Shown here: piece after piece, positions 1 to 42,774 of the stretch
Layout: each line of letters begins with the position of its first letter
How positions within the stretch are numbered: the first letter of the stretch is position 1
Virus record (IMG/VR): IMGVR_UViG_3300043219_000161
Location: 1 to 42,774 of that record
From: a virus
Reading direction: 5' to 3' (one strand)
Length of the DNA: 42,774 nucleotides
Notes under the pieces: generated by a model
Told to the model about the DNA's origin: nothing
Databases searched by the model: none
What the model saw: the letters and a program-made list of their open reading frames with translations, nothing else
Program-made: the position numbers and the translations under genes

Positions 1-127
1 GAATAAATCTTCCAGTACAAATCTTGGTTGCACGAAATCGAAATGCTCCAACTCCGAAACAGGCTTCTCAACTGACGGGTTAATATTGTACCTATGAGTT
101 CCCGACTTACTATACTTCGCAAAGTTA
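1..127. repeat. Direct terminal repeat, left copy
   Basis: These 127 bases are identical to bases 42648-42774. An exact end overlap of 127 is typical of a circular molecule closed by a short-read assembler with k=127, though a genuine short terminal redundancy cannot be excluded. The repeat lies inside a coding region that reads cleanly across the joined ends, which favours an assembly overlap. The unique genome length is then 42,647 bp. Confidence 0.95.
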
Positions 128-255
128 TACTCAATCAGCTCACCGAAACGATGGCTATCTAATTTCTGGTTTAACTTTACTGAACAGCCCTGACTATTTG
201 ACGTATCGATTACGTATTTTAGGCCGGTTAGTATTTGTTTTAGTTTGTTTTTCAT
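1..255 (-). CDS. N-terminal part of a 169-aa hypothetical protein that crosses the contig junction
   Basis: The ATG at 255 is preceded by an AAAAAGGATC ribosome-binding site and opens a leftward frame with no stop to base 1. When the ends are joined through the 127-base repeat, it continues in the same frame to the stop at 42393, giving 169 aa. The N-terminal part (MKNKLKQILTGLKYVID) is basic and the C-terminal part is acidic. I recognise no family. It lies between the YopX gene downstream and the 134-aa gene upstream in the leftward early unit. A shorter ORF beginning with TTG near 42698 is only an artefact of cutting the circle here. Confidence 0.85.
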   Translation of the reverse strand, partial: MKNKLKQILTGLKYVIDTSNSQGCSVKLNQKLDSHRFGELIEYNFAKYSKSGTHRYNINPSVEKPVSELEHFDFVQPRFVLEDLF

Positions 256-273
256 GTGTAGATCCTTTTTAAA

Positions 274-678
274 TTAATCTCTTGTATAGTTTGATTTTCT
301 TGCTTTAAGCGCGTCTCTACGTTCTTTTCTGTTTTTTGGCTCAGTATCATTAGGGGTCTTAATTTCTGGCACCATCATTGCGTCAAACTCCATTATTTCA
401 CGCTCCAACTCAAGTGGGCGCTCATCATATAATACATGAGTCATTTTCAACTCTTCAAGCTTTGATTTTGAATTAACGAGCATGAACTCACCAAAGTGTC
501 CAGCAATTAGTTGATTATCTGTATTGATAACTATTGGAACATCTGGAATTGCTGATTTAATCAAATCCATAAATTCTTCAACTGTACGATTTTCACCGAT
601 GTATATAATCTTTTGCTTTGGCTTTATAGAATCCATAGCTTCTATCATTTCTTCATATGGAGATTTCATTTCACTCAT
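274..678 (-). CDS. Hypothetical protein, 134 aa
   Basis: The start at 678 has a clear AAAAAGGATC ribosome-binding site seven to eight bases upstream. The protein is acidic in the middle and ends in a very basic tail (about residues 114-134, rich in K and R) that could bind nucleic acid. I do not recognise a family. It is the next gene upstream of the junction-spanning gene, 18 bp away, and follows the structured non-coding stretch at 736-888, from which it may be read through. Confidence 0.75.
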   Translation of the reverse strand: MSEMKSPYEEMIEAMDSIKPKQKIIYIGENRTVEEFMDLIKSAIPDVPIVINTDNQLIAGHFGEFMLVNSKSKLEELKMTHVLYDERPLELEREIMEFDAMMVPEIKTPNDTEPKNRKERRDALKARKSNYTRD

Positions 679-696
679 GTTGATCCTTTTTAAAAA

Positions 697-715
697 ATTA
701 ACATAAAGTGTTAAT
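697..715. promoter_or_regulatory. Perfect short palindrome upstream of the 134-aa gene
   Basis: ATTAACA, a five-base spacer TAAAG, then TGTTAAT form a perfect 7-bp inverted repeat 19 bp upstream of the ATG at 678. It could be an operator half-site pair or a small hairpin in the 5' leader. No protein partner can be assigned from sequence. Confidence 0.4.
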
Positions 716-735
716 TATTTTGGTTTAAAATACTA

Positions 736-888
736 CGGTAGGAATTGCCCTGATAACACTTGTCTCTAGCCCGTTACACTAGACCTGTACCATGGATGTT
801 CCGAGGTTCTCATGTCCACTCGTGCACTCTGTACCAAACACCTGACCTGACCAATTTCTCAGCCCCACAGCTCGAACGCATCCTACCG
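736..888 (-). ncRNA. Candidate multibranched structured RNA in the leftward unit
   Basis: This stretch lies in a 280-bp gene-free gap (679-958) and is visibly richer in G+C than the genes around it. The outer arms CGGTAGGA (736-743) and TCCTACCG (881-888) are perfectly complementary. Inside, read on the minus strand, TCTAG...CTAGA closes a 5-bp hairpin around TGTAACGGG, CTGA...TCAG closes a second, and GTTC-GAG can pair with CTCGGAAC. It lies within the leftward transcription unit, so I place it on that strand. It resembles no tRNA (no T-loop consensus, no 7-bp acceptor) and matches no RNA family I know. It could be an RNA, a DNA-level element such as an origin or packaging site, or a processed leader. 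Confidence 0.4.
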
Positions 889-906
889 CGTTATTATTAT
901 AAAACA

Positions 907-944
907 CTCCCCAAAAACCATCTTAGCATTTGATTAAGGGGGAG
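907..944 (-). terminator. Weak intrinsic terminator-like hairpin after the 52-aa gene
   Basis: Read leftward, CTCCCC (944-939) and GGGGAG (912-907) form a 6-bp GC-rich stem with a 26-base loop, followed by TGTTTTATA. It begins 15 bp beyond the stop of the small membrane-protein gene at 959. The large loop and interrupted U tract make it a weak or partial terminator that would let the structured element downstream be transcribed at a reduced level. Confidence 0.35.
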
Positions 945-958
945 GGTTGTCGTATTTG

Positions 959-1117
959 TTAGTTAAAGAAATTACCGAAATAAAGCGTTGTCAATACAAA
1001 CGCCGCCTTTACTGAGTCTCTAAACCATCCAACCCTTGACGGATTGCCATCTAATGCTATCCCAGAAATAATAGAGGCAGCAAAATATAATATTATTATT
1101 AATTGAAATCCGTTCAT
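959..1117 (-). CDS. Small membrane protein, 52 aa
   Basis: The ATG at 1117 is preceded by TTTAAAGGATCGAAT, the same type of ribosome-binding leader used by neighbouring leftward genes. Residues 4-21 (FQLIIILYFAASIISGIA) form a plausible transmembrane helix, and residues 38-51 are also hydrophobic, so one or two membrane passes are possible. No family is recognised. It sits alone between two structured non-coding elements (736-888 and 1135-1225). A phage membrane protein of this size could modify the host envelope or act in superinfection exclusion, but nothing in the sequence proves this. Confidence 0.6.
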   Translation of the reverse strand: MNGFQLIIILYFAASIISGIALDGNPSRVGWFRDSVKAAFVLTTLYFGNFFN

Positions 1118-1134
1118 ATTCGATCCTTTAAATT

Positions 1135-1225
1135 GAGTAACACAACCCGTCCAATCCTAGGATCAACAGGGAGATTAGTCACGACGAAATCAGAAAGCGT
1201 GACAGGAGGCCGGATTGTGTTACTC
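1135..1225 (-). ncRNA. Candidate three-way-junction RNA or DNA cruciform element
   Basis: The ends (1135-1149 and 1211-1225) form a 15-bp inverted repeat with a single G-U or mismatched position. Inside are two further arms: GTCACG (1178-1183) with CGTGAC (1198-1203), and the perfect 10-bp palindrome ATCCTAGGAT near 1153-1162. Together they make a compact three-arm fold of 91 bases between the 52-aa gene and the 414-aa gene. No U tract follows, so it is not a standard terminator. An AAGGATCAATAG leader lies just upstream on the minus strand (about 1243-1257) without a start codon after it. Function unknown. Confidence 0.45.
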
Positions 1226-1273
1226 GTTATAAAATTTATGTGGTGTGCTATTGATCCTTACACATAATGTATA

Positions 1274-2518
1274 TTAATTATCTGAACTTTGTATAAATAT
1301 TCCAGCCTGACCCTCAATAAATTCAATTGATACGACTTTTACGAAAACAGTTTTACCTTCATCGTGCGCCCGTTCAAGTTGATCAACCGTTATTTGAGAG
1401 CAGGATTTTGTCAGAGATTTAATTTCCTCAACACGTTTTTCCTCAGCCTCAATATTTTCCCGTTCTAGGCGCTCAGAATTAGCTATTGCATCACGTTCCC
1501 GCTGTTCTGCCGCTTCCTTGTCTTTAACGGCTTGAGCGGCTTCATCGTCTGATTTTTGCTTAGCTAGCGTTTGGAGCCTTGCTTTACGGTCTGACTCATC
1601 TTTCTCATCGTCACGCTTTTTCTGGGCTTTCTCTTCTGATTTGATACGGGCGGCTTCTATCTTTTCAGCCTCTTCTTTCTCAGCTTTGAGTCGTTCGTTT
1701 TCGAGTCGGGTTTCTTCCTGTATTCTATCAGCCTCAATTTTTGCCAGACGTTCAGCTTCAGCCCCTTCCTTAATAGCTTCATCACGCTCGGCTCTTTTAT
1801 GCTTAGCGCTATGCAGAAGGTCTTCATATAAACCATCGGCCATTTCACCGAGATCAATTGAATCATAATGCTCAACGAACTCAGAAAGGTTTAAGCACTC
1901 GGTTTGACGACTGATACGCAAATCCTGTTTACGTGTAACTTCTAGAGCCTCTGCAACCTTTACTCTCTGGCCAGCAATGAAGTTATCAAAAACAGAATGA
2001 GCCATTCCTGAAAAATCCATTTCCTCAGTAAAGCCACATTCAGAGGCAAGTTTTGAACGCTCATCCTGAACTAGTTTGAGTCGGGTTACTTCGATCTGCT
2101 CATTATGGGTTTCGATTGCTTTCATATCGGCTTCATCATCAGATATATTTGCCTTGATATAATTAGCAAGCGCATCATTTCCAGATTTGGCTTTGTTGAG
2201 ATCTTCATTACATGATTTACGGGCTTTCTCAGTGGTGGTGCGTATCTTTGCAATGTCGTTGCGGTGCCTGAACGCCCTATCAAGTAACGTTTTAGGTACA
2301 GCTTCATTAGTACCTTTAAATGCCGCAAACTCTTCAAGTATCGCCTCTCTATTCTCGTTATGAGTCTCAAAGGTTTGCAGCATTGGAACGAACTTTTCTT
2401 TCAGCTCTGCAACTCGGTTTACTGGTATGAGTGACTCGTCAAAACCTACTATCTCGTAGCTCTGCACTGTTAATTCACCTGTTTTTACTTCTTCTGTTAC
2501 TTCGATTTCTTGTGTCAT
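1274..2518 (-). CDS. Recombination-linked coiled-coil protein, 414 aa
   Basis: Residues 20-170 resemble the helical N-terminal part of phage proteins that accompany YqaJ/RecT-type recombination genes (DUF1351-like; weak, from memory of the family pattern ...KVR...K..N). Residues about 235-375 are an almost uninterrupted Glu/Lys/Arg/Ala-rich coiled coil. There are no membrane segments. The gene begins 3 bp after the nuclease gene stop, so the two are co-transcribed and translationally close. A structural or adaptor role in phage homologous recombination is inferred from position only. Its length is greater than the roughly 300 aa usual for DUF1351 proteins, mainly because of the long coiled coil. 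Confidence 0.75.
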   Translation of the reverse strand: MTQEIEVTEEVKTGELTVQSYEIVGFDESLIPVNRVAELKEKFVPMLQTFETHNENREAILEEFAAFKGTNEAVPKTLLDRAFRHRNDIAKIRTTTEKARKSCNEDLNKAKSGNDALANYIKANISDDEADMKAIETHNEQIEVTRLKLVQDERSKLASECGFTEEMDFSGMAHSVFDNFIAGQRVKVAEALEVTRKQDLRISRQTECLNLSEFVEHYDSIDLGEMADGLYEDLLHSAKHKRAERDEAIKEGAEAERLAKIEADRIQEETRLENERLKAEKEEAEKIEAARIKSEEKAQKKRDDEKDESDRKARLQTLAKQKSDDEAAQAVKDKEAAEQRERDAIANSERLERENIEAEEKRVEEIKSLTKSCSQITVDQLERAHDEGKTVFVKVVSIEFIEGQAGIFIQSSDN

Positions 2519-2521
2519 AAT

Positions 2522-3187
2522 TTATACTTCCTCTTTATAATTAATTTGATGTTTTTTAAGTGTTTCGATTAATTTATTTACTTCTTCTTTTGCTAGTTCA
2601 ATTTCGTTCTCAAGTTTAAATAAGAACTTTTCATCTGGGTATACTCTGACTTTAACCAGCTTATATCCTGGGTAATAGGCGAATAAGTCAACACAGTCGA
2701 ACCCTGCGCCATATATCTCACCCTGAACCTGTGTGTAATAATCCTTAACCAGTAATTCAGGGTTAAGCAGGTATTCAATGAATTTTTTATATTCAGGACA
2801 TTTAGCCTCAACACCTATAAACTCATTTCCTCTGCGGTAATGACCGTCTGGTGATACTCCGACAAAATTAGTGAACTCAAAGAAGCCGCCATTATTAACC
2901 ACACAGAACATTAAGCTTTCATACTCAATTATTGCCAATGGTTCAAGATCACCACCTCTCTGTGTCGACTTATTCCCGTAAAACTCTGTTTCAACTGGCT
3001 CGCCCGAAAGCGTCTCGACTGCTATTCGTTTGATTGTGCCTGTATAGCCCAGTGAGTCTTTCTTAGATAAGAGAGTACCAAAAGATGTGCCAGTTACTTT
3101 CTTAGCCCTATGGCCAAGCCATTCCTCGGTATTCTGCTCTATATCGTGAAATATTCTAGAGCTGTTCGGGTGTATTGATTTAAACAT
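2522..3187 (-). CDS. YqaJ-family (lambda Exo-like) recombination nuclease
   Basis: This is a probable 5'-3' double-strand exonuclease that resects DNA ends for single-strand annealing. The PD-(D/E)XK core is visible: a GTSFGTLL segment at 33-40, the acidic RGGDLEP at 77-83, SPDG with Asp114, and GVEAKCP with Glu127 and Lys129. This matches the D-E-x-K arrangement of lambda Exo and YqaJ. The length of 221 aa is normal for the family. Its ATG overlaps the stop of the upstream 183-aa gene by one base (TAATG), so translation is coupled. No RecT or Bet annealase is recognisable beside it; the 183-aa protein may serve as the partner. Confidence 0.9.
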   Translation of the reverse strand: MFKSIHPNSSRIFHDIEQNTEEWLGHRAKKVTGTSFGTLLSKKDSLGYTGTIKRIAVETLSGEPVETEFYGNKSTQRGGDLEPLAIIEYESLMFCVVNNGGFFEFTNFVGVSPDGHYRRGNEFIGVEAKCPEYKKFIEYLLNPELLVKDYYTQVQGEIYGAGFDCVDLFAYYPGYKLVKVRVYPDEKFLFKLENEIELAKEEVNKLIETLKKHQINYKEEV

Positions 3188-3738
3188 TATTCTTCCCTCG
3201 CTTCATCTGTGTTTTCAGCTTTAAGTTCTTCAGCTTCAGCAATTTTATTAGATACATCATGCAACAATTGAGCCTTGCTATCGACAGATAACTTATACTT
3301 CTTCTCAACCTGATCAATTGTAAACCCGTTTGATACCATATGATTTACAGCATTTGTCCATGTCTCAGTATTTGGGAGAAGGTCGGGCAGCTCTGCTCTT
3401 GGAGCAAAATCTCGCAACCTTAAACATCGTTCACCTTTATGTCTACCTACGAAGACCTGTATTTTAATACCGCGCCAATCCTCGATAAACTCAGACTTAG
3501 CAAACTTCTCAATTATCTTACTGTTGCCTACATTCATAACCATTGGTTTTAACCATTCTGCTTGCTCTACAAAATGAGCCACTACACAATGATTAGTACC
3601 TTGAGCGCTCTTTATCTTAACGTCTTTAACTGCGTAATCAATTGTAAGCACTACATCCTTATACTCAGGGGCAAGGCTGAACGCCCCTAGGTAGTCTTGA
3701 TTCTTTGAGCTTCTCCAGTGTGTTTTTTGTTCTGTCAT
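3187..3738 (-). CDS. Single-strand-DNA-binding-like phage recombination accessory protein, 183 aa
   Basis: The N-terminus (THWRSSKNQDYLGAFSL) and the pattern of hydrophobic strands ending in an IEDWRGIKIQVFVG segment match a widespread phage family that sits next to YqaJ nucleases and is usually left unnamed. The beta-rich body suggests an OB-like fold, and the tail (about 155-183) is very acidic, as in SSB proteins. It overlaps the nuclease start by one base. The start at 3738 has an AAAAAGGATCGATAGT leader. A role in binding single strands made by the nuclease is inferred from family context and the acidic tail. Confidence 0.7.
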   Translation of the reverse strand: MTEQKTHWRSSKNQDYLGAFSLAPEYKDVVLTIDYAVKDVKIKSAQGTNHCVVAHFVEQAEWLKPMVMNVGNSKIIEKFAKSEFIEDWRGIKIQVFVGRHKGERCLRLRDFAPRAELPDLLPNTETWTNAVNHMVSNGFTIDQVEKKYKLSVDSKAQLLHDVSNKIAEAEELKAENTDEAREE

Positions 3739-3761
3739 ACTATCGATCCTTTTTAAGTGTT

Positions 3762-3884
3762 TTAATAGTGTGTTTCAATTTCGTCTTCTTCATCATTTTC
3801 ATGCGAGTCAGAATCTAAAGGGTCTTGCCACGGATAATGCCCGTGTATCTCTTTGAATATTTCATCTTCTGCATGGTCACCCAT
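3762..3884 (-). CDS. Very acidic small protein, 40 aa
   Basis: The ATG at 3884 follows AAAAGGAGAGGTTTGTA, a strong ribosome-binding site, and overlaps the TAA of the preceding small ORF (TAATG). The product has many Asp and Glu residues (for example HENDEEDEIETHY at the end) and almost no basic residues. The family is unknown. Early phage proteins this acidic sometimes mimic DNA, but here that is only a possibility. It is the second gene of the leftward early unit, 23 bp before the recombination genes. Confidence 0.65.
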   Translation of the reverse strand: MGDHAEDEIFKEIHGHYPWQDPLDSDSHENDEEDEIETHY

Positions 3885-3988
3885 TACAAACCTCTCCTTT
3901 TAATATACCGTGAAACCGCCCCAAAGCAAAGAGACGCTATAACTCGCTGATCTCTTTGGGGTGGGTTGTTGAAGTCTGTGAGTTTCAT
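3884..3988 (-). CDS. First small ORF of the leftward early unit, 34 aa, with a hairpin inside
   Basis: The ATG at 3988 follows TTAAGGATCGACAAG, the same leader sequence used by other leftward genes, and starts about 26 bases after the predicted transcription start. The peptide is basic (ends in YIKRRGL) and its stop overlaps the next start codon. The coding sequence contains a strong hairpin: AAAGAGA (3928-3934) with TCTCTTT (3951-3957) and CCCC (3919-3922) with GGGG (3958-3961). A coding leader with a stable hairpin is consistent with a leader peptide or mRNA stabiliser, but a genuine small protein is equally possible. Confidence 0.55.
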   Translation of the reverse strand: MKLTDFNNPPQRDQRVIASLCFGAVSRYIKRRGL

Positions 3989-4020
3989 CTTGTCGATCCT
4001 TAATTAATTAGTGTTCCCTA

Positions 4021-4049
4021 ATAATATAATAGTGCGGGGCGGTTGTCAA
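4021..4049 (-). promoter_or_regulatory. Strong sigma70-like promoter for the leftward early unit
   Basis: On the minus strand TTGACA (4049-4044) is separated by exactly 17 bases from TATTAT (4026-4021). The predicted start is near 4014, about 26 bases before the first leftward ATG at 3988. No other near-consensus promoter is evident upstream of the recombination genes, so this probably drives the whole leftward set at least to the first terminator-like hairpin. Confidence 0.75.
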
Positions 4050-4130
4050 GTGTTTTTATTAATAAACTTTATTCGCACACTTTTAAATTAAATAATGTAT
4101 ATTTTCACTATAACCAATAACGGAGTAAAT

Positions 4131-4367
4131 ATGACAAGAGCAGAAGTACAAAAAGCAATAAGAAAGAGCGACATTCAAGGAGAGGTGTTTTCATACCTTT
4201 GGAATAGACGCAAGAATGTAGGCGGCTCAAGACTTAAGGATATAGCTAATAGACTGGGTAGAGGATCGGACAGGGTTAGTAATGGGATTAAGCCGCTTAT
4301 TAAGAAGAAGTATGTTGTGAAGGATGATAAGGGGTTGTATAGTGTTTCAGATGAGGTGACGGTATAA
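4131..4367 (+). CDS. Small winged-helix-like DNA-binding protein, 78 aa
   Basis: I choose the ATG at 4131 because GGAG lies seven bases upstream; a longer reading from 4095 lacks a ribosome-binding site. Residues about 20-65 read as helix-turn-helix plus wing: a helix around EVFSYLWNRR, a second around LKDIANRLG, a recognition helix around RVSNGIKPLI, then KKYVVKDDKGLYSV as a beta wing. This resembles MarR- or ArsR-type wings. As the first rightward gene facing the leftward promoter it is a candidate regulator of the divergent early region. The stop overlaps the next ATG. Confidence 0.65.
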   Translation: MTRAEVQKAIRKSDIQGEVFSYLWNRRKNVGGSRLKDIANRLGRGSDRVSNGIKPLIKKKYVVKDDKGLYSVSDEVTV

Positions 4368-4819
4368 TGAGTACTATAGAAAAACAGATTGAGAGCGCTG
4401 AGATTGTTATAAAAAATCAGGGTGGTGAATATGACGACGCTAATGTTTCATGTAACGCCATAGATTGCAGAGACTGCTTTGGCAATGGCTTTGGGTGCGG
4501 GTTAACTTACACAGACTTCAAAGGCTTTATGGATAAACACAACCCAGAACCAAAGCTAACAACAAAGCTAGAACTTGAAAACGCCACAGAGTTTAAAGAG
4601 GTGCATGAGCCTATGACATACGCAGAGAAGCAAGAGAGAGATATATTGTATATCCATAAAAGAAACCAAATTAAGAAAGATGAGCTTTTACTCTCTGCTG
4701 GTGGTGGTCTTATTGCTAGCTATGAAGACGGCAAAGTAAATGTGTGCAGTGGTAGCTTATCCATTAAAGAAGCCCAAGCCCTCAATAAATGGCTAACAAA
4801 AATGCTTGAGGTGAAGTAA
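4367..4819 (+). CDS. Hypothetical protein, 150 aa, with a Cys-rich N-terminal segment
   Basis: Cysteines in CNAIDCRDCFGNGFGC (about residues 29-44) could coordinate a metal ion. The middle is charged and helical. The C-terminal 40 residues (alternating strands, then a helix ending in NKWLTKMLEVK) look like a small alpha-beta unit. I do not recognise the family. The ATG overlaps the stop of the winged-helix gene, and its own stop overlaps the next ATG, so it lies in a tightly coupled operon. Confidence 0.75.
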   Translation: MSTIEKQIESAEIVIKNQGGEYDDANVSCNAIDCRDCFGNGFGCGLTYTDFKGFMDKHNPEPKLTTKLELENATEFKEVHEPMTYAEKQERDILYIHKRNQIKKDELLLSAGGGLIASYEDGKVNVCSGSLSIKEAQALNKWLTKMLEVK

Positions 4820-4974
4820 TGATAAAACTAAAACGAATAATTAAAACAGCACTTTGTGGAATCGGGCTACATTTATTTTATCCAATTGAAGACGCACAAT
4901 TTGAGTATACCGGAAAATACAAATGTAAAAACTGTGGCAGACGTCAAATATTTCTGAATAATGAAGGCGGTTAA
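4819..4974 (+). CDS. Small zinc-ribbon-like protein, 51 aa
   Basis: This short ORF starts with ATG overlapping the previous TAA and ends three bases before the next ATG. It has a basic N-terminus, a short hydrophobic patch and a single CKNCGRR knuckle near residues 36-42. One CxxC pair alone would need a partner or dimer to hold zinc. The function is unknown. Placement and overlap with its neighbours are the main support. Confidence 0.55.
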   Translation: MIKLKRIIKTALCGIGLHLFYPIEDAQFEYTGKYKCKNCGRRQIFLNNEGG

Positions 4975-4976
4975 AG

Positions 4977-5150
4977 ATGAGTAAAGGCCGTCCAAACAGA
5001 CAATACAACACAGCCAAACGAGAGACAGAGGAAGCGGAAATGATTGACTCAATGCAGGACAACCCAGACAATGTTGAACGTGACGAAAGCGAATTAGATG
5101 TTTGCGATTTGATGGGTACGACAATGCACGATGATGAGGAATGGGAATGA
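4977..5150 (+). CDS. Hypothetical acidic protein, 57 aa
   Basis: The ATG at 4977 comes two bases after the previous stop, with GGCGG upstream as a probable ribosome-binding site. The N-terminus (MSKGRPNRQYNTAKR) is basic and the remainder is strongly acidic, ending in HDDEEWE. No family is recognised. Its stop overlaps the following start codon (ATGA). Confidence 0.55.
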   Translation: MSKGRPNRQYNTAKRETEEAEMIDSMQDNPDNVERDESELDVCDLMGTTMHDDEEWE

Positions 5151-5386
5151 TTAAGTGTCAAGAATGCGGTAAAACAGCTCACGCGTTATACAAATGTAGA
5201 TTCGGTCAAGATGCGCTTTGCAAAGATTGCGGTAAAGATTATCCTACAATTGTGTTTGAACCATTTTTTCCTTATGACCCACATAAGTCAATGGGTGAAT
5301 ATTATGTTAGAATGTCTTCAATATTTAATGAACTTAAACCAATGTATATCTCAAGGGGTTTGCTGCCAAAAGGAGTAACCAAATGA
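5147..5386 (+). CDS. Zinc-ribbon protein, 79 aa
   Basis: Two Cys pairs, CQECGK near the N-terminus and CKDCGK about 22 residues later, form a typical small zinc ribbon. The rest carries aromatic residues and no clear domain. I place the start at 5147, where ATG overlaps the previous stop and GAGGAATGGGA lies upstream; an in-frame ATG six bases earlier is also possible. The role is unknown; such ribbons often bind nucleic acid or host proteins. Confidence 0.65.
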   Translation: MIKCQECGKTAHALYKCRFGQDALCKDCGKDYPTIVFEPFFPYDPHKSMGEYYVRMSSIFNELKPMYISRGLLPKGVTK

Positions 5387-5445
5387 ACACAACCAACGAT
5401 ACATATACAATCAACAAGGCTCGTAAGCCACAATGGAGGAAGTGA
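5383..5445 (+). CDS. Possible micro-ORF, 20 aa
   Basis: An ATG at 5383 overlaps the previous stop (ATGA) and is preceded by AAAAGGAGTAACCAA, a strong ribosome-binding site. It encodes 20 residues ending in KPQWRK and its TGA overlaps the next ATG. The good ribosome-binding site and two-sided overlap suggest it is translated, perhaps mainly to couple its neighbours. A functional peptide is unproven. Confidence 0.4.
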   Translation: MNTTNDTYTINKARKPQWRK

Positions 5446-5576
5446 TGTTAATATGGTGCGACTTTATAGAGGGTTTCATTCTTGAAGATAGCCACGATGT
5501 TTCAATGGGGTTAGATTTATTTGGTATGATTAATGATGAATGGAAAAACTTAGGATATATCTATTTTGGATATTAA
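5445..5576 (+). CDS. Hypothetical protein, 43 aa
   Basis: The ATG at 5445 overlaps the previous TGA and is preceded by GGAGGAAGTG. The product is short, acidic and rich in aromatic residues (ends in LGYIYFGY). No family is recognised. Strong ribosome-binding sequence and position within an unbroken series of overlapping genes support translation. Confidence 0.5.
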   Translation: MLIWCDFIEGFILEDSHDVSMGLDLFGMINDEWKNLGYIYFGY

Positions 5577-5603
5577 CAGCCCACAACGGGCAAAGGAGTA
5601 AAA

Positions 5604-6140
5604 ATGGGCACTAAATGGAATAAAATACTAGAAGTTATATTGGAGAAAAAGAGTATGGGTGTTAATGAATATAAGACGCTTGAAGAGAGGATAGAGAGCC
5701 TTGAGAATCAACTTTATACAAGCAACAGGCCAACGCTCGCAAAGGGCGAATCTAGGCTTGAGAAGCGAATAGAAAGCATATTAAAGTACATAACCATTGG
5801 CAATGACTATATAACAATACAAGACTCTGAAAAAGGGTTGAGCTACAACGTTGATAGCGATGGAATACATTGTTCACTAGAAGGGAACGATGTTAATAGA
5901 GTAAATAAGAAGTCAAAAATATGTGATTTCATTGTTACACCTGGGAAAGCCTCTGATGCAAATTTTGGAGATTTATTTATTTGCAATGACCCTTCTGAAA
6001 TTAATAGTACAGCGCCTATTGGAATTGTTGCTGTTGATGCTGATAAATATATCGGCGTGCAGTATCTATATGATGGGCTTATAAGGTGGAATGAATGGGA
6101 TCATGAAGAGGAAGGTTTAATATTTAAGCGGAAAATGTAA
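5604..6140 (+). CDS. Hypothetical protein, 178 aa, coiled coil then beta-rich
   Basis: The ATG follows AAAGGAGTAAAA, an excellent ribosome-binding site. Residues about 20-70 form a short Glu/Lys coiled coil, and the remainder is beta-rich with repeated I-x-D and V-D-S-D turns, resembling small domains attached to phage virion proteins. Nothing confirms a virion role, and it lies in the early region. It is the last gene before a new promoter and an RNA-structured leader, so transcription may partly end here. Confidence 0.65.
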   Translation: MGTKWNKILEVILEKKSMGVNEYKTLEERIESLENQLYTSNRPTLAKGESRLEKRIESILKYITIGNDYITIQDSEKGLSYNVDSDGIHCSLEGNDVNRVNKKSKICDFIVTPGKASDANFGDLFICNDPSEINSTAPIGIVAVDADKYIGVQYLYDGLIRWNEWDHEEEGLIFKRKM

Positions 6141-6148
6141 AATAACCC

Positions 6149-6177
6149 TTGACAACAACTTTTCATTAAGTTAGTAT
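6149..6177 (+). promoter_or_regulatory. Sigma70-like promoter before the structured leader
   Basis: TTGACA at 6149-6154 and TAGTAT at 6172-6177 are separated by 17 bases. The predicted start is near 6184, so the transcript begins about nine bases upstream of the first paired segment of the leader at 6193. Confidence 0.75.
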
Positions 6178-6192
6178 AGGTGTACAAATATA

Positions 6193-6285
6193 AGGTCTCG
6201 CAACCTCATCTATATTTAAAGTTTTTTACAGAAATGTAAGCCCAATTGTATCTTTTGCGAGACCTCTACAATTGGCTTTTTCTGT
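6193..6285 (+). promoter_or_regulatory. Pseudoknot-type attenuator leader or roughly 100-nt small RNA
   Basis: AGGTCTCGCAA (6193-6203) is perfectly complementary to TTGCGAGACCT (6255-6265). The latter lies in the 16-base loop of a second stem, CCAATTGTA (6242-6250) with TACAATTGG (6267-6275), which is followed by CTTTTTCTG. The second stem plus U tract is an intrinsic terminator. The first stem would form earlier during transcription and must either thread into a pseudoknot or hinder the terminator. The RNA could act as a regulated attenuator for the replication genes downstream or as a free-standing small RNA of about 100 bases. The complementarities are seen directly; the regulation is inferred. 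Confidence 0.65.
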
Positions 6286-6301
6286 ATTTTAAGGATTTTA
6301 T

Positions 6302-6754
6302 ATGAATTGTCCTCAGTTTATAAAATATTATTGTTCACCTACATTAGGTAGAGTGACTGTAGCTGATTACTACAACATGACTTCTGAAACGCTCAATTTT
6401 GAACATGTAAGAAAGTCATTATTAAAGCTGACATATAAAGAATTTCTAAGTACTAGATATTGGAAATGTATATCGTTATTTTTGAGAGGATGCTTTAAAA
6501 AATGTGAGTGTGGGTGTGCTGACAACTTACATGTTCACCATAAAAATTATAAATACATTGGTATTGATCACGAACACATGAATGTTCTCGAGGTGCTGTG
6601 CGAAGATTGCCACATGATAGAGCATAAAAAACACCCAGAGCTTAAATCAAAAAACAAAGGCTTAGGCTACAAGGCTCTCGAGGTTAAAAAAAACACCAAA
6701 CCATACAACAGCAATAAGAAGCGCAAACAATGGAGTAAATGTGCCAAGAAATAG
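6302..6754 (+). CDS. HNH-type zinc-binding protein, probable endonuclease
   Basis: The motif is seen directly: CECGC (68-72), HVHHKNY (77-83) and LCEDCHMIEH (99-108). Together these give two Cys pairs and the conserved His residues of an HNH/McrA fold. The length of 150 aa fits a compact nuclease. The C-terminal tail is very basic. The start at 6302 has TTTTAAGGATTTTAT upstream. It is the first gene after the attenuator-like leader and overlaps the replication-initiator-like gene by 14 bases. It could be a homing-type or genome-processing nuclease; far from terminase, a packaging role is less likely. Confidence 0.75.
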   Translation: MNCPQFIKYYCSPTLGRVTVADYYNMTSETLNFEHVRKSLLKLTYKEFLSTRYWKCISLFLRGCFKKCECGCADNLHVHHKNYKYIGIDHEHMNVLEVLCEDCHMIEHKKHPELKSKNKGLGYKALEVKKNTKPYNSNKKRKQWSKCAKK

Positions 6755-7517
6755 AATGATAAAGCCTGAGTTCTGCTCGGATGGAAAACTAGGCAAACTC
6801 TCGAGAGACGCAAGATTATTGTTTATCCTACTATGGATGCACTCAGATGATTACGGTGTAATTTCTGGTAGTGAAAGATTCTTACTAGGGAACTGCTTTG
6901 AGAATGATGAGAGTGTCACAAATTCAATGCTTAAAAAGTGGATTGTTGAGCTCACAGAATTAGTTTTTTTAATTGCTTTCGAGGCTGATTACAAGTTATG
7001 GTATAAAATCACCAATTGGGAGAAGCACCAGAAGGTTGATAAACCATCCAAGAGAAGAAACCCTGTTTTTGAAGGAAAAACGCCAGAGTTAAAAGAGTCG
7101 GGAGATCCTCTCGAGACTCTCGCTACTGGCTCGGAAATTCCCGAAGACGAAAGAGAAAGAGAAAGAGAAAGAGAAAGAGTATTTGTGGGATGGTGGGATA
7201 TTTATAATAAGAAGGTAGGGGATAAAAAGAAGGTGTTGGCAAAGTTCAATAAATTGTCAGAAGCAGATATAGAGATAATCAAGGTACATACACCTCTTTA
7301 TGTAAAATCTACTCCAGAGGCTCAATATAGAAAGCACCCAATGACGTACATTAATGACAGACACTTCATGAGTGAGGATTTAAAGCCCACCGAGGGAGTT
7401 TCATTAGCGCACGCACCCGATGGTGACGACGTGGAGAAAAGAAGGCTTGCAGATGCCGCAAAAGTGAAACAAATGGAAGAAGCAGGAATGTTCAACAACA
7501 CACCACCAGCCAGATAG
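6741..7517 (+). CDS. Replication-initiator-like protein (phage O/DnaD-like)
   Basis: The start is GTG at 6741, five bases after GGAG. Residues 1-110 match the winged-helix N-terminal region common to phage replication organisers: NRMIKPEFCSDGKL, then LSRDARLLFILLWMHSDDYG, and a closing ITNWEKHQKVDKPSKRRNP. A Glu/Arg repeat linker (about residues 135-146) is encoded by a purine-only six-base tandem repeat. A C-terminal helical part follows. No helicase or helicase-loader gene is recognisable next to it, so the host replisome is probably recruited directly. Four CTCGAG palindromes lie in and just before the gene, at 6587, 6677, 6800 and 7110. Confidence 0.7.
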   Translation: MPRNRMIKPEFCSDGKLGKLSRDARLLFILLWMHSDDYGVISGSERFLLGNCFENDESVTNSMLKKWIVELTELVFLIAFEADYKLWYKITNWEKHQKVDKPSKRRNPVFEGKTPELKESGDPLETLATGSEIPEDERERERERERVFVGWWDIYNKKVGDKKKVLAKFNKLSEADIEIIKVHTPLYVKSTPEAQYRKHPMTYINDRHFMSEDLKPTEGVSLAHAPDGDDVEKRRLADAAKVKQMEEAGMFNNTPPAR

Positions 7518-7536
7518 GGCAGGGGAAGGAATGAGG

Positions 7537-7917
7537 ATGAGTGAGAATAACGAACACATACAGTCAGTAGGGTCAGGGCTCAATTGTGATAATGAGAGCT
7601 GTGATTATACCAATAAAGCAGTAGATTCAAAAGATTACAAAGATTGGATAGGTAGGCCGTGCCCCGAATGTGGTGATAATCTTCTAACAGAAGAAGACCA
7701 TTTAGCTTTTTTGATGCTTGAGAATGCCAAAGATATTATCAACAGTATGAGTATTGAAGATCTTGAAGGAATAGCTGGTGCTCTTGGAGTTGCAATGCCA
7801 GATCCAAAGTCAGATAAGGTGGTCGGACTAAGGGTAAATGTTCATAATGGCATTAAAATCAGTAATATTCTTGAGGGCACTGAAGACGAGGCTAATTTAA
7901 CCCAGCCCAACGGCTAA
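7537..7917 (+). CDS. Zinc-ribbon hypothetical protein, 126 aa
   Basis: Cys pairs at CDNESC (about residue 17) and CPECG (about residue 41) form a zinc ribbon, followed by an acidic helical domain. I choose ATG 7537 because AAGGA lies six bases upstream, the same spacing as in the next gene; an in-frame ATG at 7531 is possible. The function is unknown. Confidence 0.65.
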   Translation: MSENNEHIQSVGSGLNCDNESCDYTNKAVDSKDYKDWIGRPCPECGDNLLTEEDHLAFLMLENAKDIINSMSIEDLEGIAGALGVAMPDPKSDKVVGLRVNVHNGIKISNILEGTEDEANLTQPNG

Positions 7918-7935
7918 ACAGAAGGAAGGAAGAGG

Positions 7936-8286
7936 ATGAGTGAAGAGAAATTGAAAGAGTGTCCATTTCCAAGTTGTGGAGGTGCGGCAGAATTAGGAGA
8001 AGATCACGGAATATATAATTGTCATTGTGTTGATTGCGGCGTTATGTCTCCAGAAGGATCAAAAGAGTATGTTTTAAACTTCTGGAATGCTCGCCAATCA
8101 AGTGAGGCCAAAACTGTTGATGTGGAAATTCTTATAGATAGGGTAGAAGCTTTAGAGGCGGCAACAACTTCAAGACCTTTGTGGAGCGATAAAAGACACA
8201 CACTTGAAGTAATGCTATCTGAATCAAGAGAAGAATTGGCAGGGATACGGAACACACTAAACCAAGCCACCAGCGAAAAGGATTGA
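7936..8286 (+). CDS. Lar-like restriction-alleviation zinc ribbon protein, 116 aa
   Basis: Residues 5-55 fit the Lar-type pattern: CPFPSCGGAAEL, then CHCVDCG, and a final FWNARQ. Lar of the Rac prophage reduces type I restriction; many phage homologues are uncharacterised. A C-terminal coiled coil (about 60-115) is an extension not found in minimal Lar. The ribosome-binding site AAGGAAGAGG precedes the ATG. Function is inferred from the ribbon pattern only. Confidence 0.6.
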   Translation: MSEEKLKECPFPSCGGAAELGEDHGIYNCHCVDCGVMSPEGSKEYVLNFWNARQSSEAKTVDVEILIDRVEALEAATTSRPLWSDKRHTLEVMLSESREELAGIRNTLNQATSEKD

Positions 8287-8290
8287 TAGG

Positions 8291-8491
8291 ATGAGTAGAA
8301 AGTGTTATGACGGGTGTTGTCAGCTTTCAAATGGGTATTGTTATGCTCACAGTAGAGGCGGTAACATTGTACTTGAGGGCGACACCCCCATGTGTGGGTT
8401 TACAGATTCGGAGTTAGATTTCCTGTTTAAGACTAGAATTAATTATATGGCAGGAGATTTAACTCCATTAACAACCAAAAAGGATCAATAG
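8291..8491 (+). CDS. Cys-rich hypothetical protein, 66 aa
   Basis: The N-terminal half has four Cys (RKCYDGCCQLSNGYCYAH) and a fifth near residue 37, suggesting a small metal-binding or disulphide-rich unit. There is no signal peptide. The start is four bases after the previous stop, with AAAAGGATTGATAGG upstream. It is followed one base later by the next gene. Family unknown. Confidence 0.6.
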   Translation: MSRKCYDGCCQLSNGYCYAHSRGGNIVLEGDTPMCGFTDSELDFLFKTRINYMAGDLTPLTTKKDQ

Positions 8492-8492
8492 A

Positions 8493-9098
8493 ATGAAAAA
8501 TGAAAATGGTAAGACTATAGAGATATTGGTAGATGGTAAACATAATCTTCCAACTGGAACCAAGATTAAGAGCTATAAAAACGGAAAATTTCTTGATGAT
8601 TGGGAGCATAATTGCGATCATGTTTTAGAATCATGTACAGGTAAAGACGGCTTTGTTTATGAAGTAGACTTCTCCGACCTGCCCCCGCTATATCCGCACA
8701 AGGGAATGGAGGTTCCTGAGGAAGGGATTTTGTTTGCCGATGGCGAGGGCAGCGTGGTAGATGTTGGTGAGCATGGATTTACATATAGAATGAGCGAGGC
8801 TACAGAGCATATGGCTTGGCAATATTCAACAATGTCACACTACCAGCTCGAGCGCACCCTACCAAAAACCAAGACAGTCTGCGCTGAGTGTCATAAAGAG
8901 GCTTGTGAGTGTGTTCGTGAAGAGGGGTGGTATCGCACCAGAATGAAGAGCAAGCCATGGGATTTACTCTATTGGGGTGGAAATATTTTTAGAACCTGTA
9001 AACTTAAATCCGATACGGGTAACTCATATTGGACATTGGAGTCACTAGAAGAGGTTAATTGGGCTCCAGTCAACGTTATTCCAGAAGGGGAGGTGTAG
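8493..9098 (+). CDS. Hypothetical protein, 201 aa
   Basis: The ATG at 8493 has an AAAAAGGATCAATAGA leader. The protein is beta-rich with a Cys cluster (CAECHKEACEC, about residues 130-140) that may bind zinc. The final 50 residues have many Trp and Tyr residues (WYRTRM, WDLLYWGGN). I do not recognise it. It is one of the longer genes of the early small-gene region and is closely followed by a membrane-anchored gene. Confidence 0.65.
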   Translation: MKNENGKTIEILVDGKHNLPTGTKIKSYKNGKFLDDWEHNCDHVLESCTGKDGFVYEVDFSDLPPLYPHKGMEVPEEGILFADGEGSVVDVGEHGFTYRMSEATEHMAWQYSTMSHYQLERTLPKTKTVCAECHKEACECVREEGWYRTRMKSKPWDLLYWGGNIFRTCKLKSDTGNSYWTLESLEEVNWAPVNVIPEGEV

Positions 9099-9101
9099 GA
9101 T

Positions 9102-9326
9102 ATGAGAGTAGAATTACGAGCAGTTATAACTTTGTGTGTTATAAGTTTTTTATTAGGGTTTGGTTTCACGATACTTTTAGGGGCAAATATACCTGGTAAA
9201 TTTACAAACCCTAAGTCTGAATCTGTTAAACACGAGATGTTAATAGATTTTGGCTGTGGAGAGTATCACAGTAAAACAGGCGAATTTGTATTAATTAGAA
9301 ACGAGGCAACCAATGAAAAAAACTAA
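9102..9326 (+). CDS. Single-pass membrane protein, 74 aa
   Basis: Residues 7-27 (AVITLCVISFLLGFGFTILLG) form one clear transmembrane helix near the N-terminus, after a short basic start, so the roughly 45-residue C-terminal part probably lies outside the cytoplasm. No lipobox is seen. The ATG follows GGAGGTGTAGGAT. It overlaps the next gene by 14 bases. Function unknown. Confidence 0.6.
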   Translation: MRVELRAVITLCVISFLLGFGFTILLGANIPGKFTNPKSESVKHEMLIDFGCGEYHSKTGEFVLIRNEATNEKN

Positions 9327-9570
9327 TCCAGACACAAGAAACCGCATATTACTGCGAGACTATCACAATTACTCATTCTGCCGTACCAGTAAGATACTTT
9401 ACAGGTCTAACTTTGGCAACAATATACCGATTAAAAAAGACGACTCAGGCCGCTTTAGAATCAAGAAGAACGCTAAGCCTTATCTATTCACTGAGGATGA
9501 GCTTATGAAGTTGACTGATTATGCTGGGCGGTGTGGGTTGGTGAGTAAAGGGAAGGGGGTTAAAGGGTGA
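9313..9570 (+). CDS. Basic hypothetical protein, 85 aa
   Basis: The sequence is rich in Lys and Arg with aromatic residues, and no Cys pair is arranged for zinc. The overlap with the membrane-protein gene and with the following gene (GTGA) suggests coupled translation. The ribosome-binding site GAGGCAACCA is moderate. No family is recognised; a nucleic-acid-binding role would be compatible with its charge. Confidence 0.6.
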   Translation: MKKTNPDTRNRILLRDYHNYSFCRTSKILYRSNFGNNIPIKKDDSGRFRIKKNAKPYLFTEDELMKLTDYAGRCGLVSKGKGVKG

Positions 9571-9800
9571 ATAAAGAGAGAATGGAAATAAGTGATGGCT
9601 CTAGCTGGCCTAATCCTAAATTCAATATTGATAAAGAATTGGGCTGGAAATTACGGCACTCAAAGTTAACAGATTATGAGAACATGGTCGCGGCAGGAAT
9701 AGTTGACGCATACAATGAACTTATAACTCGTGGTAGTGGAGTTGACGCTCTCAAAATGGTTAGAAGGCGATTAAAAGAGCAATCGAATGAACAGAGTTAA
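9567..9800 (+). CDS. Hypothetical protein, 77 aa
   Basis: The start is GTG at 9567 (GTGAATAAAG), preceded by GGGGGTTAAAGG and overlapping the previous TGA. A mainly helical, soluble protein with a basic C-terminal helix (KMVRRRLKEQ). The family is unknown. It overlaps the following 32-aa membrane ORF by 14 bases. Confidence 0.55.
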   Translation: MNKERMEISDGSSWPNPKFNIDKELGWKLRHSKLTDYENMVAAGIVDAYNELITRGSGVDALKMVRRRLKEQSNEQS

Positions 9801-9885
9801 GCGGTATAAATTAAAGTTAGTAGCGATAGGCTTTTCACTAGGTCTTTCTATTGGGGCTTCATTAACAGTATTTTTAATTAATTAA
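9787..9885 (+). CDS. Tiny membrane protein, 32 aa
   Basis: After a basic start (MNRVKRYKLK), residues 11-31 are a single hydrophobic helix (LVAIGFSLGLSIGASLTVFLI). The ATG overlaps the previous gene, with GAGCAATCGA as a moderate ribosome-binding site. The positive-inside rule places the N-terminus in the cytoplasm. Function unknown. Confidence 0.5.
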   Translation: MNRVKRYKLKLVAIGFSLGLSIGASLTVFLIN

Positions 9886-9895
9886 AGGAACAAAC

Positions 9896-10027
9896 ATGAA
9901 TAACGACCACGAAACAACAGAAATAATCAAGCAAGCCGTGAAAACTGTTGCAATGCTGGGGGCTGCATTCGTGGCTGGGGTTATTGTACTGGTTTTGATT
10001 GGGATTGCAAAAAATAACTTGCAATAA
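9896..10027 (+). CDS. Tiny membrane protein, 43 aa
   Basis: An acidic N-terminal helix is followed by one transmembrane helix at residues 17-38 (TVAMLGAAFVAGVIVLVLIGIA). AAAGGAACAAAC precedes the ATG. It is the second of two consecutive small membrane proteins and the last gene before the structured leader at 10055. It could be a holin-like or host-membrane-modifying protein, but the lysis genes are elsewhere. Confidence 0.55.
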   Translation: MNNDHETTEIIKQAVKTVAMLGAAFVAGVIVLVLIGIAKNNLQ

Positions 10028-10054
10028 TTTCAAATGTATAGTAGATTTAAAAAC

Positions 10055-10172
10055 GAACTGGTAATTCAAATGAAATTTTATAACAACAATATAAACAAGC
10101 TCTTTAGTCCTAGCGACACGCTTTCTCTACCAGTTCAGCGGTTGAGCTTGTTTTTAAAGGAACTGGTAGTTC
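10055..10172 (+). promoter_or_regulatory. Second pseudoknot-type leader with a ribosome-binding-site switch
   Basis: GAACTGGTA (10055-10063) is complementary to TACCAGTTC (10128-10136), which lies in the loop of a stem formed by AACAAGCTC (10094-10102) and GAGCTTGTT (10144-10152). A run of five T follows at 10151-10155. A second copy, GAACTGGTAG (10160-10169), sits three bases before the ATG at 10173, overlaps the AAAGGA ribosome-binding site, and pairs even better with CTACCAGTTC (10127-10136). The middle segment can therefore pair with either copy: with the first, leaving the start site open, or with the second, closing it. The complementarities are seen directly; switching is inferred. Confidence 0.6.
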
Positions 10173-10442
10173 ATGAATAAAGCAATGGAAAAGAAGTTGA
10201 GGGAAAAGAGGGTTCCTGCGAATATGTATGGGGCGGCCAAGGTTGATCTTCTTCACAAGGAGTTAACGCAGAATAGAGGTTCTGGATGTACTAACCATAA
10301 GGCTGATTGTAGTTTTGTGGCTGAAGCTTGTAGCAAAGCTAGTGCCTGCTCAGTATGTTTATTCAATATTGGAAATGGTGAAGGCCGTAAACTATTCGAA
10401 TACTGGCGCAAAAATAAGTATAGAGGGGTGGTAGTATTATGA
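10173..10442 (+). CDS. Cys-rich hypothetical protein, 89 aa, under the second structured leader
   Basis: The basic N-terminus (MNKAMEKKLREKR) is followed by a Cys cluster (GCTNHKADCSF, then CSKASACSVCLF, about residues 39-63) that may form a zinc-binding fold. Its ribosome-binding site AAAGGA is part of a segment that can be paired in the leader RNA, so its translation may be controlled. The stop overlaps the next ATG. No family is recognised. Confidence 0.6.
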   Translation: MNKAMEKKLREKRVPANMYGAAKVDLLHKELTQNRGSGCTNHKADCSFVAEACSKASACSVCLFNIGNGEGRKLFEYWRKNKYRGVVVL

Positions 10443-10573
10443 ACATTAGAATAACAACAAACAAGCGAGAGAAGCACATATTTGGTGAAATGGCGTATAA
10501 TCATTTTATGGGTGAAGTTGATGGGAATGAAGAAGAGCATTTTATTTCGGCTGTGGGGGTTTCATGTATCTAG
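10439..10573 (+). CDS. Hypothetical protein, 44 aa
   Basis: The ATG at 10439 overlaps the preceding TGA (ATGA) and its own end overlaps the next gene by 10 bases. The upstream GAGGGGTGG is a good ribosome-binding site. The product is acidic in the second half. Family and role unknown; support comes from its packed position. Confidence 0.45.
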   Translation: MNIRITTNKREKHIFGEMAYNHFMGEVDGNEEEHFISAVGVSCI

Positions 10574-10752
10574 TTATAGCAAAGAACAAACACGGGCTCA
10601 GTATAGATAATCCTTATCCTACTGAAGAAAAAGCGCAAATCAGATGCCAAGAACTAAACGATAATTTTAACGAGAATTTTGAGTTTTTCGTACGCAAATT
10701 CGATCTGGCATCTATTGATTTAGAGAAGTTAATGGGGGAGGGTGAGAGATGA
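10564..10752 (+). CDS. Hypothetical protein, 62 aa
   Basis: The start at 10564 is preceded by GTGGGGGTTTC. The sequence pattern (MYLVIAKNKHGLSIDNPYPTEEKA, then a helix and an FFVRKFDL strand) fits a small alpha-beta fold seen in many unnamed phage proteins. It overlaps both neighbours. Function unknown. Confidence 0.6.
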   Translation: MYLVIAKNKHGLSIDNPYPTEEKAQIRCQELNDNFNENFEFFVRKFDLASIDLEKLMGEGER

Positions 10753-11033
10753 GTGATACTATTTCAAAGAAGGTTAAAACACGTAAAGTTCATATGTGCT
10801 GGGGGTGTTGTGACACAATACCCTATGCTTCAACGGTTGAAAGATTGACTACTTTTGACGATGGCACCGTTGTCACTTGCTATTATTGTGATTGGTGTAA
10901 AGATATTCTACTGAAAACCCCTGTAGATTTCTACGAGTATGATGGCATCGCTTCCGGTGACTGTAAAGAGTGGTTCAAAGATTATCCAGAACACTACAAA
11001 GGAATCAAAGAAAAGGAGGCCAATAATGCCTAA
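10749..11033 (+). CDS. Zinc-ribbon protein, 94 aa
   Basis: CWGCCD (about residue 17) and CYYCDWC (about residue 45) are two Cys pairs separated by beta strands, as in a rubredoxin-like zinc ribbon. The ATG overlaps the previous TGA (ATGA) with GGGGGAGGGTGAG upstream. The C-terminus is charged. The role is unknown. Confidence 0.65.
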   Translation: MSDTISKKVKTRKVHMCWGCCDTIPYASTVERLTTFDDGTVVTCYYCDWCKDILLKTPVDFYEYDGIASGDCKEWFKDYPEHYKGIKEKEANNA

Positions 11034-11523
11034 ACTAACTGAGTTGAGAATGCGAGAGATACTAAGCACAATACTGAGAGATGATACCATGTTAGATTCA
11101 TACGACTGTGATGCTGTAACAGGTACTATTGTTAATCACCCAGAAATAAAAAGCCTGTTTGAGTGTGAAGGTAGAGAGGTTCTTTCTGTACATAAATCAG
11201 AGACTATGCAAGGTATTTTGAAGGGCATATGCCCTAGTTGTCCTTCAATAGTGTATACTAACGACCTTAATTATCTAAAGTGTTGTTGCGGTCAAAAACT
11301 AATCTGGCCTACGGAAGCCACCAAAGAGAGTGAGGTTGAGTATGAGGTGATTGAGTATGAAACAGCTATACTTATGGGGATCTCTATTTGTGAAACAAGA
11401 TGCGCTAATACTGGGAGCATGGTAAATTCACTAGCTTGTAAATCCTGCAAGTACTTCGCAGGTCACGAGGTTGAGGGTAAATCGGTTCGGTGTAAGCATA
11501 GGTTTAATGAAGGTGAGGCATAA
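11026..11523 (+). CDS. Cys-rich hypothetical protein, 165 aa
   Basis: I take the ATG at 11026 because AAAAGGAGG lies 5-6 bases upstream; a longer frame opened at 10939 lies inside the previous gene and lacks a ribosome-binding site. Two Cys clusters are visible: CPSCPS with CCCGQ, a zinc ribbon near the middle, and CETRCANTG with CKSCKYF near the C-terminus. The latter resembles the Cys arrangement of small phage proteins sometimes listed as zinc-finger. Function unknown. Confidence 0.6.
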   Translation: MPKLTELRMREILSTILRDDTMLDSYDCDAVTGTIVNHPEIKSLFECEGREVLSVHKSETMQGILKGICPSCPSIVYTNDLNYLKCCCGQKLIWPTEATKESEVEYEVIEYETAILMGISICETRCANTGSMVNSLACKSCKYFAGHEVEGKSVRCKHRFNEGEA

Positions 11524-11735
11524 TGGAGTATCTATACAGAATATCAATAACCTACAGTGCGTGGTTTCAAGGTAAGAAAAGTAAGAAGCCAATGTATGTA
11601 GTCGCTAAGAGTAAAGAAGCGGCAAAGGAATACGCTCAAAGCCATATGCAAAAGGAAATGACGGTAAAATCCGTTTCTTTATGTGGTAGAAGGCTAGGTA
11701 TGAATATGTATTTTGGGGGTGAGGATGCTATATAA
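11523..11735 (+). CDS. Basic hypothetical protein, 70 aa
   Basis: The ATG overlaps the previous stop (TAATG). The pattern YRISITYSAWFQGKKSKKPMYVVAKSKEAAKEYA is two strands followed by a helix, a form common in small phage proteins of unknown role. GGTGAGGCAT lies upstream. Its last 11 bases overlap the methyltransferase start. Confidence 0.6.
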   Translation: MEYLYRISITYSAWFQGKKSKKPMYVVAKSKEAAKEYAQSHMQKEMTVKSVSLCGRRLGMNMYFGGEDAI

Positions 11736-12522
11736 CGAAAACTGCTTAGATACAATGTTTAGAATGCGAGACAATAATATTGATTTAACCGTAACATCGC
11801 CACCATATGATAATCTTAGAACATATAATGGATTTACTTTTGATTGGAAATCTGTATTAAGGGAACTTTACCGAGTAACTAAAGATGGGGGCGTTGTTGT
11901 TTGGATTGTAGGTGATGCCACTATAAAAGGTAGTGAAACAGGTACTAGCTTTAAACAGGCTTTATATGCTATGGAATGTGGGTTTAATTTACACGATACA
12001 ATGATTTACAAAAAAACAGGAGGGGGTGCTCGCGGCTCTAATCTGTGTTATTGGCAAAACTTTGAGTATATGTTTGTTTTCTCAAAAGGCCGGCCGAAAT
12101 CTATAAATCTTATACATGATAAAGTGAATGTAACAGGAGGTAAGAGAAATAGCGGGGTAAATGGAAGAAAAAAAAATGGTGAAAAGCGGTATAAAGATGT
12201 TACAGTTACTCAGAAAATCGGGAGACGCGAGAATGTATGGATTATACCCGCAGGCAATAATACCTCTGACGATAAAACCAGCCACCCTGCCGTGTTCCCA
12301 GAAAGCCTTGTAAGAGACCATATATTATCATGGAGTAACGAGAATGATTTGCTTTACGATCCTTTCATGGGTAGTGGCACAACCGCAAAGATGGCTATCT
12401 TGAACAATAGACAATGGATAGGTAGTGAAATCTCAGAAGAGTATTGCCATATAATAAATAACAGGATTAAATGTGTTACCAAGCAAGAGGAATTATTCCA
12501 ATCGGAGCAACCAAATGAATAA
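11725..12522 (+). CDS. Orphan DNA methyltransferase, beta-class (N4-cytosine or N6-adenine)
   Basis: This transfers a methyl group from S-adenosylmethionine to an exocyclic amino group of DNA. The catalytic motif SPPY is at residues 25-28 and the cofactor motif DPFMGSGTT at 212-220; this order defines the beta group. SPPY is more frequent in N4-cytosine enzymes, but the base cannot be fixed from sequence. The start is ATG 11725, with GGGGGTGAGG upstream. No restriction enzyme gene is adjacent, so it probably protects phage DNA from host restriction or regulates packaging or expression. The length (265 aa) is normal. Confidence 0.88.
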   Translation: MLYNENCLDTMFRMRDNNIDLTVTSPPYDNLRTYNGFTFDWKSVLRELYRVTKDGGVVVWIVGDATIKGSETGTSFKQALYAMECGFNLHDTMIYKKTGGGARGSNLCYWQNFEYMFVFSKGRPKSINLIHDKVNVTGGKRNSGVNGRKKNGEKRYKDVTVTQKIGRRENVWIIPAGNNTSDDKTSHPAVFPESLVRDHILSWSNENDLLYDPFMGSGTTAKMAILNNRQWIGSEISEEYCHIINNRIKCVTKQEELFQSEQPNE

Positions 12523-12955
12523 ATCACAGAAAGAGAAGCTGATAGAGGCCGATAGAATCAAAAACATCAGTCTCATTGAAGATTTTACGGACGAATGCAT
12601 ACAAAGGAATTGTTTTGATTTTGGCGATGCTGATGATTTGCTAACTGATCTCACTGCAAGCATACTCTCTTCCACTGAGAGCAAGGGAGATACTTGGGTG
12701 AGCGTGGAGGAAAAAGGATTTCCATCTTATGAGTATGATGCTCTTACACTACCAGTCTGGGATGGAAAAGAAGTTTTTGAGCTTGAGTACTCTGCTGACG
12801 GCATATGTGAAAATGACACTACTGGCGAGACCTTTCATGGCCCTTGCTTTTTTATAACAGATGGAGACTATGGCGGGCAATACAGAAAAACAAACTTTAC
12901 TCACTACTGTTTAAGAAATCTACCAACACCACCAAGCGACACGGGAGAGGGGTAG
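12515..12955 (+). CDS. DUF551-like hypothetical protein, 146 aa
   Basis: I take ATG 12515, with CGGAGCAACCAA upstream. The region WVSVEEKGFPS... to a closing FTHYCLRNLPTPPSD follows the pattern of DUF551 (W-I/V-S-V ... HW-x-PLP-x-PP), a domain found only in phages and prophages and without known function. The N-terminal 60 residues are helical and acidic. Its stop directly adjoins the next ATG. Confidence 0.6.
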   Translation: MNKSQKEKLIEADRIKNISLIEDFTDECIQRNCFDFGDADDLLTDLTASILSSTESKGDTWVSVEEKGFPSYEYDALTLPVWDGKEVFELEYSADGICENDTTGETFHGPCFFITDGDYGGQYRKTNFTHYCLRNLPTPPSDTGEG

Positions 12956-13138
12956 ATGAGTTTTGCAAGAGATAATGTAATGAAAGATCCAAGTTATAGG
13001 CCGTATTGTATGTGTTGCAATAAGATGCCTAGAATGATTAAAGACCTTGACCAATTCAAGTGTCCAAATTGCTTTTCAAGAACATCATACGAAAAAGAGT
13101 TTTCAGATAAATATATAAAGGTGGTAAATAATGACTAA
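12956..13138 (+). CDS. Zinc-ribbon protein, 60 aa
   Basis: CMCCNK and CPNCFSR, 19 residues apart, form a clear four-Cys ribbon. The ATG at 12956 follows GGGAGAGGGGTAG. It overlaps the following Lar-like gene by eight bases. Function unknown; small ribbons of this sort often bind nucleic acids. Confidence 0.65.
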   Translation: MSFARDNVMKDPSYRPYCMCCNKMPRMIKDLDQFKCPNCFSRTSYEKEFSDKYIKVVNND

Positions 13139-13577
13139 CGAGAACAAGACAGAGTTGAAGCCGTGTCCTTTGTGTAAATCCTTAAAAGTGTTTATGGATG
13201 AGCCAGAATTAGAAGGGTATGAGCTCGGTAAAATTTATTGTGAATGCGGAATACAGATTATTGGAGACTATGAGTACATACTAAAGAAATGGAACACCCG
13301 ACCCAATGCGAGCGAGGGAGTGGATGTTGAATATAGATTAACATGGTGTGACGAATGCGAAAAAGCACTAGTGACCAATTCTACTAGATGTGGATGTAAA
13401 AATTTACTAAAAGAATTTCCCATACATTTAGTGAGAAATCCAGACTCAAGAATAAAAGAAGCAATTGAGGAAGTAGATAACTCTATTAAAGCCATACATG
13501 AAGAGTATGGGTGTGAGGTTCCAAGCGATTCAATAATATTAACGCTCACCAAAATCAAAACAACACTGGAAAAATAA
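13131..13577 (+). CDS. Lar-like zinc-ribbon protein, 148 aa
   Basis: KPCPLCKSLKVF, then IYCECGIQI and a closing KKWNTRP (about residues 10-58) match the Lar pattern of C-x-x-C ... C-x-C-G ... W-N-x-R. A second Cys set (CDECEKAL, CGC) suggests another ribbon, and a helical tail follows. It is the second Lar-like protein of this genome. The role in restriction alleviation is inferred from the pattern. Confidence 0.6.
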   Translation: MTNENKTELKPCPLCKSLKVFMDEPELEGYELGKIYCECGIQIIGDYEYILKKWNTRPNASEGVDVEYRLTWCDECEKALVTNSTRCGCKNLLKEFPIHLVRNPDSRIKEAIEEVDNSIKAIHEEYGCEVPSDSIILTLTKIKTTLEK

Positions 13578-13599
13578 ACCAATAAATAAGGAATAAATA

Positions 13600-13887
13600 A
13601 TGAAATACAGAAAAAAACCTGTAATAATTGAAGCTGTAAAATGGACCGGTCAAAATCATAGAGAAATGTTTGATTTTTTAACGGACACAAAAAACGAACC
13701 AATGCAAACATTTGATAAAAATTTCAGCATATCCCATTCAAATGGGATCGTTGATTTAACCATTAAAACATTGGAAGGTGAGCACATAGCATCAATAGGC
13801 GACATGATAATAAAGGGAGTTGCTGGCGAATATTACCCGTGTAAGCCTGATATTTTTGAACAAACATACACATATGAAGAGGGTTAA
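13600..13887 (+). CDS. Conserved phage protein of unknown function, 95 aa
   Basis: It begins MKYRKKPVIIEAVKW and ends in a G-D-M-I-I-K-G ... YYPCKPDIFEQTY pattern. These are the signatures of a very common small phage family whose members start MKYRKKPVV(I)EA and carry a GD-(Y/W)-I motif. No activity is known. AATAAGGAATAAATA precedes the ATG. Confidence 0.7.
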   Translation: MKYRKKPVIIEAVKWTGQNHREMFDFLTDTKNEPMQTFDKNFSISHSNGIVDLTIKTLEGEHIASIGDMIIKGVAGEYYPCKPDIFEQTYTYEEG

Positions 13888-13890
13888 ATC

Positions 13891-14286
13891 ATGAAATACA
13901 TAATAATATTAACAACACTACTACTGCTTAATTGTGCAGATAACATCACTAACAAACACTACTCAACAAGATCAAACGCTGGGACTAATTCATGGTGCTC
14001 AGTAGAGAAATGGAATAGTGGCGCCATCAAAGAGATATACACCCTAAGAGATGTGCAGAAATACGATAAGCAAGGCACAGAGATCTATATTGTTGCCGTA
14101 GATAGCGTAAGGGGCGATAGTACTTTTGTCAGTAATGACGATTTAAAGGCTGTTATCGTGGATGAGCCATTTTCAGAGGAATATAAAATAGCCCTGTATA
14201 ACTCATGGTACGATATGGAAATGGAGAATTGGGGCTATACTGAGTTGTACTCTGGTGGTGAGGATTTTGTTAAATGCGTTGAGTAA
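13891..14286 (+). CDS. Putative lipoprotein, 131 aa
   Basis: The N-terminus MKYIIILTTLLLLNC has a Lys, a hydrophobic core and Cys at 15, a lipobox-like ending (LLNC; Asn at -1 is unusual). The mature part is soluble and acidic. In a Gram-negative host it would be anchored in the inner or outer membrane. It is encoded far from the lysis genes, so it is more likely a host-surface or superinfection-exclusion protein than an outer spanin. No family is recognised. Confidence 0.6.
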   Translation: MKYIIILTTLLLLNCADNITNKHYSTRSNAGTNSWCSVEKWNSGAIKEIYTLRDVQKYDKQGTEIYIVAVDSVRGDSTFVSNDDLKAVIVDEPFSEEYKIALYNSWYDMEMENWGYTELYSGGEDFVKCVE

Positions 14287-14306
14287 TAGCCTAAATTTGC
14301 TGATTA

Positions 14307-14336
14307 TTGTAAAATAATGTATCTTAGTAGTATAAT
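14307..14336 (+). promoter_or_regulatory. Putative promoter for packaging and head genes
   Basis: TTGTAA (14307-14312), an 18-base spacer and TATAAT (14331-14336) precede the terminase genes, in the 88-base gap after the lipoprotein gene. The -10 is consensus and the -35 has four of six consensus bases. It separates the small-gene region from the structural genes. Confidence 0.5.
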
Positions 14337-14374
14337 CTAGCCATACAATGGGTAAACAACGGTAAAACAAGCAA

Positions 14375-14767
14375 TTGAGTAGTGATAATCTCGTAAATTT
14401 AGCAGACAGAACACCGGAAGAGCGTTCGGCAATAGCATCGAAAGGTGGTATTGCTTCTGGTGAATCCAAGAGGCATAAAAAAGCATTAAGAGAGCTTTGT
14501 TCTGAGCTGCTGAATAGTAAGTTATCCGATAAAGAAATAGATCTTGCTGAGGCTCTACAGATAGAGAATGTTGAAGGGTATAACAAGGGTGTTCTAGCGT
14601 TCGCCTCTTGCTTAAGAGAGGCCATTAAGTCGGGCAACGCTAGAGACTTAGAGAAGATATTTAGTATAGCTGGCGAACTTGAGGAAGATTCAAGCGGTGG
14701 AGGACAACAGCAATCGCTAATCTATTTACCAGAAGAGGACAAGTCTGATGGTACAGAGAGTATTTAA
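14375..14767 (+). CDS. Terminase small subunit-like protein, 130 aa
   Basis: The N-terminal segment (RTPEERSAIASKGGIASGESKRHKKALREL) and position directly before TerL fit a small terminase subunit that recognises DNA for packaging. The C-terminal part is Gly/Gln-rich. The start shown is TTG; it has no strong ribosome-binding site and no in-frame ATG follows nearby, so the start is uncertain. It overlaps TerL by 20 bases. Confidence 0.6.
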   Translation: MSSDNLVNLADRTPEERSAIASKGGIASGESKRHKKALRELCSELLNSKLSDKEIDLAEALQIENVEGYNKGVLAFASCLREAIKSGNARDLEKIFSIAGELEEDSSGGGQQQSLIYLPEEDKSDGTESI

Positions 14768-16334
14768 ACCTCAAAAAGGCGCTCAAGTTAAGATGCTCTC
14801 AAGTAGGGCCGATATAACGATTACTGGAGGCAGCGCAGGAAGTAACAAAACTTTTTCAATGCTTATGCGTCGAACCAGACATATGCACGTTCCTGGATTC
14901 TATTCAACCATATTCAGACGTACAACCCCGCAAATAACTAATGCTGGAGGATTATGGGATTCAAGTAATGAGCTATACCCTGGATTAGGATCTAAGCCAA
15001 ATAGGACAACATTATCACACACATGGCCCTCTGGTGCAAGGGTAAAGTTCGCCCACCTACAGCATGAGAAGAATTTACTAGACTATCAAGGCTCGCAAAT
15101 ACCATCAATTGGTTTTGATGAATTAACACACTTTCCAGAAAAGTTCTTTTTCTATTTAGTGTCTCGTAATAGATCTACTTGCGGTGTAAAGCCTTATATA
15201 GACGCAGGTTGCAACCCCGACCCCGATAGTTTCGTTGCTGAATTTATTGATTGGTGGATAGGTGAGGACGGGTACCCAATAAAAGAGCGCTCAGGCGTTA
15301 TAAGGTACTTTACTCGAGTCAAGGGTAATTTCATATGGGGTGATACCGCGAGAGAAGTATATGATTTAGCAAAAGAGCACATTGATGGAGCTGTAAATAA
15401 AGCTGGCGGCGTGGTTACTGCTAAAGATCTAATTAAATCAGTTACATTCATACATGGTTCAGTATATGAGAATAAAGAACTTTTAAGTGTAAATCCTGAA
15501 TACCTTGGGAACCTGTTATCACTCCCTGAAGATGAACAAAGAATGCTTTTAGATGGCAACTGGAAGATACGCTTAGATGGTAAAGAAATCTATAAGTATG
15601 ATAAATTTGAGCAAATGTTCAATAATCATCACATTGTGCCTGTTGGCGATGCGTTTATTACTGCTGATATAGCATTCAAGGGTGCAGACTGTTTCGTTGT
15701 TAAAGTATGGAAGCGAGGGTTTGTTAAAGGCTCCGATACTGGATTGTATAATCCAGACGGTCAATTGATACCTAGCACATGCGAGCCATCTGGTAAGGTT
15801 TTAGTCGATATTGAAATAATGGAGAAGTCAGACGGGGCAGAGATTATCACATTGATAAACAAATTAGCGGCTTCTTATGGTGTATTACCTGAAAATATAG
15901 CGTATGATTCGGATGGAGTCGGCCAGTTCGTTGGTGGATTCATCAAAGGGTCGTACTCATTCGTAAACAATGCGAAAGCCTATAATGAAGAAAACTATAA
16001 CTCACTCAAGGATCAGGTGTATTTTAAGTCTGCCGATGCTGTTAATTTTGGCCTATATTACATACTACCAGAAGTTGCAGAACGTGAATTTGATATAAAA
16101 AGTCGCAAAAAAGAATCATTAACGTTCAAAAAAATTCTATTTTCAGAAATGAGAGTAATGAAGCGCGATAAAGTGAATCATGATGGAAAACTCAGAATAG
16201 AGGGTAAAGATAAGCAAAAAGAAACCCTTAAGTTCTCGCCTGATTTCATGGATGCATTTGCAATGGTAGAAGTATGGGATTGTATGCCGTACGCAGGAAT
16301 AGAAGAATTTGAACATAATAATTTCATGGTATAA
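14748..16334 (+). CDS. terL: Terminase large subunit (packaging ATPase and nuclease)
   Basis: It powers DNA entry into the prohead and cuts the concatemer. The Walker A motif GGSAGSNKT is at 27-35 and the Walker B region IGFDEL at 121-126. The nuclease half shows an Asp in ITADIAFKG (about 300), YDSDGVG (about 385) and PDFMDAF near the C-terminus, as in RNase H-like TerL nucleases. At 528 aa it is of normal size. It lies between the TerS-like and portal genes. The packaging type cannot be decided from this sequence alone. Confidence 0.93.
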   Translation: MVQRVFKPQKGAQVKMLSSRADITITGGSAGSNKTFSMLMRRTRHMHVPGFYSTIFRRTTPQITNAGGLWDSSNELYPGLGSKPNRTTLSHTWPSGARVKFAHLQHEKNLLDYQGSQIPSIGFDELTHFPEKFFFYLVSRNRSTCGVKPYIDAGCNPDPDSFVAEFIDWWIGEDGYPIKERSGVIRYFTRVKGNFIWGDTAREVYDLAKEHIDGAVNKAGGVVTAKDLIKSVTFIHGSVYENKELLSVNPEYLGNLLSLPEDEQRMLLDGNWKIRLDGKEIYKYDKFEQMFNNHHIVPVGDAFITADIAFKGADCFVVKVWKRGFVKGSDTGLYNPDGQLIPSTCEPSGKVLVDIEIMEKSDGAEIITLINKLAASYGVLPENIAYDSDGVGQFVGGFIKGSYSFVNNAKAYNEENYNSLKDQVYFKSADAVNFGLYYILPEVAEREFDIKSRKKESLTFKKILFSEMRVMKRDKVNHDGKLRIEGKDKQKETLKFSPDFMDAFAMVEVWDCMPYAGIEEFEHNNFMV

Positions 16335-16343
16335 GGATAAACA

Positions 16344-17843
16344 ATGGCAACAATATACACAACTTTAGACACTGGAAGCGAGGCCGTTATTGATTGGCAG
16401 AGGGCTTTCGATACATACTTTACATCTGGCAAAATGAAAGATAATACTGCCGTAAATAAGTTCACCAAAGAAAAAACAGCTAATTACGCCTTAAGAAAGT
16501 GTAATGTTGCCGCAGATAACACCTATGACACTGATGTCAACAACCAGGTTGAGAAGGTGTTTGCAGAGGGTAAAATAGCCAGACCTACACTGAGTAAGGA
16601 TAGCGACAACTACTCAAAAGAGATCGATATAATTGCTCAAGACATAGACAAAGGTGGAACAGATATCAACTCATTTTTTGAGTGGAATTCAAAGCTGTCA
16701 CGGGTGATGGGTACAACGCTGCTTATTGGTGATAATGAGAAGGCAGAGAAGCTACCAGAGAATGCGGAGAACATAGGTCGCAATGACCTTCCATTTGGTG
16801 CGATTTATAGCCCGCTCGATCTATCTGCATATGGTAAGACTGAGACGGGAAGCCTCGTATACATTAAATTCCCCATTGAAGAGGATGATATTAATGCATT
16901 TCAAACGCCCGTTAATAACATTAATGCGTCTCAAAAGTACCGTGTATACCGCCGTAATCGTGGCAGAATAGAGATATACGACACTACAATGATGGGGCCG
17001 CCAAATATTACTAAATCAGGCGATAATGACGATGGCGACGAGGAGTCAATCAGAGACGACTTAAAAAACTGGCCTATCGTAGAATGTAGAACAAATATAC
17101 CTGAAAAGAAATGGCTGTTTGCTAACTCGAAGGATAGAAAGATTCACTCTGCTGAAGCTCTAATACTCAATATGCAGTCATTCCATAATGAGATATTGAA
17201 GAATAACACCTTCCCTATTTGGGTGGAGAACGTCGGTACTAAGCCTCAAAAGTCAGGCCAGACCAAATCAAGCGGTGTAAATGTTGGTGTTTCATACGGT
17301 GTCGGGCTCAATGCGCCACAATGGGTTACGCCTCCGAGTGACGCTGTAGAGGCTTTATTTGAGGCAATAGACCGTATTAGATCTCAAATTTTAAGCAATA
17401 TGAACGCTTCTTCTGCTGTAGATGATGGGGCTAGTTCTGACACTCGCAAAATGGCCGACGAACAAATGGTCGAGCAGAATAAACGAACCGCTTCTATGTC
17501 TGAGATTTGGGAAATGATGTTCATGAATATCGCGCTTAAGGCGTTCTTAACTGGCACAAATTACGTATATAAGGTGCTGTATAATAAGAAATTCGCCTTC
17601 ATGAGTGGTGATTTGTTACTTGAAGAGGTTGAAACTAAGATACGACTCAATAACGCTATTGGGTTGCCAAATAACATTAATTACATGCTGCTCAAGTCCC
17701 TTTATCAGAAGCTTGACCCTAACGACACGGAATTGCTTGAAGCTATTTCAGAGGCAGAGTCAGAGATTAATACTAATACACTGTCAAATGTCGATGCAAA
17801 CGGCAATGTAATCGATAATATCAAGGATGAGACTGACGATTAA
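16344..17843 (+). CDS. Portal protein
   Basis: The 499-aa product directly follows TerL and precedes a MuF-like protein, the usual place for the portal. It has the mixed profile of portals: an N-terminal alpha-beta domain, a long stem helix region near 330-400 (rich in Met, Ser and charged residues), and an acidic disordered tail ending in NIKDETDD. It forms the dodecameric ring at the capsid vertex. The identity rests mainly on position and size. Confidence 0.8.
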   Translation: MATIYTTLDTGSEAVIDWQRAFDTYFTSGKMKDNTAVNKFTKEKTANYALRKCNVAADNTYDTDVNNQVEKVFAEGKIARPTLSKDSDNYSKEIDIIAQDIDKGGTDINSFFEWNSKLSRVMGTTLLIGDNEKAEKLPENAENIGRNDLPFGAIYSPLDLSAYGKTETGSLVYIKFPIEEDDINAFQTPVNNINASQKYRVYRRNRGRIEIYDTTMMGPPNITKSGDNDDGDEESIRDDLKNWPIVECRTNIPEKKWLFANSKDRKIHSAEALILNMQSFHNEILKNNTFPIWVENVGTKPQKSGQTKSSGVNVGVSYGVGLNAPQWVTPPSDAVEALFEAIDRIRSQILSNMNASSAVDDGASSDTRKMADEQMVEQNKRTASMSEIWEMMFMNIALKAFLTGTNYVYKVLYNKKFAFMSGDLLLEEVETKIRLNNAIGLPNNINYMLLKSLYQKLDPNDTELLEAISEAESEINTNTLSNVDANGNVIDNIKDETDD

Positions 17844-19057
17844 TGCCATATCCTACCCGTAAAGACGCAATAAGCAACCTTGAGAAGCTCCAAGTAGGTA
17901 TTGGGGCCTTAAGTGTTGAATTGTATGATGAGGTGAAAGTTGCGCTCAGGGAGTTGATTGATTCTGACATCACATTTACTGCCGCACTCAAAGATTTAGA
18001 TAAGATATTTGCCGAGGCCGCTTTAAATGTGAGCTTCAGTACAAAGTTCTATGATGAGGTATTACGAACAATTGCCTTATCCTCATTCTCTGAATCGTTG
18101 TCGCTGGATAACCTGGGGGCAATGACATTTGATGAGTTCGAGCCTAAAATTGCAAAGATACTCGCAAAGGGTAAAGAGAAGACGGTCAATCAAGCCATCA
18201 GAGGCCGCGCAACACAGGCTTTAGAGGAACAACGCGTAATCATAAACAACGCACTGAGAACGGGCCGTACAATACGCCAAACAGCCAAAGAGTTACAGGT
18301 AGTTCAAGAGAAGTTTGGTCGAATCAAAAAGATTGCCAAGGCTGAAGAGATACCACAAACAGTAATCAACAAGAGAATATTCAAGCGGGTATCAGAAGCT
18401 AGAGCACAAATAGCTAACTATGGCTATGCAGATACATCTAAAAAAATCGACGATATTGAAGCGTATTTGAAAAAGACACTTAGACAATTTAAAGACGGTC
18501 AAGCTGTTAATCCTTCATTACGTGGAGCATATCGCGATTTATTAAAGGCTATCGAGACCGATAAGGCCCTGACAGGTGGAGCTCGTGATAGGCGGTTGAG
18601 TCGGATTGATAGAGCTATTGAGCGAGCTATGAAGGCTAAGGCTGAACAGCACGCAATGGCTGTGGCTCAGACTGAATCACTGAACAATGTTGCTGAGGCT
18701 AAGATAATTAAGGCGTTGCAGAATCCAGATACGCAGTATATAGCAAGCATTACAAGTGGTTCAAATCCATGCCCGTATTGCCTAATGGTTGAGGATATAG
18801 GGTGGCAACAAATCAATCAAGCTCTAAATCCTACGTTCCATACGCATTGTTCGTGTTCTGTCAAGTTTAAGCGTACTTTAGGGCGGCCTGAGCGATTATC
18901 TGATAAAGAGTATGAGTCTAATTTATCTAGTCATATACAGGCCGCAACTGAGAAACGTGGTAAGATCTACGTAGATAAAGTTTGGAAAGGTGTTTTGCCT
19001 AAGCCTGTGGACTTGAGGAAGGCTAAGTTCTATACGGATTATGTTAATGAGGTTTAG
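17843..19057 (+). CDS. MuF-like minor head protein
   Basis: The start overlaps the portal stop (TAATG). The first 260 residues are helical and highly charged, and residues about 285-355 carry the MuF signature: AVAQTESLN, then NPCPYCLMVEDIGW and FHTHCSCSVKF, with Cys and His residues that may bind metal. MuF proteins are minor head proteins ejected or attached near the portal. It ends tail-to-tail with a leftward gene, overlapping by 14 bases. Confidence 0.85.
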   Translation: MPYPTRKDAISNLEKLQVGIGALSVELYDEVKVALRELIDSDITFTAALKDLDKIFAEAALNVSFSTKFYDEVLRTIALSSFSESLSLDNLGAMTFDEFEPKIAKILAKGKEKTVNQAIRGRATQALEEQRVIINNALRTGRTIRQTAKELQVVQEKFGRIKKIAKAEEIPQTVINKRIFKRVSEARAQIANYGYADTSKKIDDIEAYLKKTLRQFKDGQAVNPSLRGAYRDLLKAIETDKALTGGARDRRLSRIDRAIERAMKAKAEQHAMAVAQTESLNNVAEAKIIKALQNPDTQYIASITSGSNPCPYCLMVEDIGWQQINQALNPTFHTHCSCSVKFKRTLGRPERLSDKEYESNLSSHIQAATEKRGKIYVDKVWKGVLPKPVDLRKAKFYTDYVNEV

Positions 19058-19193
19058 ATGGTTTGCTGTATATGTATTCACCAGAGCAATTGAATCTACC
19101 AAAATCTACATGATTAATCTTTTCGGCCTTAACTTTTGACATGTCTATAGGTGTTACCATGCTTTTTATCGCTTTACAATACTTACATGTCAT
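19044..19193 (-). CDS. Zinc-ribbon-like protein, 49 aa (last gene of the leftward island)
   Basis: I take ATG 19193 (GGAGACTGGA upstream); a longer frame from a TTG at 19238 lacks a ribosome-binding site. MTCKYCKAIK has one Cys pair and FNCSGEYIYS another Cys, so metal binding is possible. It overlaps the end of the MuF-like gene on the other strand and the preceding gene of the island. Function unknown. Confidence 0.5.
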   Translation of the reverse strand: MTCKYCKAIKSMVTPIDMSKVKAEKINHVDFGRFNCSGEYIYSKPSKPH

Positions 19194-19488
19194 TCCAGTC
19201 TCCCCATCTGCCGTTAAGCAATTCGTTTCTCTCTTCAAGGGTCTTGCCGTTCAAGTAATGATTCTCAATAGCGCAAGTAAAAACAGGCGATCTATTTATA
19301 GAATTATGATTCTTTACGCTTTCAAACATATCTGACCTTTCTGGATGATTCCATTTTACTTCAATTGTACCAAAAGTCTCAAGTGGTGCGCCTAGATCGA
19401 AATTAACATTCAATAATGGTTTTTCGAATCGCTCATAGTATTTTACCCAATTCTGTTTCGCTCTCTTCTTTCTTATGCGCTTATTCAT
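19183..19488 (-). CDS. Hypothetical protein, 101 aa
   Basis: It starts with a very basic segment (MNKRIRKKRAKQNW), which could bind nucleic acid, followed by a soluble body. It overlaps the upstream gene by four bases (ATGA) and the downstream gene by 11 bases. I recognise no family. Confidence 0.6.
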   Translation of the reverse strand: MNKRIRKKRAKQNWVKYYERFEKPLLNVNFDLGAPLETFGTIEVKWNHPERSDMFESVKNHNSINRSPVFTCAIENHYLNGKTLEERNELLNGRWGDWNDM

Positions 19489-19847
19489 TCGCCTATCTCC
19501 AGTATAATATCATTCTCATTCAGCACATAAAGCGCTCTACATGAATTTGATTCGTCATTATCATTACCAACCCATACCTCGCCATCATCAGGCAGGTTGC
19601 TTAAGAATTGCTTTAATTGACCTATGGTTACACAGTTCTTTTCAAGTAGTGGTAACGGTCTTGAGTTCATGCTATTATATTCGATTTCTTTAGGCTTATC
19701 AGCCTCTATCTCAGCGTCAATAAACTCAATAGATTTACCGCAATTATCACAGGTCTTGATTTCTGTATGGCCTACCTTTCCCTGCTTAGTGCCTACAGTA
19801 CCGCCACCATTGAAAAACTTTGCCGATCCACAATTTGTGCATATCAT
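19485..19847 (-). CDS. Zinc-ribbon protein, 120 aa
   Basis: MICTNCGSAK and CDNCGKS form a four-Cys ribbon with a 28-residue separation. The second half (TIGQLKQFLSNLPDDGEVWVGND) resembles the small fold found in many phage hypothetical proteins that begin with such an LK-x-L-x-x-LPDD motif. It is soluble and acidic at the C-terminus. It starts one base before the previous gene ends. Function unknown. Confidence 0.65.
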   Translation of the reverse strand: MICTNCGSAKFFNGGGTVGTKQGKVGHTEIKTCDNCGKSIEFIDAEIEADKPKEIEYNSMNSRPLPLLEKNCVTIGQLKQFLSNLPDDGEVWVGNDNDESNSCRALYVLNENDIILEIGE

Positions 19848-20090
19848 TTAATTATCCCCATCATTTGAAATCGATTTAAGCAATTGGTCTGGCTCGGAGC
19901 TTATCTCAAATGCACGAAAGCAATTCTCATTAGCTACTTGAGAGACAAGATATATAATAGATATGCCTCTAAATTGGTAGCCAGTAATCATGCATGGCGA
20001 TTGACTGACATCTGTTTTTATGTAAACAATATCGCCAACGTTGTGCTCGATCGGAAAAACCTGACCATCATATTCTATGTAGTTATTCAT
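19848..20090 (-). CDS. Hypothetical protein, 80 aa
   Basis: I take ATG 20090, preceded by GAGGGGTGGT, instead of a longer reading at 20111 that overlaps the previous gene further. The pattern FPIEHNVGDIVYIKTDV then an MITGYQFRG strand suggests a small beta-barrel, as in phage proteins with an SH3-like fold. Function unknown. It overlaps the previous gene by eight bases. Confidence 0.6.
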   Translation of the reverse strand: MNNYIEYDGQVFPIEHNVGDIVYIKTDVSQSPCMITGYQFRGISIIYLVSQVANENCFRAFEISSEPDQLLKSISNDGDN

Positions 20091-20232
20091 ACCACCCCTC
20101 AGACATTTCATTCATTTCATTTGTTTCTTCATCTGTAAAAACTTGATCGGAATCATGGTCAAGATAATCGATACTCTCACAGTCTATTATATGGCGAATG
20201 TATCGCTTCAGTAAATCTTTGTAATCAGTCAT
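20083..20232 (-). CDS. Acidic hypothetical protein, 49 aa
   Basis: The ATG at 20232 overlaps the stop of the previous gene (ATGA) and the ORF ends within the next gene. The product is strongly acidic (DCESIDYLDHDSDQ, EETNEMNEM). The ribosome-binding site is weak (GTAGGTTTCGTAA). It was recognised from its coupled position within the island. No family is known. Confidence 0.5.
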   Translation of the reverse strand: MTDYKDLLKRYIRHIIDCESIDYLDHDSDQVFTDEETNEMNEMSEGWYE

Positions 20233-20441
20233 TTACGAAACCTACTCAATATTATTCTAAACTTTATATAAAGAGAGGTATCACATTTCTCCATTTCAAA
20301 ACCAATACATTTCAAAAATAAATAACCGAAATAAGTCAAACGTATTTCAATAAATATTCTGAAGCCTTTGTTTGTTTGCTCAATGTATTTACAGGGATCA
20401 ATCCAAGGTGGATTTACCCACCTGTATAAATTCTTTTTCAT
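20229..20441 (-). CDS. Basic hypothetical protein, 70 aa
   Basis: Basic and aromatic-rich (MKKNLYRWVNPPW at the start, FRIILSRFRK at the end), with a hydrophobic middle (IRLTYFGYLFLKCIGF) that might associate with a membrane. GGAGATATGTAA lies upstream, and it overlaps both neighbours by four bases. No family is recognised. Confidence 0.55.
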   Translation of the reverse strand: MKKNLYRWVNPPWIDPCKYIEQTNKGFRIFIEIRLTYFGYLFLKCIGFEMEKCDTSLYIKFRIILSRFRK

Positions 20442-20701
20442 TTACATATCTCCAAAGCCATATTAAGGGTGTGGCGGATTATGGACTCATAGACCCGCCT
20501 GTCTACTTGTAGAATTACCTCACCTCTTGATATTGCATCTTTGTCAACTTTCTCAAATACTTTATTCACAACACAATCATGTACTTTTTTAGGTTCAGTC
20601 TTTGGTATTTGATCGGCAATAAGTTTTTCAACGCAATGCTTACATAGGAAATTATGTAATCCACTTATGTTTTTAAATAAATCACATTGACACTCACTCA
20701 T
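20438..20701 (-). CDS. Cys-rich N-terminal hypothetical protein, 87 aa
   Basis: MSECQCDLFKN and FLCKHCVEKL supply two close Cys pairs, probably a zinc finger. The second half is helical. It starts four bases inside the previous gene (ATGA). Function unknown. Confidence 0.6.
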   Translation of the reverse strand: MSECQCDLFKNISGLHNFLCKHCVEKLIADQIPKTEPKKVHDCVVNKVFEKVDKDAISRGEVILQVDRRVYESIIRHTLNMALEICK

Positions 20702-20907
20702 AACAACACCTTATTTTCAACATTCATAGCCATTCTATCGGCCAGCTCAACCAGTACAGCCCGTGTCCGTGCAGATAGAGTACATTTCTTTTGCTCAATC
20801 AGTTTCATCTCAGCACCTAGATTCTTGACCTGTCTGACCCTGTTCTGACTGTTGTAGCTCAGTGATTTTATTGCTGTGTCTAGGGCGTTTTCGTTTAGTT
20901 CGTTCAC
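20698..20907 (-). CDS. Helical hypothetical protein, 69 aa
   Basis: Entirely helical in appearance, with a basic middle (QNRVRQVKNLG) and a hydrophobic end. It overlaps both neighbours by four bases. No family is recognised. Confidence 0.55.
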   Translation of the reverse strand: MNELNENALDTAIKSLSYNSQNRVRQVKNLGAEMKLIEQKKCTLSARTRAVLVELADRMAMNVENKVLL

Positions 20908-21098
20908 GACATAACCTCCATAGACACAACAGGGTACTTATCACCCGCAAACTCCATAGCCTTCTTCTTATTCGTGAACACAGGTATACATCCCATTTGA
21001 CCATCGGCCCATGTTAAATCTACCTCGACCTCTTTGCCCTCGATTACCATTGTTTTGCTTGTTGCTGTTAGTAGTACTGCGTAGTGTGTTTTAGGCAT
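20904..21098 (-). CDS. Hypothetical protein, 64 aa
   Basis: Reads as a small alpha-beta protein: a strand (HYAVLLTATS), a second and third strand (KTMVIEGKEVEVDLTW, GCIPVFTN) and a helix (KKKAMEFAGDKY). The ribosome-binding segment AAAGGAATCAA precedes ATG 21098, which lies eight bases inside the previous gene. Function unknown. Confidence 0.6.
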   Translation of the reverse strand: MPKTHYAVLLTATSKTMVIEGKEVEVDLTWADGQMGCIPVFTNKKKAMEFAGDKYPVVSMEVMS

Positions 21099-21390
21099 TT
21101 GATTCCTTTAATTTTATTTCATTGTTCCATTCAATATTGAACATATTTGAATATGCGTCATATTCCTCATAGTTCGTAAGCCCCTTGAATTCACTGGCCT
21201 TTATTGTAGCCATTCCATCTCTTATAAAAATTTTCACATCTTTCAAGAATCGCCATCTCATCTCAAACTCAGATATAGTATCGCATTCTTCAGGCCATAT
21301 AAAGGGTTTTTCTTTATAAAGTGTTATCATGTTATCTGTCTTTAATGCGAAATCAGCTTGTAATTCCATTATGTCAATTCCCTCATCCAT
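21091..21390 (-). CDS. Hypothetical protein, 99 aa
   Basis: Soluble, acidic, aromatic-rich, with no Cys. It overlaps the upstream gene by 22 bases and the downstream one by eight. Starts at the ATG at 21390 (MDEGIDIMELQ); a shorter version from the Met at residue 8 is possible. No family is recognised. Confidence 0.55.
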   Translation of the reverse strand: MDEGIDIMELQADFALKTDNMITLYKEKPFIWPEECDTISEFEMRWRFLKDVKIFIRDGMATIKASEFKGLTNYEEYDAYSNMFNIEWNNEIKLKESNA

Positions 21391-21677
21391 TTAATGTGTT
21401 TACTTAGTTGTTGCGATTCGATACGGTCTAACATTGGGGTTATGTCTAGATCTATGCTGAAATATTCACACTTTTTAACATTAATAATCTCAAACTTTGG
21501 GCCGTGCTTTAACGCATCAACAAGGTCGTCACTCATTTTTGACAATGGAGTCATGAACACTTGTGGGTTCTCTAACATGTCACGCGCTTGCTCGTCTGTA
21601 AAAAACAACTCTGCACTTGTTTTGATCCCTTGCTTGTCGAGCATAGCCTTAAGCCGTTTTAGCCAGTCTGATTTCAT
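21369..21677 (-). CDS. Hypothetical protein, 102 aa
   Basis: Helical with a basic N-terminus (MKSDWLKRLKAMLDKQG). Overlaps its neighbours by four bases upstream and 22 downstream. No recognised domain; soluble. Its position in a chain of overlapping genes supports it. Confidence 0.6.
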   Translation of the reverse strand: MKSDWLKRLKAMLDKQGIKTSAELFFTDEQARDMLENPQVFMTPLSKMSDDLVDALKHGPKFEIINVKKCEYFSIDLDITPMLDRIESQQLSKHIKWMRELT

Positions 21678-21856
21678 AATTCGCCATTGGTTTCAATATA
21701 ATGTGTAGCGGCGTTTAACCCCATTTCATCGCCAGAATCACCGTCATAGTTGTCACAGTCGTAATGACCATATTCAAGAGGACATTCAGAGCATGTTGTA
21801 CAGGAGCAATCTCCTGTATCATCAAATATTTTCTTAGCAATTTCCATGTGATTCAT
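21674..21856 (-). CDS. Cys-rich acidic hypothetical protein, 60 aa
   Basis: CSCTTCSECPLEYGHYDC (about residues 18-35) has five Cys and a His in a short span, a probable metal-binding knuckle, followed by an acidic DNYDGDSGDE stretch. The ATG at 21856 is preceded by GGAGAAGAAAT. It is the first gene after the 193-base structured gap in the island. Function unknown. Confidence 0.6.
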   Translation of the reverse strand: MNHMEIAKKIFDDTGDCSCTTCSECPLEYGHYDCDNYDGDSGDEMGLNAATHYIETNGEL

Positions 21857-22049
21857 ATTTCTTCTCCAATATGGGAGGCTAAGAGGTTTCCCGACTGTTA
21901 GCTTTATACTCCCTGTGAATTAAATGCACTGACTGTTTGCTGATATATCGCGTTCTTTTAGATCATGACGCTTCGATCTGGTGGAGGCGTGACTGCACAG
22001 CCGCCCCCTATTTTGTGTTCTATATCTAGTCACAGTGCAAACTCATTAT
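21857..22049 (-). other. Hairpin-rich non-coding gap inside the leftward island
   Basis: This 193-base stretch has no credible gene but several inverted repeats: GGGAG-GCTAA (21873-21882) with TTAGC and CTCCC (21898-21902, 21909-21913), AGATC (21960-21964) with GATCT (21975-21979), and GTGACT (21989-21994) with AGTCAC (22028-22033) enclosing a smaller CACA/TGTG pair. It is richer in G+C than its flanks. It may be a processed intergenic RNA, a regulatory leader of the seven-plus genes downstream, or a small RNA. A tRNA is not evident. Confidence 0.4.
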
Positions 22050-22214
22050 TTAAAATGTTGTCGGTTCGCTAAAAAGCGTTTCCAATAATGTCTTTTCTTG
22101 TCTGGGCGTGAAAGAGCTTGCCTTCTTGTGTAAGTCGTCAAACTCACCATTATCAACGCAACGACTAGGGTTAAACTCTTTTGCTTGTAATTCGTTCCAA
22201 TCTTGCCCGTTCAT
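22050..22214 (-). CDS. Hypothetical protein, 54 aa
   Basis: The ATG at 22214 overlaps the previous TGA (ATGA). The product is soluble, rich in charged residues, with one Cys. The upstream AACGATCCTGAATC has only a weak ribosome-binding site, so translation may depend on coupling. No family is recognised. Confidence 0.5.
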   Translation of the reverse strand: MNGQDWNELQAKEFNPSRCVDNGEFDDLHKKASSFTPRQEKTLLETLFSEPTTF

Positions 22215-22369
22215 GATTCAGGATCGTTCAATGTTGTCGAATTAAATATCATTTTAAATTTACTATCTCTGCCTGTTTTGTGATATATGTCTCCATTTTC
22301 ACAAAGCACAACAAGGTAAGGCAATTCTGAATCAACAACCAAAGATGTTTGTATTGGCTTGCTTCTCAT
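22211..22369 (-). CDS. Hypothetical protein, 52 aa
   Basis: The ATG overlaps the previous stop (ATGA). Sequence is beta-rich (TSLVVDSELPYLVVLCENGDIYH), suggesting a small sheet with a GD turn. No family is known. It overlaps both neighbours by four bases. Confidence 0.55.
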   Translation of the reverse strand: MRSKPIQTSLVVDSELPYLVVLCENGDIYHKTGRDSKFKMIFNSTTLNDPES

Positions 22370-22539
22370 AGCCTAACCTCATTCCTTCTGTTTCTGAAGG
22401 CCTTATACTCATCTGACTCTCTAAATTTATCCTCTTCACTGACTAATACATCAACCTGATTAGCCAATGGCCGCTTATCTTGTTTAGCTAACTTCCTAAG
22501 GGTTTCTAGCGTGTTCTCGTTTACATTTAAATTACCCAT
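22366..22539 (-). CDS. Small ribbon-helix-helix-like protein, 57 aa (first gene of the leftward island)
   Basis: I take ATG 22539; a longer frame runs through the promoter region without a ribosome-binding site. The pattern MGNLNVNENTLETLRKLAKQ, then a second helix DKRPLANQVDVLVSEE, fits a ribbon-helix-helix DNA-binding fold, as in CopG/Arc-type repressors. As the first gene after the island's promoter it is a plausible autoregulator. The C-terminal tail is basic. Assignment is from fold pattern only. Confidence 0.5.
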   Translation of the reverse strand: MGNLNVNENTLETLRKLAKQDKRPLANQVDVLVSEEDKFRESDEYKAFRNRRNEVRL

Positions 22540-22570
22540 ATATTCCACTTGTTGTGTAAGACTATACATG

Positions 22571-22600
22571 AATATAGTATAAAACACAAGAACATGTAAA
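22571..22600 (-). promoter_or_regulatory. Putative promoter of the leftward island
   Basis: On the minus strand TTTACA (22600-22595) and TATATT (22576-22571) are separated by 18 bases, upstream of the ribbon-helix-helix-like gene at 22539. Both hexamers have one or two departures from consensus. The gap from 22540 to 22741 separates divergent genes, so a promoter is expected here. No rightward promoter was clearer. Confidence 0.4.
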
Positions 22601-22741
22601 GATATTTGCAATCATATAAAAACACATTAAACCATATATGTAAATTATGAATAAGGATAAAACGCTTGTGGTGTTGAATCTGTCGTGTCAGTGGCACAAA
22701 AATACGGTTTGTGACTGTATAAATCAAAAAAAGGATATTTA

Positions 22742-23422
22742 ATGAAGAGATCTATTTTTAATAGAATTATGCGTGATGCAGATGCAGGTGGAGAAGGCGG
22801 CGGCGATGCTGGCGGATCTGAAGGCAACAAAGAGCCTACTGAACTAGAGAAGTTGCTCGGTGTTAAAACCGGATTAGAAACCGATTTAGGTAAGAAGACT
22901 GGCACAATTAACCTTTTAAAAGAACATTTTGGATTGAAAGACATTCCTGCTGATCAACTTGAAGCCAAATTAGGCGAATTGAAGACAGCTAAAGAACTTG
23001 CAGATAAGACAGCTAATGACGAACGCATTAAGGGTTTGAGTGAATTAGAGCGCATTACAGAAGAGAGAGACGGACTTAAAACAGACCGAGACACTTTCAA
23101 AACTGAAAATGAAACTCTGAAGAACTCGAAAATTAAAGCAGACTTTACAGACCTTCTGAGACCTGCACTATCTAAAGCGAATGCCATTGATAATAAAATG
23201 GGTACAATTGTTAAATCGTTTTTACTTGAGAATCCAAACTTTGCCAGTATTTCGGCTAATGATTTGGGCGCTAAAGTGGAAACATGGCTCAATTTACCGG
23301 ATAATCTCGGATTTAAAAAGGCGCCTGCTGACGGCGGCGGAGGTGGTGGAGGCGGCGGAAGTGCTGTTGCAACTGGTCATACTTCAATATTAGAAGACTT
23401 AGAAAACCAAATAAAAAAATAA
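22742..23422 (+). CDS. Capsid scaffolding protein, 226 aa
   Basis: A Gly/Ala/Asp-rich N-terminus is followed by a long charged coiled coil (about 60-135) and an Ala-rich region, then a run of nine Gly near residue 198 and a C-terminal helix (ILEDLENQIKK). Such a helical, low-complexity protein directly before the major capsid gene is the usual scaffold. The C-terminal helix would bind the capsid protein. AAAAAAGGATATTTA precedes the start, which overlaps a TAA. The nine-Gly tract is encoded by GGCGGC/GGAGGT repeats. Confidence 0.8.
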   Translation: MKRSIFNRIMRDADAGGEGGGDAGGSEGNKEPTELEKLLGVKTGLETDLGKKTGTINLLKEHFGLKDIPADQLEAKLGELKTAKELADKTANDERIKGLSELERITEERDGLKTDRDTFKTENETLKNSKIKADFTDLLRPALSKANAIDNKMGTIVKSFLLENPNFASISANDLGAKVETWLNLPDNLGFKKAPADGGGGGGGGGSAVATGHTSILEDLENQIKK

Positions 23423-23436
23423 CAAAAGGATAAAAG

Positions 23437-24384
23437 ATGGCTATTACAGACACTTTCCGCGAAATCGCTCTAAAAGCTGCACCTAAGCAAGCTAAAGAGA
23501 TTGATGCGGTATCAGAAGAAGCACCAATTTTTGCAATGATGCCTATGGCACCTGCTTCTAACGGTATACAGCACGTATACGAAACTTTAAACGATGTTGA
23601 TGGCGCAAAGATTGTAGATCTTGACGCTGTTCTACCAGAAATGAATACAACCACAGAGCTTATATCTGAAGATTTGAGTGTTCTTGGTGGTATCATTAAG
23701 GTGGGAGAGGATAAAGCCCTCAAAATGGGTGGCGCTGCCGCTTACATCGCAAAGAAACTTCCTTCGATTCTTCGCAGCACAGCGCAGAACATTGAAATTT
23801 CATTCATTTATAACACAGCACTACCATACGCTAAGGCAAACAGTCGCGAGATTCTTGCTGGCGGATCAACTGCTGATAAAGAATTCTCTATCTTGTGTGT
23901 TCGTTGGATTCCAGAAGAAACCACTGGTCTTTTTGATCAAGCTGGATTTGGTAGCGGCAAAGTATTTGATGTTCAGTTTTTGAACGGCGGATCTCTTGCT
24001 AATATCTCAAATGGCTCTGGCGGTGAGATTCCAGGTTATGAAGCGCGAATTAAGAACTATCTTGGTTTCCAGCTTGCTAACCCTAGAAATGTTTCTTCTA
24101 TCCGTAACATTGACCTTGTTGCAGATGCTGGTACAGATACAGGGTTTAAGAACCTTCCTACTGAGTCTCAGATTGATGATATGTTGCTTAATGCTCGTGC
24201 AAACCCTGCAAATACATTCATGTACATGCACCCTAAAGTAGCTAACGCGCTTAATGTGTATAAAGGTGGAGCGCTTGAAATGAGCCCTACAGATCAGGAT
24301 TTCAACCGTACATTCTTTAACTGGAATGGTATTCGCATCATAACTTCTTACAACTTCTCAGAAACAGAAGCGGTAGTTTCTTAA
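23437..24384 (+). CDS. Major capsid protein, HK97-like fold probable
   Basis: At 315 aa, directly after the scaffold, with AAAAGGATAAAAG upstream, this is the best major capsid candidate. It begins MAITDTFREIALKAAPKQ, has Gly-rich turns in the middle and a long beta-rich C-terminal part. The pattern (ALKAAPKQAKEIDAVSEEAPIFAMMPM) recalls phage capsid proteins of the GP7-like group. Strong context, moderate direct similarity. Confidence 0.88.
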   Translation: MAITDTFREIALKAAPKQAKEIDAVSEEAPIFAMMPMAPASNGIQHVYETLNDVDGAKIVDLDAVLPEMNTTTELISEDLSVLGGIIKVGEDKALKMGGAAAYIAKKLPSILRSTAQNIEISFIYNTALPYAKANSREILAGGSTADKEFSILCVRWIPEETTGLFDQAGFGSGKVFDVQFLNGGSLANISNGSGGEIPGYEARIKNYLGFQLANPRNVSSIRNIDLVADAGTDTGFKNLPTESQIDDMLLNARANPANTFMYMHPKVANALNVYKGGALEMSPTDQDFNRTFFNWNGIRIITSYNFSETEAVVS

Positions 24385-24394
24385 TAAATTAATC

Positions 24395-24414
24395 GGGGCT
24401 TAGTTGCCCCTTAT
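24395..24414 (+). terminator. Terminator-like hairpin after the capsid gene
   Basis: GGGGC-TTAGTT-GCCCC followed by TTAT lies nine bases after the capsid stop. The U tract is short, so it probably attenuates rather than stops transcription, as is common after major capsid genes. Confidence 0.5.
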
Positions 24415-24431
24415 CCTATGGAGGGATAAAG

Positions 24432-24842
24432 ATGTCTTTAGATATTGAAACCACAGAAATCGGACGCGACCTAAGAAGCGCCCCAGATCAAATTTTTGCA
24501 GAGCAAATACTTACAAGTACAAGCACTGTTTCGTCAGGTGAATTTAAACTTGGTAACACAATGGGTGGAGTTGAGATTAAAATCGTTGCTACTACTGTTC
24601 ATACATTAGTTGCTGCTTTGACAATCAACCTTTTGACCTCTGCTGTAGCTGGTGGAACTAAAAACAGCACTCTCGACACTGCAACAGTTGCTTTAGGCAC
24701 TGTCACGGCGGTTGGCGATGTTCTGTATAAGTTTATCGCGCCTCGTGAAAACATCGGCGAGATTTACACACAGCTCGACCTTGTCACTACAGACAATGAG
24801 GCCGCTCTTAAAGTTGATGCATACATGGTGTTTGTAAGTTAA
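24432..24842 (+). CDS. Capsid cement-like protein (Bbp16-like), 136 aa
   Basis: Rich in Thr, Ala, Val and Gly, beta-rich, with no signal or membrane segment. It sits between the major capsid gene and head-completion genes. The pattern (SLDIETTEIGRDLRSAPDQIFAEQILTSTSTVSSG, then FIAPRENIGEIYTQLDL) fits Bbp16-type cement proteins of siphoviruses and podoviruses. It would decorate the capsid and stabilise it. Confidence 0.65.
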   Translation: MSLDIETTEIGRDLRSAPDQIFAEQILTSTSTVSSGEFKLGNTMGGVEIKIVATTVHTLVAALTINLLTSAVAGGTKNSTLDTATVALGTVTAVGDVLYKFIAPRENIGEIYTQLDLVTTDNEAALKVDAYMVFVS

Positions 24843-24846
24843 TTAT

Positions 24847-24865
24847 AGGGGCTTCGGCCCCTTTT
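24847..24865 (+). terminator. Intrinsic terminator with UUCG tetraloop
   Basis: AGGGGC (24847-24852) and GCCCCT (24857-24862) flank TTCG and are followed by TTTT (partly in the stem). A very stable tetraloop hairpin 5 bases after the cement gene. It would reduce expression of downstream tail genes relative to capsid and cement genes. Confidence 0.7.
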
Positions 24866-24878
24866 AAAAGGAATTGTT

Positions 24879-25211
24879 ATGGCTCAAACTGAAAAACAAA
24901 ATAAGGCTGAAGATCAGAAAGTAAAAGACGATGAAAAAAAGCAAAGTGTCGTTAAAGAATCTGAAGAGAAGTCAGTCAAGAATGAAGAATTGTTACTAGA
25001 GAATCAGGCGAAAGAAAAAGAAGCTGATTCAGTAAAAAAAGAAGAAAAACCAGAAGTTAAAAAAGCTGAACCAGTTAAAAGACCAAGAGTTAACGAGCTT
25101 GGGTATAGACCTGTTAGGATTTTAACACCAAGAAATATCAGTAATCAATTCCTGAATCTATATAAGATTATAGAGCGGCTTGAAACTGAAATTGCGGAAC
25201 TTAAAAAATAA
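24879..25211 (+). CDS. Lys/Glu-rich disordered protein, 110 aa
   Basis: The first 65 residues are almost wholly K, E, Q and V, with no hydrophobic core, so that part is probably disordered. The C-terminal 45 residues (VNELGYRPVRILTPRNISNQFLNLYKIIERL) hold a possible folded helix with a KTGE-like end. Its position in the head-to-tail region suggests a head or connector accessory role, unproven. AAAAGGAATTGTT precedes the start. Confidence 0.6.
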   Translation: MAQTEKQNKAEDQKVKDDEKKQSVVKESEEKSVKNEELLLENQAKEKEADSVKKEEKPEVKKAEPVKRPRVNELGYRPVRILTPRNISNQFLNLYKIIERLETEIAELKK

Positions 25212-25230
25212 GGCTCCTTCTCGGAGTCTT
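25212..25230 (+). terminator. Weak hairpin after the Lys/Glu-rich gene
   Basis: GGCTCC (25212-25217) can pair with GGAGTC (25223-25228) through one G-U pair around a short loop, followed by TT. The U tract is minimal, so any effect on transcription would be partial. Confidence 0.3.
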
Positions 25231-25237
25231 CCTGATT

Positions 25238-25702
25238 ATGGCCGATAGCATTAAAATAGACGTAAAGCAAATGATTAAGTTTGCTAAAAACATCGGTGAT
25301 ACATCGACGTTAAAGCGTATTTATAATAATGCTTTTCAGAATATGCTCGATGAGCTTTCATCTTTATCTAAAAAGAATCATGATTTTACCAGTCGTACAA
25401 AGTGGCTAGAGAACAATGTAGCAACTGAGTTACAGGATAAATTAGGGTTTGTGTTTGTAGATAGCGATGTTGTTCCGTACGCTAAATTTGTGTATGACGG
25501 GACTAACCCTCATATAATTAAAGCTAAAAACAAACAGGTGCTATCTAACGGTGAAAACTTCTTTGGTAAATCTGTGTTACATCCAGGTTACAAAGGTGAC
25601 CCATTTATCTTGAAGAATTGGCAACAACACGCTAAAAAATTAATTGACGGCTTCCTTGCTGATTTCGTCAAAGAGTATAAACTTTCGCTTAAGGTCGCAT
25701 AA
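25238..25702 (+). CDS. HK97 gp10-like head-tail joining protein, 154 aa
   Basis: The C-terminal pattern SVLHPGYKGDPFILKNWQQ is a typical gp10-like ending (HPG-x-x-x-x-P-F-x), and the helical N-terminus fits the family length. These proteins complete the tail or neck. The stop overlaps the next ATG (ATAATGG). It is in the standard order just before other connector genes. Confidence 0.7.
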   Translation: MADSIKIDVKQMIKFAKNIGDTSTLKRIYNNAFQNMLDELSSLSKKNHDFTSRTKWLENNVATELQDKLGFVFVDSDVVPYAKFVYDGTNPHIIKAKNKQVLSNGENFFGKSVLHPGYKGDPFILKNWQQHAKKLIDGFLADFVKEYKLSLKVA

Positions 25703-26157
25703 TGGCTACTATATTAGATAAATTCGACTTTGACGATTCGACCGTTAAAAAGAAAGTTGATAAAGACGGCGTAGTCACCGCAAACAATCCAGATGGTGAC
25801 AATACATATTTGATTAAAGGCGATATTAAATATGAGTATCTTTGGCGCACACTCGGAGTACTTGAGGTAGACTTAAAGCCAATTGCCGATATAAGCAACA
25901 TTGTAAAAGAAGTGCTTGTATACCATGTTTCGGCTCGTGTAGCTACCACATTGATTAAATCAACACCTGCGCCACTCAATACCAATGTTAATTATAACAT
26001 GGACGAATGGGCTATAAAGTGTAAAAAATGGCTGGCACAAGAAGAGCAATACGAGGCTCTACTGACCAAAAATGATTTTATGACTGATGCCGCTATTGAT
26101 TTAGAAGAAAACGCAAACGACGATACCAATAGATTCTTTAATGAAAGGGTATCATGA
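25702..26157 (+). CDS. Head-tail connector-like protein, 151 aa
   Basis: Sits between gp10-like and tail-terminator-like genes. It is alpha-beta with an acidic C-terminus, soluble, and of the right size for a connector (gp6/gp7-like) or neck protein. No strong motif is visible, so the role rests on context. It overlaps the next gene by four bases. Confidence 0.5.
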   Translation: MATILDKFDFDDSTVKKKVDKDGVVTANNPDGDNTYLIKGDIKYEYLWRTLGVLEVDLKPIADISNIVKEVLVYHVSARVATTLIKSTPAPLNTNVNYNMDEWAIKCKKWLAQEEQYEALLTKNDFMTDAAIDLEENANDDTNRFFNERVS

Positions 26158-26627
26158 GCACTACATACCTTAATGATTTCCGTGATGATATACAGCCACT
26201 TCTTGAAGATCTTGGCTATACTGTATTTATGCGCGAGACATACGAGGACGGGCGAATAAGTTCATTGCGTGATGACTTGGTTGATGAAACTATAACTACA
26301 GTTAGTGACGCTTATATTGCAGAGGGAGAGAGTACACCTTCTGAGCAATTCACTAGGCGCATAGGGTGGGATTCATTCCAGCAAGATCTATTTATTACAA
26401 CTATTTATGAGTACAATTTAGCTGGTTTAAAAGCTAATGCAAATGCAAGAATGCAAGAGATTGCAGATAAACTAAATGCTAACCGTCAATTAGGCGGTAA
26501 AGTCGATGACATGAGAATAGTGGGTTGTCAAAAGGGCTACACACTCGATTCAATAGATCCAGATACAACCGTAATAGGCGGACTGATAATTAAAGTAAGA
26601 ATATTTTATAAAACAAAAAAATGTTAA
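26154..26627 (+). CDS. Tail terminator-like protein, 157 aa
   Basis: Located directly before the tail tube gene, where the tail-terminator (lambda gpU-like) or tail-completion gene usually lies. The sequence shows an alpha-beta body and ends in a GGLIIKVRIFYKTKKC strand. No direct motif is diagnostic. The start overlaps the previous stop (ATGA). Confidence 0.5.
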   Translation: MSTTYLNDFRDDIQPLLEDLGYTVFMRETYEDGRISSLRDDLVDETITTVSDAYIAEGESTPSEQFTRRIGWDSFQQDLFITTIYEYNLAGLKANANARMQEIADKLNANRQLGGKVDDMRIVGCQKGYTLDSIDPDTTVIGGLIIKVRIFYKTKKC

Positions 26628-26642
26628 ACAGGAGTAATAAAC

Positions 26643-27803
26643 ATGGGCGCTAAAAGTTCAGACGTAACCAAATTATTTTTAAAAATACAAACAGGTGTAA
26701 TCTTTGAGACTCCTGACGTATTTATACCAGTCGCTGAAGGGTTTTCGAACAATCCTAATGTTGAAACAATCGCACGAACTGTTTTAACCGGTACAGGGTC
26801 AAACCTTGCTCCTGTTACAGGTCAGCGCTTTGTAGCAATGAGTTTACCTCATGAGATCACTGGTGTTGATTATTCCGCTTCTGCTGTACCTTTCATTGAT
26901 CCAGTACTTCAAGGTGTTGGAATGGTGGGGGCATTTGGTGAAGCGATCCCAGGCACTGTTACTGTAGATATTGAAATTGACGATATTATTGACGGTGTGA
27001 TATCTGGCGCGTCCGCTGTTTGTGTTGTGCCAGCTAAAATTGGCGATGTATTTATTTATGTTGACACTGTTGTGGGTGGCCCATTCCAAGCTGAGAACCT
27101 TGAAGTATCAGCGTCGGGCGTAGGAACAGCTACAGGGGCAGAAGAGCAACAATCTAGAGAGTATACATATGTTGCAAATGCCGATATTAAAAACCTTTCT
27201 GTTAGACTTGAAGAAGATTTGCAAAAAACTGAAGGCTTCGGCGGTAACTTAACAATGACACTCGAAGCTCCAGCAAGTCAGATCATGACCGCACAAATGG
27301 AGCTCCAAGCAAAGTTTAACCAGATTACAGGTGAAGACGTATTCAGAAAAGGCCCATTCGCAATGACTGATACGAGTTCATTTGTTGATAAGCAACCTCC
27401 AGTATTTGATTGTGCTCGTTTTGAAATTGATGGCGTTAATGATTTAGTCGCGGCCGGTACATTCAGCTTGGACTTTGGTGCAAATGTACAGGTTAGACCG
27501 AATGTAAACAAGTGTGACGGTGTTGAGAGTATTTTCATACCTAATCGTGAGCCTACATTCTCTTTCCGTATTGAACAACCTCTAAACACAACTTGGGAAT
27601 ATTACCAAACATGGGTAGGACAGTCTACATCGCCTTCTTACTGGCGCTATGGTGACACCCAATATAACACAATGCACATAATCATGCCAGCGCTGAAAAT
27701 CACAGCCGTGGCAAGTGCTACAGAAAACAAAATCGCATACGTTGATATTACTTGCGCCCTTACAGGTGTGAGCGACGACGATTTGAAACTTTTATTCACA
27801 TAA
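26643..27803 (+). CDS. Major tail tube protein, 386 aa
   Basis: Beta-rich, few Cys, without signal peptide, and positioned between tail-completion genes and the tail chaperone, which marks the tail tube. It is longer than the usual 150-300 aa tube proteins, so a C-terminal Ig-like or other extra domain is possible. AACAGGAGTAATAAAC precedes the ATG. Identity from order and composition. Confidence 0.7.
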   Translation: MGAKSSDVTKLFLKIQTGVIFETPDVFIPVAEGFSNNPNVETIARTVLTGTGSNLAPVTGQRFVAMSLPHEITGVDYSASAVPFIDPVLQGVGMVGAFGEAIPGTVTVDIEIDDIIDGVISGASAVCVVPAKIGDVFIYVDTVVGGPFQAENLEVSASGVGTATGAEEQQSREYTYVANADIKNLSVRLEEDLQKTEGFGGNLTMTLEAPASQIMTAQMELQAKFNQITGEDVFRKGPFAMTDTSSFVDKQPPVFDCARFEIDGVNDLVAAGTFSLDFGANVQVRPNVNKCDGVESIFIPNREPTFSFRIEQPLNTTWEYYQTWVGQSTSPSYWRYGDTQYNTMHIIMPALKITAVASATENKIAYVDITCALTGVSDDDLKLLFT

Positions 27804-27816
27804 AAAAGGAAATACC

Positions 27817-28173
27817 ATGAAACAAGACTTAGTGCCTGCTGTAGTTAAAGTTCAAACCCAAACACACCGAAAAAATGACGGTGTAGACGGGTTTGGCTCA
27901 ATTGATGAAACAAAACCATATTATGAATTAAAGAACCTGAATAAAATGGAGGGGTTACTCTTCATGGAATATTATTCAGATCGCGCACAAGCTAAAGCCG
28001 CAGGGAATGCCAATAAGGCATATGATTGCAGCGTAAAGATTTGTGTAATGTCTATTGCTAAAAAGAAAAACAATGCTAAAGATATCTGTGACCTTGAGTT
28101 TATCGATATATTTTCAGTAACAAACCAGATTATATTATTCACTCAAACATCGAGTGATCAAGAAAAAAAATAG
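27817..28173 (+). CDS. Tail assembly chaperone, G-type short form, 118 aa
   Basis: Short soluble protein just before the tape measure gene, the usual site of a lambda gpG analogue, which binds the tape measure during tail assembly. It ends in DQEKK at an A-run (28163-28170) just before its stop. The following ORF lies in the -1 frame and lacks a normal start, so this protein is probably made both alone and as a frameshifted fusion. Confidence 0.75.
   Translation: MKQDLVPAVVKVQTQTHRKNDGVDGFGSIDETKPYYELKNLNKMEGLLFMEYYSDRAQAKAAGNANKAYDCSVKICVMSIAKKKNNAKDICDLEFIDIFSVTNQIILFTQTSSDQEKK
28163..28170 (+). promoter_or_regulatory. Probable -1 programmed frameshift site (eight A's)
   Basis: GAAAAAAAATAG lies at the end of the short chaperone gene. 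An A-AAA-AAA slip by one base lets ribosomes bypass the TAG at 28171-28173 and continue ATA-GGT-GCG-TTG in the frame of the next ORF. Tail chaperones are the classic site of such shifts in long-tailed phages. A downstream hairpin is only weakly seen (GCCT/AGGC, 28182-28198). Confidence 0.7.
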
Positions 28174-28538
28174 GTGCGTTGGCCTCTTGGTATACAGGCA
28201 CTAAGCATAGTTGTAAAACCGATAATTCAAAACGTTGGGGATGCAACGAGGCCAGCGCATCAAATCAATATCAGATCCCTTGTGGGTGTTATGGTGTAGA
28301 TTTGGAGTGTGCCAATTGTAACGGATCAGGATTTTATAAACCTGAAAGATGCATAAACTATTATACGAGGGATTTAAGTGTATTTTTTGAAATGTGGAAA
28401 ATTTGGACAGACAAAAATATACTCCCTTATCCAGGTAGTTTTATGCAACAGCCTTACCTCCTATTTGAACAGTTCTCTCTATTTGAATCTCTCGTTAGTG
28501 CCTGCAATGAGTTCGAAAAGCAACATGGTGGTAATTAA
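28170..28538 (+). CDS. Tail assembly chaperone, frameshift extension (T-type)
   Basis: Read by -1 frameshift from the short chaperone; the fusion would be about 240 aa. The free ORF would have to start at a TTG (28179) that has no ribosome-binding site, which supports frameshifting. The extension is unusual in carrying a Cys-rich segment (CGCYGVDLECANCNGSG, about residue 34-50 of the extension), probably a zinc knuckle. Its end overlaps the tape measure start (TAATGG). Confidence 0.7.
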   Translation: MGALASWYTGTKHSCKTDNSKRWGCNEASASNQYQIPCGCYGVDLECANCNGSGFYKPERCINYYTRDLSVFFEMWKIWTDKNILPYPGSFMQQPYLLFEQFSLFESLVSACNEFEKQHGGN

Positions 28539-30883
28539 TGGCTGAACAAAGAGTCGGGGTAGAGTTATTTTTAGATAACGACCAATTTACTCAAGAGGTA
28601 AAAAAGACCGGCAATACATTTATATTCAATACTGATAAAATAGAAAAAGGTATAAAGAGTGTAAATAGCTCGATAACCCAGCAGGGTAAGGTATTTACAC
28701 AATCGGCTGAAAAATCAGTCGCAGCCATTGCCGAACTTGGTAGCGAGTCTAAGAAAACTAACGGTATACTTACTCAAAACGCGAAAGACTCAGCTAATAG
28801 TTTTAAGAATCTTGGCTCTACAGTAAGTAAACAAACCGGCGTTTTTGAAAAATCCTCAGCAGAAATAGTTGCAGCGATAAAGAAAATAGGCCAAGAAACA
28901 AAGAAGCAAGAGCCTAAAGTTGTTAATAGCTTCACCAAGATGCGCAAGGCAATGGATAGGGCTGCAAAGGCAACATTCAATATACGTAACGCATTTTTAG
29001 GTATAGGCGGGACGTTTTTAGCTAAACAGATTCTAGGTGTTGCCGACGCATACACGCTTCTAGACTCAAGACTAGGGCTTGTTACTGATAGTTCGGAACA
29101 ATTTGCTTCCGTATCTGAAAAGCTGTTAAATATAGCTAACGAAACTAGGCAGCCATTCGCAAACACGGCTAACCTGTATACTCGTATCGCAAGAGCCGCA
29201 AAGGCGCTCAATGAGTCCTCTGATGATCTGCTAGGCGTCACCGAAACACTTAATAAAGCAATAATCATTTCAGGCGCAAACCTCGCGGAGACAACTGGCG
29301 CTATAACTCAATTTATCCAGGGGATTCAATCCGGCACGCTTCGCGGTCAAGAATTAAACTCAGTTTTAGAGCAAACGCCACGTATTGCAGAGCTTATAGC
29401 TGAAGGCCTAGGCGTTACCATTGGTGAACTTAGAAAGCTAGGTGAGCAAGGGGCGTTAACCGCACAGGTAGTAATTGACGCAATCCAAACGCAGACAAGC
29501 GCAATCAATAAAGAATTTGGCCAGATAAGTAAGACGGCAGGGCAGGCGTTTGTAGTATTAAAGAATGAGATATTTGATGTTATCGCAGGAACCAATAAGG
29601 CATCTGGAGCCACAAACGGCCTAGTATCAAGCATTGAAGAATTCACAGATTTAATTAGAGATAATAAAGGCGAGATTGTTGAGTTCTTCGCAAACGCAGT
29701 TGAAGGCGCTAAATTACTTGAGCCAATATTAAAGGGTATAGCTATTACGCTTGGTAATGTTGCATTAGGGTATTCAAAGATAGCTCAAGTAATAGAAGTT
29801 ATCGACATACAAGCAGATAGACAGAGGGAGCTAAATAAGGCCTACAAAGAGACAAATAGAACAATCCAACAACAGGCTGTAGTGGTTGCCGATCTCGACA
29901 AGAGAATTGATGAGGCAAGAGACCCTGGCGCCAACAACTTTCAAAAGGCCCAATTAGAATCTCTCACTGATGAATGGACAAAACAGATGGTTCTGTTGCG
30001 CAGCATGTCCGCAGAGCGAATAAGACTGAACAAATTAAAGCCGCCGCCAGTAATAGAGCCAACGTCTGAGGAGGAGGTGGCTACTGTTGCTAAATTGGCG
30101 GGAAAAAAAGCTGAACTCGTTAAATTCGAAAACGAATACGTTGACGCACTAAAAAGAGAGTTCGACCAATTCCAGCTTATATCAGAAATTGCAGAACAGG
30201 CAGTATTATCACAGCTTGAAGGTCGCGAACTTTTAATACAAGAGATAGAGTTTGAGACTGCGGCATTGAAAACTCAAGCATCACTGAAGATTGAAAACGC
30301 TGAAGTTTTACAGGCTACATTAACTCAGATTGACGCAAACGCAGCAGCAGAGCGCGACTTAATCAATAAAGAATTTGACGCAAAAGACACTGAGCGCAAA
30401 AAGCGTAAAATGGATTTTGATAGAAAAATATACTTTGACACTGCCGCATTAGCTATTCAGGCGTTAAGTGAAATGTTTGGAGAGAATAAAGCCTTTGCGA
30501 TTGCCGACATTGGACTTAAGACAGCGCAAGGTATAATGAACTCATTTGCAAACTTGCCACCTCCGCTAAATTTTATTCAGGCTGGCTTGATAGGCGCAAT
30601 TGGTGGCGCTCAGATAGCAAAGGCATCACAGCAAAAATTTGAGCATGGTGGAGTTGTTCAAGGTCAAAGCAGAACAGGCGATAAAATACAGGTCGGTGCA
30701 AACGCTGGAGAGATGTTTATAAATGAACAGCAACAATCAAACTTGCTTGCGATGCTAGATGGTGGAGGAGGAAAAAGAGAGATTATAGTTATATCAGACG
30801 TGTTTTCAAGTGAAGAAGTTGCGCAAAAGATAGTAAACAACAACGCACTCGCTGAAAGACTAGGGCTGGAGGCTATGGGGTGA
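28538..30883 (+). CDS. Tape measure protein, 781 aa
   Basis: The tape measure sets tail length and is ejected ahead of DNA. Residues about 165-320 match the tape measure domain (LVTDSSEQFASVSEKLLNIA, then RIARAAKALNES, GLGVTIGELRKLGEQGALTA). The rest is Ala/Lys/Gln-rich helix with a hydrophobic segment near 640-690. At about 1.5 angstrom per residue, 781 aa would span a tail of roughly 117 nm, though processing may alter it. ATG overlaps the chaperone stop. Confidence 0.93.
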   Translation: MAEQRVGVELFLDNDQFTQEVKKTGNTFIFNTDKIEKGIKSVNSSITQQGKVFTQSAEKSVAAIAELGSESKKTNGILTQNAKDSANSFKNLGSTVSKQTGVFEKSSAEIVAAIKKIGQETKKQEPKVVNSFTKMRKAMDRAAKATFNIRNAFLGIGGTFLAKQILGVADAYTLLDSRLGLVTDSSEQFASVSEKLLNIANETRQPFANTANLYTRIARAAKALNESSDDLLGVTETLNKAIIISGANLAETTGAITQFIQGIQSGTLRGQELNSVLEQTPRIAELIAEGLGVTIGELRKLGEQGALTAQVVIDAIQTQTSAINKEFGQISKTAGQAFVVLKNEIFDVIAGTNKASGATNGLVSSIEEFTDLIRDNKGEIVEFFANAVEGAKLLEPILKGIAITLGNVALGYSKIAQVIEVIDIQADRQRELNKAYKETNRTIQQQAVVVADLDKRIDEARDPGANNFQKAQLESLTDEWTKQMVLLRSMSAERIRLNKLKPPPVIEPTSEEEVATVAKLAGKKAELVKFENEYVDALKREFDQFQLISEIAEQAVLSQLEGRELLIQEIEFETAALKTQASLKIENAEVLQATLTQIDANAAAERDLINKEFDAKDTERKKRKMDFDRKIYFDTAALAIQALSEMFGENKAFAIADIGLKTAQGIMNSFANLPPPLNFIQAGLIGAIGGAQIAKASQQKFEHGGVVQGQSRTGDKIQVGANAGEMFINEQQQSNLLAMLDGGGGKREIIVISDVFSSEEVAQKIVNNNALAERLGLEAMG

Positions 30884-31668
30884 TAATTAATCTTACTGAT
30901 AGCTCAGGGTCGGCAAACTACAATGTGGACATAAAGAAGGCTTACACGCCCGCTCAGTCGCAGTCTGTTCAGTATGTGAAAACCACAAACGGACAAACTC
31001 AAGCGTATAATCGTGGATCTACATTTGACAAGTTCACATCCTCCTTTACAATACAAGGGTTAAAGGCTGACATATTTGAATTATCTAAAAAGTTTAAAAA
31101 AAGCTTTAATCAAATTGTTGTTACTACCGAGGCTGGAGAGCTTATTTTTGGTGCAGGAATAGATTACACCAATACAATCACATGTAATTCATTAAGCGGC
31201 AATGCAATAAATTACTCTCAACAGAATTTAGCGCTCGCAGAAATACCTTTGACTGTTGAGGCGTTAGAATCGAATAGTCTACAATTGGCATTTAAAGGGG
31301 TTGTTAGTGCTGTATTGCCAGATTTATATTATCAAACTCCAGTTGGTAGGGTTATAAATAAAAGAGATTTACCGTTTAGCTCTGCATCATTTGGTGATTA
31401 CGGATCAAACATAGAAGTAGGCAATTCTGGAGAGCCCATATTTGGATTCACAATTGATTTGTCTTTCTCTCAAACAGAATTGCAAACGGCTCAGATTGAA
31501 AAATATTACAACACACAGAGATCAACCCCGTTCATATGGCCTTCTCTTGATTGTCTTGATTTGTTTGAGGGTCAAGCAACCGACAATATAATGATAACTT
31601 CTTTGAGAACTTCACCCGTTGATCTTGATAGTTGGCGTATAAACATGAGGATAGTAACGAACGTATGA
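30880..31668 (+). CDS. Distal tail protein-like, 262 aa
   Basis: It starts at GTG 30880 inside the last codons of the tape measure gene and overlaps the next gene by four bases. Beta-rich and soluble. By order (after tape measure, before a large tail-tip gene) it is probably a distal tail or adaptor protein linking the tube to the tip. No direct motif is recognised. Confidence 0.55.
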   Translation: MIINLTDSSGSANYNVDIKKAYTPAQSQSVQYVKTTNGQTQAYNRGSTFDKFTSSFTIQGLKADIFELSKKFKKSFNQIVVTTEAGELIFGAGIDYTNTITCNSLSGNAINYSQQNLALAEIPLTVEALESNSLQLAFKGVVSAVLPDLYYQTPVGRVINKRDLPFSSASFGDYGSNIEVGNSGEPIFGFTIDLSFSQTELQTAQIEKYYNTQRSTPFIWPSLDCLDLFEGQATDNIMITSLRTSPVDLDSWRINMRIVTNV

Positions 31669-34600
31669 CTATAACCAATAACGCCGTAAGAGCAAAGATT
31701 GAAGTAGGGAACTACAACCAGATAGAGGCAGACATAACGGCGGCTTTTGCGATTGGCGAGATCGTAACTGGATTTGGATCTAGTGCATTTGCTGAGGTTT
31801 TATCAATTGCAAATATCGGAGATAATTACATTAATGTTGGAGATATTACAGGCGTTTTTGAAGACGAATCATTGTCTGGAAGTGTGGCGGGTGTTGCTAC
31901 AACAAATGGGACAGTAATATCTAATGGAGTCAAATCTCATCAACAAAGAATACCAGCAACAATAACAACAGTGTTTTTAGTTGATGAGATTGTTTCGGGC
32001 TTAAATAGCACGGCATTTGCAAAGGTTGCCATTCAAGCAAATCCAGGCGATACCTTTATAGTGATTAAGCAGAGGACTAGATTCTTTGACTTTCAAGAGG
32101 ATTTAGTTGGAAGCATAGCAGGTATTGGCGAATCAAACGGGTCAATGACTACGGGTGATGAGTTATATACTAATCCTACTTATGGAATAGATAACGGCCT
32201 CTGGACACTTGAAACTACTGGAAACTTGATAGCCTCGATTGATGATTCAGTGATGAAGATTAACATTGATCAAGGCGGCAACCTTGCCACTGGTTATCAG
32301 TTTGGTTTTACGCTAGCTAACTTTGGCCTAGTCGATACTATTGAGGGCGATGGCTTATTCTTAAAGCATTTACCAACACGATACTACATTGATTTTGGCG
32401 CAGGATATGTTCAGGTGTGGGCTGGCATAATAGATACTTTTCCTAAGACGGGCGACACTACGGCACAATTTAAATGCACTGATGCAGGTAAGGCCAATAT
32501 TGAAAAGATAGGCTCTGATACTGTGCCTATTGCTTTGAATAGGAACTATAACTGCAAACTTGTGTTGAGCGGTGATAAGGAAGAAAACTTTAATTATATA
32601 GTAATGAATTTTGGCGAGAAAACAGGTTATCTTCTTTCTGCTAAAACCGACAAACAAGGATCTTCAATTGTTATAAATCACTCAGCAGAAATAGAGTCGC
32701 TAATAGACGCAGATGAGTTTGACAATATAATAGTTGAGGTTGTTTTTGGAGCAGGAGTGGGTAATAAATATAACGTTGTTCAGGCGAGAAATGGCCTTTG
32801 GAATAACGGGCTAAAACACTCAGACGAACAGCATACTATATGGCTGGATCAAGAAGATATATCGGCGTTAGAAATATCTAATCTACAGGTCAATATAGGT
32901 TCATCGTTGATATCTCTTAAAAAATTCAACTTTACATACAATTTAAGTCAAAACCCAGTTCAAAAAATACACGTAGCAAATAATTCTAACACAGAGTTGC
33001 CGTTGAGAATAGTTGAGGACGAGGTTAATAACTTTGTTAGCAACGACTCGTATGAGGTAATAAATGGTAAACAGATTATTGTAGAGGATATTATAGATCA
33101 AGATTCTATGTTGTTTGAGTCATCTATATCTGATATGGATTATAATCAGTCTCTAAATGCCGATGTTGATAATAGCTCGCAATTAGCCGCTATACTTGAA
33201 TTAAAGAGCACTTACTCCGGAGATTCACTAAGTAAAATATTAGACATTAAGAACAATAACGATAATGAGTATTTTGTGCCAGTTGAAATAAGGATACAGA
33301 ATGCTATAATTCAAAACTTCCCAACACCTGGAGACCCTTTATTGTTTAAAACTACAGATATGATACAAGGGATTGGCGTTCAACACATATACTCAAAAAA
33401 CTTTTGGGGGATTGTTGTTCAGAGCAATCCAGAGCAGTTTGTGATATACAACGATGATCAAGAAATAACAATAGAGACAAGGGTTGCTGTTGGTAGTTTA
33501 CCGGATCATTACGACCTATATATAACAACGCCAAGCTGGAACTCGTTTAAATCTAAATTTATTCTAGATGAAGAAGTAGAGCCCACAAACTCAATGGACT
33601 CTTTGTCGCATTCGCTAGTTATTAAACTAAAAAATCTTCCTTTTGGAGGCGTTATTGAGTGGTCTGTAGAGGTCGAGAATCTAGATAACTACACAACAAC
33701 ATACAGTTATAACGGTGAGAAAGATTTGTCTTTAGATGATATTTCTATAGGCTGCAACGGTGAAAACGTACAACCTGGAAATGAATTTGAAAATTACCCC
33801 GATACAATTGAATACATACAGGAGAACCATATAGGTATACCATCGGCAAATATTAACGATGCCTCATATGATCAAGCTCAAGCAGATTACGATCTATTCC
33901 CAAGTGTCACAGAGCGCAACCCATCACACCAGATAATAGCTCAAACAGACTCAAACACAATACTTAAAGATATGCTTAAAGCCTCTCATTTGGGAATGTA
34001 TCCAGATAGACTAGGGCAATATAATCTTGAGAACTGGCTACCTAAAAGTACAGTATTTAGTGATTCATCAACAGTGGCAGACTATACGGATCAAAATTGG
34101 CTACCTAATGGTATAGGTAAAATAAGCCGATCACAGATTACCCAGGTTGTGTCAGATTTTCAGCTAGATTATGATTTCAACGAATCTACAGGTGAGAATC
34201 AAGCTAAAATGAGAATCAAGCGCACCGACCTATCAGAGTTTGATTTTGAGCTATGTACAGAAGGCATAAGCATAGAAAACTATGAGATAGCACAACAGGC
34301 ATGGGAATTGCTCAGGGCTGGGTATCTCAGAGCTAAGAAACTTACTCAGACAACATTGTCTACTAAATGGATTAAAATGTTGTTCTCTGATGGTACAGGG
34401 GAGAGTGAGGCTATTAATTTCATACGCAACCATGCTGGCCATGTTAATCGCGAACTTGAGAAAGTTACAATTAAATTGCCATTAAACGCAACGGACGCTA
34501 TAATAAATTTATTATCTTTCATATCAGTAACGGATCAAAAGAGAACCAATGGAGAGACTCGTGCTGGATGGATAATAGATCACGCAATAAGCTGGAAAAG

Positions 34601-34754
34601 CAAAGAGGTTGTATTTAAGATTCTTTTAGATATTAGCCAATTTGACCCATTCCTAGTGCAGATTAATATTATACAAGATGATGCAACTGAAACAGAAGAG
34701 ATTCAAAATGATGCACTTTCAACAGACATAATTCAAGACGGTATAGGTAAATAA
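31665..34754 (+). CDS. Large tail tip (central fibre or receptor-binding) protein, 1029 aa
   Basis: I take ATG 31665 because it overlaps the previous stop; a TTG reading at 31632 lies inside the previous gene. The N-terminal 140 residues carry two tandem repeats of about 65 aa, IGEIVTGFGSSAFAEV... and VDEIVSGLNSTAFAKV..., each ending in a S-G-S-V-A-G or G-S-I-A-G segment. The rest is beta-rich with many Asn and Ser. Its size and place are those of a gpJ-type tail tip or fibre component that contacts the receptor. Confidence 0.7.
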   Translation: MTITNNAVRAKIEVGNYNQIEADITAAFAIGEIVTGFGSSAFAEVLSIANIGDNYINVGDITGVFEDESLSGSVAGVATTNGTVISNGVKSHQQRIPATITTVFLVDEIVSGLNSTAFAKVAIQANPGDTFIVIKQRTRFFDFQEDLVGSIAGIGESNGSMTTGDELYTNPTYGIDNGLWTLETTGNLIASIDDSVMKINIDQGGNLATGYQFGFTLANFGLVDTIEGDGLFLKHLPTRYYIDFGAGYVQVWAGIIDTFPKTGDTTAQFKCTDAGKANIEKIGSDTVPIALNRNYNCKLVLSGDKEENFNYIVMNFGEKTGYLLSAKTDKQGSSIVINHSAEIESLIDADEFDNIIVEVVFGAGVGNKYNVVQARNGLWNNGLKHSDEQHTIWLDQEDISALEISNLQVNIGSSLISLKKFNFTYNLSQNPVQKIHVANNSNTELPLRIVEDEVNNFVSNDSYEVINGKQIIVEDIIDQDSMLFESSISDMDYNQSLNADVDNSSQLAAILELKSTYSGDSLSKILDIKNNNDNEYFVPVEIRIQNAIIQNFPTPGDPLLFKTTDMIQGIGVQHIYSKNFWGIVVQSNPEQFVIYNDDQEITIETRVAVGSLPDHYDLYITTPSWNSFKSKFILDEEVEPTNSMDSLSHSLVIKLKNLPFGGVIEWSVEVENLDNYTTTYSYNGEKDLSLDDISIGCNGENVQPGNEFENYPDTIEYIQENHIGIPSANINDASYDQAQADYDLFPSVTERNPSHQIIAQTDSNTILKDMLKASHLGMYPDRLGQYNLENWLPKSTVFSDSSTVADYTDQNWLPNGIGKISRSQITQVVSDFQLDYDFNESTGENQAKMRIKRTDLSEFDFELCTEGISIENYEIAQQAWELLRAGYLRAKKLTQTTLSTKWIKMLFSDGTGESEAINFIRNHAGHVNRELEKVTIKLPLNATDAIINLLSFISVTDQKRTNGETRAGWIIDHAISWKSKEVVFKILLDISQFDPFLVQINIIQDDATETEEIQNDALSTDIIQDGIGK

Positions 34755-34755
34755 T

Positions 34756-36276
34756 ATGGGTGTAGTAAATAGATTAATAAGACACGTTTTTGGAACATTG
34801 GCGGCCCCTGCTTCTATTCAGAATAAAATGATTAAAACCGACATTGGTATAGATGGCTCAAGCGATAGAACTAGATTTATTGTTAGAGATAACTTTGGCA
34901 CATATCACAGATTCATTACACAGGATGAGGTTCAAAGCTTAATTGATAGAGGTATAGCAACTCTATCAGGCGTGTATATCATATCGAGTGATGAGGCTGG
35001 TTGCAGGGGTTTAATTGCGAGCGCTTCAGTAATTAACATATGGTATCAGGGCCCTGCTTTAGTAGACAACACACCCATTGATGTAATTTCATCTAAAAAT
35101 ATTTACGGTGCTGATAATGAAAGCTTTAAGCTTACCGCAAATATGACTATAAATTATCCTACAAGCGGAGCTGATCAAGATATTGAAATACGTTTTTTCA
35201 ATGGTATTGATAATGATCAGTCTGGCGCTTTCGCAATAGCAACAGGCGGCTACACTGGAAACGGTGGATTCAATTACAACCTTAAAACAACAACAGTTAG
35301 GGCTGATAGAATAGTTGAATCAACTGACGTGAAAATTTCTTACGAGATAAATATAGCCGATATTGATCCTATTGCAGGAACATTAGATTTATGGTCAGGG
35401 TTGAATGTAAGTGGAAAGTTAAATAACGAAACCGTAGTAAATCAAAGTCCCCTTTCTCCCTCTAGTAATGACCAAAGCAGAGAGCTTACGGTTACGAAAG
35501 ATGCAGCCTCCGAAGGTGTAGAATTGTATGAGCGAATAGTTCAGAGCTTATTCGAGGGTGCATTTTTTGAAAGATTTAGAGAATTTGTTGTTGGGAAAAG
35601 TGAATGGGGAATAAATTTAGGCGCTCAAATAGGTCTATCTCTATTTAAAACAGCTTCTAACTTTTTCGTATTTGGTGTAGGAACACAGGTTTATCCTTGG
35701 ACAATCTCAGCTTTTGATTTAGGTGTGGACGCTTGGAGTTCATATACTTTCAGCCCTCGTGTTTCTGGAACCTGTAACAATGCTTATTATGGTGGAAACC
35801 CTGTAGCATGGAGAGCAAAGAGCACAGGTCGTGGACAGCGTATTGAGTTTGATGGCAATGGTGATATTGTAGAGTATACTACACCTTCATCAGTTGTTAC
35901 AGATGCTCAACTATTTTTTGTTGAAAGAAAACGGACAGACTCCTTGGGAAACATATACCATGATGGTTCGGATGTAATTAGTAGCTTAGACAGCACGTAT
36001 AAGTACGAGGTGTATCTAGGGGGCAAGATAATAATAACTAATAAAACATTGGGTGACGAGTTCGTTATGCACAACGCGGTTAGGCTTGCTGCATCATGGG
36101 CGTTTTTAGACGCTGGATATGCGACCGCATACGTCCAAAAGGATGGCGTATTTGAAAGAAGGATAAGCACTACTGAATATGTAAGCGGTAGTAAAACGCT
36201 TTTGTGGGGCACTGAGGAATCAATGGGTGCTGACGGTGTTTTACATTTATCAGCTAATCCCGTAATCGACTTATAA
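34756..36276 (+). CDS. Tail fibre or structural protein, 506 aa
   Basis: It begins one base after the large tip gene stop. Gly/Asn/Ser-rich beta-structure throughout, with an N-terminal helix (FGTLAAPASIQNKMIKTDIG) that may bind the tail. The C-terminal part (SYTFSPRVSGTCNNAYYGGNPVAWRAKS) resembles carbohydrate-contacting or SGNH-type fibre tips but no diagnostic motif is visible. A role in host binding is inferred from location. Confidence 0.6.
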   Translation: MGVVNRLIRHVFGTLAAPASIQNKMIKTDIGIDGSSDRTRFIVRDNFGTYHRFITQDEVQSLIDRGIATLSGVYIISSDEAGCRGLIASASVINIWYQGPALVDNTPIDVISSKNIYGADNESFKLTANMTINYPTSGADQDIEIRFFNGIDNDQSGAFAIATGGYTGNGGFNYNLKTTTVRADRIVESTDVKISYEINIADIDPIAGTLDLWSGLNVSGKLNNETVVNQSPLSPSSNDQSRELTVTKDAASEGVELYERIVQSLFEGAFFERFREFVVGKSEWGINLGAQIGLSLFKTASNFFVFGVGTQVYPWTISAFDLGVDAWSSYTFSPRVSGTCNNAYYGGNPVAWRAKSTGRGQRIEFDGNGDIVEYTTPSSVVTDAQLFFVERKRTDSLGNIYHDGSDVISSLDSTYKYEVYLGGKIIITNKTLGDEFVMHNAVRLAASWAFLDAGYATAYVQKDGVFERRISTTEYVSGSKTLLWGTEESMGADGVLHLSANPVIDL

Positions 36277-36289
36277 AGGACTTAAAACA

Positions 36290-37003
36290 ATGAACATACT
36301 AAACGAATATTTCGACAAAATTTATTGCATTCACCTTGAAGAGACTGAGGAAGGGAAACAGCCTTGGAGAGTTGAGCGTAAAACTGAATGTGACTCTCTA
36401 TTTTTACAGCATGAAATGACAGTGGAATATATCACCGCTTTTGATGGTGTTGATTATGAAACTACAGGAATAATGAGAGCGGGGTATAAGGCGCTTAACG
36501 ATACCATCCGATTAAAGATATTGGCCGATGCAAAAGAACAGGGTTATGATAAAATATTAATCCTTGAAGATGATATTCAATTCATAGCTGACATAATGAC
36601 AGTGTTTGAAGAGAATATTCAATATATCCCTGTTGATGTCGAATCGGTTGAAGCGGCTGAAGGTGTTGAGGCTGTAAATGCAATCAAGGGAGCGGATGTA
36701 CTCTACGGTGGGTGTATTAATCGTCCTCACCCTGCTACTCATATGGGCGGTAGAATTTGGAAGGTTAGACGGGCTTTACTGGGTCATATGTTAGGTATTT
36801 CAAGCACAATGTTTGATCCGTGGAGTGTTGAACTAGAGAAACAAGAAAATCCTTCTGACCTATGCCTTTATAATGTATATTCTGATCTAGACAACTACAC
36901 GGCATATGCATTTATGGATTGTATCGGTTATCAGAAAGCGGATATACACAGTGATAATTTAGGTAAGGTTATTGATAATAGTTTTACCTCTGGGGTGAGC
37001 TAA
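36290..37003 (+). CDS. Glycosyltransferase family 25-like protein
   Basis: The sequence shows the family pattern: an N-terminal FDKIYCIHLEE strand, FDGVDY (52-56), then ILEDDIQF (91-98) with the acidic D-D metal and sugar-nucleotide site, and further turns. GT25 enzymes transfer sugars in LPS or glycoprotein synthesis. At 237 aa the length is normal. It is embedded between tail fibre genes, so it may glycosylate a fibre or alter host LPS after infection. Stop overlaps the next start (TAATG). Confidence 0.8.
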   Translation: MNILNEYFDKIYCIHLEETEEGKQPWRVERKTECDSLFLQHEMTVEYITAFDGVDYETTGIMRAGYKALNDTIRLKILADAKEQGYDKILILEDDIQFIADIMTVFEENIQYIPVDVESVEAAEGVEAVNAIKGADVLYGGCINRPHPATHMGGRIWKVRRALLGHMLGISSTMFDPWSVELEKQENPSDLCLYNVYSDLDNYTAYAFMDCIGYQKADIHSDNLGKVIDNSFTSGVS

Positions 37004-38538
37004 TGACAGCCGGATATTACAAAAACCATATTGATTATAATAAACATGTAAGTTATGGAAAAAGCGTGTCTTATGGGAGGCATGTTAGTTATAATAAACC
37101 TATCTTCGACCCCAAATGCAACTACACCCTATACAAGAACTCCCTTGGTGAAGATGTAGAGGTTGACTTTGTTGATAACACATATGTAAACTCTAAACTT
37201 ATAGGTGTCGGCCTAGGTGACAGTATCCCAGAAGGTCAAGACGCGGTTGATAAAAAGGGCTATCTATATGACCTTGAGACTTATGTGCGATCTGATAAAA
37301 TTGCTTTCGGTACGTTTAACAATATTTCTTATTCGTCACAGACTATAGCGGACATCGCCCCGGATGGGTTCGGGGGTGAAGATGTAACTAGAAATATTAC
37401 AGAAGCTTGCTTAAGGCAAAACGCTGATTATGTAGTTATTGAAATATTATCGAATGACGTTAATCTAAACTCCATACCTGTGTCAACATTAAAGGACACT
37501 ATTGACGCAATTGTTACAGAGGCCGAAGTGTACGGCACGGACATTATATGGGGAACTGTAATTCCTAGAATACCGAATTTAACGCCTCAAAAAACAGCAA
37601 ACAATATAGAACTGAGTGAGTACATTAGGGGGCTAACTTCTGAAATAATAAACATATTTATCTATGACGCGGAACTAGCTTTTAGCTTGCCCGGTCAGAT
37701 AGGTCACTTAAACCCGGATCTTAGTGACGACGGGATTCACCCCGATCCGGCATCGCACTATAATATCTTGTGGCTTCAATTATTAAAGCCTATTATGTTA
37801 GCGAGCATAGGCGACCCTATACCCGCAACAGGGTCAACCAAATTAAGTAACGATGCTATAATATCAGAGTACGGCGAAACTATAGACCTAAATGACGGGC
37901 TTACCCGTAGATTTATTTACAAGGGCATACCGGAAGAAAGTGACTCAGGCGCGTACTATTATAATGTTGGTAATCTAACAACCTCAGAAGGTATTGTCGT
38001 ACAGTATACGGGTGGTAGATACGTTGTAAAATGGTTCTATCTTCTTGGTGCAATTGCGCAATCACTTAGTTTACCACTAATAGATCTAGGTGAACCAGTA
38101 GTGTTAGATATAGAGGTTGGGGCGTTCGGAATAAAAACAACACAAAACGGGGGAGCTTCATCTTCTGGCTTACATAATAGTAATGAACCTTCCTTAGTTG
38201 ATAGAGAAGGCGTAGGTGTCAGAATTAGAACTGGTGCAAGTAGAGGCATACAATCCGCTATTTCTGTACAATCCGATATTTGCGGCAAAACATCTTTTCT
38301 ATCAAGGCTATGGGGCGCAACAGATCCAAATGCTAATAAGTTTATAAGCTCAACAGGTAAGGTGTGGGACTTAGAAGACTTGAGTCCTTTCGGTGCAATG
38401 TTCCCAAATATCGGAGCTTTCAACGCAACAACAGGGGCGCACCTAGTATCAGACAACCCATGCCCCGATAATCCATTAGTAATGCAGGGCAACATAGCGG
38501 CAATGCACAAATCAGATTTTATAATACATAACCCATAG
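37003..38538 (+). CDS. SGNH-hydrolase tail fibre or spike, 511 aa
   Basis: The SGNH core is visible: GLGDSIPEG (70-78, catalytic Ser in block I), a NDV in LSNDVNL (about 150, block III) and DDGIHPDP (about 243, block V with Asp/His). Such domains deacetylate surface polysaccharides. The first 33 residues contain a short repeat (HVSYGK, SVSYGR, HVSYNK) that may serve for trimer or tail attachment. Beta-rich C-terminal part. It starts at the ATG overlapping the previous TAA. Confidence 0.8.
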   Translation: MTAGYYKNHIDYNKHVSYGKSVSYGRHVSYNKPIFDPKCNYTLYKNSLGEDVEVDFVDNTYVNSKLIGVGLGDSIPEGQDAVDKKGYLYDLETYVRSDKIAFGTFNNISYSSQTIADIAPDGFGGEDVTRNITEACLRQNADYVVIEILSNDVNLNSIPVSTLKDTIDAIVTEAEVYGTDIIWGTVIPRIPNLTPQKTANNIELSEYIRGLTSEIINIFIYDAELAFSLPGQIGHLNPDLSDDGIHPDPASHYNILWLQLLKPIMLASIGDPIPATGSTKLSNDAIISEYGETIDLNDGLTRRFIYKGIPEESDSGAYYYNVGNLTTSEGIVVQYTGGRYVVKWFYLLGAIAQSLSLPLIDLGEPVVLDIEVGAFGIKTTQNGGASSSGLHNSNEPSLVDREGVGVRIRTGASRGIQSAISVQSDICGKTSFLSRLWGATDPNANKFISSTGKVWDLEDLSPFGAMFPNIGAFNATTGAHLVSDNPCPDNPLVMQGNIAAMHKSDFIIHNP

Positions 38539-38546
38539 AGGACAAC

Positions 38547-39071
38547 ATGACAGTACAATTCAATGATTTATTAAAAAAACAATCTGGGTTCTGGGATTAT
38601 AACGATCTTGCGACTCTAACAACACCAATAACAATTCCAGGTACAGGCGCATGGACCCCATTGACAAACGATGGTGAGGGACCGAATTCAAATAGTGTCA
38701 ATAAACCAACTGACATCGTAAACGTTTATGATGTACTTACAGATCTATTTGATTTTAGTGAGTTAGCAATAGGCGACAGGTTGGAAATAAGGCTCGATTT
38801 GTTATTAACAACAACGTCCGTCAACACAGAGATAGAAGTACAGTTAGAAGTTGGACAGGGTTCACCATCTAATTTTACACAATCATACATATCACCATCA
38901 AACTTTAAATCGACCGTGGTAGATTCACCATTGAACAGGTATAATTTTGTATACATTGGCGGACAGGATATTATAGATAACCCGGCTCAGTTTCAAATGA
39001 GGGCCGATAGTGAGTGTACAGTAAAGGTTGTAGGGTGGGCGTGTAGCTTTGAAACAAGAAGCGTGTCGTAA
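38547..39071 (+). CDS. Virion-associated beta-rich protein, 174 aa
   Basis: Nine bases after the SGNH gene, with AGAGGACAAC upstream. It is beta-rich (PITIPGTGAWTPLTNDGEGP, then jelly-roll-like strands LEIRLDLLLTTTSVNTEIEVQLEVG). Such short proteins after fibres often form fibre tips, adaptors or chaperones. No specific family is recognised. Confidence 0.6.
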   Translation: MTVQFNDLLKKQSGFWDYNDLATLTTPITIPGTGAWTPLTNDGEGPNSNSVNKPTDIVNVYDVLTDLFDFSELAIGDRLEIRLDLLLTTTSVNTEIEVQLEVGQGSPSNFTQSYISPSNFKSTVVDSPLNRYNFVYIGGQDIIDNPAQFQMRADSECTVKVVGWACSFETRSVS

Positions 39072-39093
39072 TTAATAAAAGGCAGATGAGAGA

Positions 39094-39369
39094 ATGAAAT
39101 TAGATGAAGTACCTTGGCAGATATGGTCACTTTTAGGAGGTCAATTGATAGCATTTGTATTCGCATGGGGCAGGGCTTTACTTACAATCTCCACCCTTAA
39201 AAAAGATATTGTAACGGTTAAAGAGGATTTTAAACAAGCAATTGATGATCTGAAGAAAGAAAATCATGAGCAAAATAAAACAACTTCCTCTATGTATGAT
39301 AAGGTTTCAGCGACAAGGGAAGATGTTGCAGAGATTAAAGGCATGTTAGGTTCAAGAGTTAACGATTGA
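39094..39369 (+). CDS. Membrane-anchored coiled-coil protein, holin- or i-spanin-like, 91 aa
   Basis: One helix near residues 10-33 (WSLLGGQLIAFVFAWGRALLTI) precedes a charged coiled coil to the C-terminus. This shape fits inner-membrane spanins or one-pass holins. It lies two genes before the endolysin, so a lysis role is likely though the exact role is not fixed. No outer spanin lipoprotein was found nested in it. Confidence 0.6.
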   Translation: MKLDEVPWQIWSLLGGQLIAFVFAWGRALLTISTLKKDIVTVKEDFKQAIDDLKKENHEQNKTTSSMYDKVSATREDVAEIKGMLGSRVND

Positions 39370-39377
39370 GGTAAATT

Positions 39378-39827
39378 ATGAGACAAGATCTTTTAACCAA
39401 TTGGATATACAAAAACCTGAAAGGCGGTGTTTGCCCGTTACACAACGATTGGTTTGAACCCAACGGCACAGGAGCAGAGCCAGATGGAACAAAGCTAAAT
39501 TCTTTATCTAGGTGGGCGCTTGCACAAATGCCTTGGGATGATATCTTAAATGAGGAAGCCGTTCCAGTTCATGATTGGCGCTGTCACATTGGGAATCACC
39601 CATCGAATCTATCTTTTAAAGGCACCACACTTGAGTTTGAAATAAATGTTGAGAAAGGCATTAAGCGCTGGGTAAGCTCTGTTGCGTGGTATAGAAGGGC
39701 CATAAGAAAGACAGCTTATTTTATTGTACTTCGATTCCTTGATGAGATTTATGCTTTGGCGGTCGGGTCAACTGATGCAGGTCGAAAGGCTTATGATTCA
39801 AACTCATGCACTGTTGAAGGCGGTTAA
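39378..39827 (+). CDS. Hypothetical lysis-region protein, 149 aa
   Basis: Soluble at the N-terminus, with a hydrophobic helix late (KTAYFIVLRFLDEIYALAV, about residues 112-130). The VPVHDWRC segment and the late helix faintly recall DUF1353 proteins found in phage lysis regions; this is a weak match. The start is eight bases after the previous stop, with GAGGTAAATT upstream. Confidence 0.5.
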   Translation: MRQDLLTNWIYKNLKGGVCPLHNDWFEPNGTGAEPDGTKLNSLSRWALAQMPWDDILNEEAVPVHDWRCHIGNHPSNLSFKGTTLEFEINVEKGIKRWVSSVAWYRRAIRKTAYFIVLRFLDEIYALAVGSTDAGRKAYDSNSCTVEGG

Positions 39828-39829
39828 TC

Positions 39830-40261
39830 ATGAATAAATGGAGTAACGACTCGAAAGAGATATTAAATCAACTACACCCAAACCTTCAGTTATTAATGAC
39901 TAAGGTTTTGCAGATAGTCGATATTAAGTTAATCAACGGATTGAGAGATCATGTAAAGCAAATGCAATACATGGCAGAGGGCAAAACAAAGCTTGCGTGG
40001 CCGCTGAGTTGCCATAACAGAACGTCTGACGAGTCCTTGGAGCGCTTCGAGTATGATCTATCTGATGCGGTAGATGTTGCTCCGTGGCCTTCTCTGTATT
40101 CGGATAGAGAGCAAATGATATATTTGGCTGGTGTGATTACTGGTGTTGCTGCTGAGATTGGCATTAAGATTCGTATTGGTGCAGATTGGAACGGTGACGG
40201 TGTATTGAATAATAAAAAGAATGACTTTTTTGATTGTAATCATATTGAATTGGTTCATTAA
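39830..40261 (+). CDS. M15-family endolysin (T5-like L-alanyl-D-glutamate peptidase)
   Basis: It cuts peptide cross-links of the cell wall at lysis. The pattern is visible: NQLHPNLQLL, LINGLRDHVKQMQYMAEGKTKL, SCHN...DLSDAVDVAPW, GADWNGDG and DFFDCNHIEL, giving the zinc ligands His, Asp and His of M15C peptidases. At 143 aa it is of normal length and lacks a separate wall-binding domain, as in Gram-negative phages. It begins two bases after the previous gene. Confidence 0.85.
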   Translation: MNKWSNDSKEILNQLHPNLQLLMTKVLQIVDIKLINGLRDHVKQMQYMAEGKTKLAWPLSCHNRTSDESLERFEYDLSDAVDVAPWPSLYSDREQMIYLAGVITGVAAEIGIKIRIGADWNGDGVLNNKKNDFFDCNHIELVH

Positions 40262-40262
40262 A

Positions 40263-40324
40263 CAACCGCGACACACAAGAATATAATGAACTTTGAAACA
40301 ATTCTTGATGTGTGGCGCGGGTTG
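40263..40324. terminator. Large inverted repeat between convergent genes
   Basis: The arms 40263-40282 and 40301-40324 pair almost fully (CAACC-GCG...ACACA-AGAAT with ATTCTTG...TGTGTGGCGCGGGTTG, with small bulges). It lies exactly between the rightward endolysin stop and the leftward rtcB stop. It is a probable bidirectional terminator, although the U tracts on both sides are short. Confidence 0.65.
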
Positions 40325-40326
40325 AA

Positions 40327-41484
40327 TTATCCTTTTATTACTGCTAATGGTGTTAATTCCACCAATATCTCACACAAGTCTTTCTGATTATCCATTACTA
40401 CATGAATATCTTTGTATGCACCTGGAGCTTCGTCAAGATCTTTTTTGCCTCTCATTGCGTGCAATACACCTTGATCATCCAATAACTTCTTTTCAGTCTC
40501 AAAATCTAATTCTCTTTGGGCTTGCTTTCTACCCATAGCACGACCCGCACCGTGAGAACACGACTCAAAAGAATCTTTATTACCTAACCCTCTAACAATG
40601 TAAGATTTTGTTCCTTGAGAACCTGGAATCATGCCAATTTCACCAACTTTAGCAGAAGTAGCGCCTTTACGATGAACCATAACATTCTTACCGAAATGAT
40701 TCTCCATTCTAGCATAGTTATGTGATTCATTAATCAGCTTAGAAGTAGGTATAACTCCGCAAACATCTTTAAACGACTCAACAATACGTTTCATCATTAA
40801 CTTTCTGTTAGCAAGTGCGAAATCTACACAAAAGTTCATTTCATTAATATAATCTAGAGCTAAAACGCAATCCATAGGAATGAACGCTAAATCAGTATCT
40901 TTCTCTACTTTTGAATACCAAAACTCATTTGATGCTTTGGCCTTATCATTGTAGAAGTCACAAACCTGTTTACCTAAATTCCTTGAGCCAGAGTGTATCA
41001 TTATCCATATGTAACCATCATCACCTTTCTGAATCTCTATAAAATGATTGCCACCGCCTAGAGTACCCAATGACTTTAACGCATTTTCCTTATGAAATTC
41101 CGCAACTGGTAGATTACCAAATTCACGATTAAATTCTCCTTCTTGTATTTCGCTATGTTTTTTGAACCCCACAGGAACACGACTACGAATTAAGCCCATT
41201 ACTTTCTTTAAGTCTTCAGTGGAAATATCTTTTAATGGCATTTGTAATGCGCACATACCGCACCCTATATCAACACCAACAGCATTAGGTATTACTACAC
41301 CTTCAGTAGCTAAAACACCACCTATAGGCATACCGTAGCCTTGGTGTGAATCGGGCATAATAGCAATATGACTATAAGTGAAAGGAAGATTCGCCATGTT
41401 TTTTGCTTGCTCTAAGGCCCCTTCTTCTAAATTATCTAACCACATCTTTATTGGTTTATTTGCATCAGTATTTACTTTCATCAT
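40327..41484 (-). CDS. rtcB: RtcB RNA ligase
   Basis: RtcB joins 2',3'-cyclic phosphate or 3'-phosphate RNA ends to 5'-OH ends using GTP and manganese. The family motifs are visible: MPDSHQGYGMPIGGV, NAVGVDIGCGM (metal Cys), LGGGNHFIEIQ, IHSGSRNLGK, and SCSHGAGRAMGR with the guanylated His (about residue 311). The 385-aa form is shorter than the E. coli enzyme but has all main motifs. It is the last gene of the leftward early unit and starts at the MazG-like stop (TAATGATG). Confidence 0.95.
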   Translation of the reverse strand: MMKVNTDANKPIKMWLDNLEEGALEQAKNMANLPFTYSHIAIMPDSHQGYGMPIGGVLATEGVVIPNAVGVDIGCGMCALQMPLKDISTEDLKKVMGLIRSRVPVGFKKHSEIQEGEFNREFGNLPVAEFHKENALKSLGTLGGGNHFIEIQKGDDGYIWIMIHSGSRNLGKQVCDFYNDKAKASNEFWYSKVEKDTDLAFIPMDCVLALDYINEMNFCVDFALANRKLMMKRIVESFKDVCGVIPTSKLINESHNYARMENHFGKNVMVHRKGATSAKVGEIGMIPGSQGTKSYIVRGLGNKDSFESCSHGAGRAMGRKQAQRELDFETEKKLLDDQGVLHAMRGKKDLDEAPGAYKDIHVVMDNQKDLCEILVELTPLAVIKG

Positions 41485-41801
41485 TAACCCTTTGTTACTA
41501 GTTTATCATGTAAAAATTCCCCATCCAACATCTTACCGTCACGCTTAGTATTCTTATCATACGCAAGTTGCAGACATTCTTCAGGAGTGAAATTATTTAT
41601 TTGGCATAGATTGATTATAACCGTTAAGCAGTCGCCTATCTCTGTTTTCCTATCGGCCTCACTCTCACATATAAACGCATCCCTAACCTCCTGAACCTCT
41701 TCAAATAGCTTCTCAGTCTGCTTCTCATTGGTTGCTGATTTGTAGAGGCCTTTTGCTCTCCAGTGGTTTATTGTTGCGAATTTTAGTAGCTCAAATGTCA
41801 T
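41484..41801 (-). CDS. MazG-like nucleotide pyrophosphohydrolase, 105 aa
   Basis: The segment EKLFEEVQEVRDA (E-E-x-x-E) followed by EIGDCLTVIINLC (E-x-x-D) is the metal-binding signature of the MazG/dUTPase-like all-alpha pyrophosphohydrolases. Phage MazG proteins may lower (p)ppGpp or remove unwanted nucleotides. A single-domain version of about 100 aa is normal for phages. It overlaps the rtcB start by one base. The start at 41801 has GTGGAAAAAGTAAT upstream. Confidence 0.8.
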   Translation of the reverse strand: MTFELLKFATINHWRAKGLYKSATNEKQTEKLFEEVQEVRDAFICESEADRKTEIGDCLTVIINLCQINNFTPEECLQLAYDKNTKRDGKMLDGEFLHDKLVTKG

Positions 41802-41845
41802 ATTACTTTTTCCACTGGGCTTTGCGAGTTGTTATTATGTATGTG

Positions 41846-42082
41846 TTATTGGTTGTTGTTGTCATTACAAGCGCCCTCCGGTAAATTTATTATAAGAGAA
41901 TCGACTACAACTATTTTCTTTTCTCGCATTATTTCAATTATCAGGATTTGAGATTTTGCCACTTCTTTTATCAACACCCTGTTTTGGTGGGAGTTAATCA
42001 ATATTATTATTAAGCAAGTTAATGGGATTCCAATAGCCAGCCCCTGTAAAAATCCTTTGGTTAGGTCTTTTATTATTTTCAT
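41846..42082 (-). CDS. Small membrane protein, 78 aa
   Basis: Residues about 12-29 (LQGLAIGIPLTCLIIILI) form a transmembrane helix near the N-terminus, followed by a charged region (KEVAKSQILIIEIMREKK). The ATG overlaps the stop of the YopX gene (ATGA) with GAGGTAAAGTC upstream. A C-terminal Asn-rich tail. Function unknown. Confidence 0.6.
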   Translation of the reverse strand: MKIIKDLTKGFLQGLAIGIPLTCLIIILINSHQNRVLIKEVAKSQILIIEIMREKKIVVVDSLIINLPEGACNDNNNQ

Positions 42083-42393
42083 GACTTTACCTCTAATAGT
42101 TCAGGGTTTTGGTGAATGTTGCCGATTACAACTCCATCAACATCAACTCTATACCCATACACCCCTGACTTATATTCACCCATTGAATATTTCTCCATAC
42201 CAACCTCGTATTTATACCCTGTGATAATCTCAATTATATCGCCCTCAAAAATCTTATCTCCGTTTTTGTCTTTGAGCCCCGTGTATTGCATAACCACCAT
42301 ACCAGCTTCTATCATTTCCTCTAGGCCTATACATTGATACATTCCTGAGTTATCTGATTTATCAAATCCTCTAAATTCTTTTTCGTGTTTCAT
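42079..42393 (-). CDS. YopX-family protein, 104 aa
   Basis: The family pattern is clear: FRGFDKS, QYTGLKDKNGDKIFEGDII and the ending VIGNIHQNPELLEV. YopX proteins are small beta-rich proteins of phages without known activity. It overlaps the junction-spanning gene by one base (TAATG) and the membrane protein gene by four. Length is slightly shorter than the usual 110-140 aa. Confidence 0.85.
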   Translation of the reverse strand: MKHEKEFRGFDKSDNSGMYQCIGLEEMIEAGMVVMQYTGLKDKNGDKIFEGDIIEIITGYKYEVGMEKYSMGEYKSGVYGYRVDVDGVVIGNIHQNPELLEVKS

Positions 42394-42774
42394 TATACTT
42401 CCCTCAACTTAAAATGCACATGCAACCGACCATCCTCAACCTCATAAATCCTCTGAGGCTCCAACTCCTTACCCTTCTCATACGCCCCAGCAAATGTAGA
42501 TTCGACATAATCCCAGGCCCAGTGAACGCCCTCAGTATTACGATCATGGTCTTCTGCATCGTCTATCAATTCACGCTCACTCAGGATTATAACGAACTCA
42601 GTCAGGTGGTTAGTTTCTCGTATATCAATATGCTCAAGTACTAACCCGAATAAATCTTCCAGTACAAATCTTGGTTGCACGAAATCGAAATGCTCCAACT
42701 CCGAAACAGGCTTCTCAACTGACGGGTTAATATTGTACCTATGAGTTCCCGACTTACTATACTTCGCAAAGTTA
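42393..42774 (-). CDS. C-terminal part of the 169-aa junction-spanning protein
   Basis: The stop at 42393 overlaps the YopX start. Reading upstream, the frame is open to the end of the window at 42774 and continues at base 127 of the left end, reaching the ATG at 255. The C-terminal half (about residues 69-169) contains an acidic YESTFAGAYEKGKELEPQRIYEVEDGRLHVHFKLREV segment ending in beta strands. Family unknown. The TTG that would give a 101-aa product at 42698 is not needed. Confidence 0.85.
   Translation of the reverse strand, partial: NFAKYSKSGTHRYNINPSVEKPVSELEHFDFVQPRFVLEDLFGLVLEHIDIRETNHLTEFVIILSERELIDDAEDHDRNTEGVHWAWDYVESTFAGAYEKGKELEPQRIYEVEDGRLHVHFKLREV
42648..42774. repeat. Direct terminal repeat, right copy
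   Basis: Exact copy of bases 1-127. See the left copy for interpretation as a circularisation overlap. Confidence 0.95.

Follow-up and report, generated by a model that had tools for sequence, protein, structure and literature searches.

We propose that the leader at 10055-10172 of the window (the whole stretch of DNA analysed here, 42,774 bp with a G+C content of 39%, from a tailed phage that encodes a terminase, a portal, a tape-measure protein and an endolysin) is an RNA switch that sits at the 5′ end of a phage mRNA and acts in cis. It would form a modular promoter-leader unit in which two copies of one short segment, A1 at the predicted start of the message and A2 over the ribosome binding site (RBS), compete for a single complementary segment, A′, held in the loop of a hairpin between them; we put the chances of this reading at about even. 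Judged from the sequence, the choice of the loop between message start and RBS probably decides translation of the gene behind it. The features that carry the proposal can be read from the DNA itself, namely the three segments, their co-conservation, the compensation in both pairings, the hairpin, the overlap with the Shine-Dalgarno sequence (SD) and the varied genes behind the leader.

Organisation of the 10055-10172 leader

The leader and its surroundings comprise the following features.

10018-10053, + strand: promoter-like block CTTGCAA ... AAATGTATAGTAGATTTAAAAA, invariant in the window and in two related phages, G001 and G002
10055-10063, + strand: A1, GAACTGGTA; GAACTGACA in G001, compensated
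10070-10180, + strand: possible leader ORF of 36 codons, with a conserved ATG, running to the start of the next gene
10093-10102, + strand: 5′ arm of the hairpin; unrelated arms that still pair in G001 and G002
10117-10142, + strand: conserved loop CACGCTTTCTCTACCAGTTCAGCGGT around A′, 25 of 26 bases the same in G002, where the stem arms differ
10128-10136, + strand: A′, TACCAGTTC, complementary to A1 and A2; TGTCAGTTC in G001
10144-10153, + strand: 3′ arm of the hairpin, with a T-run (10151-10155) at its end
10160-10169, + strand: A2, GAACTGGTAG, overlapping the SD AAAGGA (10156-10161) of the ATG at 10173
10173-10442, + strand: first gene behind the leader, encoding an 89-aa Cys/His-rich protein, 80% and 79% identical in G001 and G002, respectively

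The positions of A1, A′ and A2 agree exactly with a preliminary description of this DNA, as does its claim that a third copy covers the AAAGGA site of the 10173 gene and is able to pair with A′; the complementarity of the three segments is exact. The hairpin has 10 perfect pairs (10093-10102 with 10144-10153) around a 41-nt loop containing A′, and its stem can be extended to 10090/10156 at the cost of one mismatch. The same description called this hairpin terminator-like, which holds in so far as there is a 10-bp hairpin with A′ in its loop, but the term is generous for a loop of 41 nt, and the 10093-10153 hairpin is absent from the list of our terminator scan, which covers loops of 3-8 nt only. 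The hairpin does not look like an intrinsic terminator or attenuator, as the 10-bp stem is A+T-rich, the loop is long and three T of the TTTTT at 10151-10155 lie inside the stem.

A chance origin of the triple is ruled out by shuffling, by the compensated homologues described below and by the background in unrelated DNA. When the 141-nt region was shuffled 20,000 times with its dinucleotides preserved, a 9-mer in the order X..X′..X arose once, and 9-mer triples no more than 140 nt apart number one in the window and one each in G001 and G002 (the homologous element), with none in 309 kb of unrelated viral loci. The same scan of a further relative, G004, returned near-palindromic TTACGTAA repeats only. 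A stem around A′ like that observed was reached by 3/1000 shuffles for the window, 2/1000 for G002 and 54/1000 for G001. Within each genome, each 9-mer is confined to its own element.

Concerted change of the three segments

Relatives of the 10173 gene were found in two IMG/VR genomes, at L001 in G001 (3300043219_000130) and at L002 in G002 (3300043171_000118), and in each of them the element lies 0.3-0.4 kb ahead of that gene. In G001 all three copies have changed in concert, from the GAACTGGTA type to GAACTGACA, giving the order GAACTGACA / TGTCAGTTC / GAACTGACA. The change, GGTA to GACA, preserves both pairings, with G-C becoming A-U and U-A becoming C-G in A1:A′ and A′:A2 alike. Across the three sequences 27 of 27 cells pair in each helix and slid registers all stay at or below 45%; with so few sequences the shuffle control for covariation is weak (65/500 and 50/500), and the change of A represents a single lineage. 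In G002 the A sequence is unchanged and the stem is AATAGACGC/GCGTCTATT as against AAACAAGCTC/GAGCTTGTTT in the window, while G001 has a third version, TTAGACCA/TGGTCTAA, such that the hairpin holding A′ is retained with three unrelated pairs of arms. A2 sits on the SD in all three leaders, and this RBS segment has a conserved, covarying alternative partner, the A′:A2 pairing being compensated in G001. The preliminary description turned on the copies being conserved together in relatives and on their variation being compensated, and both are found here; its picture of three segments competing for one partner, the third of them over the RBS, gains support from the same observations. Insertion of a mobile hairpin with target duplication was considered and set aside, as no transposase was identified nearby and the repeats change in concert.

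Folding energies are compatible with a choice between states. The isolated A1:A′ and A′:A2 duplexes of this family come to -14 to -18 kcal/mol and the hairpin around A′ to a similar -12.5 to -16.4 kcal/mol. In ensemble folds, which exclude the pseudoknot by design, blocking A1 raised A′:A2 pairing in all three leaders (0.04 to 0.70, 0.01 to 0.13 and 0.96 to 0.999), and tying A1 to A′ raised exposure of the SD in all three, strongly in G001 only; in the G002 folds the hairpin is dominant and SD exposure is nearly unchanged. The stability of the whole window leader is unremarkable (z -0.96), and a switch need not be unusually stable.

The promoter-like block and the genes behind the leader

The block CTTGCAA ... 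AAATGTATAGTAGATTTAAAAA is invariant despite a different upstream gene in G001 and looks like a promoter from which the RNA would start at, or a few bases before, A1. It is weak by sigma-70 standards, with a TTGCAA-N12-TATAGT layout that we take to resemble activator-dependent middle promoters. Matches to the block were also found at L005, before a tRNA array, and at L066, within a gene, both without the element.

Neither Pfam nor PHROG gave a match for the product of the 10173 gene. This gene directly follows the leader in the window, whereas a YopX protein gene (G001) or the gene of a zinc-ribbon-like protein (G002) separates the leader from the relative of the 10173 gene, so that one leader stands before three different first genes. 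In part this may be due to genes having been inserted downstream of a leader that was inherited, and not to a leader that moved. Around 1 kb downstream of the leader is a fast-evolving family of Cys-rich proteins (window 10939-11523, L019 12362-12922), present as two tandem copies in G002 (L002 5243-5806 and 5803-6360) and as one in the others.

A second family of leaders with the same topology

A search for loops with distant complements identified a minus-strand leader at 1269-1112 of the window. A hairpin with a matching complement also came up in G005, where the complement falls within coding sequence and the hairpin is an ordinary terminator.

1112-1269, - strand: second-family leader, same topology as that at 10055, with homologues in G001, G004 and G006
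1258-1251, - strand: A1, AGGATCAA, in the loop of a small 5′ hairpin
1225-1215/1145-1135, - strand: long stem GAGTAACACAA/TTGTGTTACTC, with an inner hairpin
1166-1159, - strand: A′, TTGATCCT, in the big loop
before the ATG at 1117, - strand: SD/A2, AAAGGATC

Besides the window locus (-), members lie at L019 2667-2821 (-), L016 3861-4013 and L034 4798-4944. In these four sequences 99% of cells pair and 7 of 24 pairs have changed on both sides, a level of compensation that 0 of 500 shuffles reached. Three of the four also have altered arms in the 5′ hairpin that carries A1, and these arms pair. Covariation is stronger here than in the first family, and the A sequence itself hardly varies. In the window, G004 and G006 the SD can pair with A′ through 8-11 pairs (-10.7 to -15.1 kcal/mol); in the G001 leader this A2 pairing is lost. 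The first genes again differ: the window has a 52-aa ORF, G004 a homologue of the gene at 13600 of the window, G001 another small protein and G006 a YopX protein. A covariance model of the family recovered the four known members and nothing else convincing in 315 kb.

No T-run follows the stem of the second family, and termination is therefore not a shared feature. This bears on the earlier suggestion that the element could affect both transcription and translation, which is unlikely as stated: the first-family hairpin is a poor intrinsic terminator, and A2 is made after the putative termination point, so that it cannot affect termination of its own transcript.

The 6193 element

The preliminary description likened the 10055 leader to a second site in the window, around 6193.

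6149-6290, + strand: related layout without A2, with a TTGACA promoter-like sequence; homologue at L019 7006-7185 (G004)
6194-6203, + strand: A1, in the loop of a 5′ hairpin
6255-6264, + strand: A′, in the loop of a long hairpin

The layout is kissing-loop-like, with two hairpin loops. In the G004 copy A1 and A′ are identical and the arms of the 5′ hairpin have changed jointly and still pair; that copy stands directly upstream of an apparent replication-initiator gene (by sequence reading), and in the window an HNH gene lies between the element and the replication-initiator gene. The A1/A′ half of the architecture is thus present at 6193 and the A2 half is not. The idea of a single covariance model for both elements fails, as the 10055 model does not match 6193; the two have a layout in common, no recognisable ancestry, and are not one family. 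In unrelated viral DNA a scan by layout only gives about one chance match for every 51 kb of strand, and since topology alone matches by chance, both the 6193 element and the minus-strand leader rest on their homologues. The expectation of a repeated device is nevertheless borne out, more by the minus-strand leader in its four phages than by 6193.

A model for the leader

In our model the RNA would start at or just before A1, and the hairpin just upstream of the RBS would present A′ in its loop. Because A1 is transcribed first, A1:A′ should form first and translation would be on: this loop-to-5′-end pseudoknot, with the SD free, would be the open state. Were A1 removed or occupied, A′ would pass to A2, and the A′:A2 helix, which would mask the SD and break the hairpin, would be the closed state in which translation is shut. 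Candidate triggers may include trimming of the 5′ end, a ribosome translating the leader ORF, or binding by a protein or a second RNA. That no 9-mer recurs outside its own element speaks for action in cis. Counting against a switch are the number of first-family members, which is three, the loss of the A2 pairing in the second-family leader of G001 and the lack of an A2 at 6193.

More tentatively, and as a reading less likely than not, we suggest that such leaders could be swappable promoter-leader cassettes placed before different genes, whose message is translated only while its 5′ end is intact or free, each leader having a private A1/A′/A2 address that evolves in concert and avoids cross-talk. 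Should the switch work as modelled above, the state of the mRNA 5′ end would be tied to translation via one short loop, and a recurrent module whose pairing sequence is specific to each site would give simple, separate control of each phage operon. Such leaders would furthermore amount to a natural set of orthogonal RNA parts, and three-strand layouts like P4 seqA-CI-seqC would be more widespread than curated RNA families show.

Alternative explanations

We consider it unlikely that the leader works in trans as an antisense device of the P4 CI RNA, P1 C4 or Gifsy-1 IsrK type, in which a short RNA ending at the hairpin would expose A′ and target A1 and A2 of other transcripts, from the same locus or a related phage. 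The order of segments is that of P4 seqA-CI-seqC and the logic of short and long transcripts that of IsrK, as far as these are set out in PMC4825925, and A varies in sequence from phage to phage, as would be expected of specificity groups. Such a device is at odds, however, with the weak terminator and with a second family that lacks the T-run; moreover, the elements have no Rfam match to known antisense families, no integrase, repressor or immunity gene was recognised among the proteins scanned (part of the ORFs), and the targets lie only in the same element.

Translational coupling, in which ribosomes translating a short peptide that begins just after A1 would traverse A′ and the hairpin and then re-initiate at the gene, with the pairings only barring independent initiation, strikes us as rather improbable. 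Its appeal comes from the leader ORF, which has a conserved ATG, is open to the gene start in all three phages (joint chance of about 0.008) and stops at -7 to +5 nt from the start codon, and from the contexts of A1 and A2, which are alike as far as the ATG. The peptide is not conserved, though, no strong SD precedes the leader ATG in the window or G002, and no comparable ORF was seen in the second family.

We have little confidence in a role as a 5′-end stabiliser, whereby the pseudoknot would protect the mRNA from decay at its 5′ end, the SD match being secondary. Such a role would suit the placing of A1, which in each of the three layouts is where the RNA is predicted to begin, and the retention of A1 and A′ where A2 is lost (G001 second family) or lacking (6193), but it leaves the concerted change of A2 with A1 and A′ in the first family unexplained. 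Finally, we regard it as very improbable that the copies, two in direct and one in inverted orientation by the promoter-like block, are DNA operators that a repressor or activator binds and that change along with that protein, since for all the joint change of the copies and the closeness of the block, the middle copy is always inverted and always in a hairpin with arms conserved only as a pair, one copy is always on the SD, the A1-A2 spacings of 105, 88 and 91 nt are out of helical register and the sites are not palindromic.

Comparison with known systems

We return to the cis-acting switch, which we file as a variant of the RBS-masking RNA switches and not as a member of the P4, IsrK or IncI systems; nearest to it by layout are P4 seqA-CI-seqC, IsrK-orf45 and the IncI repZ pseudoknot. 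In the T4 transcripts of genes e, soc and 49, early and late, a hairpin masks the RBS depending on where the transcript starts. Here the start is predicted upstream of A1, and promoter and read-through transcripts would therefore both carry all three segments, unlike in T4. In the IncI repZ switch a pseudoknot competes with RBS masking and a leader ORF, the translation of which opens the switch, lies upstream; the possible leader ORF of the 10055 type is open in three of three phages. Differences are that repZ serves control of plasmid replication with a separate antisense RNA and has no sequence match here, and that the competing strand in our leader is the 5′ end of the mRNA. The antisense segments of phages P1 and P7 (C4) are complementary to an RBS-containing region; no Rfam match to C4 is present here, and the order and size of the segments differ. 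The IncI (ColIb-P9) switch is cited in passages of PMC10724649 and PMC10286972, and C4 (RF01695) is among the families listed in PMC2864571.

P4 immunity relies on a promoter-proximal leader and the CI RNA (seqB), which is complementary to an upstream seqA and a downstream seqC, according to the account in PMC4825925. Common to that system and the 10055 element is a phage leader whose middle segment has a complementary copy on either side, but P4 uses a processed RNA acting in trans and premature termination, whereas here the hairpin presenting A′ in its loop adjoins the SD, which A2 partly covers. In the Salmonella prophage Gifsy-1, alternative leader pairings at IsrK/orf45/anrP govern the RBS and a coupled small upstream ORF, again as outlined in PMC4825925, and the 10055 leader similarly has alternative pairings at the RBS and a possible leader ORF. 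As the system is presented there, however, IsrK is a short trans-acting RNA whose helices measure about 30 nt; there is no sequence match, and a second copy at the 5′ end of the RNA is not part of that account. Of a terminated short RNA of the IsrK type, the stem and T5 are seen, but with a loop of 41 nt, outside the 3-8 range of the scan.

Distribution and further observations

Known members number three in the first family and four in the second, all in one small group of metagenomic phages. The 10055 element has no homologue, only short chance matches, among 50,697 phage records or plasmids, and a search of IMG/VR for the A′-T5-A2 pattern returned 33 loci, with the full element only in the two known relatives; G004 is without it and has other small genes at that place. 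Protein-guided scans of GTDB genomes for a host found nothing. For the elements Rfam gave no hit at gathering score and none plausible at E up to 5-10, and the covariance models of C4 and IsrK had no gathering-score match in the window and none at the elements up to E 5-10. The earlier suggestion of a new RNA family can be kept as a candidate motif without an Rfam match, but one with only three and four known members in a single small phage group.

Several other features of these genomes were observed. Genes for an RtcB-like RNA ligase and a MazG-like pyrophosphatase lie side by side at 40327-41801 (-) of the window. L001 1455-1900 and L034 1-388 (-) are stretches of around 390-430 nt without a clear gene that are 88% identical in two phages, have no Rfam match and possibly represent a large non-coding RNA. 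In G001 the stretch lies behind a TTGACAACAACTTTTCATTAAGTTA promoter-like sequence, the same as at the 6193 element, and is followed by a methyltransferase-like gene. Finally, a leader region at 3888-3988 (-) of the window, preceded by a strong promoter-like site at 4049-4021, is 92-97% identical in G001 and G004 and contains the overlapping alternative hairpins CCCCAAAGAGA / TCTCTTTG / CTTTGGGG.
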